The position numbers and the translations under genes were made by a program. A stretch of 64,000 bases of DNA from Microlunatus kandeliicorticis. GTDB taxonomy: Bacteria > Actinomycetota > Actinomycetes > Propionibacteriales > Propionibacteriaceae. The notes under the pieces were generated by a model, which saw only the letters and a program-made list of their open reading frames with translations, made no database searches and was not told the DNA's origin. Of the stretch, positions 1-64,000 are shown piece by piece (within the stretch, counting starts at the first letter, position 1; each line of letters starts with the position of its first letter). The DNA is taken from NCBI RefSeq assembly GCF_014137855.1, contig NZ_JACGWT010000001.1, positions 682,001 through 746,000 of the forward strand, written 5' to 3'.

Positions 1-518
1 CGCTGGCCCTGGCCAGCGGTCCACCGCCCGAGCGCTTCGAACAGCTGGTCGCGCTCCGCCGGGCCGGGCTGGTCGAGCTGCTCGGGCCCGGGCTGCGGAT
101 CGACGTCGAGGACGAGCGGTTCGTGGCCCGGACCGCCGTGCCCGGGCAGCGGCGCACCGCGCACGCGCTGGTCGACGCCCGGGTCAGCCTCGGCGACCTG
201 CGGCGCACCGACGACCCGCTGGTCCGCTCGCAGCTCGCCGACGGGCAGGCCCGGTTCCACGCCGTCCGCGGTCCCGACGGCGGGGTGATCGAGACCGCGA
301 CCCTCGACGTCACCACCGACGAGTTCCTGCTGATCGACGCGGCGGGACGTCCGCATCCACGGCGGGTCGTGCTCGGCTCGCCGGCCGGCGACATCCAGTG
401 GTACGCGGCCATCGGGGCCATCGCGCACACCGCGGACAAGATGCTGGTCGGGGCCGAGCGGGCCGCCGCGCACGCGCTGCGCACGGTGGCGCGCGACCAG
501 CGGCTCCGCCGCCACTGA
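1..518 (+). CDS. FAD/NAD(P)-binding protein, C-terminal part (5' truncated)
   Basis: The reading frame is open from base 3 to the TGA at 516-518, so only the last 171 or so residues are inside the window. The visible part resembles the C-terminal end of large actinobacterial FAD-NAD(P)-binding proteins. It has a segment like a flavoprotein strand pair (GPGLRIDVEDERFVA), a stretch naming a secondary binding surface (VDARVSLGDLRRTDDPLVR), and a final helical part with DIQWYAAIGAIAHTADKMLVGAE. The nucleotide-binding Rossmann motifs expected at the N-terminus are outside the window, so the family call rests on the tail only. A GTG at 123 is in frame but is internal to the domain and not a likely start. 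No partner gene can be inferred because the upstream context is missing. Confidence 0.55.
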   Translation, partial: LALASGPPPERFEQLVALRRAGLVELLGPGLRIDVEDERFVARTAVPGQRRTAHALVDARVSLGDLRRTDDPLVRSQLADGQARFHAVRGPDGGVIETATLDVTTDEFLLIDAAGRPHPRRVVLGSPAGDIQWYAAIGAIAHTADKMLVGAERAAAHALRTVARDQRLRRH

Positions 519-633
519 GCGGCACCGTTCCGTGACCTCCCGGCCCCGTCGGGCCCGGTCACGGACCGCCTAGCCTGGACGGGCGTCCAGCCGGCGGCGC
601 TGCCGTCCGCGGTCACCGTGCCGCCCGCCGCCC

Positions 634-638
634 GGAGG
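634..638 (+). promoter_or_regulatory. Shine-Dalgarno site that decides a CTG start
   Basis: GGAGG at 634-638 lies 8 bases before CTG at 647. Translation from this CTG gives a protein beginning M-Q-T-F-L-P-F-P-D, an N-terminus I associate with this family. The next in-frame start, TTG 686, has no such site and would cut off this segment. Confidence 0.6.
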
Positions 639-646
639 CGAGCCCC

Positions 647-3636
<2,990 letters not shown>

Positions 3637-3695
3637 TCAGCGGGTCGTCAGCCGACCGTCCGACTGTCGGTGCCGTCGGTGATGATGGCGGGGTC

Positions 3696-5021
3696 ATGAG
3701 CCGCTGGAGCCACGCCCAGGTCGCCGCCCTGGCCCCCGACCAGGCGTCGCTGGCGGCCGCCCGCCGGCTGGCCCGGCCGGGGCCGTGGTCGGAGACCGGC
3801 TCGACCAACCTGCTGGTCTGGGGCCGGTGCCAGGGCTCGGGCCGGACGCCCTACCAGGTGAGCGTCGACCTGACCGGGCCGGCGTTCCGGTGCAGCTGTC
3901 CGAGCCGGAAGTTCCCGTGCAAGCACGGTCTCGCGCTGCTGCTGCTCTGGGTCGACGGCCAGGGCTCGGTGGCCGAGGTCGCGACGCCCTCGGACCAGGC
4001 GACCGCGGCCTGGGCGGCCGAGCGCGCGGCTCGGAACGCGTCCCGGGACGCCGCGGCGGCCACCACCCGGCAGCCCGACGAGGCCGCCGCGGCCTTGCGG
4101 CTGGCCCGCCGGTTGGCGCTGATGGACGCCGGCGTCGACGACTTCTCCCGCTGGCTGACCGACCTGGCCCGCACCGGGACGGCGGCGGCCCGGCAGCAGC
4201 CGTACGGCTGGTGGGACCAGGTGGCCGCCCGACTGGTCGACGCCCAGCTGCCCGGGCTGGCCGAGGACGTCCGGTCGGTGGGCGGTGAGGTGGCGGGGCG
4301 GACCGACTGGGCCGCGGCGCTGCTCCGCGCGCTGGGCCGGTGGTGGACCGCCACCCGCGCCTGGCTGGGCCGCGACCGGCTCGACGACGACCAGCTCGGC
4401 GACCTGCGGGCCTACCTGGGGTGGTCGGTGGCGAGCGAGAGCGTCCGCCGCCGGGGAAGCGTCCGCGACCGCTGGCTGGTGCTCGGTGCGCACCGCACCG
4501 ACGACGGCCGGCTGCTCCAGCAGCGCACCTGGCTGCGCGGGGCGGAGAGCGGGCTGACCGTCCAGTTCCTCGACTTCGCCGCCGGTGGACAGGTGCTGCC
4601 GGTGGCTAGGACGGTCGGCTCGACCCTGGAGGCCGCGGTGGCCCTGTACCCCGGCCGGGGGCCGCGACGCGGGCTGTTCGTCGACGAGCCGCTGGTGGTG
4701 GCCACCGGCGAGACCCCGCCGGCCGGGACGCCGCCGGCGCAGGTGGCCGAGGCGTTCGCCGCGCTGGTCGCGGCCAACCCGTGGGCCCAGCGGATGCCGG
4801 TGCTGCTCGACCGGGTCACGGTCGGGCCGGACCCGGAGCGCCCCGGGCGGCTGGTGGCCGCGGCCGCCGACGGCACCGGGTTCGCGCTGACCGCCGACGT
4901 CGAGCCGTGGCCGCTGCTCGCGCTGACCGGTGGCCGGGCCGACCGGTTGTTCGGCGAGTACGAGCACGGCCGGCTGCGGCCGCTGGCCGCCGCGGTCGGC
5001 GGCGGGTTGGTGGGATGGTGA
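3696..5021 (+). CDS. SWIM zinc finger protein, first gene of a MoxR/VWA operon
   Basis: This 441-residue protein has a SWIM zinc-binding motif, CxCx6CxH, near the N-terminus: Cys66, Cys68, Cys75 and His77 in RCSCPSRKFPCKH. A helix for nucleic-acid or protein contact follows. The rest (residues 90-441) has no motif I recognise. It is rich in Trp and Arg and contains a repeated beta-type pattern from about 270. SWIM domains are known to bind DNA or proteins; here the partner is unknown. The ATG at 3696 follows GGCGGGG. The stop codon overlaps the start of the next gene (ATGGTGA at 5015-5021), so the two are translationally coupled. The gene heads five co-directional genes that keep the same order in other actinobacteria, as far as I know. 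Confidence 0.85.
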   Translation: MSRWSHAQVAALAPDQASLAAARRLARPGPWSETGSTNLLVWGRCQGSGRTPYQVSVDLTGPAFRCSCPSRKFPCKHGLALLLLWVDGQGSVAEVATPSDQATAAWAAERAARNASRDAAAATTRQPDEAAAALRLARRLALMDAGVDDFSRWLTDLARTGTAAARQQPYGWWDQVAARLVDAQLPGLAEDVRSVGGEVAGRTDWAAALLRALGRWWTATRAWLGRDRLDDDQLGDLRAYLGWSVASESVRRRGSVRDRWLVLGAHRTDDGRLLQQRTWLRGAESGLTVQFLDFAAGGQVLPVARTVGSTLEAAVALYPGRGPRRGLFVDEPLVVATGETPPAGTPPAQVAEAFAALVAANPWAQRMPVLLDRVTVGPDPERPGRLVAAAADGTGFALTADVEPWPLLALTGGRADRLFGEYEHGRLRPLAAAVGGGLVGW

Positions 5022-6700
5022 CCGTCGTGGACCCGAGCGTGGTCGAGGCGGCCGGATCCGACCCGGTGGACCACTGGTGGCGCGAGCTCGGCACCGCGGC
5101 GCTGTTGGGGACGGCCCGCCGCGGTGTCCCGCCGCTGCCGGCGGGGCTCGGCGCGCCCGCGGCGCAGACCGCCGACGGCGGCACCGCGGGCGCCGCCGCG
5201 ACTCCGGACGCCGCCGCGATTCCGGACGCCGCGGTGGCCCTGCTCGACGCTGCGGCGCTGGCCGGGGTGCTCGACCGCGTCGGCCGCCGTCCCGGTCCGG
5301 TGCCGGTCGCCGAACCGGCGCCCGCGGAGACCGCGCCGACGGCCGGGGCCCGCGCCGTGCAGCTGCTCGAGCTGGTGCTGACCAGCCCACCCGGGCCCGT
5401 CGACCAGCGCGGTCTGGTCGTCCACTGGCTCGCGCACGCCCGGGCCGCCCGGGTGCTGGTGACCCCGCCGCTGCTGCCCGTGGTGCTGGCCCTCGGGGCC
5501 CGCGACCGCGACCTCCGACCGGCCGTCGCCGCGGTGGTCGGCCGGCGTGGCCGGTGGCTGGCCGCGCTCAACCCGGACTGGCGCTGGCTCGGTCGGCTCG
5601 AGGAGGCCGTCCCGGCACCGGATCCCTCCGCCCCCGCTGACGCGGCACCTGCCGACGCGGTATCTGTAGACGCGGCCCCTGCTGGAGCGGACTGGGCCCG
5701 CACGCCCACCCCGGCCCGGGTCGCGCTGCTCGGGCGACTCCGCCGCACCGACCCGGCGCGCGGCCGGGTGCTGGTGGAGTCGACCTGGACCACCGACGGG
5801 GCCCGCGACCGGGCTGACCTGCTCGCCGCGCTGGCCGTCGGGATCGGGCCGGACGACGAGCCGCTGCTCGAGCGTGCGCTCGACGACCGCGGCCGCGCCG
5901 TCCGGGAGACCGCGGCCACCCTGCTCGACCGGCTGCCGGGCTCGGCCCGGGCCGGCCGGATGGCCGACCGGTTGCGCACGCTGGTCCACCGGGCCGGGCT
6001 GACCGGCCGGCGGCTCGAGATCGGCGTCCCGGCCGACCCGGACCCGGCCGGGGTCCGCGACGGACTCGGACCGCCCCCGCCGCAGCGTTCGGCCCGCGGC
6101 TGGTGGCTCGAGCAGATCTGCGCCGCCGCACCGCTGGCCGTCTGGCGCGAGCTCGCCCGGGCCGACCCGGAGACCACGCTCGAACGGATCACCGACCCGG
6201 ACGTCCTCCGCGGGCTGGCGCGCGCGGCCCGCGACCAGCGCGACCCGGACTGGGCGGGTGCGCTGCTCGACCGCGACCCGGGCCCGGGCCTGCTGCCCGG
6301 GCTGCTGCCGGTGCTGCCGCCCGAGCGACGCGAGCGGGTCGTCCTCGGGCTGCTGGAGCCCCGGGTCCGGGACGCCCGATCGGCCGGGCGGGCCGGCGGT
6401 CCGTCGGCGGCGGCGCCGGCGAGCCGGCCGGTGCTCGAGTCGGCCTTCGCGACGCTGGACGAGCCCTGGTCGGCGGCATTCAGCCGCGCGGTGCTGGCCC
6501 GGCTGCACGCGCTGCCCCACCCGGCGGCCACGGTCACCGCCCTGCGGGCCCCGCTGTCCACGGCCCTCGACCCGGCCGCGTTGCCCGCGGTGGAAGGCTG
6601 GCTCTCCGAGGCCGGTCTCGACCGGTCGCTGGCCACCACCCTCCGCGCCGTCCTGCAGGTCCACTCACTCCGCCGATCGATCAGCGAGGCCTTCCGATGA
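5015..6700 (+). CDS. DUF5691-like HEAT-type repeat protein
   Basis: This 561-residue protein begins MVTVVDPSVVEAAGS and then reads WWRELGTAALLGTARRGVP, a block typical of the DUF5691 family found next to SWIM genes. The middle is a helical repeat-like region rich in Leu/Ala/Arg (for example LRRTDPARGRVLVESTW, then ALDDRGRAVRETAATLLDRLP), which looks like HEAT-type helical repeats; this is inference from pattern only. There are no catalytic motifs, signal peptide or membrane segments. A low-complexity Ala/Asp/Pro stretch near residues 195-225 (APADAAPADAVSVDAAPAG) is probably a linker. The start overlaps the SWIM stop, and its TGA overlaps the ATG of the MoxR gene. A scaffold or adaptor role beside the ATPase is plausible but unproven. 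Confidence 0.75.
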   Translation: MVTVVDPSVVEAAGSDPVDHWWRELGTAALLGTARRGVPPLPAGLGAPAAQTADGGTAGAAATPDAAAIPDAAVALLDAAALAGVLDRVGRRPGPVPVAEPAPAETAPTAGARAVQLLELVLTSPPGPVDQRGLVVHWLAHARAARVLVTPPLLPVVLALGARDRDLRPAVAAVVGRRGRWLAALNPDWRWLGRLEEAVPAPDPSAPADAAPADAVSVDAAPAGADWARTPTPARVALLGRLRRTDPARGRVLVESTWTTDGARDRADLLAALAVGIGPDDEPLLERALDDRGRAVRETAATLLDRLPGSARAGRMADRLRTLVHRAGLTGRRLEIGVPADPDPAGVRDGLGPPPPQRSARGWWLEQICAAAPLAVWRELARADPETTLERITDPDVLRGLARAARDQRDPDWAGALLDRDPGPGLLPGLLPVLPPERRERVVLGLLEPRVRDARSAGRAGGPSAAAPASRPVLESAFATLDEPWSAAFSRAVLARLHALPHPAATVTALRAPLSTALDPAALPAVEGWLSEAGLDRSLATTLRAVLQVHSLRRSISEAFR

Positions 6701-7833
6701 CGACGCCACCCGCCCCGGACCACGACCCCGCACCCGGGGCCGAGGTGCTCACGGCCCGCGAGGTGCTCCGCGAACCCGCCGAGGTGGCCTACGCCGACGA
6801 GCTCGCCGCGCTGGCCGCCGCCGACGACCGGCCGCGGCCACCGCGCTGGCGGCTGTCGCCGTGGGCGGTCACCACCTACCTGCTCGGCGGCACCCTCGGC
6901 GACGGCACGGTGATCACCCCGAAGTACCTGGGCTCGCGGCGGCTGATGGAGATCGCGGTCGCCTCGCTGGCCACCGACCGGGCGCTGCTGCTGCTCGGCG
7001 TCCCCGGGACCGCCAAGACCTGGGTCGGTGAGCACCTGGCCGCCGCGGTCTCCGGCAGCTCGGCGCTGGTCGTCCAGGGCACCGCCGGGACGCCCGAGGA
7101 GTCGCTGCGCTACGGCTGGAACTACGCCCGGCTGCTGGCCGAGGGACCGAGCCGCGCGGCGCTGGTGCCGAGCCCGGTGATGCGGGCGATGGAGTCGGGC
7201 GCGGTCGTCCGCATCGAGGAGCTGACCCGGATCCCCGCCGACGTCCAGGACGCGCTGATCACCATCCTCAGCGAGAAGACGCTCCCGGTGCCCGAGCTCG
7301 ACACCCAGGTGCCGGCGCGGCCGGGGTTCAACGTGATCGCCACCGCCAACAACCGCGACAAGGGCGTCAACGAGCTGTCCTCGGCGCTCAAGCGCCGGTT
7401 CAACACCGTGGTGCTGCCGCTGCCGGACACCCTCGAGCAGGAGGTGGAGATCGTCCGCACCCGGGTGGCGGCGATCGGTGCCGGGCTCGCCCTGCCCGCC
7501 GACGTCGGCGCGACCAGCGAGATCGAGCGGGTGGTCACGGTGTTCCGCGAGCTCAGGTCGGGGACCACCGCCGACCAGCGCACCACGGTCAAGTCGCCGT
7601 CGGCGACGCTGTCGACGGCCGAGGCGATCTCGGTGATGACCAACGGTCTCGCCCTGGCCGCGCACTTCGGCGACGGCACCGTCCGGGCCGACGACGTCGC
7701 CGCCGGGCTCGTCGGCGCGGTGGTCAAGGACCCGGTGCAGGACCGGCTGGTCTGGCAGGAGTACCTGGAGACGGTGGTCAAGGACCGCCGCAGCTGGGCC
7801 GACCTCTACCGCGCCTGCCGCGAGCTCGGCTGA
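6697..7833 (+). CDS. MoxR-type AAA+ ATPase
   Basis: This is a 378-residue AAA+ ATPase of the MoxR type, a class of chaperone-like remodelling ATPases that usually works with a VWA-domain partner. Walker A is GVPGTAKT near residue 101, with the MoxR-type Ala before the Lys. Walker B is VVRIEELTR near 170. Sensor 1 lies in NVIATANNRDKG near 212, and the arginine finger region is ELSSALKRRFN near 226-233. A C-terminal helical lid follows from about 270 (STAEAISVMTNGLALAAHFG). ATG 6697 overlaps the preceding TGA (ATGA), and the next gene starts 3 bases after its stop. The VWA gene two places downstream is the expected partner. Substrates are unknown. Confidence 0.93.
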   Translation: MTTPPAPDHDPAPGAEVLTAREVLREPAEVAYADELAALAAADDRPRPPRWRLSPWAVTTYLLGGTLGDGTVITPKYLGSRRLMEIAVASLATDRALLLLGVPGTAKTWVGEHLAAAVSGSSALVVQGTAGTPEESLRYGWNYARLLAEGPSRAALVPSPVMRAMESGAVVRIEELTRIPADVQDALITILSEKTLPVPELDTQVPARPGFNVIATANNRDKGVNELSSALKRRFNTVVLPLPDTLEQEVEIVRTRVAAIGAGLALPADVGATSEIERVVTVFRELRSGTTADQRTTVKSPSATLSTAEAISVMTNGLALAAHFGDGTVRADDVAAGLVGAVVKDPVQDRLVWQEYLETVVKDRRSWADLYRACRELG

Positions 7834-7836
7834 CCC

Positions 7837-10254
7837 GTGCCCCCGGTCGAGCAGGTCTCGCAGGTCGCGGCGGCCGAGCAGCCAGAGCAGGTGGGCGGAC
7901 CGCGGGTCGAGGTGCTCGGCGTCCGGCACCACGGGCCGGGATCGGCACGCTCGGTGCTCCGCGCGCTGGACGAGCTGGGCCCCGAGCTGGTGGTGATCGA
8001 GGGCCCGCCCGAGCTCGACGACCTGGTGGCCACCGCGGCCGATCCCGACCTGGTGCCACCGGTGGCCGCGCTGGTCTATGCCGTCGACCAGCCCCGCCGG
8101 GCGGTGTTCTATCCGTTCGCGGTGTTCTCGCCCGAGTGGGTGGCGCTGCGCTGGGCGCTGGAGCACGGCGTCGAGGTCCGGTTCGCCGACCTGCCGGCCA
8201 CCCACCTGCTCGCCGGTGATCACCTCGACCGTGGTCGTGACGACGGTGTTGATCATGACTCTGGTGATCATGACGCTGAGGATGATGACGCTGATGATCA
8301 TGACGCTGGTGATCACGACGCCGATGATCATGACGCCGAGCCGCGTCGCGGTCGGCCGGGTCGCGCCGCCGGGGTGGCGCTCCGCCGCAGCGACCCGATC
8401 GCGGCGCTGGCCGAGGCGGCCGGCTACGACGACCCCGAGCGGTGGTGGGAGGACGCCGTCGAGCAGCGACGGACCGGCGCCGAGACCTCGGCCCTGACGC
8501 ACTTCGCCGCTCTGCGCGAGGCGATGGCCGGGGCGCGCGACCAGCTCGCCGACGACGACGACCCGCGCCGCGAGGCGTTCATGCGCCGGACGCTGCGGGC
8601 CGAGCTCAAGGCCGGCCGGTCGCGGATCGCCGTGGTCTGTGGCGCCTTCCACGCCCCCGTGCTGGATCCCGCGGCCTTTCCGCCGGTCGCGCGCGACACC
8701 GCCCTGACGGTCCGGCAGCCCCGGATCAAGGTGCGGGCCACCTGGGTGCCGTGGAGCGCGGCCCGGCTCGGCTACGCCAGCGGCTACGGCGCCGGCGTCC
8801 GCTCGCCCGGCTGGTACCGGCACCTGTTCACCACCCCCGACGACGCGGTGGTCGCCTCCTGGTTCGTCCGGGTCGGCCGCGCGCTCCGCGAGCAACAGCT
8901 CGACACCTCGGTCGCCTCGGTGGTCGAGGCGACCCGGCTGGCCGGGGCGCTGGCCGCGGTCCGCGGGCGTCCGTCGGTCGGGCTGACCGAGCTCGAGGAC
9001 GCCGCCCGGACCGTGCTCACCGAGGGCTCCGACCTGCCGCTCCGGCTGATCGACCGGACGCTCGTGGTGGGCGAGGAGCTGGGGCGGGTGCCCGACTCGA
9101 CCCCGACCGTCCCGCTCGCCGCCGACCTCGCCGCCACCCAGCGCCGGTTGCGGCTGCCGGTCACCGCCGAGCCGCGGACCATCGAGATCGACCTGCGCCG
9201 CGAGAGCCAGCTGGCGCGCTCGGTGTTGCTGCACCGGCTCGACCTGCTGGGCATCGGGTGGGGCCGTGAGGTCGACGCCGGTCGCAGCACCGGCACCTTC
9301 AAGGAGGCCTGGGAGCTGGCCTGGTCGCCGGAGCTGGCCGTCGCGGTGATCGAGGCCAGCCTCTACGGCACCACCGTGCCCGACGCCGCCGCCGCGCGCG
9401 CCGCCGAGCTGGCCCGTGACGCGTCCGACCTGACCGCACTCGGCGTGCTGATCGAGCGGTGCCTGCTCGCCGACCTGCCGGACGGGCTGCGGGCCGCGGT
9501 CGCCGTGCTCGCCGAACGCACGGCCCGGCAGCACGACACCCTGGCGCTGCTCCGCACCGTCGAGCCGCTCAGTCGCACCTGCCGCTACGGCGACGTCCGC
9601 GGCGTCGACCTCGGCGAGGTGTCCGCCGTGCTGGAGACGGTGGTGGTCCGGGTCGCGGTCGGGTTGCGGGCCGCCTGCGTCGGGCTGGACGACGACGGCG
9701 CCCAGACCGCCCGGACGGCGGTGGAGAGTGCCGACCGCGGCATCACGCTGCTCGACCGGCCCGCGCTGACCGGTCCGTGGCGACAGGCGCTGGCCGCGGT
9801 GGCCGCCGACGACCGCGTACACGGCTCGGTGTCCGGACGGGCCACCCGGCTGCTGCTCGACGCCGGGCTGGTCGACCGCGACACCGCCGCCCGGCGGCTG
9901 GCCCGAAGGCTTTCGACCGGGACGCCGGCCCCCGCGGCGGCGGCTTGGCTCGACGGCTTCCTGACCGGCGAGGCGATGCTGCTGATCCACGGCGACGACC
10001 TGCTGGCCACCATCGACGGCTGGCTGGCTGCGGCGCCCGAACCGGTGTTCGAGGACCTGCTGCCGCTGGTTCGGCGGACGTTCGCTCGGTTCGAGCCGGG
10101 GGAGCGGCGGCTGCTCGGCGAGCGGCTGCGCCGGATCGGGACCGGGGAACGGGTGGTCGAGGCGTCGCTCGGGCTCGACCTGGCGCTGGCCGCGCCTGCG
10201 CTGGCCACCGTGACCCGGCTGCTGGGTCTGCCCGGCCCGGAGGACGACCGGTGA
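7837..10254 (+). CDS. DUF5682-like protein with TraB/ChaN-type motifs
   Basis: This 805-residue protein is the largest member of the operon. Residues 28-40 read GVRHHGPGSARSV, residues 52-60 VVIEGPPEL, and residues 267-273 VCGAFHA. The first glutamate motif and the GxxH motif match the signature seen in the TraB/TIKI/EreA/ChaN superfamily, to which I infer the N-terminal 300 residues belong. The C-terminal 450 residues are helical and Leu/Arg-rich with no known motif. Residues 128-168 form an insertion of alternating Asp and His (DHD, DDHDA units) encoded by repeated GATCATGAC, which looks like a metal-binding or disordered tract. The start is GTG 7837, 3 bases after the MoxR stop; its TGA overlaps the GTG of the VWA gene. 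Biochemical activity is unknown. Confidence 0.75.
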   Translation: MPPVEQVSQVAAAEQPEQVGGPRVEVLGVRHHGPGSARSVLRALDELGPELVVIEGPPELDDLVATAADPDLVPPVAALVYAVDQPRRAVFYPFAVFSPEWVALRWALEHGVEVRFADLPATHLLAGDHLDRGRDDGVDHDSGDHDAEDDDADDHDAGDHDADDHDAEPRRGRPGRAAGVALRRSDPIAALAEAAGYDDPERWWEDAVEQRRTGAETSALTHFAALREAMAGARDQLADDDDPRREAFMRRTLRAELKAGRSRIAVVCGAFHAPVLDPAAFPPVARDTALTVRQPRIKVRATWVPWSAARLGYASGYGAGVRSPGWYRHLFTTPDDAVVASWFVRVGRALREQQLDTSVASVVEATRLAGALAAVRGRPSVGLTELEDAARTVLTEGSDLPLRLIDRTLVVGEELGRVPDSTPTVPLAADLAATQRRLRLPVTAEPRTIEIDLRRESQLARSVLLHRLDLLGIGWGREVDAGRSTGTFKEAWELAWSPELAVAVIEASLYGTTVPDAAAARAAELARDASDLTALGVLIERCLLADLPDGLRAAVAVLAERTARQHDTLALLRTVEPLSRTCRYGDVRGVDLGEVSAVLETVVVRVAVGLRAACVGLDDDGAQTARTAVESADRGITLLDRPALTGPWRQALAAVAADDRVHGSVSGRATRLLLDAGLVDRDTAARRLARRLSTGTPAPAAAAWLDGFLTGEAMLLIHGDDLLATIDGWLAAAPEPVFEDLLPLVRRTFARFEPGERRLLGERLRRIGTGERVVEASLGLDLALAAPALATVTRLLGLPGPEDDR

Positions 10255-11450
10255 GCGAGGAGGACGTGCTGTCCGACGACGCGGACGCGGGCGAGGACCG
10301 GCACCGGCTGATCCGGTGGCGGCTGGTGCTCGGCGGTGAGGACGCCGACGGCATCGGTGAGGCGGCGACGCTCGACGACGACGACCAGCGCCGCGACGCC
10401 GCGCTCCGCGAGCTCTACGACGGACCGCGTCGGGGTGGTCTGGGGGCGTCGGCGCCGCGGGTGGCCCGCTGGCTGGGCGACATCCGCACCTACTTCCCGT
10501 CCTCGGTGGTCCAGGTGCTCCAGTCGGACGCCATGAGCCGGCTCGGACTGACCGAGCTGCTGCTCGAACCCGAGCTGATGCGGGCCGTCCAGCCCGACCT
10601 GGGGCTGGTGACCACGCTGGTCGGGCTCAACCGGGTGATCCCCGAGCGGTCGCGCGAGACGGCCCGCGCGGTGGTGCGGACGGTCACCGACCAGCTCGAG
10701 GAGCGGCTGCGGTCGGCCACCGTCCAGGCGGTCACCGGCGCGCTGAACCGGTCGGCGCGGACCCGGCGCCCGCGACCGTCCGACGTGGACTGGCCGGCCA
10801 CCATCAGCGCGAACCTGCGGCACTACCAGCCCGAGCACCGGACGGTGATCCCGGAGCGGTTGGTCGGGCACGCCCGGCGCAGCACGAGGGTGGAGCGCCG
10901 GATCATCCTGTGTCTCGACCAGTCGGGCTCGATGGCCGAGTCGGTGGTCTACGCCAGCGTGTTCGGTGCGGTGCTGGCCTCGCTGCGGTCGGTGGACACA
11001 CGGCTGGTGGTCTTCGACACCGCGGTGGCCGACCTGACCGACGAGCTCGACGACCCGGTCGACCTGCTGTTCGGGGTCCAGCTCGGTGGCGGCACCGACA
11101 TCAACCAGGCGCTGGCCTACTGCCAGGGGCTGATCGAGCAACCCGAGGACACCGTGCTGGTGCTGATCTCCGACCTCTACGAGGGCGGGCTCGCCGAGGA
11201 GCTGGTCCGTCGGGCCGCCGCGGTGGTCGGCTCCGGGGCGACCATGATCACCCTGCTCGCGCTGAGCGACTCCGGTCGCCCCGGCTACGACGCCGACCAC
11301 GCTGCGGCCCTCGCCGCCGTCGGCGTCCCGACCTTCGCCTGCACCCCCGACCAGTTCCCGGAGCTGATGGCCACCGCGATCGAGCGCCGCGACATCGGTT
11401 CCTGGGCCGCGACCCAGGGCATCGCCCTCGCCGAGCCCGACACCCCCTGA
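10251..11450 (+). CDS. VWA domain protein, MoxR partner
   Basis: This 399-residue protein has an N-terminal helical region (about 1-210) and a C-terminal von Willebrand A domain with an intact metal-ion-dependent adhesion site. The DxSxS motif is in LCLDQSGSMAES from about residue 223, the Thr in LGGGTDINQ near 282, and the Asp in LISDLYEGG near 308. VWA proteins commonly act with MoxR ATPases to bind or mature a target through a bound divalent metal. The N-terminal part begins with an acidic segment (SEEDVLSDDADAGED) and includes DIRTYFPSSVVQVLQ and a long Arg-rich helix before the VWA domain. GTG 10251 overlaps the previous TGA (GTGA). It is the last gene of the operon and is followed by a repeat-filled convergent junction. 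Confidence 0.9.
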   Translation: MSEEDVLSDDADAGEDRHRLIRWRLVLGGEDADGIGEAATLDDDDQRRDAALRELYDGPRRGGLGASAPRVARWLGDIRTYFPSSVVQVLQSDAMSRLGLTELLLEPELMRAVQPDLGLVTTLVGLNRVIPERSRETARAVVRTVTDQLEERLRSATVQAVTGALNRSARTRRPRPSDVDWPATISANLRHYQPEHRTVIPERLVGHARRSTRVERRIILCLDQSGSMAESVVYASVFGAVLASLRSVDTRLVVFDTAVADLTDELDDPVDLLFGVQLGGGTDINQALAYCQGLIEQPEDTVLVLISDLYEGGLAEELVRRAAAVVGSGATMITLLALSDSGRPGYDADHAAALAAVGVPTFACTPDQFPELMATAIERRDIGSWAATQGIALAEPDTP

Positions 11451-11668
11451 GCCCACGTCCTGCGCTCAGCCAGGACGCGCGCAGAGCCTGCCGAAGCGCT
11501 TGTGGTGAGTGGAGGGTCGACCCAACCGTGGAAGGGATGCTCCTCAAGACGCGCGCTGAGCTTGTCGAAGCGCCGAGCTCGCCCTTCGACAGGCTCAGGG
11601 CACTGGGTGGGGGTTCGCACTCGCGTCCGCGTGCTGAGCCCGTCGAAGCGCGGAGCCGCAACTGGCGC
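11451..11668. repeat. Dispersed CTTCGACARGCTCAG repeats at a convergent junction
   Basis: Between two convergent genes lie several copies of the repeat, in both orientations. CGCTGAGCTTGTCGAAGCG is at about 11553-11571, CCCTTCGACAGGCTCAGGG at about 11582-11600, and TGCTGAGCCCGTCGAAGCG at about 11632-11650, with a degenerate copy near 11488. The first two face each other and can fold into a stem-loop with a short spacer. The region contains no supportable gene. Such a pair could act as a two-way transcription stop or be a mobile short palindrome. Confidence 0.75.
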
Positions 11669-12805
11669 TCAACCGAAGGCGGGCACCTCGACCTCGCGGC
11701 CCCCGGCGAGCGCGGAGGCGTGGGCACAGATGCCCGGGGCCGTCCAGGCGGCCGAGCGGACCGCGTCGATGGCCGGCAGACGTTGCTCGACGATGCTCGA
11801 GACGAACTCGTGGACCAGGAACGGGTGCGAGCCGCCGTGGTGGGCGCCGACGTCGACGGGCTCGGTCATCGCGCCGTGCCGGAACCGGGTCGGTCGGACG
11901 AACGGCCGCAGTGGCTCGGGCAACAGTTCCGGCCGGTCGGGCACCTCGAGGCTGGACGTCGTCACCTGGTTGCCGCGCCCACCGGCAGGCGGTCCGCTCA
12001 TGTCGAACACGGTCAGCGGGCCCTCGTTGTCGATCGGCCACTCGATGCCGCGCCGCTGGCCGTAGAGCGAGAAGCCCTCGACGTAGGCCCGCGCGGTCTG
12101 CGAGAACGCCATCGTGATGTCGGCGAGCACGTCGCTGTCGTGCAGCCGGAACAGCCCGACCTCGGCCGGGAACGGGTTGTCGAAGCCGCCGACCGCGCGG
12201 TCGGGGGTCAGCCGTCCCGCGCCGTGTGTGGTGACCGTCGCCACCGTGGTGTCGAGCAGCGCGAGCAGCGGCGACAGCGCGTGGGTTAGGTAGTGCATCG
12301 GCGGGTAGCCCTGCCAGTAGCGCGGGTACCCGTCGAGGTTCTGGACGTGGTAGCCGCGATAGAGGGTCAGCGCGCCGAGCTCGTCGGCCTCCTGCATCCG
12401 CCGCACCGCCAGGTACTCGCGGGCGTAGACCGTGGTCTCCATCATCATGTAGTTGCGGCCCGAAGTCCGCTGCGCCTCGATGATCATGGACAGGTCGTCC
12501 AGCGTGGTGGCCATCGGGACGGCACAGGCGACGTGCTTGCCGGCTCCGAGTGCGCGCACCACCATCGGTGCGTGCAGGAAGACCGGGGTCAGGACGTGCA
12601 CCGCGTCCACGTCCGGATCCTCGAGCGCCTGGTCGAGGTCGTCGTAGCCGTCCTCGATCGCGAAGCTCGCGGCCAGCCGTCGTCGCCGCTCGGAGTCGGT
12701 GTCGACCATGACCACTCGGGCCACGTCGGGGTGCGAGAGGTAGATCGGGACGAAGTCCGAGCCGAAACCCAGTCCGACGACGGCGATCGTCAGCCCGCGG
12801 CTCAC
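11669..12805 (-). CDS. Gfo/Idh/MocA family oxidoreductase
   Basis: This 378-residue protein is a predicted NAD(P)-dependent sugar or polyol dehydrogenase. The N-terminal Rossmann fold shows TIAVVGLGFGSDFVPIYL (a glycine-rich dinucleotide loop) followed by VVMVDTDSERR. DAVHVLTPVFLHAPMVVRAL and GKHVACAVPMATT correspond to the usual Gfo/Idh positions, although the canonical EKP motif is replaced by AVPMA, so the catalytic Lys is not in its normal place. The C-terminal beta-sheet domain carries YPPMHYLTHALSPLL, where the His residues could bind substrate. The start is GTG 12805, overlapping the end of the EthD gene (stop at 12802-12804). It is the last gene of the seven-gene minus-strand operon, which suggests a role in oxidising or epimerising the imported compound. 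Confidence 0.82.
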   Translation of the reverse strand: MSRGLTIAVVGLGFGSDFVPIYLSHPDVARVVMVDTDSERRRRLAASFAIEDGYDDLDQALEDPDVDAVHVLTPVFLHAPMVVRALGAGKHVACAVPMATTLDDLSMIIEAQRTSGRNYMMMETTVYAREYLAVRRMQEADELGALTLYRGYHVQNLDGYPRYWQGYPPMHYLTHALSPLLALLDTTVATVTTHGAGRLTPDRAVGGFDNPFPAEVGLFRLHDSDVLADITMAFSQTARAYVEGFSLYGQRRGIEWPIDNEGPLTVFDMSGPPAGGRGNQVTTSSLEVPDRPELLPEPLRPFVRPTRFRHGAMTEPVDVGAHHGGSHPFLVHEFVSSIVEQRLPAIDAVRSAAWTAPGICAHASALAGGREVEVPAFG

Positions 12806-13140
12806 GCGAGCGCCACCTCGACCTCGTCACCGGTCAGGAAGACCACCCGCGCCGTCACGAAGTTGTCCAGATCGGCCCGCGCCGCGCGACCCTCGGGAGA
12901 ATCGAGCATCGCGGTCATCGCCTCCCGGTCCACCGTGTAGAGCTCGGCCACCAGCGCCCAGTCGGTCCCCGCTCCCACCCCGTCCGCGGCCGCGTCCCCG
13001 GCGGCCTCGTCGAGCCAGCACAGGTTCCAGCCGGTCAGTCCGGGCATGCGGCGGGCGAGCGGCACGTGGGTGTCCTCGTAGTAGCGCCGGAACGCGGCGA
13101 GGTCGTCGGGTCGCTCGTAGAGGATCGTCATCCGGTGCAT
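12802..13140 (-). CDS. EthD-family small protein
   Basis: This 112-residue protein has the ferredoxin-like dimeric alpha/beta barrel pattern of EthD proteins: TILYERPDDLAAFRRYYED (residues 4-22), then HVPLARRMPGLTG, and a C-terminal half with VAELYTVDREAMTAMLDS and VTARVVFLTGDEVEV. EthD-like proteins accompany degradation pathways as accessory or small isomerase-like proteins; the exact role here is open. The start is ATG 13140, and the upstream gene ends at the same point (ATGA overlap). The start of the downstream oxidoreductase overlaps its stop, so coupling is tight on both sides. Confidence 0.8.
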   Translation of the reverse strand: MHRMTILYERPDDLAAFRRYYEDTHVPLARRMPGLTGWNLCWLDEAAGDAAADGVGAGTDWALVAELYTVDREAMTAMLDSPEGRAARADLDNFVTARVVFLTGDEVEVALA

Positions 13141-13982
13141 CAGAGCGTGATCCTGGTGTACCGGCTCATGTGCTCGACCATCGCGACCTCGGTGGGCAGT
13201 CGCTCCATGCTCGACGCGCCGAGGAAGCCCTGCACCTCGGGAACCGCGCCGATCACCTCGGCAGCCTCCTCCGGTCCGGCGATGGGCCCGCCGTGGCAGA
13301 CCACCAGCACGTCGGGGTTCTTCTCGCGGGCGGCCCGGGCCAGCTCGCCGACCTTCACCTTGCTCTCCTCGAGTCCGAGCGCGGTCTGCGCGCCGATCAT
13401 CCCCGACGTGGTCAAGCCCATGTGCGGGACGACGATGTCGGCCCCGGCGGCGGCCATCGCGGCCGCCTCGTCCGGGTTCGCGACGTAGGTGCAGGTCAGC
13501 AGGTCCAGCTCGCGGGCCTGGGCGATCATGTCGACCTCGCGGTCGAAGCCGAGCCCGGTCTCCTCGAGGTTGGCCCGGATGATCCCGTCGAACAGGCAGA
13601 CCGTCGGGTAGTTCTGGACGCCGGAGAAACCCGCGTCCTTGACCTCGCGGAGGAACCGGTGCATCAGCCGGAACGGGTCCGACCCGCAGACGCCGGCCAC
13701 CACCGGGATCCGGTCGACCACCGGGAGCACCTCGCCGGCCATCTCCATCACGATCGCGTTGGCGTCGCCGTAGGGCATCAGCCCGGCCATCGACGACCGC
13801 CCGGCCATCCGGTAGCGCCCGGAGTTGTAGATGACGATGAAGTCCAGACCGGCGGCCTCGGCGCACTTGGCCGAGAGCCCGGTGCCGGCGCCGCCGCCGA
13901 TGATCGGGTGGCCGGCGGCGACCTTCTCCCTCAGCCGGGTGAGGATCTCGGTGCGGGTGGGCGGCGCGGGTCGTGTGGGCAT
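13140..13982 (-). CDS. PEP-hydrolase-like TIM-barrel protein
   Basis: This 280-residue protein matches the phosphoenolpyruvate hydrolase-like (PEP_hydrolase, PF09370-type) TIM-barrel family. Visible barrel strands are [93 protein letters not shown], and [16 protein letters not shown]. In plants the virus-resistance protein Tm-1 carries this domain fused to a UPF0261 domain. Here the UPF0261 gene lies directly upstream with 7 bases between, which strongly suggests the two proteins work as one complex. The true substrate of the bacterial enzymes is not known to me. The start is ATG 13982; the stop overlaps the EthD start. Confidence 0.85.
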
Positions 13983-13989
13983 GCTCGGG

Positions 13990-15261
13990 TCACCTCTCGG
14001 AGAGTGCGGTCGGTCGGGACGGCGGGACGTGGGTCCGGCCGGTCAGGCGGTCGAGGGTGGCGATGGCCTCGGCGGCGAACTCGGGGTCGTTGACGGCCAG
14101 ATCGAGGACGTGCAGCGGGATCCGGGGCGCCAGGTCGCGCTCGAGGGCCGCGATCAGCGCGCGGTCGGCATCGGGATCGTGGAAGGGCTCGCCCCGGACG
14201 GCGATCGCGGAGAACCCTCGGGCCGGCACCAGCACCTCGACCGGTCCGGTGGACGCGTTGAGCCGGGTGGCGATCACGGCGCCGATGCGCGCGTTCTCCT
14301 CCGGACTGGTGCGCACCAGGGTGATCACCGGGTTGTGCTGGTGCAGGCGACGTCCGGCGAAGCGGGCCGGGACGGTGTCCCGCGGTCCGAAGTTGATCAT
14401 GTCGAGAGCGCCCGCGCTGACCAGCTGGGGGAGCCCGCGCCGACCGGCGGCGGTCATCCGGTCCGGCCCGGCGGTGCAGATCCCGCCGAGCTCGGCGTCG
14501 ACCAGCTCGGTGGGCGTGAGGTCGGCCACCGCGTCGAAGACGCCGTCGCCGATCATCGCCTCCATCGCGCGCCCACCGGTGCCGGTGCAGTGGAACACGT
14601 GCAGCTCGCCGCCACCGGCGACCACGTGCTGCTGGACGGCGGTGACCAGCGGCGTGGTCAGCCCCACCATCGTCGCGGCGATCCGGGCGCCTGCGGGCGG
14701 CGGCGGCACCGGTGCCCCGGCGAGCATCCCGGCCACCGCGTCGGCGGCCCGGGCGAGCACCGGCGCGCTGACCGAGTTCAGGCCGGCCAGGTCGACCACC
14801 GGCGCGAACATGATCAGATCGCTGGTGCCGACGTAGGGCCGGGTGTCCCCGGCCACCATGGTGGAGACCAGCACCTTGGGCACCCCGAACGGCAACGCCG
14901 GGGCGATCCGGCTCATCACGAAGCCGGCGTTCGAGCCGCCGAGCACGACCACTGCGGACACCTCTCCGGCGACCTGCCGCTCGGCGACCAGCCGGGCCGC
15001 GCCGGTGGCCATCGCCTCCATCGCCGCGTTCCGGTCGTGGCGGTCGACCAGGCCGTCCAGCGCGACCCCGCCGGCGGCCGCGACCCGGTCGCGCGAGAGG
15101 TCGGCCTCGAGCCGGGGTGACCCGAGCACGCCGACGTCGACCACCAGGGTGGCGAGCTCGGAGGCCCGCAGCCGGTCGCGGACGAACCGGTACTCCTCGG
15201 CCTTGGTGTCGAGGGCGCCGACCAGCGCGACCGTCGGTCGGCCGGGATCCGTCCCAGTCAC
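13990..15261 (-). CDS. Tm-1-like ATP-binding (UPF0261) protein
   Basis: This 423-residue protein matches the UPF0261 / Tm-1-like N-terminal domain family. It starts with [20 protein letters not shown] and [10 protein letters not shown]. Middle blocks include [40 protein letters not shown] and [16 protein letters not shown]-like sequence ([19 protein letters not shown]). The later part has [33 protein letters not shown] and [18 protein letters not shown]. The family binds ATP in the plant Tm-1 protein; the bacterial reaction is not established. GTG 15261 overlaps the stop of the upstream permease gene (GTGA). It is paired with the PEP-hydrolase-like gene, which equals the two halves of plant Tm-1. 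Confidence 0.9.
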
Positions 15262-16085
15262 TTCACCGCGCCGAGCGAGAGGCCGTTGACCAGCCGCTTC
15301 TGCGACACGATGAACACGATCAGCAGCGGCAGCGAGGTCAGCACGGCGAGGGCCATCAGGCTGTTCCAGTTCGCGGCGTAGGTGGTGTTCTGGCTGGCCA
15401 GCAGGCCGCTGACCGGCAGCACCGTGCCCTGGGGCAGGAAGTTGATCGCGTAGACGAACTCGCCCCAGGAGGAGATGAAGATGACGCTGATCACGGTGAA
15501 GATGCCGTTGCTCATCATCGGCACGGTGATCGAGCGGAAGGAACGCCAGCGGTTGGCGCCGTCGATCTGCGCAGCCTCGTAGAGGGCGGGCGGGATGGCC
15601 ATGGCGAACGGCCGGAGCAGCATGATCGCGAACGGCAGCAGCAGGGTGATGTCGGCCAGGATCAGCCCGCCGAGGCTGCCGAGGATGTGCCAGCTGGCCA
15701 GCACGCTGTAGAGCGGGATGACCGTCATCGGCTGCGGGATCATCTGCAGCACCAGCAGCACGGCCAGGAACACCGAGATGTAGCGGGTGACGCCGGCGCT
15801 GAGCCGTCGGGAGATGGCGAAGCTGGCCGGCACCGCCAGCAGCACGACCGCCGCGGTGACGAAGACGGCGATCTGCACCGAGGTGAGGATCGCGCCCAGG
15901 CTGGAGCCGATGACCTCGCGGTAGGTCGAGAGCGTCGGGGTGAAGATCACGCTGTTCGGCGCCTGGAGCACCTGGATCTCGCTCTTGAACGAGGTCAGCA
16001 CGATCCAGACCAGCGGCAGCAGGAAGAGCAGCCCGAGCAGCACCTTGACCACGGTGAACAGCGCCCGGATGCGCGCGGTGGTCAC
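15258..16085 (-). CDS. carbohydrate ABC transporter permease, MalG type
   Basis: This 275-residue inner-membrane permease has about six membrane segments, the first being VVKVLLGLLFLLPLVWIVLTS. The cytoplasmic EAA loop that contacts the ATPase is visible as LYEAAQIDGANRWRSFRSI. The C-terminus ends in [11 protein letters not shown], typical of CUT1 sugar permeases where the motif GLTAGAVKG is common. It pairs with the permease encoded at 16105-17034 and the binding protein at 17031-18338. GTG 16085 is the start, 19 bases after the partner gene. There is no ATPase gene in the operon, so the transporter probably uses a shared MsmK/MsiK-type ATPase encoded elsewhere, as is common in actinobacteria. 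Confidence 0.93.
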   Translation of the reverse strand: MTTARIRALFTVVKVLLGLLFLLPLVWIVLTSFKSEIQVLQAPNSVIFTPTLSTYREVIGSSLGAILTSVQIAVFVTAAVVLLAVPASFAISRRLSAGVTRYISVFLAVLLVLQMIPQPMTVIPLYSVLASWHILGSLGGLILADITLLLPFAIMLLRPFAMAIPPALYEAAQIDGANRWRSFRSITVPMMSNGIFTVISVIFISSWGEFVYAINFLPQGTVLPVSGLLASQNTTYAANWNSLMALAVLTSLPLLIVFIVSQKRLVNGLSLGAVK

Positions 16086-16104
16086 GCCGGTCCTCCCTGG
16101 GTGC

Positions 16105-17034
16105 TCACTCCTGGTCCTCGCGGTTGATGCTGCGGACGTAGGGCACGGCGAAGACCGCCACCACGACCATCGAGAGCACCGCGACGGTCGCGCCGCTGCT
16201 CATCTCGAACTGGTTGAACGCGGCGTAGTAGGACAGCACCGGCAGGGTGTTGGTCGCCGTGCCGGGCCCGCCCTGGGTGAGGACGTAGAAGAAGTCGAAG
16301 CTCTTGAAGGAGTAGATCACCGTCAGGATGGCCAGGATCCACAGCGTCGGGCGGAGCAGCGGCAGCACGATCGCCACCTGGGTGCGCCAGTAGCCGGCCC
16401 CGTCGATCGCCGCCGCCTCGACCACGTCGCGGTTGATGGCGAGCATCCCGCCGCGCAGGATCAGCGTCGAGAACGGCAGCGACGCCCAGGCGGTGACCGC
16501 CGAGACGGTCCACAACGCGGCGGTCGGTGAACTCAGCCAGGGGACCGCCGGGATGCCGATCACCCCGAGCACCGCGTTCACCGCACCGTTGTCGTTGAGC
16601 ACGAACTTCCAGACGCTGCCGCTGACCAGCGGCGGGAGCGCCCAGACGAAGACCATGATCCCCAGCACGAGGTTGGTCAGCCGGCCGGGCTCGGACAGCA
16701 CCGCTCCGGCGAGGAAACCGAGCACCAGGTTCGAGACCAGCAGCACCGCGCTCAGCGCCAGGGTCCGCAGTGCGGCCGCCCAGGTGGCCGGGTCGCCGAC
16801 CGCCGCGGCGAAGTTCGCCAGCCCGACGAAGTTCCAGTGCCCGATGATGTTGGTGGGCCCGACGTCGCTGACCGACATCCGGAACAGCACCACCATCGGG
16901 TAGAGCGCCATCGCGAGCAGCACCAGCGAAGCCGGGACGCTGTACCCGAGCACCCGGGCCGACCGGTCGCGCCGCCGCCGGCCGACCGGGGCGACCCGGC
17001 CGGCCGCGGGCCGGGTGGTGACGGTGAGGGTCAT
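16105..17034 (-). CDS. carbohydrate ABC transporter permease, MalF/UgpA type
   Basis: This 309-residue permease has a cytoplasmic Arg-rich N-terminus (GRRRRDRSARVLGY) followed by six membrane segments, the first being VPASLVLLAMALYPMVVLF. The EAA motif reads VVEAAAIDGAGYWRTQVAIVLP. FYVLTQGGPGTATNTLPVLSYY is the conserved block just after the EAA loop in CUT1 permeases. ATG 17034 overlaps the stop of the binding-protein gene (ATGA). With its MalG-type partner it forms the membrane channel of a sugar-type importer. Confidence 0.93.
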   Translation of the reverse strand: MTLTVTTRPAAGRVAPVGRRRRDRSARVLGYSVPASLVLLAMALYPMVVLFRMSVSDVGPTNIIGHWNFVGLANFAAAVGDPATWAAALRTLALSAVLLVSNLVLGFLAGAVLSEPGRLTNLVLGIMVFVWALPPLVSGSVWKFVLNDNGAVNAVLGVIGIPAVPWLSSPTAALWTVSAVTAWASLPFSTLILRGGMLAINRDVVEAAAIDGAGYWRTQVAIVLPLLRPTLWILAILTVIYSFKSFDFFYVLTQGGPGTATNTLPVLSYYAAFNQFEMSSGATVAVLSMVVVAVFAVPYVRSINREDQE

Positions 17035-18338
17035 GCGCAGCCCCCGCCGCCCTTCTGCTTCGCCGCGTCGATGGTGCTGATTGCCTTGCTGGTGGCGGCT
17101 TCGGCGGTGGTCTGCCCGGAGATCACGCCGCTGACCGCGACGCCCAGAGCCTGCTGCATCGCCGCGGTCTGGCTGTTCTTGGGCCAGGCGGCGGTGTCCT
17201 GCGCGGCCTTGACGAACGGGGCGGCGTTCGGGTCCTTGTTCAGCGTGTCGGAGTCGGCGGCTTGCGACTCGACCGGGATCGACCCCGCCTCGGTGTAGAT
17301 CGACTCACCGGCCTCCGGGGTCAGGATGGCCTCGGTGAGGAACTTCCAGGCCGCGTCCTTGTTCTTGCTCTTGGCGCCGATGCCGTAACCCTCGCCGCCG
17401 GGGAACACCTGGCTCTTGCCGCCGGCCGGCGCCGGGAACTGGGTGGTGCCGTAGGCGAAGTTCGCCTTCTTCACGTTGCCGAGCTGCCAGTTGCCGTTGA
17501 GCCCGAAGGCGTACTTGCCGGTCATGAACTGCTGCCAGGAGGCGTTCTGGTCCCAGGTGGCCGCCGCCCGCGGCAGCGCGTCGTCGGACCGCCAGGCCGC
17601 GACGCGCTGAAACGCGGCCGAGAGCGCCGCCTGGTTGGCGTCGAGGTTGCAGTAGTTCACGCCCAGCCCGAGGAACTGCGGGGCGAACAGCCAGGCACCC
17701 TCGACGCTCGGTGCGCCGGAGAGCGCCACGCCCGAGTACTTGCCCGCGGCCCTGATCTTGGTCATCGCCGCGGTCATCTCGTCGAGCGTGGTGGGCGGCT
17801 GGATGCCGTACTGCTGGAGGATGTCCTTGTTGTAGTACATCCCGAGCAGGTTGGTGTACGGCAGCAGGTTGTAGACCTTGCCGTCGGTGGTCCAGGTGGT
17901 GTTCTCCGGGAAGTTCTTCTTGCCGGAGTAGGCGTCCCAGTACGGCGTCAGGTCGGCCATCACGCCGCCGGCCTGCAGGGTGGGGTAGTCGACCACGATG
18001 TTGTTGATGAACAGGTCCGGGGTGGTGCCGGTGGCCACCGAGGCGAGCAACTTCTGGTCGAACTGCTGACCGGTGGCCTGCACCAGGTTGACCTTGATGG
18101 TCGGGTTCTTCGCCTCGAAGTCCTTCACCCGCCCCTGCAGCCAGGTCAGCTGGGTGCCCTGGTAGTACTCCCAGAAGGTCAGCGTGGTGGTGCCGGTCCC
18201 CGAGCCACCGCCCGAACTGCTCCCGGAGTCGGTCTTGATCGCGCAACCGGTGCCGGCCAGCAACAGCGCGCCGAGCGCCGCCCCGACCTTCACGGCGCCG
18301 CTTCTCAGCGACGGCCTGCGCGGATGACGCAACGACAT
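17031..18338 (-). CDS. extracellular solute-binding lipoprotein (sugar type)
   Basis: This 435-residue binding protein has an Arg-rich start, a hydrophobic signal segment (KVGAALGALLLAGTGC), and a lipobox LAGTGC that would place a lipidated Cys at about residue 31. A Ser/Gly linker (SGSSSGGGSGTGTTT) leads into TLTFWEYYQGTQLTWL, the typical opening of family 1 sugar-binding proteins. Later blocks such as GKVYNLLPYTNLLGMYYNKD and FPGGEGYGIGAKSKNKDAAWKFL fit the family. The start chosen is ATG 18338, preceded by AGGGGG; a longer frame to 18422 lacks a signal peptide at its N-terminus. It is the first gene of a seven-gene operon. The ligand is not known; the downstream Tm-1-like and Gfo/Idh genes suggest a sugar or sugar acid. 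Confidence 0.93.
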   Translation of the reverse strand: MSLRHPRRPSLRSGAVKVGAALGALLLAGTGCAIKTDSGSSSGGGSGTGTTTLTFWEYYQGTQLTWLQGRVKDFEAKNPTIKVNLVQATGQQFDQKLLASVATGTTPDLFINNIVVDYPTLQAGGVMADLTPYWDAYSGKKNFPENTTWTTDGKVYNLLPYTNLLGMYYNKDILQQYGIQPPTTLDEMTAAMTKIRAAGKYSGVALSGAPSVEGAWLFAPQFLGLGVNYCNLDANQAALSAAFQRVAAWRSDDALPRAAATWDQNASWQQFMTGKYAFGLNGNWQLGNVKKANFAYGTTQFPAPAGGKSQVFPGGEGYGIGAKSKNKDAAWKFLTEAILTPEAGESIYTEAGSIPVESQAADSDTLNKDPNAAPFVKAAQDTAAWPKNSQTAAMQQALGVAVSGVISGQTTAEAATSKAISTIDAAKQKGGGGCA

Positions 18339-18430
18339 CGTGCCCCCTTGCACTCGCGGCCCGGTGCGGCCGCTCCCGACCGCCCTGCGCTCGACCGTAG
18401 GAACCAAATGCATGATCGTCAACCCCTATT

Positions 18431-18458
18431 CGTCGAAAATCGGCAATATTGTTCGACG
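18431..18458. promoter_or_regulatory. Candidate operator between ROK regulator and ABC operon
   Basis: CGTCGAA (18431-18437) and TTCGACG (18452-18458) form a perfect inverted repeat with a 14-bp AT-rich spacer that includes AATCGGCAATATT. It lies midway between the divergent binding-protein gene (start 18338) and the ROK gene (start 18505). It is the most AT-rich stretch of the junction, as expected for promoters. Assignment to the ROK protein is inference. Confidence 0.45.
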
Positions 18459-18504
18459 GCCCGGCGCACTAGGGTGTGCCCGGCAGCACGGAGAGGGAGG
18501 TCGG

Positions 18505-19761
18505 ATGGTGCGGACCGTCGAGATGGCCGCAGCGCCCACGCCTGCCCGGAACGGTTCGGGGCCGACCGCGGCGCAGGTGGACGGCGCCGGGCATCTGCTC
18601 GCGCTGGTGCGCGCGGGGCGAGCCACCACGACCTCCGAGCTGGCTGCCGCCACCCAGCTGGCCCGCTCGACCGTCCAGCAGCGGCTGGACTTCCTCTGCG
18701 AGGCCGGGCTGCTCGAGGTGGCCGCCCAGCTCACTGGGCAGCGCGGGCGTCCGGCGGGGCGGTACGTCTTCCGTCCGCGTGCCGGCCACGTGCTGTCGGC
18801 TCACCTCGGTCTGACCGGGTGCCGCACCGCGCTCTCCGATCTCGACGGCGTCGTGCTGGCCGACCGTCTCGACCCGGTCGATCTCGGCGAGGGCCCCGAG
18901 GGACTGGTCCGGGTCGTCGAGCACGGCTTCTCCGCGCTGCTCCGACGCGCTCGGGTGCGTCTCGGCTCGGTGGTCGGGATCGGGGTCGGCGTGCCCAGCG
19001 AGCTCGAGCTCCGTGGCTTCGCCCGGTCGCTCGGTACCGCCTCCACCGGGTGGGACCGCGACCGGCTCGAAACGGCGCTGCGTGGACGCTACCGCGTGCC
19101 GGTGCTGCTCGACCTCGACGTCAACCTGCTCGCCCTGGCCGAGCACCGGACGTCCTGGCCGGAGAGCGAGGTGATGGTGTGCGCCAAGCTCGGCACGCTG
19201 ATCGACGCCGCACTGGTCGTCCGTGGCGTCCCGGTCCGCGGGGTGAGCGGGCTGGCCGGCGAGCTCGGCCACATCCGGGTGGCCGGCTCGGAGGTGCCGT
19301 GCACCTGCGGGAGCACCGGTTGCCTCAACGCGGTGGCCAGCGGCCAGGCCCTGGTCCGGCGGCTGCAGCAGTCCGGGTTCGCGCTGGACCACGTCCGTGA
19401 CGTGCTCCGGCTCGCCGAGGACGGTGTGCCCGAGGCGGTCCAGGCCCTCCGCGAGTCGGGTCGCGCCGTCGGCGAGGCGCTCTCCTCGGTGGTCAACCTG
19501 CTCAACCCGGGCGCGATCGCCGTCTGGGGTTACCTGGCCGACTCCGAGCCGCTGCTGGCCGGGATCCGCGAGTCGGTCTACCGGCTGGCGCTGCCCGGGT
19601 CGAGCGAGCAGCTCGAGGTGGTGACCACCGCGCTCGGCGACCAGGCCGGCGTCCGCGGGGCGGCGATGCACGTGGTCGACCGGGTCCTCGCCCCGACCTC
19701 GGTGGACCGGATGCTCGTCACCGGCGACTGGTCCACCGACCTCGATCTCACCGAGCGCTGA
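18505..19761 (+). CDS. ROK family transcriptional regulator
   Basis: This 418-residue protein has an N-terminal winged helix-turn-helix (residues 28-75: LLALVRAGRATTTSELAAAT, then ARSTVQQRLDFLCEAGLLEV) and a ROK sugar-kinase-like domain. The domain includes the phosphate-binding type loop, VVGIGVGVPSELE, VPVLLDLDVNLLALAEH, the GELGH motif and the zinc site CTCGSTGCLNAVASG at about residues 266-280. The GELGH Glu-x-x-His pattern binds sugar in ROK repressors. ATG 18505 follows GAGGGAGG; a longer upstream frame has no such site. Divergent placement makes it the likely repressor of the ABC/Tm-1-like operon, with the imported sugar or a product as inducer. Confidence 0.92.
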   Translation: MVRTVEMAAAPTPARNGSGPTAAQVDGAGHLLALVRAGRATTTSELAAATQLARSTVQQRLDFLCEAGLLEVAAQLTGQRGRPAGRYVFRPRAGHVLSAHLGLTGCRTALSDLDGVVLADRLDPVDLGEGPEGLVRVVEHGFSALLRRARVRLGSVVGIGVGVPSELELRGFARSLGTASTGWDRDRLETALRGRYRVPVLLDLDVNLLALAEHRTSWPESEVMVCAKLGTLIDAALVVRGVPVRGVSGLAGELGHIRVAGSEVPCTCGSTGCLNAVASGQALVRRLQQSGFALDHVRDVLRLAEDGVPEAVQALRESGRAVGEALSSVVNLLNPGAIAVWGYLADSEPLLAGIRESVYRLALPGSSEQLEVVTTALGDQAGVRGAAMHVVDRVLAPTSVDRMLVTGDWSTDLDLTER

Positions 19762-19795
19762 GCCGACAGCGGGCAGCCAGCGCCCGGCGAACGGG

Positions 19796-20329
19796 TCAGA
19801 CCGCCGTGCTCGGGTCGACACGGTGGTAGCCCCGGTCCTGGTAGAGCAGCGGCGACGCCTCCGGCCGGACGACCCCGTCGAGCGCGGTCAGCACGACCAG
19901 CAGGCTCCCGCCGACCGGGACGCGGTCCTCGATCCGGGCCCGGATCCAGCCGCCGACGCCGTCGAGCACCGGCTCGCCGGTCGGCAGCCGGTGCCAGGCG
20001 GTGTCGCGGAAGCGGTCGATACCGCTGGTCGCGAACCGCGCCGAGACGTCGGCCTGGTCGGCGCCGAGGAAGTTCACCACCACCGTGGCCGCCGCGTCGA
20101 GTGCGGGGCGGCTCGAGGACCGCGCGGCGACGGAGAAGGCGAGCATCGGCGGTGCCGCCGAGACGGAGATCACCGAGGTCGCCGTGAACCCCACGACCTC
20201 CTCGCCGGCGACGGTGGTGATCACCGCGACGCCGGCCGGGTGCCGGCGGAAGGCGGCCCGGAAGGTGACGTCGTCGAGCACCGGGTCCGTGGCGCCGCTG
20301 CTGGCGGGCACGCGGTCGGGAACGGTCAT
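19796..20329 (-). CDS. flavin reductase family protein
   Basis: This 177-residue protein is an NAD(P)H:flavin oxidoreductase-like small component of two-component monooxygenases. Family blocks are FRAAFRRHPAGVAVITTVAG, GFTATSVISVSAAPPMLAFSV, ATVVVNFLGADQADVSARFA and a C-terminal LLYQDRGYHRVD. It would supply reduced FMN to the monooxygenase encoded at 21215. The start ATG 20329 follows GGAG; the frame extends upstream to 20419 through the operator region, so that longer version is unlikely. It diverges from the TetR gene across a palindromic operator. Confidence 0.88.
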   Translation of the reverse strand: MTVPDRVPASSGATDPVLDDVTFRAAFRRHPAGVAVITTVAGEEVVGFTATSVISVSAAPPMLAFSVAARSSSRPALDAAATVVVNFLGADQADVSARFATSGIDRFRDTAWHRLPTGEPVLDGVGGWIRARIEDRVPVGGSLLVVLTALDGVVRPEASPLLYQDRGYHRVDPSTAV

Positions 20330-20388
20330 CGGACTCCGTCCGGGGATGGCGGTCCGGGGGTCGTCCGGGTCGGGCGACCAACGGTGGT

Positions 20389-20406
20389 CTGTACTGCACG
20401 GTACAG
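20389..20406. promoter_or_regulatory. TetR operator, site 1
   Basis: CTGTACTGCACGGTACAG is a perfect 6+6+6 inverted repeat. It lies 60 bases before the flavin reductase start and 31 bases before the TetR start. A near-identical site occurs at 21146-21163. Two copies flanking the TetR gene make autoregulation by this TetR very likely. Confidence 0.8.
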
Positions 20407-20436
20407 TTCGCGGCGTCATGACACTCCTGCGGACGG

Positions 20437-21129
20437 ATGGGTGAGATGCGGGCTTCAGTGCTGCCGGGGCGAGCGGCCGAGAGCGACCTGGCCGGTCGGG
20501 GTCTGCCGACCACAGCGCGTGGCCGACGGAGCCGCGCGGTGATCGTCAGCGCCGCCGCCGAGCTGATGCACGAGCACGGGATCGCCCACACCAGTCTCGA
20601 CGACGTGCTCGCGCACAGCGGGGCCGGCAAGTCGCAGCTCTACCACTACTTCGCGAACAAGCGCGAGCTGGTGGCGGCGGTGATCAGCCACCAGCTCTCG
20701 GCAGTCATCGAGGGGCAGCCGCGGCTGACCCAGCTGACCAGCTGGGGCGACTTCGACCGGTGGGCGACCGCTTTCGTCTCGCGGCACGAGGGGATCGGAG
20801 GTCCGCGCGCCTGCCGGCTCGGCCGGTTCGCCGCCGAGGTCGACGACGACCCCGAGCTGTCCGGGCTGTTGCTGGCGGCATTCGAGCAGTGGCGTGGCCA
20901 CCTGCAGCGCGGCCTGGAGCACCTCCGTGACACCGGACGCCTGGATCCGGCGGCCGATCCCGAGGCGCTGTCGACCGGTCTGCTCGCCGCCCTGCAGGGC
21001 GGCATCGTGCTGGCCCGGCTGGCCGGTGACGCCGAACCACTGCGTCGCAGTCTCGCGCTGGCCCTCGACGGTCTGCGCGCCCACGCTCGGACGCCGGGCA
21101 GTCGGCGCCGAGCGGCGGGGACGGCGTGA
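20437..21129 (+). CDS. TetR/AcrR family transcriptional regulator
   Basis: This 230-residue repressor has the TetR helix-turn-helix at about residues 30-76: RSRAVIVSAAAELMHEHGIA, then SLDDVLAHSGAGKSQLYHYF and ANKRELVAAVI. The C-terminal helical ligand domain includes RACRLGRFAAEVDDDPEL and ends in a Arg-rich tail. It lies between the divergent flavin reductase gene and the monooxygenase gene, each with a matching palindrome in front. It most likely represses the whole cluster and itself. ATG 20437 is used; ATG 20446 is an alternative three codons in. Confidence 0.92.
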   Translation: MGEMRASVLPGRAAESDLAGRGLPTTARGRRSRAVIVSAAAELMHEHGIAHTSLDDVLAHSGAGKSQLYHYFANKRELVAAVISHQLSAVIEGQPRLTQLTSWGDFDRWATAFVSRHEGIGGPRACRLGRFAAEVDDDPELSGLLLAAFEQWRGHLQRGLEHLRDTGRLDPAADPEALSTGLLAALQGGIVLARLAGDAEPLRRSLALALDGLRAHARTPGSRRRAAGTA

Positions 21130-21145
21130 CGCGATCACGGCAGGA

Positions 21146-21163
21146 CTGTACTGGACGGTACGG
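21146..21163. promoter_or_regulatory. TetR operator, site 2
   Basis: CTGTACTGGACGGTACGG matches site 1 at 16 of 18 positions, with one half-site perfect and the other carrying a single change. It lies 52 bases before the GTG start of the monooxygenase gene and so would control the 21215-24194 operon. Confidence 0.78.
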
Positions 21164-21214
21164 TTGTGCCCGTAATCCCTACCGGAAACATCAGCAATGT
21201 GAGACGGAGCCACG

Positions 21215-22336
21215 GTGAGCATCGAGTTCTTCGGGATGATCGGCACCCACGAGGTGTCGGAGACCCGGGCGCGGCAGGGCGCGTTCGTCCAGCCGGACTT
21301 CGTCCGGGCCATCAGCCGGGCCCACGAGGACGCGGGCTTCGACCGGGTGCTGATCGGCTACGGCGCGACCGGGGCTGACGGCACCCAGGTCGCCGCCTAC
21401 GCCGCCGCGCACACCAGCCGGCTGGGCTTCCTCCTCGCGCACCGGCCCGGGGTCGTCTTCCCGACCCTGGCGGCGCGGACCTTTGCCACGCTCGACCAGT
21501 TCAGCGAGGGGAGAGTGGCCGTCCACCTCGTCACCGGGGGCGTACCGGCCGACCAACGGCGGGAGGGCGACTACGCCGACAAGGACAGCCGTTACGCCCG
21601 CACCGCCGAGTACATGCAGATCCTGCGCCGGAGCTGGACGAGCGCCGAGCCGTTCGACCACGACGGTCCGAGCTATCGCTTCGAAGGCTTCAGCTCCGAG
21701 GTGCGGCCGTACCGGCCCGAGGGCATCCCGCTCTACTTCGGTGGTTCCTCCGCGGCGGCCTACCGGGTCGGCGCCGAGCACGCCGACGTCTACATGCTCT
21801 GGGGCGAGCCGCTGGCCGAGACCGCCGAGCAGATCGCCACCGTCACCGCCGCGGCCGCGGCCGCCGGACGAGACCGGCCGCCGCGCTTCTCGATCTCCTT
21901 CCGGCCGATCCTCGGGGGCACCGAGGACGAGGCCTGGGCCAACGCGCACGCGGTGCTCGACACGATCACCGGCAGCAACGGCGGGCTCGGCGCCTTCGTG
22001 TCGAGCACGGCGCTGGTGGGGCAGGGGGCCGGTCGGCCCGACAGCGTCGCCTCGCAGCGGCTGCTCGCCGCAGCCGAGAAGGGGGAGCTGCACGACCGCG
22101 CGCTCTGGACGCCGACCGCCGCGGCGACCAACGCCTCGGGCAACACCACCTCGCTGGTCGGCACCGGCGAGACGATCGCCGAGGCGCTGGCCGACTACGC
22201 CGAGCTGGGCATCGACACCTTCCTGCTGCGAGGGTTCGACCCGCTGGCCGACGCCACCGCCTACGGTGAGCAGATCATTCCCCAGACCCGGGCCGCCGTG
22301 GCGCGTCGGCTGTCCCTCCAGGAGGTTCCGGCGTGA
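21215..22336 (+). CDS. LLM-class flavin-dependent monooxygenase (SsuD-like)
   Basis: This 373-residue protein is a bacterial-luciferase-like monooxygenase that uses reduced FMN and oxygen. Visible blocks are IEFFGMIGTHEVSET, VRAISRAHEDAGFDRVLIGY, LGFLLAHRPGVVFPTLAART, FSEGRVAVHLVTGGVPADQ, YARTAEYMQILRRSW and GIPLYFGGSSAAAYRVGAEH. GGVPADQRREGDYADKD and the C-terminal SLVGTGETIAEALADYAELG are close to alkanesulfonate monooxygenases (SsuD), so a sulfonate-type or sulfone substrate is likely, but the substrate cannot be read off. GTG 21215 follows GGAG. The gene overlaps the cupin gene by 4 bases. The flavin reductase at 19796 is the expected partner. Confidence 0.9.
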   Translation: MSIEFFGMIGTHEVSETRARQGAFVQPDFVRAISRAHEDAGFDRVLIGYGATGADGTQVAAYAAAHTSRLGFLLAHRPGVVFPTLAARTFATLDQFSEGRVAVHLVTGGVPADQRREGDYADKDSRYARTAEYMQILRRSWTSAEPFDHDGPSYRFEGFSSEVRPYRPEGIPLYFGGSSAAAYRVGAEHADVYMLWGEPLAETAEQIATVTAAAAAAGRDRPPRFSISFRPILGGTEDEAWANAHAVLDTITGSNGGLGAFVSSTALVGQGAGRPDSVASQRLLAAAEKGELHDRALWTPTAAATNASGNTTSLVGTGETIAEALADYAELGIDTFLLRGFDPLADATAYGEQIIPQTRAAVARRLSLQEVPA

Positions 22337-22962
22337 CGATCCCCGACCGACCCGCTGGTCGCGGTCCGCACCAGCAGGACGACGCTCACGACCACCAGCA
22401 TGATCACGATCACCATGATCATCACGACGATCACGGTCCCGATCAGGATGAGATCCCTGGCCCGGTCGACGGGGTCGACTGGTTCCACCGGCAGCTGCAC
22501 CACATCCCGCCGAGCGGGCTCCGGTCCGACACCACCCAGACCACGGGGATGGCGCGGTACGAGGCGATCAGCGGCAAGAGCGTCGGGGCCGAGAACCTGT
22601 GGATGGGCGAGACGCACGTCCCTCCGTCGACCAACTCGGCCAACCACCACCACGGTCATTCCGAGACCGCGATCTACGTGGTGAGCGGCAACCCGTCGTT
22701 CGTCTTCCTCGAGGAGGAGACCGAGGAGCATCCGGCCCGCGAGGTGCGGATCGACACCCGTCCGGGGGACTACGTGTTCGTCCCGCCGTGGGTGCCGCAC
22801 CGCGAGGAGAACCCGGATCCGGAGACCGAGGCGGTGGTGGTGATCGCACGGACCACGCAGGAGGCGATCGTGGTCAACCTGCCCGACCTCAGCTGGGTCG
22901 GGCCCGTGCGCACCAACGCGGGTCGTCCTCCTGTCGCCGGACCGGGCGACGCGCCCGCGTGA
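22333..22962 (+). CDS. cupin domain protein with His-rich N-terminus
   Basis: This 209-residue protein has a single cupin barrel (about residues 85-180) with metal-ligand motifs NHHHGHSETAIYVVSGN, RPGDYVFVPPWVPHREEN and a second-motif His in VPHREE. The first 45 residues are extremely His/Asp-rich (HDHQHDHDHHDHHDDH and similar), which could bind or deliver a transition metal. It sits between the flavin monooxygenase and an acyl-CoA-dehydrogenase-like oxidase, with 4-bp overlaps on both sides. A dioxygenase or isomerase role is possible, but no substrate can be assigned. GTG 22333 (GTGA overlap) is the start. Confidence 0.85.
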   Translation: MTIPDRPAGRGPHQQDDAHDHQHDHDHHDHHDDHGPDQDEIPGPVDGVDWFHRQLHHIPPSGLRSDTTQTTGMARYEAISGKSVGAENLWMGETHVPPSTNSANHHHGHSETAIYVVSGNPSFVFLEEETEEHPAREVRIDTRPGDYVFVPPWVPHREENPDPETEAVVVIARTTQEAIVVNLPDLSWVGPVRTNAGRPPVAGPGDAPA

Positions 22963-24194
22963 CCGCAGCGTTCCACGCGACCGATCTGCTGGCTGCCGAC
23001 CGGTTCGGACCGCAGACCCGGCCGGGCAGCCCCTGGCTGGGGGTCGCCGAGGAGGTGGCGGGCACGCTGGCCGAGGACGCCGGTGCCCGCGACGTCGCCG
23101 GCGCCCCGCCGTTCGCCGAGGTCGAGCTGCTCCGTTCGTCCGGCCTGCTGGGGTTGTGGATCCCGGCCGCGGCCGGTGGGTCCGGGACCGACCTGGCCAC
23201 CACCTTCGCCGCGCTCCGCATCCTGGCCAGGGCCGACGGTTCGATCGCCCACCTGCTCGGCTACCACCTCAACTTCTGCGTCGGCACCCTCGGCGACGCC
23301 GCCCCGGAGACCGCGAACCGGTTGTGGCGAGACACCCTGCGGCACGGCTGGCTCTGGGCCAGCACCGGGAGTCCGCAGGACGCCCCGATGCGGCTCGAAC
23401 CCGACGGCACCGGCTGGCGGCTGAACGGCAGCAAGACCTTTGCCACCGGGTCGCGGGTCGCCGACCGCATCGTCGGTTTCGTCCGGTCCCCGGCCGATGA
23501 CCACGATCTCGTCGTCGTGCTCGACCCGTCCCGCCCGGAGCTGGTCCGGCGCGACGACTGGGACCCGATCGGTCAGCGGCTCACGGCCAGCGACGGGCTC
23601 GAGCTGCACGACTACCCGCTCGCCGCCGAGGACGTGGTGATCGACTACGGCCCCGCCGAGGTCCCGCGCGGCTGGGACCACACGCTCGGGGTGTTGTTCT
23701 CGCAGCTGCTGTTCAGCCACCTCTGCCTGGGGATGGCCGAGGGCGCGCTCGCGGTCGCCTCCGCGTACCGCCGGAGCGCGTCGCGACCGTGGTTCCACGC
23801 CGACGTCAGCGACCCCGGCCAGGACCCCTACGTCCTCGGCCTGCTGGGTGAGCTGACGGCTTCGTCGGCTGCGGTGGCCGCCCTGAACGACCGGGCGACG
23901 GCCGGCCTCTCCGCCGCCTACGACCGCGGCGCGGAGCTGACCGCCGAGCACCGGGCGGCGGTCGCCGAGCTGATCGCGGCGACCCGGATCGCCGCCAACC
24001 GGACCGCGCTCGACGTCGCGGCCCGGGTGTTCGAGCTGGCCGGAGCCCGGGCCACCGCTCGCGCGCGGCACCTCGACCTGGCCTGGCGCAACATCCGCAC
24101 GCTGACGTTGCACGACCCGACCGCGTACAAGCAGCGTGAGCTGGGCGACTACGTCCTGAACGGCACCGCACCGACGCCGTCGCCGTACCGCTGA
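22959..24194 (+). CDS. acyl-CoA dehydrogenase-like flavin oxidase (SfnB/DszC type)
   Basis: This 411-residue protein has the acyl-CoA dehydrogenase fold: an N-terminal helical domain (EVELLRSSGLLGLWIPAAAGG), a middle beta domain (GWLWASTGSPQD, then GWRLNGSKTFATGSRVADRI), and a C-terminal helical bundle (GMAEGALAVASAYRRS, AARVFELAGARATA). In monooxygenase clusters such proteins act as FMN-dependent oxygenases or oxidases (DszC, SfnB) rather than as dehydrogenases on CoA esters. GTG 22959 overlaps the cupin stop. It is the last gene of the cluster; a short AT-poor spacer separates it from the kinase gene. Confidence 0.85.
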   Translation: MTAAFHATDLLAADRFGPQTRPGSPWLGVAEEVAGTLAEDAGARDVAGAPPFAEVELLRSSGLLGLWIPAAAGGSGTDLATTFAALRILARADGSIAHLLGYHLNFCVGTLGDAAPETANRLWRDTLRHGWLWASTGSPQDAPMRLEPDGTGWRLNGSKTFATGSRVADRIVGFVRSPADDHDLVVVLDPSRPELVRRDDWDPIGQRLTASDGLELHDYPLAAEDVVIDYGPAEVPRGWDHTLGVLFSQLLFSHLCLGMAEGALAVASAYRRSASRPWFHADVSDPGQDPYVLGLLGELTASSAAVAALNDRATAGLSAAYDRGAELTAEHRAAVAELIAATRIAANRTALDVAARVFELAGARATARARHLDLAWRNIRTLTLHDPTAYKQRELGDYVLNGTAPTPSPYR

Positions 24195-24306
24195 GGTCGC
24201 GCGGAACACGGCGACGGTCGAGGCGTTTTCCGTCCCGACGGCCGGGAACGCCAGGGGCCTTTCCCGGTTCCCGACGGCGACGGTCGGGTTCGGTTACCGT
24301 GACCGC

Positions 24307-26325
24307 GTGACAGCTCCCCCCACTGTCGTGCTGGTCGACGACTCCGACGACCTCCGCCTGCTGGTGCGCACCTTCCTCGAACGTTCCGGGCTCGAGGTCG
24401 TCGACGAGGGCGGGAACGGCCGCGAGGCGATCGCCCTGGCGCGCACCCACCGGCCGGACCTGCTGCTGCTCGACGTGTCGATGCCGGAGATGGACGGTCT
24501 CGAGGCACTGCCGCAGGTCACCGCGGCCTCGCCGCACACCCGGGTGGTCATGTTCACCGGCTTCGAGCAGCAGGGCCTGGACGACCGCGTCCGGCGGCTC
24601 GGGGCGTCCGCCCTGCTGGAGAAGTCGATGTCGATGCGTGCGCTCGCGCCGCGGCTGCTCGAGCTGCTCGGCCAACCGGCACCCGGGCGCGGGGAGCCGC
24701 GATCGTCGGCCCCGTCCGCCTCGGTCGGACGCGACGGTGACCCCGAGGGCGAAGCCGTCCTCGACGAGCACCGCGAGCGGTTCCGCGAGGTGTTCGAGGA
24801 GGCCGCCATCGGGATGGGGACGATGACCCTGGCCGGCCGGCTGGTGCGCGCCAACCGTGCCCTGGCGGAGCTGGTCGCGCTCGCCCCCGACGACCTGGTC
24901 GGCACCGCCTACCGGGACCTGGTGGTCGACGACGGCGAGCGTCCGTTCGAGGACCAGCTCGCCGCCGCCCTGGAGCGCGGCGTCGGGATGGTGCAGTTCG
25001 AGCACGGACTCCTCCGGATGCCGGCGAGCCGCCGGGTGCTGACGACCCTGGCGCCCATCCGCGACTCGTCGGGCACCCCGCTCTACCTGTTCGCCCAGCT
25101 CCAGGACGTCTCCGCGCAGCGGGCGGCGGAAGCCGCGCTGCGGCAGAGTGAGGAACGGTTCCGGCTGCTGGTCGAGGGCGTGTCGGACTACGCGATCTTC
25201 ATGCTCGACCCGAGCGGCAAGGTCCAGTCCTGGAACGCCGGTGCGCAACGGATGAAGGGTTACGAGGCGCACGAGATCATCGGCCAGCACTTCCGGCGCT
25301 TCTACCCGGTCGATCTGCAGCGCGCCGGTCATCCCGAGCACGAGCTCGAGCTGGCCATCCGTGACGGCCGCTACGAGGAGGAGGGCTGGCGGGTCCGCAA
25401 GGACGGCAGCCGGTTCTACGCCAACGTGGTGATCACCGCGATCCACGACCCCAGCGGCCACCACGTCGGGTTCGCCAAGATCACCCGCGATGTGACCGAG
25501 CGGCAGCGGCTCCAGGACGAGCGCGAGAGCGCCGCGATCGCGCTCGAGCACGCGAACGCCGAGCTCGAGGCGGCCAACCAGCGGTTGGCCCGCGCCGCCG
25601 CCGACCAGGCCCAGCTGGTGGCCACCACCGCACACGAGCTGCGGACACCGATCGCGATCCTCAGCGGTGCGGTCCAGACCTTCGCCGACCAGCACGAGCT
25701 GGCCGGGGACGAGCGCGAGCAGATGCTGGCCTCGATGAGCACGAACGCGGCCCGGCTGAAGCGGTTGCTCGACGACCTGCTGACCGCCGCCCGGCTCGAC
25801 GCGCAAGCCGTGGCCCTCGACCTGCGTCCGATGCCGGTGGCGCCGGTGCTGGCCCAGGCTGTCGCGGGTGCTCGGCACCGCTATCCGAGCCTGGAGCTCA
25901 CGTTGGTCGAGCCCGATCCCGACCTCTGGGTGCGGGCCGACGCCGGGCGGTTCGGCCAGATCGTCGACAACCTGGTCAACAACGCCGTCAACCACGGTCG
26001 ACCGCCGGTCGAGGTGTCGGCCGTCAGGGTGGGTGACGAGGTCGAGATCCGGGTCCTGGACAGCGGGCCCGGGGTGCCGACGGATCTGCGCGAGCGGCTT
26101 TTCGACCGCTACGTCACCGCGGCCCGGAGTGGCACCGGACTGGGGCTCTACATCGTCCGCGAGCTGGCCCAGGCTCACGGCGGCGACGCCCGCTACGAGC
26201 CGGGACCACCGCCCGCGTTCGTGGTGACCCTGCCGGGTGGTGGGAAGCCGTCCGAGGGGACCGTCCGCACCGACGGGGGAGACCGCCCGGCGCCCGGGTT
26301 GGACGTCCGCTCGCGGGTGTTCTGA
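24307..26325 (+). CDS. response-regulator/PAS/PAS hybrid histidine kinase
   Basis: This 672-residue signalling protein has the order REC - PAS - PAS - HisKA - HATPase. The N-terminal receiver (residues 6-122) has the phospho-acceptor Asp in LLLLDVSMPEMDG and Lys in LLEKSMSM. PAS domains are at about 155-270 and 285-400 (SDYAIFMLDPSGKVQSWNAG is a typical PAS opening). The kinase core has the phosphorylated His in TTAHELRTPIAIL, and ATP-binding boxes NLVNNAVNHG, VLDSGPGVP and GTGLGLYIVREL. There are no membrane segments, so it is cytosolic. A receiver at the N-terminus means it can be controlled by another kinase. GTG 24307 has no neighbour regulator in an operon, and its target is not visible here. 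Confidence 0.92.
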   Translation: MTAPPTVVLVDDSDDLRLLVRTFLERSGLEVVDEGGNGREAIALARTHRPDLLLLDVSMPEMDGLEALPQVTAASPHTRVVMFTGFEQQGLDDRVRRLGASALLEKSMSMRALAPRLLELLGQPAPGRGEPRSSAPSASVGRDGDPEGEAVLDEHRERFREVFEEAAIGMGTMTLAGRLVRANRALAELVALAPDDLVGTAYRDLVVDDGERPFEDQLAAALERGVGMVQFEHGLLRMPASRRVLTTLAPIRDSSGTPLYLFAQLQDVSAQRAAEAALRQSEERFRLLVEGVSDYAIFMLDPSGKVQSWNAGAQRMKGYEAHEIIGQHFRRFYPVDLQRAGHPEHELELAIRDGRYEEEGWRVRKDGSRFYANVVITAIHDPSGHHVGFAKITRDVTERQRLQDERESAAIALEHANAELEAANQRLARAAADQAQLVATTAHELRTPIAILSGAVQTFADQHELAGDEREQMLASMSTNAARLKRLLDDLLTAARLDAQAVALDLRPMPVAPVLAQAVAGARHRYPSLELTLVEPDPDLWVRADAGRFGQIVDNLVNNAVNHGRPPVEVSAVRVGDEVEIRVLDSGPGVPTDLRERLFDRYVTAARSGTGLGLYIVRELAQAHGGDARYEPGPPPAFVVTLPGGGKPSEGTVRTDGGDRPAPGLDVRSRVF

Positions 26326-26389
26326 CCCCTGACAGCGACCCGCGGGCACCCGCAGCGCGCTGAGCCATCGGTCGCCGCGGTGCCGCCGG

Positions 26390-27538
26390 CTAGGCGGTGA
26401 GGGTGATCTTGGCCTTGGTGTCCGGCAGCTCGACGAAGGTCTGGCCGGGCGCCATCAGCAGCGGGCTGCCGTCGGCGAGGGTGAAACGGAACCGGTCGGC
26501 GATCGCGCCCTTGCGCCAGGTGCCGCGGACGGACTTCCCGCCGTGCAGGTAGACGAACGCGCCCTGGGTGTCGATCACGTCCTCGAGCGGCTCGTCGTGG
26601 CCGCCACCGCGGAAGATCTTGCCGAAGTGCTGGTGCACCTTGATCACCAAGACGTTGTCGCAGCTGACTCGGGTACCGTCGGCGAGCACGTGCGGACCCC
26701 ACGGCATGCTCCGGAGGTAGCGCTTCTTGCTGGCGTCCCAGCGGTAGCCCATCCGGTAGCCATTGCCCTTGTAGGGCACCTCGAGCCCGCGGGCCGCCTG
26801 ACCCTCGTCGGTGCTCGGCCGCTGCGTACCGGTCGCGAAGGGGAAGTACGGCGCCGGGGGACCGGAGCGGAACCGGGTCGTCTGCCGGGCCAGCACCTTC
26901 GGGTGGCAGATCGTCGCCCGGTCGTAGTAGGTCTGCCCGTTCAGGGTGTACACCCGCGACGGGTCGGTGCCGTAGCTGCCGGTCCCCTGGGTGGCCAGGT
27001 AGGAGAGCCCGACCTCGAGGTGCGCGCGGTGGTGCTCCGCGTAGTTGATCACCCACTTCGACCCGCCGGTGTTGCCGACGATCGCGTCCATCGGGCTGAG
27101 CAGCGGGACGTCCACCGGCCGCACCGACCGGACCGGGGCCACGCTCCCGGGCAGTTCCGAGTGGAACACCGGGACCAGCCGGGTGGAGCTGTAGCCCTGC
27201 GCGTCCAGATACCCCTCGAGCTCGACGAAGACGATGTCGGCCGCGTCGATCCCGCGCTGCGGGTGCTCCCACTGGTTGTCGGGCACCTTGACCGCCACCG
27301 CGGCGTGCCGGGCGTCCGAGGCCCGGTCGACCAGCCGACCGGTGAGCGGCCAGCGGGGCCGGGGGTCGGTCGGGGTGGGGGACGGGGTCGGTCTGGGGGT
27401 GGCCGACGGCGACCCGGTGGACCCGGTCGTCGTGGTCGGCGCGTTCGGGACCGGCGCGGTCACCGGTCTGCCCGAACAGGCCGTCAGACCCAGTCCCAGC
27501 GCTCCCACCAGCGCCGTCCGGCGGCTGACCCGAGCCAT
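26390..27538 (-). CDS. DUF3048 lipoprotein
   Basis: This 382-residue protein is exported: an Arg-rich start (ARVSRRTALVGALGLGLTAC) gives a twin-arginine-like motif and a lipobox (GLTAC) with the lipidated Cys at about residue 20. A Pro/Thr/Ser-rich linker follows to about residue 60. The rest is DUF3048 (YerB-like): RHAAVAVKVPDNQWEHPQRG, DIVFVELEGYLDAQG, HSELPGSVAPVRSVRPVD, and a C-terminal part with GPHVLADGTRVSCDNVLVI. The family is of unknown function in the cell envelope. ATG 27538 is the start. It is convergent with the kinase gene and divergent from the lyase gene. Confidence 0.88.
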   Translation of the reverse strand: MARVSRRTALVGALGLGLTACSGRPVTAPVPNAPTTTTGSTGSPSATPRPTPSPTPTDPRPRWPLTGRLVDRASDARHAAVAVKVPDNQWEHPQRGIDAADIVFVELEGYLDAQGYSSTRLVPVFHSELPGSVAPVRSVRPVDVPLLSPMDAIVGNTGGSKWVINYAEHHRAHLEVGLSYLATQGTGSYGTDPSRVYTLNGQTYYDRATICHPKVLARQTTRFRSGPPAPYFPFATGTQRPSTDEGQAARGLEVPYKGNGYRMGYRWDASKKRYLRSMPWGPHVLADGTRVSCDNVLVIKVHQHFGKIFRGGGHDEPLEDVIDTQGAFVYLHGGKSVRGTWRKGAIADRFRFTLADGSPLLMAPGQTFVELPDTKAKITLTA

Positions 27539-27741
27539 CGGCGTCCTTCCCCGACTGCCGTCGTGATCCGATCCGTCTGCCCGCGGCTCACCCTAGGCGG
27601 ACGCCGGTGCCCCGACCGGGTTGCGAACCGCGTGTCGGCGTCGGGGGCGGCGGCACGCGGAACGGGGCACACTGGTGCCACGTCCGGGGTCCGTCGCGGG
27701 CCCGTCCTGGTCACGGCCCGGCGGGAAGAGAGGTCGTGCGC

Positions 27742-28668
27742 GTGAGTGCCGCTGGCTGGCCGGCCGCCGTCGACGTCCGCGAGGTGGCCCTCCGGGACGG
27801 GTTGCAGATCGAGCAGCCGATCAGCACCGGGGCGAAGATCGAGCTGCTCGAGGCGATCGTCGCCACCGGCGTCCGCCGGATCGAGGCGACCGCGTTCGTC
27901 TCACCGCGCGCGGTCCCGGCGATGGCCGACGCCGAGGAGGTGGCGACCCACGCCCTCGGGATCGACGGCGTCGAGTGGTCGGCGCTGGTGGCCAGCCCGG
28001 GCGGCGCGCGGCGGGCCGTCGACGCCGGGCTGCGGACGATCGAGTACGTCGTCTCCGCGGCCGACGGACACAGCCTGGCCAACGTCCGCCGCACCACCGA
28101 GGAGGCCGTCGCCGCGATCGACGAGATCGCCGCCACCGTGCACGGGGTCGGCGGCCGGCTCGAGGTGATCATCGCGACCGCCTGGGACTGCCCGTTCGAC
28201 GGCCCCACCCCGATCGCGCGGACGGTGTCGGTGGCCCGGCGGGCCCGCGAGCGCGGGGCCGACCAGCTCTGCCTCGGCGACACCATCGGCACCACCAGTC
28301 CGGCCCGGGTGATCACGCTGGTGGAGGCGGTGCGGTCGGTGCTCGGTCCGGTCGACCTCGGTGCGCACTTCCACAACACCCGCGGCACCGGGATCGCCAG
28401 TGCCTGCGCCGCCCTCCAGGCCGGCGTGACGCGGCTCGACGCCTCGGTCGGCGGGCTCGGCGGGTGCCCGTTCGCCCCGGGCGCGAGCGGCAACATCGCC
28501 ACCGAGGAACTGCTCTACCTGCTCGACGACGCCGGCGTGGACACCGGGCTCGACGCCGCAGCCACCCTGGCCGCCGCGGCCAGCGCGCAGCGGCTGCTCG
28601 GCCATCCGCTGGAGAGCAACCTGCTCCGTGCGGGCGGCCGGTCCCGGCCGCGCGGCCGAGCCGACTGA
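27742..28668 (+). CDS. hydroxymethylglutaryl-CoA lyase family protein
   Basis: This 308-residue TIM-barrel lyase cleaves HMG-CoA or a related 3-hydroxy-3-methyl acyl-CoA to acetoacetate/acetyl-CoA products, as in leucine breakdown. The motif REVALRDGLQIEQP near residue 12 is the metal and substrate region, and the catalytic Cys242 lies in VGGLGGCPFAPGASGN. GAHFHNTRGTGIASACAAL gives the His pair for the metal. The C-terminal stretch is Arg-rich. GTG 27742 is 8 bases after AGAGAGG; GTG 27736 is nearer than usual to that site. There is no CoA-transferase or acyl-CoA dehydrogenase neighbour, so the pathway step cannot be fixed by context. Confidence 0.88.
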   Translation: MSAAGWPAAVDVREVALRDGLQIEQPISTGAKIELLEAIVATGVRRIEATAFVSPRAVPAMADAEEVATHALGIDGVEWSALVASPGGARRAVDAGLRTIEYVVSAADGHSLANVRRTTEEAVAAIDEIAATVHGVGGRLEVIIATAWDCPFDGPTPIARTVSVARRARERGADQLCLGDTIGTTSPARVITLVEAVRSVLGPVDLGAHFHNTRGTGIASACAALQAGVTRLDASVGGLGGCPFAPGASGNIATEELLYLLDDAGVDTGLDAAATLAAAASAQRLLGHPLESNLLRAGGRSRPRGRAD

Positions 28669-28705
28669 AGCCCGGTCACCGCCGGGCGGGAATCCGCCGG
28701 CAGGC

Positions 28706-28761
28706 GGGGTTCACCAGACGGGGTTCACCAGAAGGGCCTCACTAGAAGGGGTTCACCAGAA
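28706..28761. repeat. Four 14-bp tandem repeats overlapping a gene end
   Basis: Four units of GGGGTTCACCAGAA (one with AC at the end, one degenerate GGGCCTCACTAGAA) run from 28706 to 28761. The last unit encodes, on the minus strand, the C-terminus and stop of the sulfatase gene. The copies between the convergent genes could affect transcription stopping. Confidence 0.85.
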
Positions 28762-30219
28762 GGCGAGCCGCGGGCTGCTGCGGTCCTCGGTGGCCACCAG
28801 CACGTCGAGGGCGAGCTCGGTCATGGCGGCGCGCAACCCGGCCCGGGTCGGGTCGTCCCACAGGTTGACCAGCTCGCCCGGGTCGGTGGTCAGGTCGTAG
28901 AGCTCACCGGTCCGCGCCCGGTCGGTGGCCGGCGGCCCGTGGTGGACGATGATCTTGGTCTGCGCCGTCCTGATCATGGTGGTGTGCACCGGCGGGTCGT
29001 AGGGGTGGCCGCTGTCCCGGTAGCTGCAGGTGGCCCAGCCGCGGTGCCCGGTCGCCGTGCCGTCGGCCAGTCCGAGCAGCGACCGGCCCTGCTGTCGGGG
29101 GAGCGAGGACCCCGACAGCTCGGTGATCGTCGCGGTCAGGTCGATCCACTGGACCAAGTCCTCGACCACCGTGCCGGGTGCGATCCGGCCGGGCCAGCGG
29201 ACCAGCAGCGGCACCCGCACCGCGCAGTCGTAGAGCATCGGCCCCTTGAGCAGCAGCTGGTGGTCACCGAGCAGCTCACCGTGGTCGGAGGTGAAGACCA
29301 CCACCGTGTCCTGCGCCAGGCCCTGTTCGTCGAGGAGGTCGAGGATCCGGCCCACTTCGTCGTCGACCAGGCTGACCATCGCGTAGTAGTCGGCGCGGAT
29401 CTCGGCGAGCTCGGCGGCGGTGTAGTCGAGGTAGCCCGGCGCGTGGCCGGCGTAGGAGGCCCGCGACGCCTCGCGCAGGATCGCCGGCTTGTCGTCGAGC
29501 TCGCCGGGCCGGGTGAGAGGCGGGGCCAGCGCGGCCGGGTCGTACCGGGCCCGGTACTCCGCGGGCGCCCCGAACGCGTGGTGCGGGTCGAAGAAGTTGG
29601 CCACCAGGAAGAACGGGCGGCCCTCGGGCCGGCCGTCGCGGAGGTACTCCACGGTCCGGTCGCCGACCCAGCGCGAGTAGTGCGCCTCGGTGGGCACCAC
29701 GTCGACCGCGGTGCCGGCCACCCCGGCGGGTCCTGGTCGGCGCCGGCGGCCGTCCGGCCCGCGCCCGAACAGCCGGTCGTGCAGCACGGGGTGCGCGGTG
29801 GCCAGCCAGCGGTGGTAGGCGTTCTCGGAGCTCCCGGGATACGGGTCGTGCGCCCACTGCCAGACCCGCACGCCGGGCGGGGCGGTCTCGGTGCGGCCGC
29901 CGTCGCAGGCGTCCAGGTGCCACTTGCCGATCACGCCGCAGTCGTAGCCGACCTCGGCCAGCGCCTGCGGCAGCAGCCGGGTCCCCGGCGGCAGACCGAC
30001 GCCGTTGGCCCACAGCCCGTGGGTCTGCGGATAGCAGCCGGTCATCAGCGAGGCACGCGACGGCGCGCACACCGGCGACTGGACGTAGCACCCGTCGAAC
30101 CGGGCGCCCGAGGCGGCCAGCCGATCCAGGTGCGGGGTGTCGATCTCCGGATTGCCCGCCACGCCGAGCGCGTCCGCGCGCTGCTGGTCGGTGCAGATCA
30201 GCAGCACGTTCGGTCCCAC
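28753..30219 (-). CDS. type I sulfatase
   Basis: This 488-residue protein is a predicted sulfate ester hydrolase. The sulfatase signature Cys51-A-Pro-Ser-Arg in CAPSRASLMTG is intact, so Cys51 should be converted to formylglycine by a separate enzyme. Metal ligands are in the opening NVLLICTDQQRAD (Asp11-Gln12) and FTSDHGELLGDH. The family block VIGKWHLDACDGGRTE follows the usual position. No signal peptide is visible, so it is probably cytoplasmic, which fits desulfation of an imported compound. GTG 30219 is the start. No sulfatase-maturase is in the window. The gene ends inside the 14-bp tandem repeat. Confidence 0.92.
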   Translation of the reverse strand: MGPNVLLICTDQQRADALGVAGNPEIDTPHLDRLAASGARFDGCYVQSPVCAPSRASLMTGCYPQTHGLWANGVGLPPGTRLLPQALAEVGYDCGVIGKWHLDACDGGRTETAPPGVRVWQWAHDPYPGSSENAYHRWLATAHPVLHDRLFGRGPDGRRRRPGPAGVAGTAVDVVPTEAHYSRWVGDRTVEYLRDGRPEGRPFFLVANFFDPHHAFGAPAEYRARYDPAALAPPLTRPGELDDKPAILREASRASYAGHAPGYLDYTAAELAEIRADYYAMVSLVDDEVGRILDLLDEQGLAQDTVVVFTSDHGELLGDHQLLLKGPMLYDCAVRVPLLVRWPGRIAPGTVVEDLVQWIDLTATITELSGSSLPRQQGRSLLGLADGTATGHRGWATCSYRDSGHPYDPPVHTTMIRTAQTKIIVHHGPPATDRARTGELYDLTTDPGELVNLWDDPTRAGLRAAMTELALDVLVATEDRSSPRLAFW

Positions 30220-30306
30220 GACCTCCGGACCCTACGCCGACGGCTGCTGGTGAGCGATTGACGGCGCAGGTCGACCGCGCGGTGGCAAATTACTTCAGGC
30301 TTCTGA

Positions 30307-30335
30307 TTGTTGAAGCTTCAGGTGTGACTTATCGT
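30307..30335 (+). promoter_or_regulatory. Candidate promoter of the membrane histidine kinase
   Basis: TTGTTG (30307-30312) and TATCGT (30330-30335) are separated by 17 bases in an unusually AT-rich patch. The start codon GTG 30473 lies about 130 bases downstream. Confidence 0.5.
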
Positions 30336-30472
30336 TTCCGCTGGTCACAGCCTTCCGTCGGGGGAGGATGCGCCGGGCCGTCGTCGGTCACCGCTGGTCG
30401 CCGCTCGCGCACCGCGCGTCCGGGTCCCGGTACCGCTCCGTCTCGCATCCTCGGTCGCCGGAGGGGGCTGCT

Positions 30473-32596
30473 GTGTCGTCGGTCGGTCATCGTGCCGCCG
30501 TCCCCGTCGCGGGCCGGCTCGCGCCCTGGTGGCGGATGGCGACCCGGGCCGGGAGCACCGGCAGCTCGGCGACCCGTCGGATCGTCCGGCTGGTGGTCTG
30601 CGCGCTGGTGGCGATCGTGCTGCTGGTCGTGGTCGGAGCCTCCGCGATGGCGCTGCTCCGGCACCAGCTGGTCACCCTGGCCGACCGGATCGAACCGCAG
30701 ACCCACCTCAACCGCGAGCTCGAGCAGTCGCTCACCGTCGCGCGCGACCAGGCCCGGGACTACCAGCTCACCGGCGTCGCGGGCTTCGCCGACGCCTACC
30801 GGACCGCGCGACCCGAGCTGGGCCGCCGGCTCGACGCGTTCGTCCCGGCGTTCGCCGGCGACCCCGAGCTGGCCGAGGTCGCGGCGGCCGAGCACCGGGC
30901 GGCGGTGGCCTGGCTGACCCGGTTCGGCGATCCCGCCGTGGCCGGCCCCGGCAGCGAGGACCGGACGGCCGCCTCGGCCGCCGCCTTCGAGCGGGTGGTC
31001 GCCCTCAACGACCGGCTCGAGGACCTGCTCCAGCGCCGCACCGTCGACCTGGTGGCGTCCAGTACCGCGTTGCTGGCGGGCGGGATCGTCGCCATCGCGG
31101 CCATCGCCGTGCTCGGCACGCTGCTGGTGCTGTGGCCCGGCCTCGCCGCGCTCCGGTCGATCGGGCCGCCGCTGCAGTCGTTGTACGCGACCGCGCAGGC
31201 CCAGCGGTCCGGCCGGCTCGCCGCCCGGGCCGACCCCGAGCACGGGGTGGCCGAGATCCGTGCGGTCGCCTCGGCGTTCAACGACCTCGCCGACAACAAC
31301 GAGCGCAACCAGGCGCGGCTGGCCGCCGACCTGGCCAACACCCAGTTCGTCGCCCGGCTGAGCCGCCAGGTCAACCACACCCTCGACCTCGACGCCGTCA
31401 TCACCCCGAGCCTGCCGCCGATCGCGGACTGGTTCGGGGCCGCCGCCGCCTGGATCCGGGTCTGGGACGGCACCGCGGACGTCCCCGGCGAAGGCATCGT
31501 CGGCTTCCACCCGCCCGAGGCGGCTCCGTCCTCACCGCTGGTATTGATCAACACCGCCCGGCACGTCGCGACCCTGGCCTGGCTGCGGGAGACCTGCCAC
31601 GTGATCGACCCCGACGTGCCCCCGGACCGCGACTACCTCGCGCCCGGGGAGCACCAGGCGCTGGTCGGTCACCTGCAGCACCTCGGTCACCGGAACGTGG
31701 TGATCGCGCCGCTCGGCTCGGGTCACGACGTCCTCGGCTACCTCGCCCTGGCCCGGCCGCCGGACCGGCGGTGGAGCGCCGAGGACGTCGACGCGCTGCA
31801 CCGGATCGGCCAGGTGCTCGGCCAGGCCATCGTCCACGCCCGGGTGTTCCGCCGCGAGCAGCAGCTGGTCGCCGAGCTGCAGGAGCTCGACGCCCGCAAG
31901 CAGAACTTCGTCTCGATGGTCTCGCACGAGCTGCGGACCCCGTTGGCCGCGATCGTCGGCCACCTCGAGCTGGTCCAGGGCGGCGACCTCGGTGAGGTGG
32001 CGCCGACCTTCGAGCGGTCGCTGTCGGCGATGAGCCGGAACAGCGCGCGCCTGGGCCGGCTGATCGAGGACCTGCTGGTGATCTCGCGGGTTGAGGGGTC
32101 CGACGAGAGCAGCCACCGGCTGGTCGACCTCTGCGAGCTGGCCGGTGACGTCTGCCAGATGCACGAGAACCGGGCGGCCAGCGGCGAGGTGGCGATCCGG
32201 CTGCACACCGCCGGACGGGTCGAGGTGACCGGCAACGACCAGGAGCTCGAGCGGGTCATCAGCAACCTGCTGGGCAACGCGATCAAGTTCAGCCCGCCGG
32301 GCAGCCGGATCGACGTCCAGGTCGGCCAGGTCGGCGACGACGCCGTGCTCTGCGTCCGCGACCAGGGTCTGGGCATCTCCGAGGCCGACCAGAGACAGCT
32401 GTTCGACCGCTTCTTCCGGGCCTCGAACGCGCTGGCCAGCGGCATCCCGGGGACCGGGCTCGGGCTGGCGATCACCAAGCAGATCGTCACCAAGCACCGC
32501 GGGACGATCGCCGTCAGCTCCGAGGTCGGGCGCGGCAGCACCTTCACCGTGACCCTGCCGCGGGACTTCCGGCACGCCCGCCCGCCGACCGACTGA
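30473..32596 (+). CDS. membrane sensor histidine kinase with GAF domain
   Basis: This 707-residue kinase has a membrane segment at residues 33-58 (IVRLVVCALVAIVLLVVVGASA), an extracytoplasmic helical sensing part (about 60-190; DQARDYQLTGVAGFADAYR is a CHASE3-like pattern), a second membrane segment at about 195-220, a HAMP-like linker, a GAF domain (about 290-450) and the kinase core. The phosphorylated His lies in MVSHELRTPLAAIV; ATP-binding boxes are NLLGNAIKFSPPG, VRDQGLGIS and GTGLGLAITKQIV. GTG 30473 is 5-6 bases after GGAGGGGG; the longer frame back to 30368 lacks such a site. No response regulator is next to it. Confidence 0.92.
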   Translation: MSSVGHRAAVPVAGRLAPWWRMATRAGSTGSSATRRIVRLVVCALVAIVLLVVVGASAMALLRHQLVTLADRIEPQTHLNRELEQSLTVARDQARDYQLTGVAGFADAYRTARPELGRRLDAFVPAFAGDPELAEVAAAEHRAAVAWLTRFGDPAVAGPGSEDRTAASAAAFERVVALNDRLEDLLQRRTVDLVASSTALLAGGIVAIAAIAVLGTLLVLWPGLAALRSIGPPLQSLYATAQAQRSGRLAARADPEHGVAEIRAVASAFNDLADNNERNQARLAADLANTQFVARLSRQVNHTLDLDAVITPSLPPIADWFGAAAAWIRVWDGTADVPGEGIVGFHPPEAAPSSPLVLINTARHVATLAWLRETCHVIDPDVPPDRDYLAPGEHQALVGHLQHLGHRNVVIAPLGSGHDVLGYLALARPPDRRWSAEDVDALHRIGQVLGQAIVHARVFRREQQLVAELQELDARKQNFVSMVSHELRTPLAAIVGHLELVQGGDLGEVAPTFERSLSAMSRNSARLGRLIEDLLVISRVEGSDESSHRLVDLCELAGDVCQMHENRAASGEVAIRLHTAGRVEVTGNDQELERVISNLLGNAIKFSPPGSRIDVQVGQVGDDAVLCVRDQGLGISEADQRQLFDRFFRASNALASGIPGTGLGLAITKQIVTKHRGTIAVSSEVGRGSTFTVTLPRDFRHARPPTD

Positions 32597-32672
32597 GCGG
32601 CCCCGGTCGGAGGTCGGCGCCCGCTCCCGTCGAGCCCGGCGGGACGATTCGCGTTCCGGGCGACCGGGTGTG

Positions 32673-32678
32673 TATCTT
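32673..32678 (+). promoter_or_regulatory. Candidate -10 box before the tRNA genes
   Basis: TATCTT at 32673-32678, 46 bases before tRNA-Thr, is the only AT-rich box here. A convincing -35 hexamer is not seen, so this is weak. Confidence 0.3.
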
Positions 32679-32723
32679 TGTGCGTCGGCGCGGGACCCCT
32701 CCCGGATCCCTCGCACCAGACCT

Positions 32724-32796
32724 GCCCCTATAGCTCAGTCGGCAGAGCGTCTCCATGGTAAGGAGAAGGTCTGCGGTTCGATTCCGCATGGGGGCT
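32724..32796 (+). tRNA. tRNA-Thr (GGT)
   Basis: A 73-base cloverleaf can be drawn. The acceptor GCCCCTA (32724-32730) pairs with TGGGGGC (32789-32795). The anticodon stem TCTCC/GGAGA encloses the loop ATGGTAA, giving anticodon GGT. The T arm is TGCGG-TTCGATT-CCGCA. CCA is not encoded. It precedes tRNA-Met and rpmG, as in many actinobacteria. Confidence 0.97.
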
Positions 32797-32850
32797 CGGA
32801 AGTCAGGCAGCGCGACCGGTCGTCGACCGGCCGCGGACGCCAGCACTCCG

Positions 32851-32924
32851 GGCGGGGTAGCTCAGTTGGTGAGAGCGCACGACTCATAATCGTGAGGTCG
32901 CGGGTTCGAGTCCCGCCCCCGCTA
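32851..32924 (+). tRNA. tRNA-Met (CAT)
   Basis: A 74-base cloverleaf is seen. The acceptor GGCGGGG pairs with CCCCGCT (G-T wobble at the end). The anticodon stem CACGA/TCGTG encloses CTCATAA, anticodon CAT. The T arm is GCGGG-TTCGAGT-CCCGC. The paired first base and the position beside rpmG suggest the elongator form. CCA is not encoded. Confidence 0.96.
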
Positions 32925-33001
32925 CCGGCGTCGCGGACCGTTGCCGGACCCCACCGTGGACAGCACGACACCTCGCCCTGGCGGGCGGAAGTGAGGACAT
33001 C

Positions 33002-33169
33002 ATGGCCAAGGCCTCGGACGTTCGGCCGAAGATCACCATGGCTTGCACCGAGTGCAAGTCGCGGAACTACATCACCAAGAAGAACCGTCGGAACGACCCC
33101 GACCGGCTCGAGCTCAAGAAGTTCTGCCCGCGCTGCCACAGCCACACCGCGCACCGCGAGACCCGCTGA
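33002..33169 (+). CDS. rpmG: 50S ribosomal protein L33
   Basis: This 55-residue ribosomal protein starts at ATG 33002 and stops at TGA 33167-33169. It has the zinc-binding four-cysteine form: [12 protein letters not shown] and [16 protein letters not shown] give two CxxC pairs. The length and sequence match the family. The neighbours upstream are two tRNA genes. The order rpmG-hadA-hadB is conserved in actinobacteria; here an extra gene (cbiX-like) lies between. Confidence 0.97.
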
Positions 33170-33193
33170 TCATCGGGGACACCCCGCACCACC

Positions 33194-33222
33194 CAGAGCC
33201 GTCCGCCTCGCGGGCGGCTCTG
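33194..33222 (+). terminator. Strong hairpin after rpmG
   Basis: CAGAGCCGTCCGC (33194-33206) and GCGGGCGGCTCTG (33210-33222) pair with one G-T wobble around a 3-base CTC loop. TCTGT follows, which is a poor U tract. It could be a terminator of rpmG, but it ends 3 bases before the likely start of the next gene. Confidence 0.6.
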
Positions 33223-33225
33223 TCT

Positions 33226-33954
33226 GTGCTGTCCGGGCCCGGGGCGGGAGCGGCCGGCGTCCCGCTGATCGGGCTCGCCCACGGCAGCCGGCACCCCGAC
33301 GCGGCCGCCTCGCTCGAGCGGCTGCTCGCGGCCGTCGCCCGGGTCGCGCCGGTACCGGTCCAGCCCGCCTACCTCGACCTGCTCGAGCCGGACCTGCCCG
33401 CGGCCGCCGCCGCCCTGGCCGCCGCCGGGCACCGCCGCGCGGTCGCCGTGCCGCTGCTGTTCACCAGCGCCTTCCATGCCACCGTCGACGTCCCGCAGAG
33501 CGCGCAGGAGGCGATCGCCGGGACCGGGCTCGACCTGCGGATCGCGCCGATCCTCGGCACCGGCGACGACGCCGCCGCGCTGCTCGACCGCGTCCTCACC
33601 GAGCTGCCCGCCGATCCCGGGGCGGAGGTGCTGCTCTACGCCGTCGGTTCGAGCGACGAGGCGGCCAACGACGCCGTCCGCGCGCTCGCCGCCCGGCTGA
33701 CCGCGCTCCGCGGCGCGCCGGTCCGGGCCGCGTTCGGCACCCGCCCCCCACGCGGCGTCGAGCTGCTCGAGGCCCGGCTGGCCGATCCGCTGCGCACGCG
33801 GCCGCTGGTCGTCGTCCCGCTGTTCACTGCGCCCGGGCTGCTGCTCGACCCGATGACCGCCGCGGCCCGCGAGCACGGCGTCCCGATCACCGGGCCGCTC
33901 GAGGGGCGGCTGGCCGCCCTCGTCCTCGACCGGTACCGCCAGGCGCTCGGCTGA
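33226..33954 (+). CDS. sirohydrochlorin chelatase family protein (CbiX/SirB-like)
   Basis: This 242-residue protein is a two-lobed class II chelatase that inserts Fe2+ or Co2+ into sirohydrochlorin for sirohaem or cobalamin. It has two similar halves: GLAHGSRHPDAAASLERLL with the metal-binding His in the first, LLYAVGSSDEAANDAVRAL and LVVVPLFTAPGLLLDPM in the second. VAVPLLFTSAFHATVDVP carries the second metal-site His. The start is the first in-frame GTG at 33226, only 3 bases after a strong hairpin and without a clear ribosome site; the frame runs on upstream through rpmG but that sequence is not conserved. Its presence between rpmG and hadA is not usual. Confidence 0.8.
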   Translation: MLSGPGAGAAGVPLIGLAHGSRHPDAAASLERLLAAVARVAPVPVQPAYLDLLEPDLPAAAAALAAAGHRRAVAVPLLFTSAFHATVDVPQSAQEAIAGTGLDLRIAPILGTGDDAAALLDRVLTELPADPGAEVLLYAVGSSDEAANDAVRALAARLTALRGAPVRAAFGTRPPRGVELLEARLADPLRTRPLVVVPLFTAPGLLLDPMTAAAREHGVPITGPLEGRLAALVLDRYRQALG

Positions 33955-33995
33955 GCGCGCACGGCGCGCGTCGCCCGGCCCGGTAGGTTGCTGGC

Positions 33996-34427
33996 ATGCC
34001 GATCTCCGAGGCGCACGCCGGGCGGACCTACCCGCCCACCGCGCCGTACCCGGTGAGCGCCACCAAGATCGCCGAGTTCGCCGACGCGATCGGCGAGACC
34101 GACCCGGCGCACCGGGGACCGGACGCGATCGCCCCGCCCACGTTCGTGGTGGTCGTCTCCCACCACGCCTGGGAGCAGATGTTCGACGACCCCGAGCTGG
34201 GCCTCGCGCTGCGCCGGATCGTCCACGGCGACCAGAAGTTCACCTTCCACCGCCCGGTCCGGGCCGGGGACGAGCTCGCCGCCACGGTGACCATCGACAA
34301 GGTCCGGGTCCGGGGCAGCGCCGACATCATCTCCGCCTCGCTCGAGGTGACCGCGGGCGACGAGCCCGTGTGCACGGCCGCCGCCACCTTCTTCCACTCC
34401 CGCGAGACCGCGGAGGCGAGCGCGTGA
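33996..34427 (+). CDS. hadA: (3R)-hydroxyacyl-ACP dehydratase subunit HadA
   Basis: This 143-residue protein is the FAS1-like MaoC subunit (UPF0336 type) that dehydrates 3-hydroxyacyl-ACP with HadB in fatty acid/mycolic-type elongation. It has a hot-dog fold pattern: YPVSATKIAEFADAIGETDP, APPTFVVVVSHHAWEQM, and HGDQKFTFHRPVRAGDELAA. It lacks the His/Asp catalytic motif, as expected for HadA, which supplies structural support. ATG 33996 is the start. It overlaps hadB by 4 bases. No hadC follows, unlike mycobacteria. Confidence 0.9.
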   Translation: MPISEAHAGRTYPPTAPYPVSATKIAEFADAIGETDPAHRGPDAIAPPTFVVVVSHHAWEQMFDDPELGLALRRIVHGDQKFTFHRPVRAGDELAATVTIDKVRVRGSADIISASLEVTAGDEPVCTAAATFFHSRETAEASA

Positions 34428-34849
34428 GCGTCGAGCCGGGGGACCGGCTGCCCACGCTCACCGTCCGGATCACCCGCACCGACCTGGTCCGCTACGCCGG
34501 CGCCTCGGGCGACTTCAACCCGATCCACCACTCCGACTTCTTCGCCGACCGGGTCGGGCTGCCGGGCGTGATCGCGCACGGCATGCTCACCATGGCCACC
34601 GCACTGCGGGTGGTCACCGACTGGGCCGGCGGGGCCGCCGCCGTCCGTTCCTACACCGCCCGGTTCACCAAGCCGGTGGTCGTGCCCGACGACGGGGTCG
34701 GAGCCGAGCTGGTCGTCGAGGCCACCGTGACCGCGGTCGCCGACGGCGTCGCCACCGTCGGCATCGAGGCGACCTGCGCCGGCGAGAAGGTGCTCGGGAT
34801 GGCCCGCGCCGAGGTCGACCTGTCGGCCGTCGCCGGGGGCGCCGCGTGA
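34424..34849 (+). CDS. hadB: (3R)-hydroxyacyl-ACP dehydratase subunit HadB
   Basis: This 141-residue protein is the catalytic MaoC-type subunit. The hydratase motif is complete: YAGASGDFNPIHHSDFFAD with the Asp and His, and GVIAHGMLTMATALRVVTDW as the following helix. It pairs with HadA directly upstream (GTGA overlap) to form the dehydratase heterodimer. GTG 34424 is the start; its stop overlaps the start of murB. Placement before the ribosomal genes is conserved in actinobacteria. Confidence 0.92.
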   Translation: MSVEPGDRLPTLTVRITRTDLVRYAGASGDFNPIHHSDFFADRVGLPGVIAHGMLTMATALRVVTDWAGGAAAVRSYTARFTKPVVVPDDGVGAELVVEATVTAVADGVATVGIEATCAGEKVLGMARAEVDLSAVAGGAA

Positions 34850-35889
34850 GCACGACCAAGCTCCGGGTCGAGCAGCTCTCCGCGCACACCACGCTCAGGG
34901 TCGGCGGTCCGGCCACGCACTGGGTCGAGGCATCCACCGAGGCCGAGATCATCGAGGCGGTCCGCGCGGCCGACCGGGCCGGTGAGCCGGTGCTGATGCT
35001 CGGGGGCGGATCGAACCTGCTGGTCGGCGACCAGGGGTTCGACGGCACCGTCGTCGCGGTCACCAGCCGGGGGATCACCGCCGAGGTGAGCGGGTGCTTC
35101 GGGGCCGAGGTGACCGTGGCCGCCGGTGAGCCCTGGGACGACCTGGTCGCCCACACCGTCGCGCAGGGCTGGTCCGGGCTCGAGGCGCTGTCCGGGATCC
35201 CGGGGCTGACCGGGGCCACCCCGATCCAGAACGTCGGGGCCTACGGCGCCGAGGTCGCCCACACCCTCGCGGTCGTCCACACCTGGGACCGGGAGACCGG
35301 GGCCCGGGCCCGGTTCGCCGCCGCCGACTGCAGGTTCGGCTACCGGACGTCGCGGTTCAAGCAGCAACCCGGGCGCTACGTCGTGCTCTCGGTGACCTTC
35401 CAGCTGCCGCTCGCCGACCTGTCGGCGCCGGTCCGCTACGCCCAGCTCGCCGACACGCTCGGGGTCGCCGTCGGCAAGCGGGTGCCCGCCGCCGAGGTGC
35501 GCGCCGCCGTCCTCGCGCTCCGGCGGAGCAAGGGGATGGTCCTCGACGCCGACGACCCCGACACCTGGAGCGCGGGGTCGTTCTTCACCAACCCGGTGCT
35601 GACCGCCGACCGGGCCGAGCTGCTGCCGCCGGAGGCGCCGCGCTTCCCCCAGCCCGACGGCAGCGTCAAGACCAGTGCGGCCTGGCTGATTGAGCACGCC
35701 GGCTTCGGCCGCGGCTACGGCATGCCGCCGGCCACGCTGTCGACCAAGCACACGCTCGCCCTGACCAACCGCGGTGGTGCCCGTGCCGCGGACCTGTTGA
35801 CCCTGGCCCGGTGCGTCCGCACCGGGGTGGCCGACGCGTTCGGGGTCACCCTCGAACCCGAGCCCGTGCTGGTCGGCTGCGCCCTCTGA
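34846..35889 (+). CDS. murB: UDP-N-acetylenolpyruvoylglucosamine reductase MurB
   Basis: This 347-residue FAD enzyme reduces UDP-GlcNAc-enolpyruvate to UDP-MurNAc with NADPH, the second committed step of peptidoglycan synthesis. FAD-binding blocks are TTLRVGGPATHWVEA, VLMLGGGSNLLVGDQGF, LEALSGIPGLTGATPIQNVGAYG and FGYRTSRFK. The C-terminal substrate part has WSAGSFFTNPVL with the catalytic Ser, and KTSAAWLIEHAGF. It is a type I MurB with the usual length. GTG 34846 overlaps the hadB stop (GTGA), so the three genes form an operon. Confidence 0.97.
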   Translation: MSTTKLRVEQLSAHTTLRVGGPATHWVEASTEAEIIEAVRAADRAGEPVLMLGGGSNLLVGDQGFDGTVVAVTSRGITAEVSGCFGAEVTVAAGEPWDDLVAHTVAQGWSGLEALSGIPGLTGATPIQNVGAYGAEVAHTLAVVHTWDRETGARARFAAADCRFGYRTSRFKQQPGRYVVLSVTFQLPLADLSAPVRYAQLADTLGVAVGKRVPAAEVRAAVLALRRSKGMVLDADDPDTWSAGSFFTNPVLTADRAELLPPEAPRFPQPDGSVKTSAAWLIEHAGFGRGYGMPPATLSTKHTLALTNRGGARAADLLTLARCVRTGVADAFGVTLEPEPVLVGCAL

Positions 35890-35980
35890 GGGCGCACCGC
35901 CTGCACGCCCCGCACGCCCGCCGGCGGCCAGCGCCGGCCGACCCGTCCGAACCGATCCGCTGATCCGACTGGAGTGACCC

Positions 35981-37807
35981 GTGCCCACTGCCGACCGTCT
36001 GCCGCTGAGCGTCTGGGCCCCGCGGGCCGAGCGCGTCCGCCTGCTCGCCGGGGGCCGCGAGCTGTCGATGCGCCCCGGCGTCGGACCCGACGACGGCCCG
36101 TCCGACCGTCCCGAGGACGAGGGCTGGTGGGTGCCGGCCGAGCCGCTGCCCGCCGACCTCGGCGACGAGTTCGACTACGGCTACCTGCTCGACGACGAGA
36201 CCGAACCGACCCCGGACCCGCGGTCGCGCTGGCAGCCCGAGGGCGTCCACGGGCTCTCGCGGACCTTCGACCCGTCCCGGTACGCCTGGAGCGACGGGCT
36301 GTGGAAGGGCCGCCAGCTGCCCGGCGGCGTGATCTACGAGATGCACGTCGGCACCTTCACCCCGGAGGGGACGCTCGACTCGGCGATCGAGCGGCTCGAC
36401 CACCTGGCCGAGCTCGGCATCGACTTCGTCGAGCTGCTGCCGGTCAACGCCTACAACGGCGAGCACGGCTGGGGCTACGACGGCGTGCTCTGGTACGCCG
36501 TGCACCACAGCTACGGCGGGCCCGCGGCCTACCAGCGGTTCGTCGACGCCTGCCACCAGCGCGGCCTCGGGGTGATCCAGGACGTCGTCTACAACCACCT
36601 CGGGCCGAGCGGCAACTACCTGCCGAAGTTCGCGCCCTACTTCTCCGAGGGCGGCCAGAACACCTGGGGCGACTCGATCAACCTCGACGGCGAGGAGTCC
36701 GACGAGGTCCGCCGCTACATCATCGAGAACGCGCACATGTGGCTGCGCGACTACCACGTCGACGGGCTCCGGCTCGACGCCGTGCACGCGCTGCTCGACA
36801 CCCGGGCCATCCACGTGCTCGAGGAGCTGGCCATCGAGACCGAGGCCCTGAGCACCTTCCTCGGCCGCCCGCTCACCCTGATCGCCGAGTCGGACCTCAA
36901 CGACCCGCGGCTGATCACCAGCCGCGAGGGCGGCGGCTACGGGCTCAACGCCCAGTGGAGCGACGACTTCCACCACGCGCTCTACGTCAGCCTGACCGGC
37001 GACACCTCCGGTTACTACGCCGACTTCGAGAGCCTGGCCGCGCTGGGCAAGGTCTTCGAGTCCGGCTTCTTCCACGACGGCACCCGGTCGAGCTTCCGCG
37101 GCCGCGGTCACGGGATGAAGATCGACACCCTGCGCACCCCGACCTGGCGGCTGGTGGTCTGCCAGGACAACCACGACCAGATCGGCAACCGCGCCGACGG
37201 CCAGCGGCTCAGCGGCAAGCTCGACCACCAGCAGCTCCGGCTGGCCGCGCTGGTCACGCTGCTCAGCCCGTTCACCCCGATGATCTTCATGGGGGAGGAG
37301 TGGGGCGCGGCGACGCCCTGGCAGTTCTTCACCAGCCACCCGGAGCCCGAGCTGGCCGAGGCGGTGGCCAAGGGCCGGCTCGAGGAGTTCGCCCAGATGG
37401 ACTGGGACCCCGAGGCGGTCGCCGACCCGCAGGACCCGGAGACGTTCGCCCGGTCGAAGCTGGACTGGTCCGAGCTCGACCGAGCCGAGCACGCCGAGCT
37501 GCTGGCCTTCAACCGCGAGCTGCTCCGGCTCCGGCGTCGGTACCCCGACATCAGCGACCCGCGCTTCGACCGGGCCCTGGCCAGCGCGGACGACGAACAC
37601 GACTGGCTGGTGATCGAGCGGGGCGAGATCATCATCGCGGTCAACTTCAGCGGCGAGCCGGCCGAGCTCGAGGTGCCGGAGGTGCAGCAGGTGCTGCTCA
37701 CCGTCGGCGGGGTCGAGGTCGACGGCGGCGCCTTCACCCTGCCGCCGCACGGCGCGCTGGTGGCCCGGATCGACCTGCAGGACCGCGAGCGTCCCGGCCC
37801 GATCTGA
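35981..37807 (+). CDS. treZ: malto-oligosyltrehalose trehalohydrolase TreZ
   Basis: This 608-residue GH13 enzyme releases trehalose from maltooligosyl-trehalose in the TreY/TreZ route from glycogen. An N-terminal beta domain ([19 protein letters not shown]) leads to the barrel opening [17 protein letters not shown], the usual TreZ block. Catalytic residues are Asp266 (GLRLDAVHA), Glu303 ([10 protein letters not shown]) and Asp399 ([11 protein letters not shown]). [11 protein letters not shown] is another family block. GTG 35981 follows GGAG. Its usual partners treY and treX are not in the window. It lies between murB and a second glycosidase, apart from the normal conserved order. Confidence 0.95.
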
Positions 37808-37854
37808 TCAGCCCGCGGCGGGAGCGGCGAGCGCCATGGCATAGCGTCCCCGCC

Positions 37855-39387
37855 ATGAGCGCTCCCGCCACCGCCCGCGCCGTCCTCGACCTCGACGTCC
37901 CCGGGCCGGTGCTCAGCAGGCACCTCTACGGGCACTTCGCCGAGCACCTGGGCGGCTGCATCTACGGCGGCTTCTACGTCGGCCCGGAGTCCGAGATCCC
38001 CAACCAGGACGGGATCCGGCTCGACGTGGTGGAGGCGCTCCGCGAGCTCGGCATCCCCAACCTGCGGTGGCCGGGCGGCTGCTTCGCCGACGAGTACCAC
38101 TGGAAGGACGGCGTCGGTCCGAAGCAGGACCGGCCCCGCATGATCAACACCCACTGGGGTGACGTCGAGGAGAACAACCACTTCGGCACCCACGAGTTCA
38201 TGGCGCTCTGCGAGCTGTTGGGCGCCGATCCCTACATCACCGGCAACCTGGGCAGCGGGACGGTCGCCGAGATGAGCGAGTGGGTGGAGTACCTGACCCG
38301 CGACGGCGACAGCCCGATGGTCCGGGCCCGCCGCGCCAACGGCCGCGAGGATCCCTGGCGGGTGCCGTTCTGGGGGCTGGGCAACGAGTCCTGGGGGTGC
38401 GGCGGCAACCAGCGCGCCGAGGCCTACGCCGACCTGGCCCGCCAGTACGCGACCTACTGCCGCGACCACGGCGACAACCGGCTGTACAAGATCGCCGTCG
38501 GTCCCGACCAGGACGACTACCACTGGACCGAGACGCTGATGAAGGCGGTCGGGACGCTCGGCTGCTCACGGAACCCGCGCGGCTACTTCCAGGCCATCGC
38601 GCTGCACATGTACACGGTGCTCGGCAGCTGGGAGCACAAGGGCAGCGCCACCGCGTTCGACACCGACGACTACTACGCCACGCTGGTCAGGGCCGCCCGG
38701 ATGGACGAGCTGATCACCCGGCACAGCTCGATCATGGACTGCTACGACCCCGGCCGCCAGGTCGGTCTGGTGGTCGACGAGTGGGGCACCTGGTGGGACG
38801 TCGAGCCCGGCACCAACCCGGGTTTCCTGTACCAGCAGAACACCCTGCGCGACGCCCTGGTCGCCGGGCTGCACTTCGACATCTTCCACGCCCACGCCGA
38901 GCGGGTGGTGATGGCCAACATCGCGCAGACGGTCAACGTGCTCCAGGCGATGCTGCTCACCGACCCCGCGACCAACGCCCTGGTCCGGACGCCGACCTTC
39001 CACGTGTTCGCGATGAACCGCGGCCACCACGACGCCACCCGGCTGCGGACCGCGCTGGTCGAGGGCCCGGACGCCCGCCCGGTGGGGGAGGGCAGCCTCG
39101 ACCTGGTCTCGCTGTCGGCCAGCCGCAAGGACGGCACCGCCCTGGTGTCGGTCAGCAACCTCGACGCAGACCGCGAGCTCGAGCTGGTCCTCGACGTCCG
39201 CGGCGGCGCGGTCGCCGGTCACACGGCCCGGGTGCTCACCGCGCCGACCCTGCAGACCCACAACACCGCCGAGCAGCCCGACGCCGTCGCCCCCACCGAG
39301 CTGACCACGGTCACCGACGATCCCCGCGGGCTGCGGGTCACCCTGCCCGCCCACTCCTTCGCCACCGTCTCCCTGACCCTGGCCTGA
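37855..39387 (+). CDS. alpha-L-arabinofuranosidase, GH51
   Basis: This 510-residue glycosidase removes terminal alpha-L-arabinofuranosyl groups from arabinan-type sugars. Family blocks are [34 protein letters not shown], and [21 protein letters not shown]. The acid/base is Glu178 in [11 protein letters not shown] and the nucleophile is Glu309 in [12 protein letters not shown]-terminal beta domain with [19 protein letters not shown] completes the two-domain layout. No signal peptide is visible, so it probably acts on imported oligosaccharides. ATG 37855 is the start. It follows treZ by 47 bases, and the two form a carbohydrate island within the conserved ribosomal region. Confidence 0.95.
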
Positions 39388-39729
39388 CCACCCCACCCCC
39401 GTGCCCTGAGCCTGTCGAAGGGCGGGTAGGGCGCGCTTCGACAAGCTCAGCGCACGGATGCGCTTGCTCGCCCACGGTGCCCTGAGCCTGTCGAAGGGCG
39501 TCCCCATCCACGGTGCCCTGAGTCGACCCACCCGGTGCCCTGAGCCTGTCGAAGGGCAGGTAGGGGCGCGCTTCGACAGGCTCAGCGCACGGATGCGCTT
39601 CGACAAGCTCAGCGCACGGTGCGCCCCAGCTACGGCGCCCTGAGCCTGTCGAAGGGCGGGAAGAGCGCGCTTCGACAAGCTCAGCGCACGGAGGCTGGGA
39701 CCAGCTCAGCGCAGGGATGCGCGCGGGGC
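39388..39729. repeat. Cluster of CTTCGACARGCTCAG repeats in a gene-free stretch
   Basis: Between the convergent arabinofuranosidase and acyl-CoA ligase genes there is no gene. About nine copies occur in both orientations. CCCTGAGCCTGTCGAAGGGC is near 39404, 39480, 39540 and 39639. CGCTTCGACAAGCTCAGCGCACGG or its CAGG variant is near 39433, 39569, 39596 and 39668. Adjacent opposite copies can form stem-loops. This is the densest cluster of the repeat in the window. Confidence 0.85.
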
Positions 39730-41286
39730 TCAGCTCTCGCGGATCTCGATGGCGCGCTTGAGGATCTTGCCGGTCGGGCCCTTGGGCAGCTCGCCGAAGC
39801 GCACCACCCGCGGGTACTTGTAGGCGGCGATCCGGTCCCGGACGTAGTCACGGATCTCGTCCTCGGTGACCGCGGCGCCGGGACGCAGGGTGACCAGCGC
39901 GGCGATCTCCTCGCCGTGCACCGGGTGCGGGATGCCCAGCACCGCCGCCTCGACCACGTCGGGGTGCGCGTAGAGCACCTCCTCGACCTCGCGGGGGTAC
40001 ACGTTGAAGCCGTTGCGGATGATCATGTCCTTCTTGCGGTCGACGATGAAGAAGAAGCCGTCCTCGTCGCGCCGGGCCAGGTCGCCGCTGTGGAACCAGC
40101 CGTCGCGGATCGCCTCCGCGGTCGCCTCGGGTCGGCCCCAGTAGCCCTTCATCACGTTCTCGCCCCGGATTACGATCTCGCCGATCTCGCCGTCGGGGAC
40201 CTCGTGGTCCTCGGCGTCGACGACCCGCATCTCCACCCCGCGCACCGGCACCCCGATCGAGCCGGCCTTGGTCGGCCGGTCCGGGTGGTTGAAGGAGGCC
40301 ACCGGCGAGGTCTCGCTGAGCCCGTAGCCCTCGAGCAGCAGCACGTCGAAGGTCTTCTCGATCCCGTGCAGCACCTCGACCGGCAGCGAGGCCCCGCCGG
40401 AGGCGCAGATCTTCAGGCTCGAGGTGTCGAACCGCTGCGGGTCGGGCACGTGCAGCAGCGCGATGTACATCGTCGGCACGCCGAGGAAGACCGTCACCCG
40501 GTCGCGCTCGACGATCCGCAGCGCCTCCTCGCCGTCGAACTTCGGCAGCAGCGTCAGGCAGGCGCCGGCGAAGACCGCCGAGTTGAGCCCACAGGTCTGG
40601 CCGAAGACGTGGAACAACGGCAGCCCGCCGAACAGGACGTCGCCCGGCGCGGTGGTCATCAGCGTCTCGACGTTGGTCCGGACGTTGCTGCTGAGGTTGG
40701 CGTGGGTCAGCTCGGCGCCCTTGGGCTGGCCGGTGGTGCCCGAGGTGTAGAGGATCACCGCGGTGTCGTCGTCGGACCGCGGCTCGACCACGGTGACCGG
40801 CTCCTGCCGGCCGAGCTCGGCCTCGAAGGTGGCCGGGTCGATGACGATCACGTCGGTCCCGGTGTCGGCCGCCGCCTTGGCCGCCTCCTCGGCGAACATC
40901 CCGAAGACCACCGCGACCTTCGCTCCGGAGTCCCGCCAGGTGTAGGCGATCTCGCCCGCCTTGAGCAGCGGGTTCATCGGCACCACGATCGCGCCGAGAC
41001 GGAGCGCGGCGTAGTAGACGATCGGGAAGTGCACGACGTTGGGGATGATCACCGCCACCCGGTCGCCGGCCCGGATCCCGTGCGCCACCAGCAGCCCGGC
41101 GGCGCGTGCCGCGGCCGCGTCGAGCGCGGCATAGCTCAGCGTCACGTCGCCCTGGCGGATCGCGGGGTGGTCGGCGAGGTCGGCGGCGTGGCCGCGCAGC
41201 CACTCGGCGATGTTGGCCGAAGCGGGCGCTGTGGCCGCAGCATCCTCGATCTCGGGATCGGTGGGCCGGGCAGACGACAGTGTCAT
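39730..41286 (-). CDS. long-chain fatty acid-CoA ligase (acyl-activating enzyme)
   Basis: This 518-residue adenylating enzyme activates a carboxylic acid to an acyl-AMP and then acyl-CoA. Motif A5/P-loop is AVILYTSGTTGQPKGAELTH; motif A3 VLLLEGYGLSETSPV; motif A8 GWFHSGDLARRDEDGF and FIVDRKKDMIIRNGFNVYP; the catalytic Lys is in LPKGPTGKILKRAI. The chain length of the substrate cannot be read from the sequence; the annotation long-chain is by family. ATG 41286 is the start. It lies divergent from the aminotransferase gene. Confidence 0.92.
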   Translation of the reverse strand: MTLSSARPTDPEIEDAAATAPASANIAEWLRGHAADLADHPAIRQGDVTLSYAALDAAAARAAGLLVAHGIRAGDRVAVIIPNVVHFPIVYYAALRLGAIVVPMNPLLKAGEIAYTWRDSGAKVAVVFGMFAEEAAKAAADTGTDVIVIDPATFEAELGRQEPVTVVEPRSDDDTAVILYTSGTTGQPKGAELTHANLSSNVRTNVETLMTTAPGDVLFGGLPLFHVFGQTCGLNSAVFAGACLTLLPKFDGEEALRIVERDRVTVFLGVPTMYIALLHVPDPQRFDTSSLKICASGGASLPVEVLHGIEKTFDVLLLEGYGLSETSPVASFNHPDRPTKAGSIGVPVRGVEMRVVDAEDHEVPDGEIGEIVIRGENVMKGYWGRPEATAEAIRDGWFHSGDLARRDEDGFFFIVDRKKDMIIRNGFNVYPREVEEVLYAHPDVVEAAVLGIPHPVHGEEIAALVTLRPGAAVTEDEIRDYVRDRIAAYKYPRVVRFGELPKGPTGKILKRAIEIRES

Positions 41287-41417
41287 GGCCCGAGGGTAGA
41301 ACCCCGTTCCACCCCCTGTCAGCCGGTCGCGCGCGCCGACCCGGCGCGCCCGTCCGGCCCCTGGCAGCGGGCTGTTCGGCAGTTCGGCCGCCGGGTCGGT
41401 CCCGTTACGCTGGCCCC

Positions 41418-42743
41418 GTGCTCTCCGAACTCTCCCGCGACCAGCTGACCGAGCTGCACGGCTCGCTCCGGGCCGGCTACGACGAGCTCCGCGGCCGGGG
41501 TCTGAGCCTCGACCTGACCCGCGGCAAGCCGAGCGCGCAGCAGCTCGACCTGAGCAACGGGCTGCTCGAGCTCCCAGGCCCCGGGGTCTACCGCGACGCC
41601 GCGGGCACCGACCTGCGCAACTACGGCGGGCTCACCGGGCTGCCCGAGCTGCGGGCCATCTTCGGCGAGCTGCTCAACCTCGACCCCGGCCTGCTGGTCG
41701 CGGCCAACAACTCGAGCCTCGCGGTGATGCACGACAGCCTCGTGTTCAGCCTGCTGCATGGCCCGGTCGGCGCCGAGCGGCCGTGGAAGGACCAGCCGGT
41801 CACCTTCCTGTGCCCGACCCCGGGCTACGACCGGCACTTCGCGCTGACCGACAGCCTGGGCATCCGGATGGTGCCGGTCGGCATCGGCCCGGACGGCCCG
41901 GACGTCGACGAGATCGCCCGCCTGGTGGCCGACGACCCCAGCGTCAAGGGGCTGTGGGCCGTCCCGACCTACGCCAACCCGACCGGCGCCGTCTACACCC
42001 CGGAGGTGGTCCGGGCCCTGGTCTCGATGCCCACCGCGGCACCCGACTTCCGGATCCTCTGGGACAACGCCTACGCGCTGCACCACCTGACCGACCGGGA
42101 GATCACCCCGGTCGACGTGCTCGGGCTGGCCGCCGAGGCCGGCCACCCGGACCGGGTGTTCGGGTACGCGTCGACCTCGAAGATCACCTTCGCCGGCGGC
42201 GGGGTGGCCTTCTTCGCCGCCTCGAAGGCCAACCTCGACTGGTACCTGGCCCACCTGGGCAAGCGCACCATCGGCCCGGACAAGATCAACCAGCTGCGCC
42301 ACGTGCTCTTCTTCGGCGACGCCGAGGGCGTCCGGTCGCTGATGCGCCGGCACCGCGGCCTGATCGCGGAGAAGTTCGCGGTGGTCGACCGGGTGCTGTC
42401 GGAGCGGCTCGGTGAGCACGGGGTGGCCCACTGGACCGAGCCCGAGGGCGGCTACTTCATCAGTCTCGACGTGGCCGACCACACCGCCACCCGGGTGGTG
42501 GCGCTGTGCAAGGAGGCCGGGATCGCGATGACGCCGGCCGGCTCGGCGTTCCCCTACGGCCGGGACCCGCGGGACCGGAACATCCGGATCGCCCCGACCT
42601 TCCCGCCGCTCGACCAGGTCGCCGCGGCGATCGACGGGCTGGCCACCTGCGTGCTGCTGGCTGCGGTCGAGGCCCGGCTGGCGGGCGACGGTCAGGACGC
42701 CGGCAGCGACCGCGAGGAGGTCGTCGGCTCGACCTCCCGGTGA
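41418..42743 (+). CDS. aspartate aminotransferase-like enzyme (subgroup Ic)
   Basis: This 441-residue pyridoxal phosphate enzyme matches the actinobacterial aspartate aminotransferase subgroup Ic (PF12897 type). The PLP Lys is Lys255 in YASTSKITFAGGG. Other blocks are LTRGKPSAQQLDLSNGLLEL, NYGGLTGLPELRAIFGELL, FLCPTPGYDRHFALTDSLGI, and VPTYANPTGAVYTPEVVRAL. EPEGGYFISLDVADHTA and RNIRIAPTFPP form the C-terminal domain. The predicted reaction is aspartate and 2-oxoglutarate to oxaloacetate and glutamate. GTG 41418 is the start; a longer upstream frame lacks conserved sequence. It is directly before tRNA-Trp. Confidence 0.9.
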   Translation: MLSELSRDQLTELHGSLRAGYDELRGRGLSLDLTRGKPSAQQLDLSNGLLELPGPGVYRDAAGTDLRNYGGLTGLPELRAIFGELLNLDPGLLVAANNSSLAVMHDSLVFSLLHGPVGAERPWKDQPVTFLCPTPGYDRHFALTDSLGIRMVPVGIGPDGPDVDEIARLVADDPSVKGLWAVPTYANPTGAVYTPEVVRALVSMPTAAPDFRILWDNAYALHHLTDREITPVDVLGLAAEAGHPDRVFGYASTSKITFAGGGVAFFAASKANLDWYLAHLGKRTIGPDKINQLRHVLFFGDAEGVRSLMRRHRGLIAEKFAVVDRVLSERLGEHGVAHWTEPEGGYFISLDVADHTATRVVALCKEAGIAMTPAGSAFPYGRDPRDRNIRIAPTFPPLDQVAAAIDGLATCVLLAAVEARLAGDGQDAGSDREEVVGSTSR

Positions 42744-42855
42744 CGGTCGGTTCGACGCAGGTGGGTCGTCTGCGTACAATCGAATGCTTGGTGGCACCAC
42801 CACGGCTGGGCCGCGCCCGCGATCCGGGCTCGGGCGGCCGCAGGAGTGGCACCGA

Positions 42856-42928
42856 AGGGCAATAGCTCAACTGGCAGAGCATCGGTCTCCAAAACCGAAG
42901 GTTGGGGGTTCAAGTCCCTCTTGCCCTG
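42856..42928 (+). tRNA. tRNA-Trp (CCA)
   Basis: A 73-base cloverleaf: acceptor AGGGCAA (42856-42862) pairs with TTGCCCT (42921-42927). The anticodon stem CGGT/ACCG encloses CTCCAAA, anticodon CCA. The T arm is GGGGG-TTCAAGT-CCCTC. The position just before secE is the conserved actinobacterial one. CCA is not encoded. Confidence 0.97.
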
Positions 42929-43022
42929 CAGGAACCGGACGGGTGCCGTCCGGGCCGGAGTTCGACGAGCGAGACGGGATGCAGCACAGCCGGTCTCGAC
43001 CGAGGTGACAGGAAAGGTCAGC

Positions 43023-43616
43023 GTGGCAGACAGGGACGAGCGGGAGTCGGCGGACGAGTCGACGCCTGCTCACCAGCCCGAGCAGCCGACCGACCGCTCC
43101 GACGAGGAGGCCCTCGCCGAGCACGTGGCGCCCGACGACGCGCGCGAGCCGACCGTGGAGGAGCTCGAGCAGCTGCTCCAGGCCGACGACAGCGGGGCCG
43201 ATGACACCGGTGACGGCCGGGTCCGCGACGCCGACGCGAGCGACCCCGACGACGGCTCCGGGGACGACTCGGGGGACGACCTGGTCAGCGTGGGGGCCGC
43301 TCCGGCGGGCCGCACCCGGTCGGCGTCCGCGGAGGGCGACACCGCCCGCACCGAGGACGGCGGCGCCGGCAAGGCCCGCGGCAAGAAGGACAAGGCGACC
43401 CCTCGGCAGAAGCGCGAGGTGGAGAAGCGCAAGCGGACCACCCCGGTCTCCTTCACCAAGGAGGCGGTCGGCGAGCTGCGCAAGGTCGTCTACCCGACCG
43501 GCTCGCAGCTCGGCAACTACTTCGTCGTGGTGCTGGTCTTCGTCCTCGTCATCGTGGCCTTCGTCTACCTGCTCGACCTGGGCTTCGGGTGGGCGATCGT
43601 GAAGATCTTCGGGTAG
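43023..43616 (+). CDS. secE: preprotein translocase subunit SecE with acidic N-terminal extension
   Basis: This 197-residue protein contains the small SecE core in its last 60 residues: KRTTPVSFTKEAVGELRKVVY then YPTGSQLGNYFVVVLV, with one membrane segment at about 166-186. SecE clamps SecY and is part of the SecYEG export channel. Residues 1-130 are a long acidic and Ser/Asp-rich extension (for example DDSGADDTGDG and DDGSGDDSGDD) before a Lys-rich linker (GKARGKKDKATPRQKREVEK). Typical SecE is 60-120 residues, or about 160 in mycobacteria. GTG 43023 is 5 bases after GGAAAGG. nusG follows at 43734 and has a similar acidic extension. Confidence 0.95.
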   Translation: MADRDERESADESTPAHQPEQPTDRSDEEALAEHVAPDDAREPTVEELEQLLQADDSGADDTGDGRVRDADASDPDDGSGDDSGDDLVSVGAAPAGRTRSASAEGDTARTEDGGAGKARGKKDKATPRQKREVEKRKRTTPVSFTKEAVGELRKVVYPTGSQLGNYFVVVLVFVLVIVAFVYLLDLGFGWAIVKIFG

Positions 43617-43733
43617 GCCGGAGCACACGACGCCGACCGGCTCCGGCCGGTCCGGGTGGCGCCGATGACGCCCTGGAAGATTTCGAACGCAGCGAGCGCC
43701 TGCCGGCGCTCCGGACGACAGTGGAGATGACGA

Positions 43734-44783
43734 GTGTCTGAGAACGCACCGGCCGCCGACGCGCCGCGTGGTGACGAGGCAGAGGACCGGGTGACCGAGG
43801 TGCACACCGAGCCGGCCGACGTGACCGCCGGCGCGGTCCAGGAGCACGACTACGCGCACGCGGTGGGTGCCGAGGACGACGCGGCCGCCGAGCCGGAGAT
43901 CGACCTCGACGCGATCCGCGACCAGCTCCGCGGCGACGAGGGCGACTCCGCCGCCCCGGCCGCGCAGGCCGACGAGCCCGAGCGCGACTTCGAGATCGAC
44001 CTCGGCAGCGGCTCCTACAGCTCGCGGGACACCGAGGACGACGTCGACATCGACCTCGACTTCACCAGCCGCACCGAGCCGGAGGCCGAGGAGGACGAGG
44101 GCGGTATCAACCTCGACTTCGACGCCGAGCCGGAGGAGGACGAGGACGAGGAGGACGCCGAGGCCGACACCGCCGAGGCCGACGCGCTCGAGGCCTTCCG
44201 CACCGAGCTGCGGAGCAAGTTCGGCGACTGGTACGTGGTGCACACCTACTCCGGGATGGAGAACCGGGTGCTGCAGAACCTCGAGAACCGGGTGTCCTCG
44301 CTCAACATGGAGGACTTCATCTACGAGATCGTGGTCCCCACCGAGGAGGTCACCGAGATCCGCAACGGCCAGCGCAAGCAGGTCCGGCGGACGGTGCTCC
44401 CCGGCTACGTGCTGGTCCGGATGGACCTCACCGACGAGTCCTGGTCGACCGTGCGGCACACGCCGTCGGTCACCGGCTTCGTCGGCCACTCCAACCAGCC
44501 GGTGCCGCTGAGCCTCGACGAGGTCGAGAAGATGCTCGCCCCGGCCGTGATCGCCAAGGTCGCCGCCGGCAAGGAGGGCGGGACGACCCGGCGCAAGAAG
44601 AAGGTCGAGGTCGCCGACTTCGCCCCCGGAGACTCGGTCATGGTGGTCGACGGCCCGTTCGCGGGCGTGCACGCCACCATCACCGAGATCAACACCAACA
44701 GCCAGCGGCTCAAGGCGCTGGTCGAGATCCTCGGCCGGGAGACCCCGGTCGACCTGACCTTCCCGCAGATCCAGAAGGTCTGA
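43734..44783 (+). CDS. nusG: transcription termination/antitermination factor NusG with repeat-bearing acidic extension
   Basis: NusG binds RNA polymerase and links it to ribosomes or Rho. The NGN domain begins at about residue 164 with GDWYVVHTYSGMENRVLQNL, and the KOW domain is near 298-325 (FAPGDSVMVVDGPFAGVHAT). The first 160 residues are highly acidic and hold four short motifs: EIDLDAI (55-61), FEIDLGS (86-92), VDIDLDF (104-110) and GINLDFD (124-130). Normal NusG has about 180 residues in E. coli and up to about 300 in actinobacteria. GTG 43734 is the start. The gene is between secE and rplK, the conserved place. Confidence 0.96.
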   Translation: MSENAPAADAPRGDEAEDRVTEVHTEPADVTAGAVQEHDYAHAVGAEDDAAAEPEIDLDAIRDQLRGDEGDSAAPAAQADEPERDFEIDLGSGSYSSRDTEDDVDIDLDFTSRTEPEAEEDEGGINLDFDAEPEEDEDEEDAEADTAEADALEAFRTELRSKFGDWYVVHTYSGMENRVLQNLENRVSSLNMEDFIYEIVVPTEEVTEIRNGQRKQVRRTVLPGYVLVRMDLTDESWSTVRHTPSVTGFVGHSNQPVPLSLDEVEKMLAPAVIAKVAAGKEGGTTRRKKKVEVADFAPGDSVMVVDGPFAGVHATITEINTNSQRLKALVEILGRETPVDLTFPQIQKV

Positions 44784-44841
44784 CCGCACGAGTCCCGCGC
44801 GCCGAACGCGGGGCGGAACCACACAGTAAGGACCCGAAACA

Positions 44842-45273
44842 ATGCCACCCAAGAAGAAGGTCGCGGCCCTGGTCAAGGTCGCGCTCAAGGCCGGTGCCGC
44901 CACTCCGGCTCCGCCGGTCGGTACCGCGCTCGGCCCGCACGGCGTCAACATCATGGAGTTCTGCAAGGCCTACAACGCGGCCACCGAGGCGCAGCGCGGG
45001 CAGGTGATCCCGGTCGAGATCACCATCTACGAGGACCGCAGCTTCACCTTCGTCACCAAGACGCCGCCGGCGGCCGAGCTGATCAAGGCGGCCGCGGGGA
45101 TCAGCAAGGGTGCGGGCAACCCGCTCAAGGACAAGGTCGGTCGGATCACCGCCGCCCAGGTCCGCGAGATCGCCACCACCAAGCTGCCCGACCTCAACGC
45201 CAACGACGTCGAGGGCGCGATGAAGATCGTCGAGGGCACCGCCCGGTCGATGGGCGTCACCGTCGACAAGTGA
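44842..45273 (+). CDS. rplK: 50S ribosomal protein L11
   Basis: This 143-residue ribosomal protein forms the stalk base around the GTPase centre. It begins [20 protein letters not shown] and has the N-terminal motif [19 protein letters not shown], followed by the C-terminal RNA-binding domain ([20 protein letters not shown]). The length is normal. ATG 44842 follows TAAGGA. It is cotranscribed with rplA, which follows after 101 bases. Confidence 0.98.
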
Positions 45274-45374
45274 CCCGCTGACCAGCGCGTCACACCACAC
45301 AGCACACCCGTGGCAGGGCCGGCGCGGCCCGGACCACACCTGGTGACCCCCCGGGGTCGAGAGAGGAACCAGAC

Positions 45375-46085
45375 ATGAAGCGCAGCAAGTCCTACCGGGC
45401 GGCGGCCGAGAAGGTCGACGCCGACAAGCTCCACACCCCCGCCGAGGCGGTGGGCATCGTCAAGGCGAACGCGTCGGCGAAGTTCGACGAGACCCTCGAC
45501 GTGGCCATCCGGCTCGGCGTCGATCCGCGCAAGGCCGACCAGATGGTCCGCGGCACGGTCAACCTGCCCAACGGCACCGGCAAGACGGCACGGGTCCTCG
45601 TCTTCGCCACCGGTGACCGCGCGCAGCAGGCCCTCGACGCCGGGGCCGACGAGGTCGGTTCCGACGACCTGGTCGAAAAGATCCAGGGCGGCTACCTCGA
45701 CTTCGACGCCGTGGTCGCCACCCCGGACATGATGGGCAAGATCGGCCGGCTCGGTCGGGTGCTCGGGCCGCGCGGCCTGATGCCGAACCCCAAGACCGGC
45801 ACCGTGACGATGGACGTGGCCAAGGCGGTCACCGACATCAAGGGCGGCAAGATCGAGTTCCGGGTCGACCGGCACGCGAACCTGCACTTCATCATCGGCA
45901 AGGCGTCCTTCACCGACGAGCAGCTGCAGCAGAACTACTTCGCGGCGCTCGACGAGGTGCAGCGGCTCAAGCCGAGCGCCTCGAAGGGCCGCTACATGCG
46001 GAAGATCACCATCTCCTCCACGATGGGGCCGGGTGTGCAGGTCGACCCGACCAAGTTCCGCGCCGAGGCCGAGCAGCCCGCCTGA
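45375..46085 (+). CDS. rplA: 50S ribosomal protein L1
   Basis: This 236-residue protein binds 23S rRNA at the L1 stalk and usually represses its own operon by binding the mRNA. Visible blocks are [58 protein letters not shown] and [20 protein letters not shown]. The length is normal. ATG 45375 follows GAGAGGAA. A perfect 20-bp stem-loop at 46122-46165 ends the operon. Confidence 0.98.
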
Positions 46086-46121
46086 GGTCCGACCTCACGC
46101 CGCCAGTCGCACCCCGCACAG

Positions 46122-46165
46122 ACGCCGACGGCCCGGGAAGCATCCGCTTCCCGGGCCGTCGGCGT
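46122..46165. terminator. Perfect 20-bp stem-loop after rplA
   Basis: The 20 bases 46122-46141 pair perfectly with 46146-46165 around a 4-base ATCC loop. TTTCTG follows on the plus strand. It lies between convergent rplA and an MFS gene and probably ends transcription from both sides. Confidence 0.9.
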
Positions 46166-46189
46166 TTCTGCGCGTGGCGAGCGGATGCC

Positions 46190-47551
46190 TCAGGCGCGGA
46201 CCGCCTCGGTCGCCGGTGCGTGGTTCTCCTCGAGCTCCTCGGTGACCTCCTCGAGTTCCTCGGTGACCTCCTCGAGTTCCTCGGTGACCTCCTGGTCGTT
46301 GCCCGCGTTCGCGCCGCTGATCAGCCGGTGCGCGGTCATCGCCACCAGCATCCCGGCGAACACCGCCGCACCGCCGATCGCGAACGGCAGCGCGTCGCCG
46401 TAGCGGGCGGCCAGCAGGCCGGCGACGAACGGGGCGATGCCACCGCCGATGAACCGGACGAAGCTGTACGCGGCCGAGGCGGTCGGCCGGGGGACCGGGG
46501 CGACCAGCATCACCGTGGCGGTGACCAGGGTGTTGTTCATGCCGATGAACGCGCCGCTGAGGATGACGCAGAGCATCACCACCCACGGGGTCTGGACGAA
46601 CACGGCGATCGCGGCAACGTCGATCGACATCAGGAACAGCGTCAGGTAGAGCGAGCGGGCGGTCCCGATCGCCTTCTGCGCCCGCGGCGCGACGAACACC
46701 GCGAAGATCGCCACCAGCACGCCCCAGCCGAAGAAGACGAACCCGAGCTGGTGGACGCCGACCTTCATCGGGTACGGCGCGTAACCCAGGATCGTGAAGA
46801 AGCCCCAGTTGTAGAGCAGCGCGGTCAGCGAGACGGTCAGCAGGCCGCGGTAGCGCAGCGCCTTGAGCGGGGCGCTGATCCGCGCCTTCTCGGCCGGCGG
46901 CGGGGTCGGCTGCAGCAGCGTGGTGACCAGGACCAGCGCGATGGCCATCAGGGTGGCCACCCCGAAGAACGGGCCGCGCCAGCTGATCCCGCCGAGCAGA
47001 CCGCCGACCAGCGGGCCGAGCGCGATGCCCAGGCCGAGGGCGGCCTCGTAGAGGATGATCGCGCCCTCGAACCCGCCGCTGGCCGCGCCGACGATGACGG
47101 CCAGCGAGGTGGCGATGAACAGGGCGTTGCCGAGGCCCCAGCCGGCCCGGAAGCCGATGATGCCGCTGACGCCGCTGGACAGCCCGGCGAGGGCGCTGAA
47201 GACCACGATGATGACCAGCCCGGTGATCAGGGTCTTCTTGGCCCCGATCCGGCTGGACACCCAGCCGGTGATCAGCATGGCCACCGAGGTGACCAGCAGA
47301 TAGCTGGTGAACAGCAGCGAGATCTGCGCCGGGGTGGCGTCCAGCTGGCTGGCCATGGTGGGCAGGATCGGGTCGACCAGGCCGATGCCCATGAAGGACA
47401 CCACGCAGGCGAAGGCGACCGCCCAGACCGAGGTCGGCTGGTCGAGCAGCCCGCCCCGGCGTCGGCCGGTGGCCGGTCCGACGGTCTCCGGGTCGGGAAC
47501 CAGGGCGTGCCGCGGCTGGTGGGTGGTGTGGTGGTCGGAGACGGTGCTCAC
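46190..47551 (-). CDS. MFS drug/metabolite exporter with acidic C-terminal repeats
   Basis: This 453-residue transporter has 12 membrane segments. The first is VWAVAFACVVSFMGIGLVDP, and loop 2-3 has the MFS motif A-like GWVSSRIGAKKTLITG. It is preceded by a cytoplasmic His-rich start (SDHHTTHQPRHA). The C-terminus carries three 7-residue repeats EVTEELE, then ENHAPATEAVRA, which should be cytoplasmic. The repeats are 21-bp units in the DNA (46229-46291). The gene is directly downstream of, and overlaps by 4 bases, the MarR gene (GTG 47551), which most likely controls it. Exported compound unknown. Confidence 0.9.
   Translation of the reverse strand: MSTVSDHHTTHQPRHALVPDPETVGPATGRRRGGLLDQPTSVWAVAFACVVSFMGIGLVDPILPTMASQLDATPAQISLLFTSYLLVTSVAMLITGWVSSRIGAKKTLITGLVIIVVFSALAGLSSGVSGIIGFRAGWGLGNALFIATSLAVIVGAASGGFEGAIILYEAALGLGIALGPLVGGLLGGISWRGPFFGVATLMAIALVLVTTLLQPTPPPAEKARISAPLKALRYRGLLTVSLTALLYNWGFFTILGYAPYPMKVGVHQLGFVFFGWGVLVAIFAVFVAPRAQKAIGTARSLYLTLFLMSIDVAAIAVFVQTPWVVMLCVILSGAFIGMNNTLVTATVMLVAPVPRPTASAAYSFVRFIGGGIAPFVAGLLAARYGDALPFAIGGAAVFAGMLVAMTAHRLISGANAGNDQEVTEELEEVTEELEEVTEELEENHAPATEAVRA
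46229..46291. repeat. Three 21-bp tandem repeats in an MFS gene
   Basis: Units of CTCGAGTTCCTCGGTGACCTC (the first has CTCGAGCTCC) at 46229-46249, 46250-46270 and 46271-46291. They are in frame and encode EVTEELE on the minus strand, so copy-number changes would alter protein length but not frame. Confidence 0.95.
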
Positions 47552-48123
47552 GAGTTCTCGTCCTCTGTCGTCGTGCGGGTGGGGCTGAGCGGGGTGGCGT
47601 CGAGGCGTCGGCCGGACCCGGCGGGCGGGTCGTCACCGCCGGCCTCGCGGGCGGCGGCGACCGCGTCCGGGAGCCCGTCGCGGTCGGCCAGCCGGGCCAG
47701 CAGCGGGGCCACCCGGGCCAGCTGCTCGACCTCGTCGGGGTCGAGCCGGTCGACCAGGGTGCCCAGGAAGGCGGCGCGGCCGGCACGGCGCCGACGGCGC
47801 ACCTCGCGTCCGGCCGGGGTGATCTCGATCAGGGTGCCTCGCGCGTCGCGCGGGTCCGGGCGGCGGTCGACCAGGCCGAGACGTTCGAGCCGGTTGACCA
47901 TCGTGGTCATCGACGGCTGGCTGACGCCCTCGCGGACGGCGAGCTCGGTGATCCGCAGGGCGCCGCACTCGGCCAGCGAGCCGAGGGTGCTGAGGGCCGA
48001 GATGCTCATCGTCGAGTGGGCCGCGGTGTGCCGGACCACGAAACGGACCAGCTCGTCGAGACCGTCGACGACCGCGGCGCTGGTACCCGGGTCCAGGGCG
48101 GTGGAGTGACCGACTGACTGCAT
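47548..48123 (-). CDS. MarR family transcriptional regulator
   Basis: This 191-residue regulator has a winged helix-turn-helix: MSISALSTLGSLAECGALRI, TELAVREGVSQPSMTTMVNR and LERLGLVDRRPDPRDARGT, with the wing typical of MarR. A C-terminal dimer helix and a Ser/Thr-rich tail follow. The start is ATG 48123. A -10 box TATAGT ends 6 bases upstream, so the transcript would begin at the A of ATG and be leaderless; a longer frame back to 48159 would include the promoter. It overlaps the downstream exporter gene and diverges from a second exporter (48195), so it may control both. Confidence 0.9.
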   Translation of the reverse strand: MQSVGHSTALDPGTSAAVVDGLDELVRFVVRHTAAHSTMSISALSTLGSLAECGALRITELAVREGVSQPSMTTMVNRLERLGLVDRRPDPRDARGTLIEITPAGREVRRRRRAGRAAFLGTLVDRLDPDEVEQLARVAPLLARLADRDGLPDAVAAAREAGGDDPPAGSGRRLDATPLSPTRTTTEDENS

Positions 48124-48129
48124 GCTGTA

Positions 48130-48159
48130 ACTATATATTGCCATTATGGATCGGCTCAA
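48130..48159 (-). promoter_or_regulatory. Promoter of a leaderless MarR transcript
   Basis: On the minus strand, -35 TTGAGC (48154-48159) and -10 TATAGT (48130-48135) are separated by 18 bases. The -10 is 6 bases from ATG 48123, so +1 would fall on the start codon. ATATATTGCC inside the spacer is the most AT-rich stretch nearby and may also hold an operator. Confidence 0.6.
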
Positions 48160-48194
48160 GCCGGTGGGATCGACCGGACTGCCAGGATGGCGGG

Positions 48195-49787
48195 ATGACC
48201 GAGCCCCTGCCGCCCGCTCCGGAGGGGACCGGCCTGCGGTTCCGCAGCGCCACCGGCCGGTGGGTGCTGGCGGCCACCGTCGCCGGATCCGGGATGGCGA
48301 TGCTCGACGGGACGGTGGTCAACGTCGCGCTGGCCCGGATCGGCGCCGAGTTCGGCGCCGGGTTCAGCGCCCTGCAGTGGATCACCAACGGCTACACCCT
48401 CACCCTGGCCGCGCTGATCCTGCTTGGTGGCGTGCTCGGCGACCGTTACGGGCGGCGCCGGGTGTTCGTCATCGGTGCCGTCTGGTTCACCGTCGCCTCG
48501 GTGCTGTGCGCGGCCGCCCCGAGCGTCGAGGTGCTGATCGCCGCCCGCGCGCTCCAGGGGATCGGTGCGGCGCTGCTGACCCCGGGGAGCCTGGCCATCA
48601 TCTCGGCCGAGTTCGCCCCCGGCGACCGGTCCCGCGCGGTCGGGGCCTGGTCCGGGCTCGGCGGCGTGGCCAGCGCGCTCGGGCCGCTGCTGGGCGGCTG
48701 GCTGACCGGGATCGACTGGCGCTGGGTGTTCCTGATCAACGTGCCCCTGGCCGCGTTCGTGGTCTGGGCGGCCGTCCGGCACGTGCCGGAGTCCCGCGGG
48801 ACGCCGTCGAACCGGCCGGCCGGCCACCGGCGGCTCGACCTCCCGGGCGTCATCCTGGTCGCGCTGGCCCTCGGGGCGCTCACCTGGGCGCTGACCGCCT
48901 CGGGCAGCGAGGGCTGGGGGACCGGCCCCGTGCTCGGGCTCGTGGTCGGGCTGGCGGCCGGCGCGGGCTTCGTGCTGGTCGAGCGGCGCACCGCCGAGCC
49001 GCTGGTCCGGCTCGAGCTGTTCGCCGACCGCACCTTCGCGGTGACCAACCTGGTCACGCTGTTCGTCTACGGCGCGCTGTCGGTGTTCTTCTTCCTGCTC
49101 GTTCTCCAGCTCCAGGTCGTCGGTGGCTACCCGCCGCTGGCTGCCGGGCTCTCGATGCTGCCCGCCACGGTGCTGATGCTGGTGCTGTCCTCCCGGTTCG
49201 GCGGGCTGGCCGACCGCACCGGGCCGCGCCCGCTGATGGCCGCGGGTGCCCTCGTCGCCGCGGCCGGCTTCCTGGCCGCGCTCCGGGTGGGCTCCGGCAC
49301 GGGGCTCACGGGCTATCTCGCCACGGTGCTCCCGGCGGTCGCGCTGCTCGGACTCGGGCTGTCCGCGCTGGTCGCCCCGCTCACCGCCGCCGTGCTCGGC
49401 GCCGCGCCGATCTCCGCTGCGGGAGCCGCGTCCGGGATCAACAACGCGGTCGCCCGGTCCGCCGGGCTGCTCGCCGTCGCCGTGGTGCCGGCGGTGGCGG
49501 GGCTGTCGGCGCTCTCCCGCGCCGGGGAGCCGGACCCGGTCGCCTTCGACCGCGGCTACACGGTCAGCATGCTGATCGGGGCCGGTCTGCTGGTGGTGGC
49601 CACGGCCGTCTCGGCCCTCCTGCTCCCGAGGCGGGTGCCGTCGGCCGGCCCGCCGCCGGGTGGGGCCGGTCCCGACGACGTCCCCGCGCACCGCCGCACC
49701 CACTGTGCGGTCTCGGGTCCGCCGCCGTACGCGGAGGCGCCGAGCCGGCCGTCACCACCCGCCGCGCAGTCCGACCGGCGCGGCTAG
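48195..49787 (+). CDS. DHA2-type MFS drug exporter (14 membrane segments)
   Basis: This 530-residue transporter fits the 14-segment DHA2 drug:proton antiporter family. The opening GRWVLAATVAGSGMAMLDGT and VVNVALARIGAEFG contain the family motif for the first segment. LGDRYGRRRVFVIG is motif A and ARALQGIGAALLTPGSLAII is the motif C type helix. The C-terminal part is Pro/Gly-rich and cytoplasmic. ATG 48195 follows GGATGGCGGG. It diverges from the MarR gene and overlaps the acetyltransferase gene (convergent) by 4 bases. Confidence 0.92.
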   Translation: MTEPLPPAPEGTGLRFRSATGRWVLAATVAGSGMAMLDGTVVNVALARIGAEFGAGFSALQWITNGYTLTLAALILLGGVLGDRYGRRRVFVIGAVWFTVASVLCAAAPSVEVLIAARALQGIGAALLTPGSLAIISAEFAPGDRSRAVGAWSGLGGVASALGPLLGGWLTGIDWRWVFLINVPLAAFVVWAAVRHVPESRGTPSNRPAGHRRLDLPGVILVALALGALTWALTASGSEGWGTGPVLGLVVGLAAGAGFVLVERRTAEPLVRLELFADRTFAVTNLVTLFVYGALSVFFFLLVLQLQVVGGYPPLAAGLSMLPATVLMLVLSSRFGGLADRTGPRPLMAAGALVAAAGFLAALRVGSGTGLTGYLATVLPAVALLGLGLSALVAPLTAAVLGAAPISAAGAASGINNAVARSAGLLAVAVVPAVAGLSALSRAGEPDPVAFDRGYTVSMLIGAGLLVVATAVSALLLPRRVPSAGPPPGGAGPDDVPAHRRTHCAVSGPPPYAEAPSRPSPPAAQSDRRG

Positions 49788-50278
49788 CCGGTCACGCCGG
49801 TGCGGGTGGCCGCCAGCCGGGCCAGCGGCTCGCCGGTCAGCCGGTAGGGGAGCCAGTCCTCCATCGCCGTCCCGCCGAGGGCGCGGTAGACCTCGATCGC
49901 CGGGGTGTTCCAGGCCAGCACCTGCCAGTCGACCCGGGCGTACCCGCGGGCGACGGCGATCCCGGCCAGCTCGGCGAGCAGAGCGCGGCCGAGGCCCTGG
50001 CCCCGGGCGGCCGGACGGACGTAGAGGTCCTCGAGGTAGATGCCGTGGACCCCCTCCCAGGTGGAGAAGGTCAGGAACCACAGCGCGAAGCCGACCGGCG
50101 TGCCGTATCCGTCCTCGGCGATCAGCGCGTGCACCCGGGGCTGCTCACCGAACAGCGCCCGGTGCAGGTCGTCGACGCTGGTGCGGACCTGGTCGGCCGC
50201 CTGCTCGTAGTCGGCCAGCTCGACGACCAGCTCCCGGATCAGCCCCACGTCGTCGGCCCGCGCCGATCGTACCGTCAT
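49784..50278 (-). CDS. GNAT family N-acetyltransferase
   Basis: This 164-residue acetyl-CoA-dependent transferase shows the GNAT fold: VRSARADDVGLIRELVVELA (N-terminal helix), FALWFLTFSTWEGVHGIYLE and DLYVRPAARGQGLGRALLAEL, the latter with the pyrophosphate-binding loop R-G-Q-G-L-G, then VDWQVLAWNTPAIEVYRALG. It resembles the diamine/thialysine acetyltransferase subfamily, but the substrate is not certain. ATG 50278 is used; a GTG at 50287 adds three residues. Confidence 0.87.
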   Translation of the reverse strand: MTVRSARADDVGLIRELVVELADYEQAADQVRTSVDDLHRALFGEQPRVHALIAEDGYGTPVGFALWFLTFSTWEGVHGIYLEDLYVRPAARGQGLGRALLAELAGIAVARGYARVDWQVLAWNTPAIEVYRALGGTAMEDWLPYRLTGEPLARLAATRTGVTG

Positions 50279-50396
50279 GCCGCCCACGGTAGGGCGTGAG
50301 CGTCCTCGGGCTGTTCGGCGACGGGCGCCCGGGAGACGACAGACCCTCCGGCCGCTGGCCGGAGGGTCTGTCGGGGTGCTGCGGAGGGGGTGCGGC

Positions 50397-51443
50397 TCAG
50401 CTCGGCCGGACGGCCCCGGCGAACGGCATGTAGCTCATCTTGATGTAGCTGACCGTCGAGCCCGGGCGCGGCGCGTGGATGACCTTGCCGCCGCCGGCGT
50501 AGATGGCGACGTGGCTGCGACCGGAGTAGAAGAAGACCAGGTCGCCCGGCTTCAGCTGGCTCTTCGACACGTGCTTGCCGTGGTAGTACTGCGTGACCGA
50601 GTTGTGCGGCAGGTTGACGCCCACCGACTTCCAGGCGGCCAGGGTCAGGCCCGAGCAGTCGAACGAGCTGGGGCCGTCGGCGCCGAAGCGGTAGGGGTCG
50701 CCGAGCTGCTTCTTGGCGTAGGCCAGGGCCCGCTCGCCCTTGCTCGACGACGAGCTCGACTTGTGCGCGCTGTAGCTCACCTTCTTGGTGACGAACTTGC
50801 CGCCGTGCTGGAGGACGTTCCAGGTGCCGGCACCGGCGACACCGCTGGTGGTCCAGTGCTGGTTCCGCTGGAGCTTCTTGACCGCGGCCTTGGTGTCGGC
50901 GTCGAAGGTGCCGTCGGCGGCGATCCGGTGGCCGAGACCGCGGAGGCCGAGCTGGAGCCGGACCACCGCGGCGCCCTTGGCACCGAGCTTGAGGGTGGGG
51001 GTCGAGCCGCGGGTCAACAGCGCGGACCAGGTGTGCCCGTCGACCTTGCCGGTCTGGGCCATCGAGCGCGAACGCTGAAAGCCCTTGACGCCGTTGACGC
51101 TGGCCGAGTAGCCGGCGCTCTTGAGGTAGCAGGCTGCAGCGCGGGCGGCGGAGCTCTTGCCGCTCGCGCTGACCGTGGCGACCGAGCTCGGCGCCTTGCA
51201 GGTGGCGGCGGAGGCGGTCTGGGTGACCGGGCCGCCGACGGTGAGGCCGGCGGTCAGCGCGACACCGGCGGTGACGCCCATCGCGGCCTTGCCGATCACG
51301 CCGGCGCCCACCGGCTCGACGACCGGGGTGAGGCTGTGGCGCGGGCGGCTCTCGCTGCGCCGGACGGTGGTGCCCTCGGCACGGCGCGCGACGGCGGCCC
51401 GGCCGGGGGTCTTCGGGTTCTGCTGGTCGAGTCCGCGACTCAT
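50397..51443 (-). CDS. secreted NlpC/P60 peptidoglycan endopeptidase
   Basis: This 348-residue wall hydrolase has an N-terminal Arg/Lys-rich part, a hydrophobic export segment (residues 46-75: VGAGVIGKAAMGVTAGVALT), two helical peptidoglycan-binding-like repeats (about 98-145 and 155-212; LQLGLRGLGHRIAADGTFDA is typical), a Ser/Lys linker (225-235), and a C-terminal NlpC/P60 domain. The catalytic Cys263 is in SSFDCSGLTLAAW, with His311 (RSHVAIYAG) and His323 (VIHAPRPG). Such enzymes cut peptide cross-links in growth and division. ATG 51443 is the start; a longer frame exists upstream through the leader. The promoter TTGCTC-17-TAACGT lies about 140 bases upstream. Confidence 0.9.
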   Translation of the reverse strand: MSRGLDQQNPKTPGRAAVARRAEGTTVRRSESRPRHSLTPVVEPVGAGVIGKAAMGVTAGVALTAGLTVGGPVTQTASAATCKAPSSVATVSASGKSSAARAAACYLKSAGYSASVNGVKGFQRSRSMAQTGKVDGHTWSALLTRGSTPTLKLGAKGAAVVRLQLGLRGLGHRIAADGTFDADTKAAVKKLQRNQHWTTSGVAGAGTWNVLQHGGKFVTKKVSYSAHKSSSSSSKGERALAYAKKQLGDPYRFGADGPSSFDCSGLTLAAWKSVGVNLPHNSVTQYYHGKHVSKSQLKPGDLVFFYSGRSHVAIYAGGGKVIHAPRPGSTVSYIKMSYMPFAGAVRPS

Positions 51444-51607
51444 GGACTGGGTTCCCCTCGTCAGTGTGCGCCAGTCCTGACCGCGACGACCGCGAGGGGT
51501 TCCTCGCTCCGGGGCCGCTGTCCCCGCGTCGGTCCGACCGTTCCGCAACGCTCGATTGGTGCTGCGCCCTGGTGGCGCTCGCGCACGTTATCCATTCGAG
51601 ACCATGA
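51444..51607 (-). promoter_or_regulatory. Structured leader and promoter of the NlpC/P60 gene
   Basis: On the minus strand, -35 TTGCTC (51608-51613) and -10 TAACGT (51585-51590) are 17 bases apart. The ~135-base leader has repeated GAGGAACCCC-like and GAGGGGAACCC elements and GC-rich inverted pairs. Actinobacterial NlpC/P60 genes are often under a c-di-AMP (ydaO-type) riboswitch. The GAGCGAGGAACCC element resembles it but the other conserved blocks are not evident. Confidence 0.4.
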
Positions 51608-51613
51608 GAGCAA

Positions 51614-51885
51614 ATTTCGGGGTTTTTCAGGTTGCGATCCCGGGAGACCCTGAGTGGCACGTGCCAGTGACCCTGGCCGCACCACATCCGGGTCCCTCGA
51701 CCGCAGAATGTGTGGGGGCAGTGCGCGGGCCGCGCCGTCGCGGGCTCGATTCTCTCATCCCTTTCTCATGCGAGGGCTATGGACCGCGTCCCGGCCCGGG
51801 CCGGGACGGACCGGGGGCGGACGGGGGAAAGCGCCGGAACGGCTCCGCGAGGCCGCGCGATTTCGTCCCGGGTGCCCGCAGCCGG
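51614..51885. other. Gene-free stretch before the rplJ promoter
   Basis: No supportable gene is seen. The stretch contains the GC-rich inverted pair CCCGGCCC/GGGCCGGG near 51790 and an AT-rich patch at about 51600-51625 that belongs to the divergent NlpC/P60 promoter. I see no other clear signal. Confidence 0.5.
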
Positions 51886-51891
51886 TACTGT
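51886..51891 (+). promoter_or_regulatory. Candidate -10 box for rplJ-rplL
   Basis: TACTGT at 51886-51891, with TTCGTC about 18 bases upstream, precedes the L10-type leader. Transcription would start near 51898. Confidence 0.5.
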
Positions 51892-52050
51892 GGGCGACTG
51901 CCGAAGACCGCTGGTCGATCGACTCGATCCGAAGACTCCGTTCCGGAGGGCCCGCGCAGGTGACCGTCAGTCGGAGACGACTGGTGAGGAGCAGGACGTC
52001 CGTCCAGGAGTCCGATCGCCCCGGGTTGCCCTGCGCACCGGGGCTTTTCG
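51892..52050 (+). promoter_or_regulatory. L10-type ribosomal leader with attenuator
   Basis: The mRNA leader of rplJ has the pattern CCGAAGACCGCTGGTCGA and GGCCCGCGCAGGTGACC, which I recognise from the L10 leader RNA. It folds to bind L10(L12)4 for feedback control. A terminator-like hairpin GCCCCGG (52018-52024) / CCGGGGC (52038-52044) followed by TTTTCGTTT lies at the end and could act as an attenuator. rplJ starts 70 bases later. Confidence 0.72.
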
Positions 52051-52053
52051 TTT
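52018..52053 (+). terminator. Rho-independent attenuator in the rplJ leader
   Basis: GCCCCGG/CCGGGGC, 13-base loop, then TTTTCGTTT. It is the best U-tract-bearing hairpin in the window and lies before the rplJ gene. Confidence 0.75.
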
Positions 52054-52122
52054 GTCCGGGGTTCTCCACCTCGCGTCGGGCGTCCACCGGGACGCGGCAC
52101 GACGAGAAGTGGAAGGAGACCC

Positions 52123-52779
52123 ATGGCGAGGCCTGACAAGGCAGCCACCGTCGCCGAGCTGACGAACCGTTTCGCCAACTCGAACGGCGCGGTGCTGACC
52201 GAGTACCGCGGACTCACCGTGAAAGCGCTGAAGGAACTGCGCCGCTCACTGGGTGACGACGCCACCTACGCCGTGTCGAAGAACACGCTGACCCAGATCG
52301 CGGCCAAGCAGGCCGGTATCGACGGGATCGACGAGCACCTGGTCGGCCCGACGGCGATCGCCTTCATCGACGGTGACCCGGTCGTCGTCGCGAAGGGGCT
52401 GCGTGACTTCGCCAAGGCGAATCCGCTTCTGGTGATCAAGGGCGGGATCCTGGACGGCAACGTCCTCAGCTCGGACGAGGTCAGGAAGCTTGCTGACCTC
52501 GAGTCGCGCGAGGTGCTGCTGGCCAAGATGGCCGGTGCGCTGCAGGCCAGCCTGCAGAACGCCGTCTCGCTGTTCGCCGCGCCGCTGGCGCAGGCTGCCC
52601 GGGCGCTCGGCGCCCTGCAGCAGGCGAGCACCGAGAACCCGAGCCTGATCGGGGGCGCCGGCGAGACCCCGGCCGCCGCCGCGCCGGAGGCGAGCGAGAC
52701 CGAGGCGGCACCGGCCGCCGAGGGCGAGACCAGCACGACCGAGACTGCCGACGCGGGTGCCGCGTCGGACGAGAACTAA
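52123..52779 (+). CDS. rplJ: 50S ribosomal protein L10
   Basis: This 218-residue protein anchors the L7/L12 dimers on the ribosomal stalk and binds 23S rRNA. Family blocks are [38 protein letters not shown] and [17 protein letters not shown]. The C-terminal Ala/Glu-rich tail after residue 175 ([20 protein letters not shown]) is longer than in E. coli L10 (165 residues), as is common in actinobacteria. ATG 52123 follows GGAAGGAG. rplL follows after 15 bases. Confidence 0.98.
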
Positions 52780-52794
52780 GGAAGGACGCCGACC

Positions 52795-53190
52795 ATGGCG
52801 AAGCTCAGCACGGAAGAGCTCCTGGATTCGTTCAAGGAGATGACGCTGATCGAGCTCAGCGAGTTCGTGAAGCAGTTCGAGGACACCTTCGGTGTGACCG
52901 CGGCCGCCCCGGTGGCCGTCGCCGCTCCGGCCGCCGGTGGCGCCGGTGGCGGTGCCGCCGCCGAGGAGGAGGAGGCGAGCGACGAGGTCGACGTCATCCT
53001 CGACGCCGCGGGCGACAAGAAGATCCAGGTCATCAAGGAGGTGCGCACCCTCACCAGCCTCGGCCTCAAGGAGGCCAAGGACCTGGTCGAGGCCGCGCCG
53101 AAGCCGGTCCTGGAGAAGGTCACCAAGGAGGCCGCGAACAAGGCCAAGGAGGCCCTCGAGGCCGCCGGCGCCAAGGTCACCATCAAGTGA
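52795..53190 (+). CDS. rplL: 50S ribosomal protein L7/L12
   Basis: This 131-residue stalk protein recruits translation GTPases. The N-terminal dimer domain ([20 protein letters not shown]), the Ala-rich hinge ([17 protein letters not shown]), and the C-terminal factor-binding domain ([20 protein letters not shown]) are all seen. Length is normal. ATG 52795 follows GGAAGGAC-like sequence. Confidence 0.98.
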
Positions 53191-53247
53191 GCCTGGCCCT
53201 CGGTCGAGGGCACCGCGGTCCGGACGGACCGCAGCACCACCCGTCGG

Positions 53248-53282
53248 ACGGCGGGCTCCCGGGTCGCCCGGGGGCCCGCCGT
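53248..53282 (+). terminator. Stem-loop after rplL
   Basis: A 16-base stem (53248-53263 with 53267-53282) with one G-T pair and a TCG loop. No U tract follows, so it is a partial terminator or mRNA end-stabiliser. It separates rplJL from the rpoB promoter. Confidence 0.6.
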
Positions 53283-53390
53283 TCGCGCGTCCGGGCCCGG
53301 CGTCCGGCCTCGCGGGCTGCCGACGGGGCGGCTGCGGAGAGGCGGCTGAGGACCCGGCGCCGGGACCGGTGCGGCTTCGTCGAACGGTGC

Positions 53391-53426
53391 TTGCACCGCC
53401 CCGGTGACCAGGTATCATCCTGGTCA
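53391..53426 (+). promoter_or_regulatory. Likely rpoB promoter with a palindrome centred on the -10 box
   Basis: TTGCAC (53391-53396) and TATCAT (53413-53418) are 16 bases apart. The -10 box is flanked by TGACCAGG (53405-53412) and CCTGGTCA (53419-53426), a perfect inverted repeat. The distance to the rpoB start is about 270 bases. The palindrome looks like an operator. Confidence 0.6.
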
Positions 53427-53695
53427 GCCCCGGGGCTCTCCCGGTTGGTGGCGGCGTCGCCCGCCCTCAGGGCTTGACTTCTCCTGCTCAGCCCACTATC
53501 GTCGAGGTTTGCTCCTCGCATTTGCCGACCCGTTTCGACTTGACTCGGGTCGTTCGCCATGCGCTGAGATCGGGAAGCCCCGGTCTCCGGCTGCCGGGCG
53601 GCGTCGTCAGAAGCGCGGGGCGACACAACAGAACACCACGCCAACCACGACCAGCTCAGACGTCTACATCAAGCGAGCCCTCGGAAGGACCACTC
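53427..53695 (+). other. Long rpoB leader without a gene
   Basis: There is no supportable gene. CGACCCG (53526-53532) and CGGGTCG (53546-53552) form a hairpin with a 13-base loop. GGAAGGA (53683-53689) is the ribosome site of rpoB. Confidence 0.55.
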
Positions 53696-57196
<3,501 letters not shown>

Positions 57197-57296
57197 CGTC
57201 GCGGGCGCCGGCCGCACCCCACCGGGAGCGGCCGGCGCCGGACGACAGTCACGAGCCAATAGCGCGAACTGAGACAGACGAAGGAAAAGAGACAAC

Positions 57297-61151
<3,855 letters not shown>

Positions 61152-61182
61152 GGTAGCGCTCGCTGCCTGCAGAGGCTCGCGG

Positions 61183-61214
61183 AGGGCGGGTCCGGCTTCG
61201 GCCGGGCCCGCCCT
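61183..61214 (+). terminator. UUCG-capped hairpin after rpoC
   Basis: A 14-bp stem (61183-61196 with 61201-61214) with one G-T pair is capped by TTCG, a very stable tetraloop in RNA. No U tract follows. It lies 32 bases after the stop codon. Confidence 0.75.
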
Positions 61215-61215
61215 T

Positions 61216-61544
61216 CGGCGTCTCCGGGCACCTGCGCCGAGCCTGTCGAGGCGCGGGCTAGGAGTGACGTGCGCTGAGCCTGTCGAAGCGGGCTCGGGGA
61301 GCGGTGGATCCGTCCGTCGCGCGCGGGCTCCGGGGTCGACGCGCTCGCAACCAGTCTCCCTCGCAGGCTCGGTCGACGGCCAGACCCATCCACGCTCGCG
61401 CATCGACCCCGGAGCCCCCACGCTCCTCCTGCTCGCGGTGCCGCGCGCTAGGCCTGTCGAAGTGCGCACCCGCGCTGAGAAAGCCGCACTCGACGGGCGT
61501 TCCGGCACCCCGCACGGCGTGGCGCGCGATCGAGTGCGGGTTTC
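61216..61544. repeat. Junction with dispersed repeats and two long inverted repeats
   Basis: There is no gene. CTTCGACAGGCTCAG-type copies (as GAGCCTGTCGAAGCG) lie near 61237 and 61275, with a diverged copy near 61450. An inverted repeat 61325-61343 / 61399-61417 matches in 18 of 19 positions. Another, 61473-61493 / 61530-61550, matches in 20 of 21, and its right arm covers the end of the methyltransferase gene. Confidence 0.8.
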
Positions 61545-62348
61545 TCAGCGGTAGACGTCGACCTCGATCGCCGGGAGCTGTTCGGTCAGCGGGTCGGGGC
61601 CGATCAGGGCCAGCAGGTCGGCGTCGAAGGCGGCCAGCCGGTCGCCGAAGAGGTGCGGGGCCGCGTACGACAGCGAGTGGACGGCGTCGAGGACGGTGGC
61701 CGGGTCCCGGGTGATCCGGGCGCCGGGGACCTCGAGGCGGCGCTGGTGGGTGAACCCGGCGCGACCGTAGACCTCGGGTTCGTCGCCGCCGGCACCGGGC
61801 GGCCGGGTGCCGCGACCGGCCCGCAGCCCGGGGCCGAGGTAGCGCTCGACCAGCGCGGTGATCCGGTCCCAGGACGGCGCCGGCCGACCCGGCACGGGGT
61901 CACCACCGTGGGTGGAGGCGTGGACGTGGACCAGCGCACCGCCGTCGGGGACCATCGTCCGGACCGTGGCCGCCACCCGGTCGCGCTCCATCCAGTGGAA
62001 CGACTGGGCGAAGGTGACCAGGTCGACCGGACCAAGACCGGCGGGCAGGTCCTCGGCCCGCGCCCGCACCCAGGACACCCGGCCGAGGCCACGCTCAGTC
62101 GCTGCGGCGGAGGCAACGGCGAGCATCCCGGGGTCCGGATCCAGTCCGACCGCGCTCCCGACGTGCGGGGCGAGCAGCAGGGTCAGCGACCCCGGGCCGC
62201 ACCCGACGTCGAGCAGTCGTTCCCCACCCCCCAGCCCGACGCCGTCGACGACGGCGGTGGCCAGCTCCTCCGGATAGGGCGCGCGCCCGCGGGCGTAGTG
62301 CGCGGCGCTGCCGGCGTACAGCGTGGGGTCCCACGACCAGCGGCTCAT
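61545..62348 (-). CDS. class I SAM-dependent methyltransferase
   Basis: This 267-residue protein has the Rossmann-like SAM-binding fold: motif I LLDVGCGPGSLTLLLAP, post-I AVGLDPDPGMLAVAS, then VDLVTFAQSFHWMERDRV and MVPDGGALVHVHAS. It resembles the UbiE/Methyltransf_11 group. The substrate is unknown. The opening ATLYAGSAAHYARGRAPYP-like block (residues 9-25, LYAGSAAHYARGRAPYPEE) is typical of small-molecule methyltransferases in actinobacteria. ATG 62348 is the start. Its 3' end lies in the right arm of a 21-bp inverted repeat. It is upstream of no coupled gene. Confidence 0.88.
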   Translation of the reverse strand: MSRWSWDPTLYAGSAAHYARGRAPYPEELATAVVDGVGLGGGERLLDVGCGPGSLTLLLAPHVGSAVGLDPDPGMLAVASAAATERGLGRVSWVRARAEDLPAGLGPVDLVTFAQSFHWMERDRVAATVRTMVPDGGALVHVHASTHGGDPVPGRPAPSWDRITALVERYLGPGLRAGRGTRPPGAGGDEPEVYGRAGFTHQRRLEVPGARITRDPATVLDAVHSLSYAAPHLFGDRLAAFDADLLALIGPDPLTEQLPAIEVDVYR

Positions 62349-62402
62349 GCCCCCAGCCTGGTCCCGGTCCGCCCCTCGCCGCCAGCGCCGGGGGACCGTC
62401 CG

Positions 62403-63668
62403 TCAGGACCGGTCGCGCCGCTCGGGACGCGGCAGGTACCGGACGCCCCAGTGTCGCGTCCAGACGCCGCCGATCAGGGCCAGCACACCGGTGGCGACCC
62501 CGGCTCCGACCACGCTGACCAGCGGGGTGAGGATCGCGACCAGGCCGGGGCCGATCAGCGACCCGGCGCCGACCAGCGCGTTCCACCAGCCCATCCAGGC
62601 GGCCCGGTTGCGCGGCGGGGTCAGGTCGGCCGACAGGGTCTTGTTGATCCCGGCCCCGAGTCCGTTGCCGAGCGCCAGCACCACCGCGACCGCGAGAAAG
62701 CCGGGCACCGACGAGCCGAGCGGGCTGAGCAGGAAGGCGATGCCGGTGCCGAACAGGCAGGGGAGCAGGACGGCCAGCCGGCCGTACCGCTGCATGATCG
62801 ACCCGGCCGGCAGCACCAGCGCGATCTCCACCGCGGCGGCGACCGCGAAGGTCAGCGAGATGATCTTGGCGTCGTGGCCGAAGGCGTGGCCGAGCAGCGG
62901 GATCAGCAGGTCGCGGTTGGTCCGGACCGCGGCCACCACCATCACGCCCAGCCCGACCAGCACGAACGGGCGGACGATCGCCCGCCGCTCCTCCGCGGTC
63001 GGCGGCTCGGGCGGAGCGGCCGTGGGGTCGCGGCGTGCGGCGGGCGCGACGAACACCAGCACCGACACGATCGAGAGCAGGGCGGCGACCAGGTGCACGA
63101 CGAAGACCGCCTCGAGGTCGGCCAGGCTGAGCACCAGCGCGCCGACCGCCGGCCCGAGCACCCGCCCGATCCGCAGCACGCCACCGAAGGTGGTCATCAC
63201 CCGCGCCCGGGCGGCGTGCGGGACGTGGTCGGCCAGATAGGTCTGCCGACCGAGGTCCCAGGTCTCGTCGCCGAAGGCCAGCACCACCAGGCTGATCACC
63301 AGCACCAGCGCGGCCGTCCCCGGTCGGGACGCCTGCGGTTGGCCCGCCGCCCAGAGGCAGCCGAGCAGCGCCAGCACGGCGAGCGAACCGCCGATCACCA
63401 GCCCGCGGCGCTCACCGATCCGGGCCATCCCCTGGCCGAGCGGCACCGGGCTGACCACCGCCACCACGCCGATCACCGTGGTCAGCACGGCGACCTGGGC
63501 CACCGACAGACCGAGCCGCAGCCCGACCAGCGGGATCACCGGGACGATCGCCGCGGTGCCGGTCGCGTAGAGCAGCGTCGGCAGCATGATCGGCAGCAGC
63601 AGCGAGCGGAGGACGGCCCGCGGGGTCGGCTCGGTGGTCGTCGGGTGCTCGTCGGTCCGCGCCGTCAT
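62403..63668 (-). CDS. MFS transporter
   Basis: This 421-residue transporter has about 12 membrane segments, the first being LLLPIMLPTLLYATGTAAIV. The loop 2-3 motif is MARIGERRGLVIGGSLAVLA. Other helices are ALVLVISLVVLAFGDETWDL, VLGPAVGALVLSLADLEAVF and GFLAVAVVLALGNGLGAGIN. The exported or imported compound is unknown. ATG 63668 is the start; a long palindrome lies 13-40 bases upstream. Confidence 0.9.
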   Translation of the reverse strand: MTARTDEHPTTTEPTPRAVLRSLLLPIMLPTLLYATGTAAIVPVIPLVGLRLGLSVAQVAVLTTVIGVVAVVSPVPLGQGMARIGERRGLVIGGSLAVLALLGCLWAAGQPQASRPGTAALVLVISLVVLAFGDETWDLGRQTYLADHVPHAARARVMTTFGGVLRIGRVLGPAVGALVLSLADLEAVFVVHLVAALLSIVSVLVFVAPAARRDPTAAPPEPPTAEERRAIVRPFVLVGLGVMVVAAVRTNRDLLIPLLGHAFGHDAKIISLTFAVAAAVEIALVLPAGSIMQRYGRLAVLLPCLFGTGIAFLLSPLGSSVPGFLAVAVVLALGNGLGAGINKTLSADLTPPRNRAAWMGWWNALVGAGSLIGPGLVAILTPLVSVVGAGVATGVLALIGGVWTRHWGVRYLPRPERRDRS

Positions 63669-63680
63669 GCCCGCCTCTCG

Positions 63681-63708
63681 CCAGATGTCTTGACGTCAAG
63701 ATACCTGG
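63681..63708. promoter_or_regulatory. Palindromic operator before the MFS gene
   Basis: A 28-bp near-palindrome, with a perfect core TCTTGACGTCAAGA (63688-63701) and matching ends CCAG/CTGG. The core is like operators of MarR-type regulators. It overlaps where the promoter of the MFS gene would be. No regulator gene is next to it in the window; one may lie beyond the right edge. Confidence 0.7.
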
Positions 63709-63835
63709 CCGATGCTTCGCTGCCGAGGCTCGGGTCGCGATCTGGACAGGGCTTTCCGCAGTGGGCAAGGTGCCGGGTCGATCGAGCCGCCCGAGAGAGG
63801 CGTTTCGACGGGCTCAGCGCACGTGTCGCGTGGGG
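63709..63835. other. Gene-free stretch after the operator
   Basis: No supportable gene. It contains one diverged repeat copy, TTTCGACGGGCTCAGCGCACG at about 63803-63823. Confidence 0.5.
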
Positions 63836-63936
63836 CGCTTCGACAGGCTCAGCGCGCGTATCGCTTCGACGGGCTCAGTGCGCGTATCGCTTCGACGGGC
63901 TCAGTGCGCGTATCGCTTCGACCGGCTCAGCGTGCG
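63836..63936. repeat. 26-bp tandem repeats (CTTCGACGGGCTCAG family)
   Basis: Units begin at 63836, 63862, 63888 and 63914 (last unit partial, 23 bases). The common unit is CGCTTCGACGGGCTCAGTGCGCGTAT. Units two and three are identical. They are the same repeat family as the copies at 11451-11668, 39388-39729 and 61216-61544, here expanded head to tail. Confidence 0.92.
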
Positions 63937-64000
63937 GGCTCGGCGGAGGTGTCTGACTTCGCTCGGTGAGCGGGGAGGGTCGAGGCGTGGGACCGGCGGA

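What the first reader, a model, noticed from the sequence alone, without database searches (positions are those of the whole stretch)
3696..11450. Five-gene SWIM / DUF5691 / MoxR / DUF5682 / VWA operon, a candidate undescribed remodelling system
Seen: five co-directional genes; three of the four junctions overlap by start/stop and the fourth (MoxR to DUF5682) has a 3-base gap. Known: MoxR ATPases and VWA proteins pair to insert metals or mature complexes, and related MoxR-VWA units with extra components have been proposed as NTP-dependent conflict systems. Inference: a SWIM zinc finger, a HEAT-like protein and a TraB/ChaN-like protein in the same unit suggest a targeted chaperone or regulated-proteolysis-like machine.
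Basis: partly seen in the sequence, partly recalled or inferred. Interest (0 to 1): 0.75.

Follow-up and report, generated by a model that had tools for sequence, protein, structure and literature searches.

The report
Conserved five-gene protein-remodelling operon
Five tightly packed genes encode a motor protein, its partner and three helpers, one of which looks like an enzyme; related sets sit uncharacterised in E. coli and many other bacteria, and probably reshape or trim a protein that nobody has identified yet.

Summary
It is not an isolated curiosity: 68 of the 80 best-matching loci, from several phyla, hold all five genes, and the MoxR-DUF5682-VWA-SWIM core is E. coli yehL-yehM-yehP-yehQ. 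The locus therefore belongs to the named YehL subfamily of MoxR ATPases, of unknown function. New here: (i) the core recurs in three other architectures with other partner proteins; (ii) natural fusions join SWIM to DUF5691 and DUF5682 to VWA; (iii) the DUF5682 N-terminal domain carries a TraB/TIKI-like signature (His31, Glu55, Asp118, Arg245-Glu246, His272), invariant in 120 of 120 sequences. Best reading: an ATP-driven MoxR-VWA machine that presents a protein, recruited by SWIM-DUF5691, to a TIKI-like hydrolase. The hydrolase step is inferred and the TIKI link is below curated thresholds. A defence role is not supported: PADLOC gave only two weak matches to the ATPase, the window operon has no defence neighbours, and 5155 of 5426 E. 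coli genomes carry at least 80% of yehLMPQ.

The parts
3696..5021 (+). SWIM zinc-finger protein (441 aa)
   Evidence: PF04434 over cut-off; region outside the finger related to E. coli YehQ-type proteins, HHalign P = 7e-4, score 38.3 against a maximum of 18.9 in 15 shuffles
3891..3926 (+). SWIM motif C66-x-C68 ... C75-x-H77
   Evidence: invariant in 45 of 45 aligned; pattern in 82 of 83
5018..6700 (+). DUF5691 protein (560 aa), possible HEAT-like repeat scaffold
   Evidence: PF18944 358.5 bits; profile hits alphaRep designs, best E = 3.8e-4; fused in frame to SWIM in 8 loci
6697..7833 (+). YehL-type MoxR AAA+ ATPase (378 aa)
   Evidence: PF07728 131.5 bits; 40.7% identity over 359 aa to E. coli YehL, E = 6e-80, against E = 0.054 for RavA
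6997..7020 (+). Walker A GVPGTAKT
   Evidence: pattern G.PGT[AG]K[ST] in 114 of 114
7216..7221 (+). Walker B position, Glu174-Glu175 (R-x-E-E form)
   Evidence: 114 of 114
7837..10254 (+). DUF5682 protein (805 aa), TIKI/TraB-like N-terminal domain plus long C-terminal part
   Evidence: PF18934 798.4 bits; alignments
7900..8736 (+). DUF5682 N-terminal domain, predicted hydrolase domain (residues 22-300)
   Evidence: HHalign to TraB family score 29.5, P = 0.0014; 100 shuffles mean 12.2, sd 2.5, max 21.3
7927..7929 (+). His31 of the GxRH motif, candidate catalytic residue
   Evidence: 120 of 120
7999..8001 (+). Glu55, candidate catalytic residue
   Evidence: 120 of 120
8188..8190 (+). Asp118, invariant acidic residue
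   Evidence: 120 of 120
8569..8574 (+). Arg245-Glu246 of the RExxM motif
   Evidence: 120 of 120; aligned with the RNxxM motif of TraB
8650..8652 (+). His272 of the second GxxH motif
   Evidence: 120 of 120; aligned with the GAGH motif of TraB
10251..11450 (+). CoxE-type VWA protein (399 aa)
   Evidence: PF05762 184.2 bits; fused in frame behind DUF5682 in 6 genomes
10917..10931 (+). MIDAS D-x-S-x-S (D223-S227)
   Evidence: 30 of 30 aligned; DQSxSM in 104 of 110, the other 6 (all class C) read DVSGS
11172..11174 (+). MIDAS Asp308
   Evidence: 30 of 30 aligned

Best explanation
The operon is a window-type ('class A') member of the YehL family of MoxR-VWA machines, the counterpart of E. coli yehLMPQ. 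Most likely mechanism: the MoxR ATPase forms a hexamer (inferred from RavA and NorQ). The VWA protein plugs its pore and holds the target through its MIDAS metal site (inferred from NorQ-NorD). SWIM and DUF5691 form one recognition/scaffold unit (their fusion is shown; the role is inferred). DUF5682 is tied to the VWA protein (fusion shown, in class C) and carries a TIKI/TraB-like active site (signature shown). It cleaves or hydrolyses a bond in the target once ATP turnover has exposed it (inferred). No target gene was found beside the operon. In short: a targeted, energy-dependent remodelling-and-processing machine, more likely cellular maintenance than defence.
For: Conserved clustering: 68 of 80 loci and 18 of 18 DUF5691 genomes. 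Fusions: SWIM::DUF5691 in 8 loci and DUF5682::VWA in 6 genomes. In 14 of 80 loci (13 Streptomyces, 1 Streptantibioticus) the five genes stay together as two divergent units, so the link is not mere co-transcription. Motifs: MoxR Walker A and B 114 of 114, VWA DxSxS, SWIM 82 of 83. DUF5682 residues H31, E55, D118, R245, E246, G269, H272 in 120 of 120 sequences, E. coli type and classes C and D included. Profile match to TraB at the RExxM...GxxH motif, above 100 of 100 shuffles and seven other families. Published MoxR-VWA mechanics: PMC13036017 (abstract), PMC9976466 (passages). TIKI enzymes use a His-Glu pair: PMC6254334 (passages).
Against: The TIKI/TraB link is below any curated cut-off and rests on about 30 strongly aligned columns without a structure. 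With 45 window-like sequences alone it was weaker (P = 0.011, probability 3.8%), and the global alignment mode gave no sensible alignment. The Glu two residues before the first His in the published 2His/2Glu set has no counterpart (residues 29-30 are Val-Arg). A TIKI-fold protein without activity is known; ChaN binds haem (recalled). The VWA element LGGG[TN][DN] is in 103 of 110 and was not found in the six class C proteins. I found no target, phenotype or measured interaction. yehI-yehQ are deleted from the reduced E. coli DGF-298 (PMC10652928, passage).
Confidence: 0.4

Rival explanations
1. Assembly or cofactor-insertion chaperone without proteolysis. As NorQD does for nitric oxide reductase and CoxDE for CO dehydrogenase, the MoxR-VWA pair opens a client enzyme. 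DUF5682 supplies or holds a metal or haem (the TIKI-fold protein ChaN binds haem, recalled), and SWIM-DUF5691 recognises the client.
For: CoxE-type VWA; MoxR profile matches NorQ and midasin; NorQD mechanism. In E. coli molR lies just before yehI (PMC10652928, passage), and MolR may be involved in molybdate regulation (cited in PMC8533742, passage).
Against: No gene recurs beside the operon across phyla: the widest such cluster covers 5 of 90 loci at scattered positions within 6 kb. The invariant His/Glu/Asp/Arg set looks enzymatic.
Confidence: 0.3
2. Anti-phage or other conflict system, akin to the MoxR-vWA ternary systems.
For: Ancestral relation of MoxR-vWA conflict systems to CoxDE (PMC7159879, passages). 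One E. coli-type copy on a mobilisable plasmid beside type I restriction genes. Partner proteins differ between architectures. Weak IetA matches of the MoxR (E = 0.008 and 0.013).
Against: No other PADLOC match at E up to 0.1 in five proteins; no defence gene among ten flanking window proteins scanned with Pfam. yehLMPQ is found in 5311 of 5426 E. coli genomes, 5155 with at least 80% cover (intactness of the frames was not checked). 14 of 19 other same-genus genomes carry DUF5682. VMAP-M0 and bpMoxR matches are below cut-off.
Confidence: 0.12
3. Chromosome-associated remodeller acting on proteins at DNA, for example in damage response. The SWIM finger and the WGR/DUF4132 proteins of the E. coli type would direct it there.
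For: WGR-family gene yehF (PF05406) and DUF4132 near yehL; WGR fused to DUF4132 in a class B locus. D. radiodurans DUF4132 operon strongly upregulated on DdrO depletion (PMC8533742, passage). A pyrimidine-dimer-glycosylase-like gene lies beyond the peroxidase in the window.
Against: No clear excess of LexA-type or RDRM-like sites in the 400 bases upstream of the SWIM match in 71 loci: up to 1 mismatch in 2, 8 and 16 of 71 for three LexA forms against 15, 29 and 51 of 355 control stretches; RDRM up to 3 mismatches in 4 of 71 against 13 of 355. With a profile built from three seeds, DUF4132 was seen near only three of the 80 named loci (L109, L130, L140).
Confidence: 0.12

Closest known systems
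E. coli yehL-yehM-yehP-yehQ (YehL subfamily of MoxR ATPases)
   Same: Homologous MoxR (40.7% identity), DUF5682 (23%), VWA (36%) and SWIM proteins in one cluster
   Different: E. coli type has DUF4132 (YehI) and YehK instead of DUF5691, the SWIM gene comes last, and YehQ-type proteins are longer, with two SWIM motifs in a relative (L009)
NorQ-NorD, CoxD-CoxE and other MoxR-VWA maturation pairs
   Same: MoxR ATPase plus VWA with MIDAS; MoxR profile reaches NorQ (E = 1.2e-4)
   Different: Three extra conserved subunits, no client enzyme found alongside, and an enzyme-like DUF5682
RavA-ViaA
   Same: MoxR plus VWA pair in E. coli; weak ViaA model match (16.1 bits against a cut-off of 500)
   Different: Window MoxR vs RavA only E = 0.054; no SWIM or DUF5682 annotated in the 10-kb stretch fetched
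TIKI/TraB superfamily hydrolases (TraB, Ere, ChaN)
   Same: Order of motifs GxxH, Glu, R[EN]xxM, GxxH
   Different: Below curated thresholds; one of the two catalytic Glu positions not conserved; very long C-terminal extension
MoxR-vWA ternary conflict systems (VMAP, iSTAND, FtsH, beta-propeller)
   Same: MoxR-VWA core
   Different: None of the defining third components over its Pfam cut-off

Membership tests
YehL subfamily of MoxR ATPases | sequence closer to YehL than to other MoxR groups | tested here: met
   E = 6e-80 to YehL, 0.054 to RavA, 1e-7 to the best own-genome row (L184); YehL-like rows on one side of a branch with 94/88 support (long branches, 4 of 11 own AAA_5 loci not in that set, no named NorQ/CbbQ/CoxD rows). 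tblastn against all 11 own loci: best E = 0.001, again L184
YehL subfamily of MoxR ATPases | gene neighbourhood with VWA, DUF5682 and SWIM | tested here: met
MoxR AAA+ ATPase | Walker A and Walker B | tested here: met
   114 of 114; Walker B has Glu-Glu where most MoxR have Asp-Glu (recalled; the own-genome row L184 reads ADEI)
MoxR AAA+ ATPase | helix-2 insert and hexamer | not testable with these tools
   structure prediction switched off
MoxR-partner VWA (CoxE type) | PF05762 match and MIDAS DxSxS...D | tested here: met
TIKI/TraB superfamily | two conserved His with a conserved Glu between them | tested here: met
   H31, E55, H272 in 120 of 120
TIKI/TraB superfamily | second catalytic Glu two residues before the first His | tested here: not met
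   residues 29-30 are Val-Arg; defining set from PMC6254334 passages
TIKI/TraB superfamily | curated Pfam model reached | tested here: not met
   only DUF5682 listed at E up to 0.1
TIKI/TraB superfamily | profile similarity to TraB | tested here: inconclusive
   P = 0.0014, 0 of 100 shuffles as high, best of eight families, but HHalign probability only 17.7%; P = 0.011 with the narrower alignment
TIKI/TraB superfamily | fold and hydrolytic activity | not testable with these tools
HEAT-repeat proteins (DUF5691) | sequence match to HEAT-type repeats | tested here: inconclusive
   alphaRep E = 3.8e-4; chain named HEAT repeat domain-containing protein (6veh) E = 0.095
MoxR-vWA ternary conflict systems | VMAP, iSTAND, FtsH or beta-propeller component | tested here: not met
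   VMAP-M0 16.1 bits against cut-off 25.9 and bpMoxR 19.8 against 27, both on the MoxR; nothing else of this kind listed
MoxR-VWA cofactor-insertion pair | client metalloenzyme in the cluster | tested here: not met
   no sixth gene recurs across phyla within 6 kb in 90 loci

The most novel reading that the evidence does not exclude
The YehL family is an ATP-driven processing enzyme of a new design. A MoxR ring and a VWA clamp feed a target to a built-in TIKI/TraB-type hydrolase, while an exchangeable partner (DUF5691, DUF4132, or the class C and D proteins) chooses the target. If so, E. coli and many actinomycetes would carry an unrecognised energy-dependent protease or hydrolase unlike Clp, Lon, FtsH and the proteasome.
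Probability: 0.3. Interest if true: 0.85.

Novelty: new variant of a known kind. Interest (0 to 1): 0.55.

Why it matters
At least 80% of yehLMPQ is found in 5155 of 5426 complete E. coli genomes, yet I found no paper on its function in the searches made. The invariant residues and the fusions give concrete predictions that can be tested in E. coli K-12: which proteins touch, and which three residues should be catalytic. If DUF5682 is a hydrolase, MoxR-VWA machines are not only assembly chaperones.

Tried and rejected
Defence system: PADLOC scan of the five proteins gave only two weak IetA matches to the MoxR; rejected as the main reading. SOS or radiation-response control: no clear excess of LexA-type or RDRM-like patterns upstream of SWIM in 71 loci. 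Homology between DUF5691, DUF4132 and the class C large protein: none seen (HHalign P 0.26-0.58), so 'exchangeable partner' is a matter of position, not of shared ancestry; the class D 463-aa protein was not put through that comparison. The class C protein with a SWIM-type motif shows no likeness to the class A SWIM profile (P = 0.4) and a weak one to the YehQ type (P = 0.01). No repeat evidence for DUF4132. DUF5682 against the Ere family: P = 0.043, not better than the DUF5691 control (P = 0.033). PDB profile search with DUF5682 and SWIM: nothing below E = 0.7; with VWA: nothing at E up to 0.01. A recurrent sixth gene: large clusters only in Streptomyces and near kin. PF04187 (ChaN-like) search in 119 genomes of the phylum found none, so no ChaN comparison was made. 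Literature: DUF5682/DUF5691 gave 0 papers, two or more of yehL/yehM/yehP/yehQ gave 2, YehL with MoxR gave 4; only open-licence papers are held.

Rows dropped: L007 (Hymenobacter) also showed SWIM and DUF5691 in one frame, but its genes are frame-broken, so it was left out of the fusion count (9 found, 8 kept). Counts use distinct hits above a length limit (DUF5682 at least 600 aa: 138 hits, 120 distinct).
Full report
What is there. Five complete co-directional genes fill 3696-11450: a SWIM zinc-finger protein, a DUF5691 protein, a MoxR ATPase, a DUF5682 protein and a CoxE-type VWA protein. Junctions are 4-nt overlap, 4-nt overlap, 3-nt gap, 4-nt overlap. Of ten flanking proteins scanned with Pfam, eight had matches: a peroxidase (1261-3630, minus strand, divergent), a pyrimidine-dimer-glycosylase-like gene beyond it, and downstream an oxidoreductase, an EthD-domain protein, a UPF0261 protein and three transporter genes. 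None of these points to a defence island or to an obvious client enzyme. The window lies in a 4.3-Mb genome assembly.

Spread. In 296 genomes drawn from the phylum (own included), DUF5682 passes its cut-off in 21 and DUF5691 in 18; all 18 are DUF5682 genomes and the two genes lie 1.2-3.3 kb apart. Of the three DUF5682 genomes without DUF5691, G124 has the E. coli type with DUF4132, G204 has two other types, and in G259 DUF5682 lies on a 4.4-kb contig. In 57 nearer genomes (own included), 33 carry DUF5682, among them 14 of 19 other members of the genus. By their titles they come from actinobacteria, cyanobacteria, Bacteroidota, Chloroflexi, planctomycetes, proteobacteria and others. Because they were ranked by likeness to the query, they favour the window type. 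Of these 80, 68 hold all five genes: 53 in the window's order and strand, 14 with SWIM-DUF5691 divergent from MoxR-DUF5682-VWA (13 Streptomyces and 1 Streptantibioticus) and 1 with VWA first. Of the other 12, 8 are cut by contig ends; L097 and L121 lack SWIM and VWA respectively in 1.5-1.7 kb of available sequence; L072 and L093 lack neighbours on their long side.

Four architectures. Class A is the window type. It has MoxR and a DUF5682::VWA fusion; in the four loci read at length there is also a protein of about 1,600 aa upstream (no Pfam match in the two scanned, L049 and L045) and a SWIM-type CxC...CxH motif downstream. Class D, in three loci, has a 463-aa protein (51-56% identity), VWA, MoxR and DUF5682; the only SWIM-type pattern seen was in a 115-aa frame of L053 and looks like chance. 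Thus MoxR-DUF5682-VWA is the constant triad, SWIM or a SWIM-type motif accompanies it in A, B and C, and the remaining partner changes. DUF5691, DUF4132 and the class C large protein show no detectable mutual homology. The class A SWIM protein and YehQ-type proteins are related outside the finger (HHalign P = 7e-4, score 38.3 against a maximum of 18.9 in 15 shuffles); the class C SWIM-type protein is not visibly related to class A (P = 0.4) and only weakly to YehQ (P = 0.01).

Physical links. DUF5682 and VWA share one frame in 6 genomes. Such fusions are good evidence that the separate proteins touch. They place SWIM with DUF5691, and DUF5682 with VWA.

Motifs. MoxR keeps Walker A and an R-x-E-E Walker B in 114 of 114 sequences. 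VWA keeps DQSxSM in 104 of 110, and the other six (class C) read DVSGS; the element LGGG[TN][DN] is in 103 of 110 and not found in class C; [ST]D[LF]xE is in 109 of 110. SWIM keeps its four ligands in 82 of 83. In DUF5682, 19 chosen positions were counted over 120 distinct sequences: H31, P34, E55, D118, W204, E209, R245, E246, M249, G269, H272 and R351 never change, while R30 becomes Cys in the 3 class D sequences and H32 varies in 3. E. coli YehM is only 23% identical to the window protein. The order GxRH, Glu, Asp, RExxM, GxxH recalls the TIKI/TraB superfamily, whose enzymes use a His-Glu pair (PMC6254334, passages).

Testing the TIKI/TraB link. Sixteen TraB-family sequences came from ten genomes that carry the operon. 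A DUF5682 N-domain profile of 120 sequences scores 29.5 against them (P = 0.0014, probability 17.7%); 100 column shuffles give mean 12.2, sd 2.5, max 21.3; the seven other families compared, a fairer yardstick than shuffles, reach at most 22.2. A profile of 70 sequences gave 28.4 with 0 of 60 shuffles as high and 16.0 reversed; one of 45 window-like sequences gave only 24.3 (P = 0.011, probability 3.8%). The aligned core is REAxMR...CGAxH on RNxxMa...GAGH; a permissive path also places GxRHH on GTMH and the Glu on a Glu, but the global mode found nothing sensible. Against it: no curated model is reached, PDB profile search finds nothing, and the Glu that precedes the first His in the published 2His/2Glu set is absent. 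I put the superfamily link at about 0.7 (a judgement).

The other parts. The MoxR is YehL-type: 40.7% identity over 359 aa to YehL, E = 6e-80, against 0.054 for RavA and 1e-7 for the best own-genome row. The tree agrees (94/88) but has long branches, lacks named NorQ, CbbQ or CoxD rows and missed 4 of 11 own AAA_5 loci; a later tblastn over all 11 found nothing better than E = 0.001. DUF5691 resembles designed alphaRep repeats (E = 3.8e-4), weak support for a HEAT-like solenoid. The MoxR profile matches midasin (1.7e-27) and NorQ (1.2e-4).

How it most likely works. Shown: the conserved set, the fusions and the invariant motifs. From established systems: a VWA finger enters the MoxR pore (NorQD, PMC13036017, abstract) and the MIDAS site is proposed to bind the target rather than the ATPase (PMC9976466, passages). 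Inferred: SWIM-DUF5691 recruits a target, MoxR-VWA remodels it, and DUF5682, bound to VWA, hydrolyses it. Without the last step the machine is a chaperone, perhaps for cofactor insertion; that is the main rival.

Defence? PADLOC gives only two weak IetA matches to the MoxR (E = 0.008 and 0.013). yehLMPQ is matched in 5311 of 5426 complete E. coli genomes, 5155 with at least 80% cover, as expected of a core gene set; whether every frame is intact was not checked. The MoxR-vWA conflict systems of PMC7159879 (passages) have other third components; the word YehL does not occur in the held text. One plasmid copy beside restriction genes keeps the idea alive at low odds.

What is known. PMC3893208 (passages) lists YehL among seven MoxR subfamilies defined by sequence and local gene structure, and names YehL as one of two MoxR proteins in K-12. 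PMC5025477 (passages) reports that the molR promoter is activated by BglJ-RcsB. DGF-298 lacks yehI-yehQ and lives (PMC10652928, passage). PMC9334617 (passages) and PMC10910872 (passages) were looked at and add nothing on function. No held paper contains DUF5682 or DUF5691. So the family is known by name and its function is not. I did not find the multi-class anatomy, the fusions or the TIKI-like signature in the searches made, which cover open-licence papers only.

Limits. No structure or complex could be predicted. Counts over loci are not corrected for relatedness. Self-built gene profiles were used for counting; the one Pfam cross-check (Nocardia DUF5691) agreed once fused frames were read. 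None of these changes the odds.

Noticed in passing
window 11482-11648, 39406-39684, 61237-61462, 63803-63930: REP-like element: CTTCGACAGGCTCAG with up to 2 mismatches occurs 20 times, against 0.17 expected, in four clusters, one just behind the operon.
   Followed up: partly
window 8242-8336: 15-base tandem repeat (6.3 copies) inside DUF5682 encodes an Asp/His-rich stretch; 3 of 120 sequences, the window included, have 5 or more His in this variable insert.
   Followed up: partly
L045, L049, L050, L051: Class C: a ~1,600-aa protein (no Pfam match in the two scanned), MoxR, DUF5682::VWA fusion, and a protein with a SWIM-type motif.
   Followed up: partly
L046, L053, L054: Fourth architecture: unknown 463-aa protein, VWA, MoxR and a divergent DUF5682 in which the GxRH motif reads PVCH.
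   Followed up: partly
L006 1-17158: Iodobacter mobilisable plasmid carries the E. coli type with two DUF4132 genes next to type I restriction-modification genes.
   Followed up: no
L009 3626-8978: Agrobacterium vitis: NUDIX, two hypothetical genes and a gene annotated adenylosuccinate synthetase precede the MoxR gene.
   Followed up: no
L109, L130, L140 around 15.0-16.4 kb: Three Bacteroidota loci have a DUF4132 match downstream of the complete window-type operon, so DUF4132 and DUF5691 are not mutually exclusive.
   Followed up: no
L072, L093: Two cyanobacterial loci encode DUF5682 without MoxR, VWA, SWIM or DUF5691 in the sequence held.
   Followed up: partly
L005 10238-11343; L007 8004-11425; L121 5276-6814: Copies in Methylosinus (VWA), Hymenobacter (DUF5682, VWA) and a Streptomyces (DUF5691) appear in several frame-broken pieces.
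   Followed up: no
L011: A contig deposited as 'Bacteriophage sp.' (MT835988, marked unverified) carries MoxR-DUF5682-VWA and DUF5717; possibly bacterial DNA.
   Followed up: no
L002: The E. coli yeh locus appears on a 365-kb record labelled plasmid (CP137936), predicted non-mobilisable.
   Followed up: no
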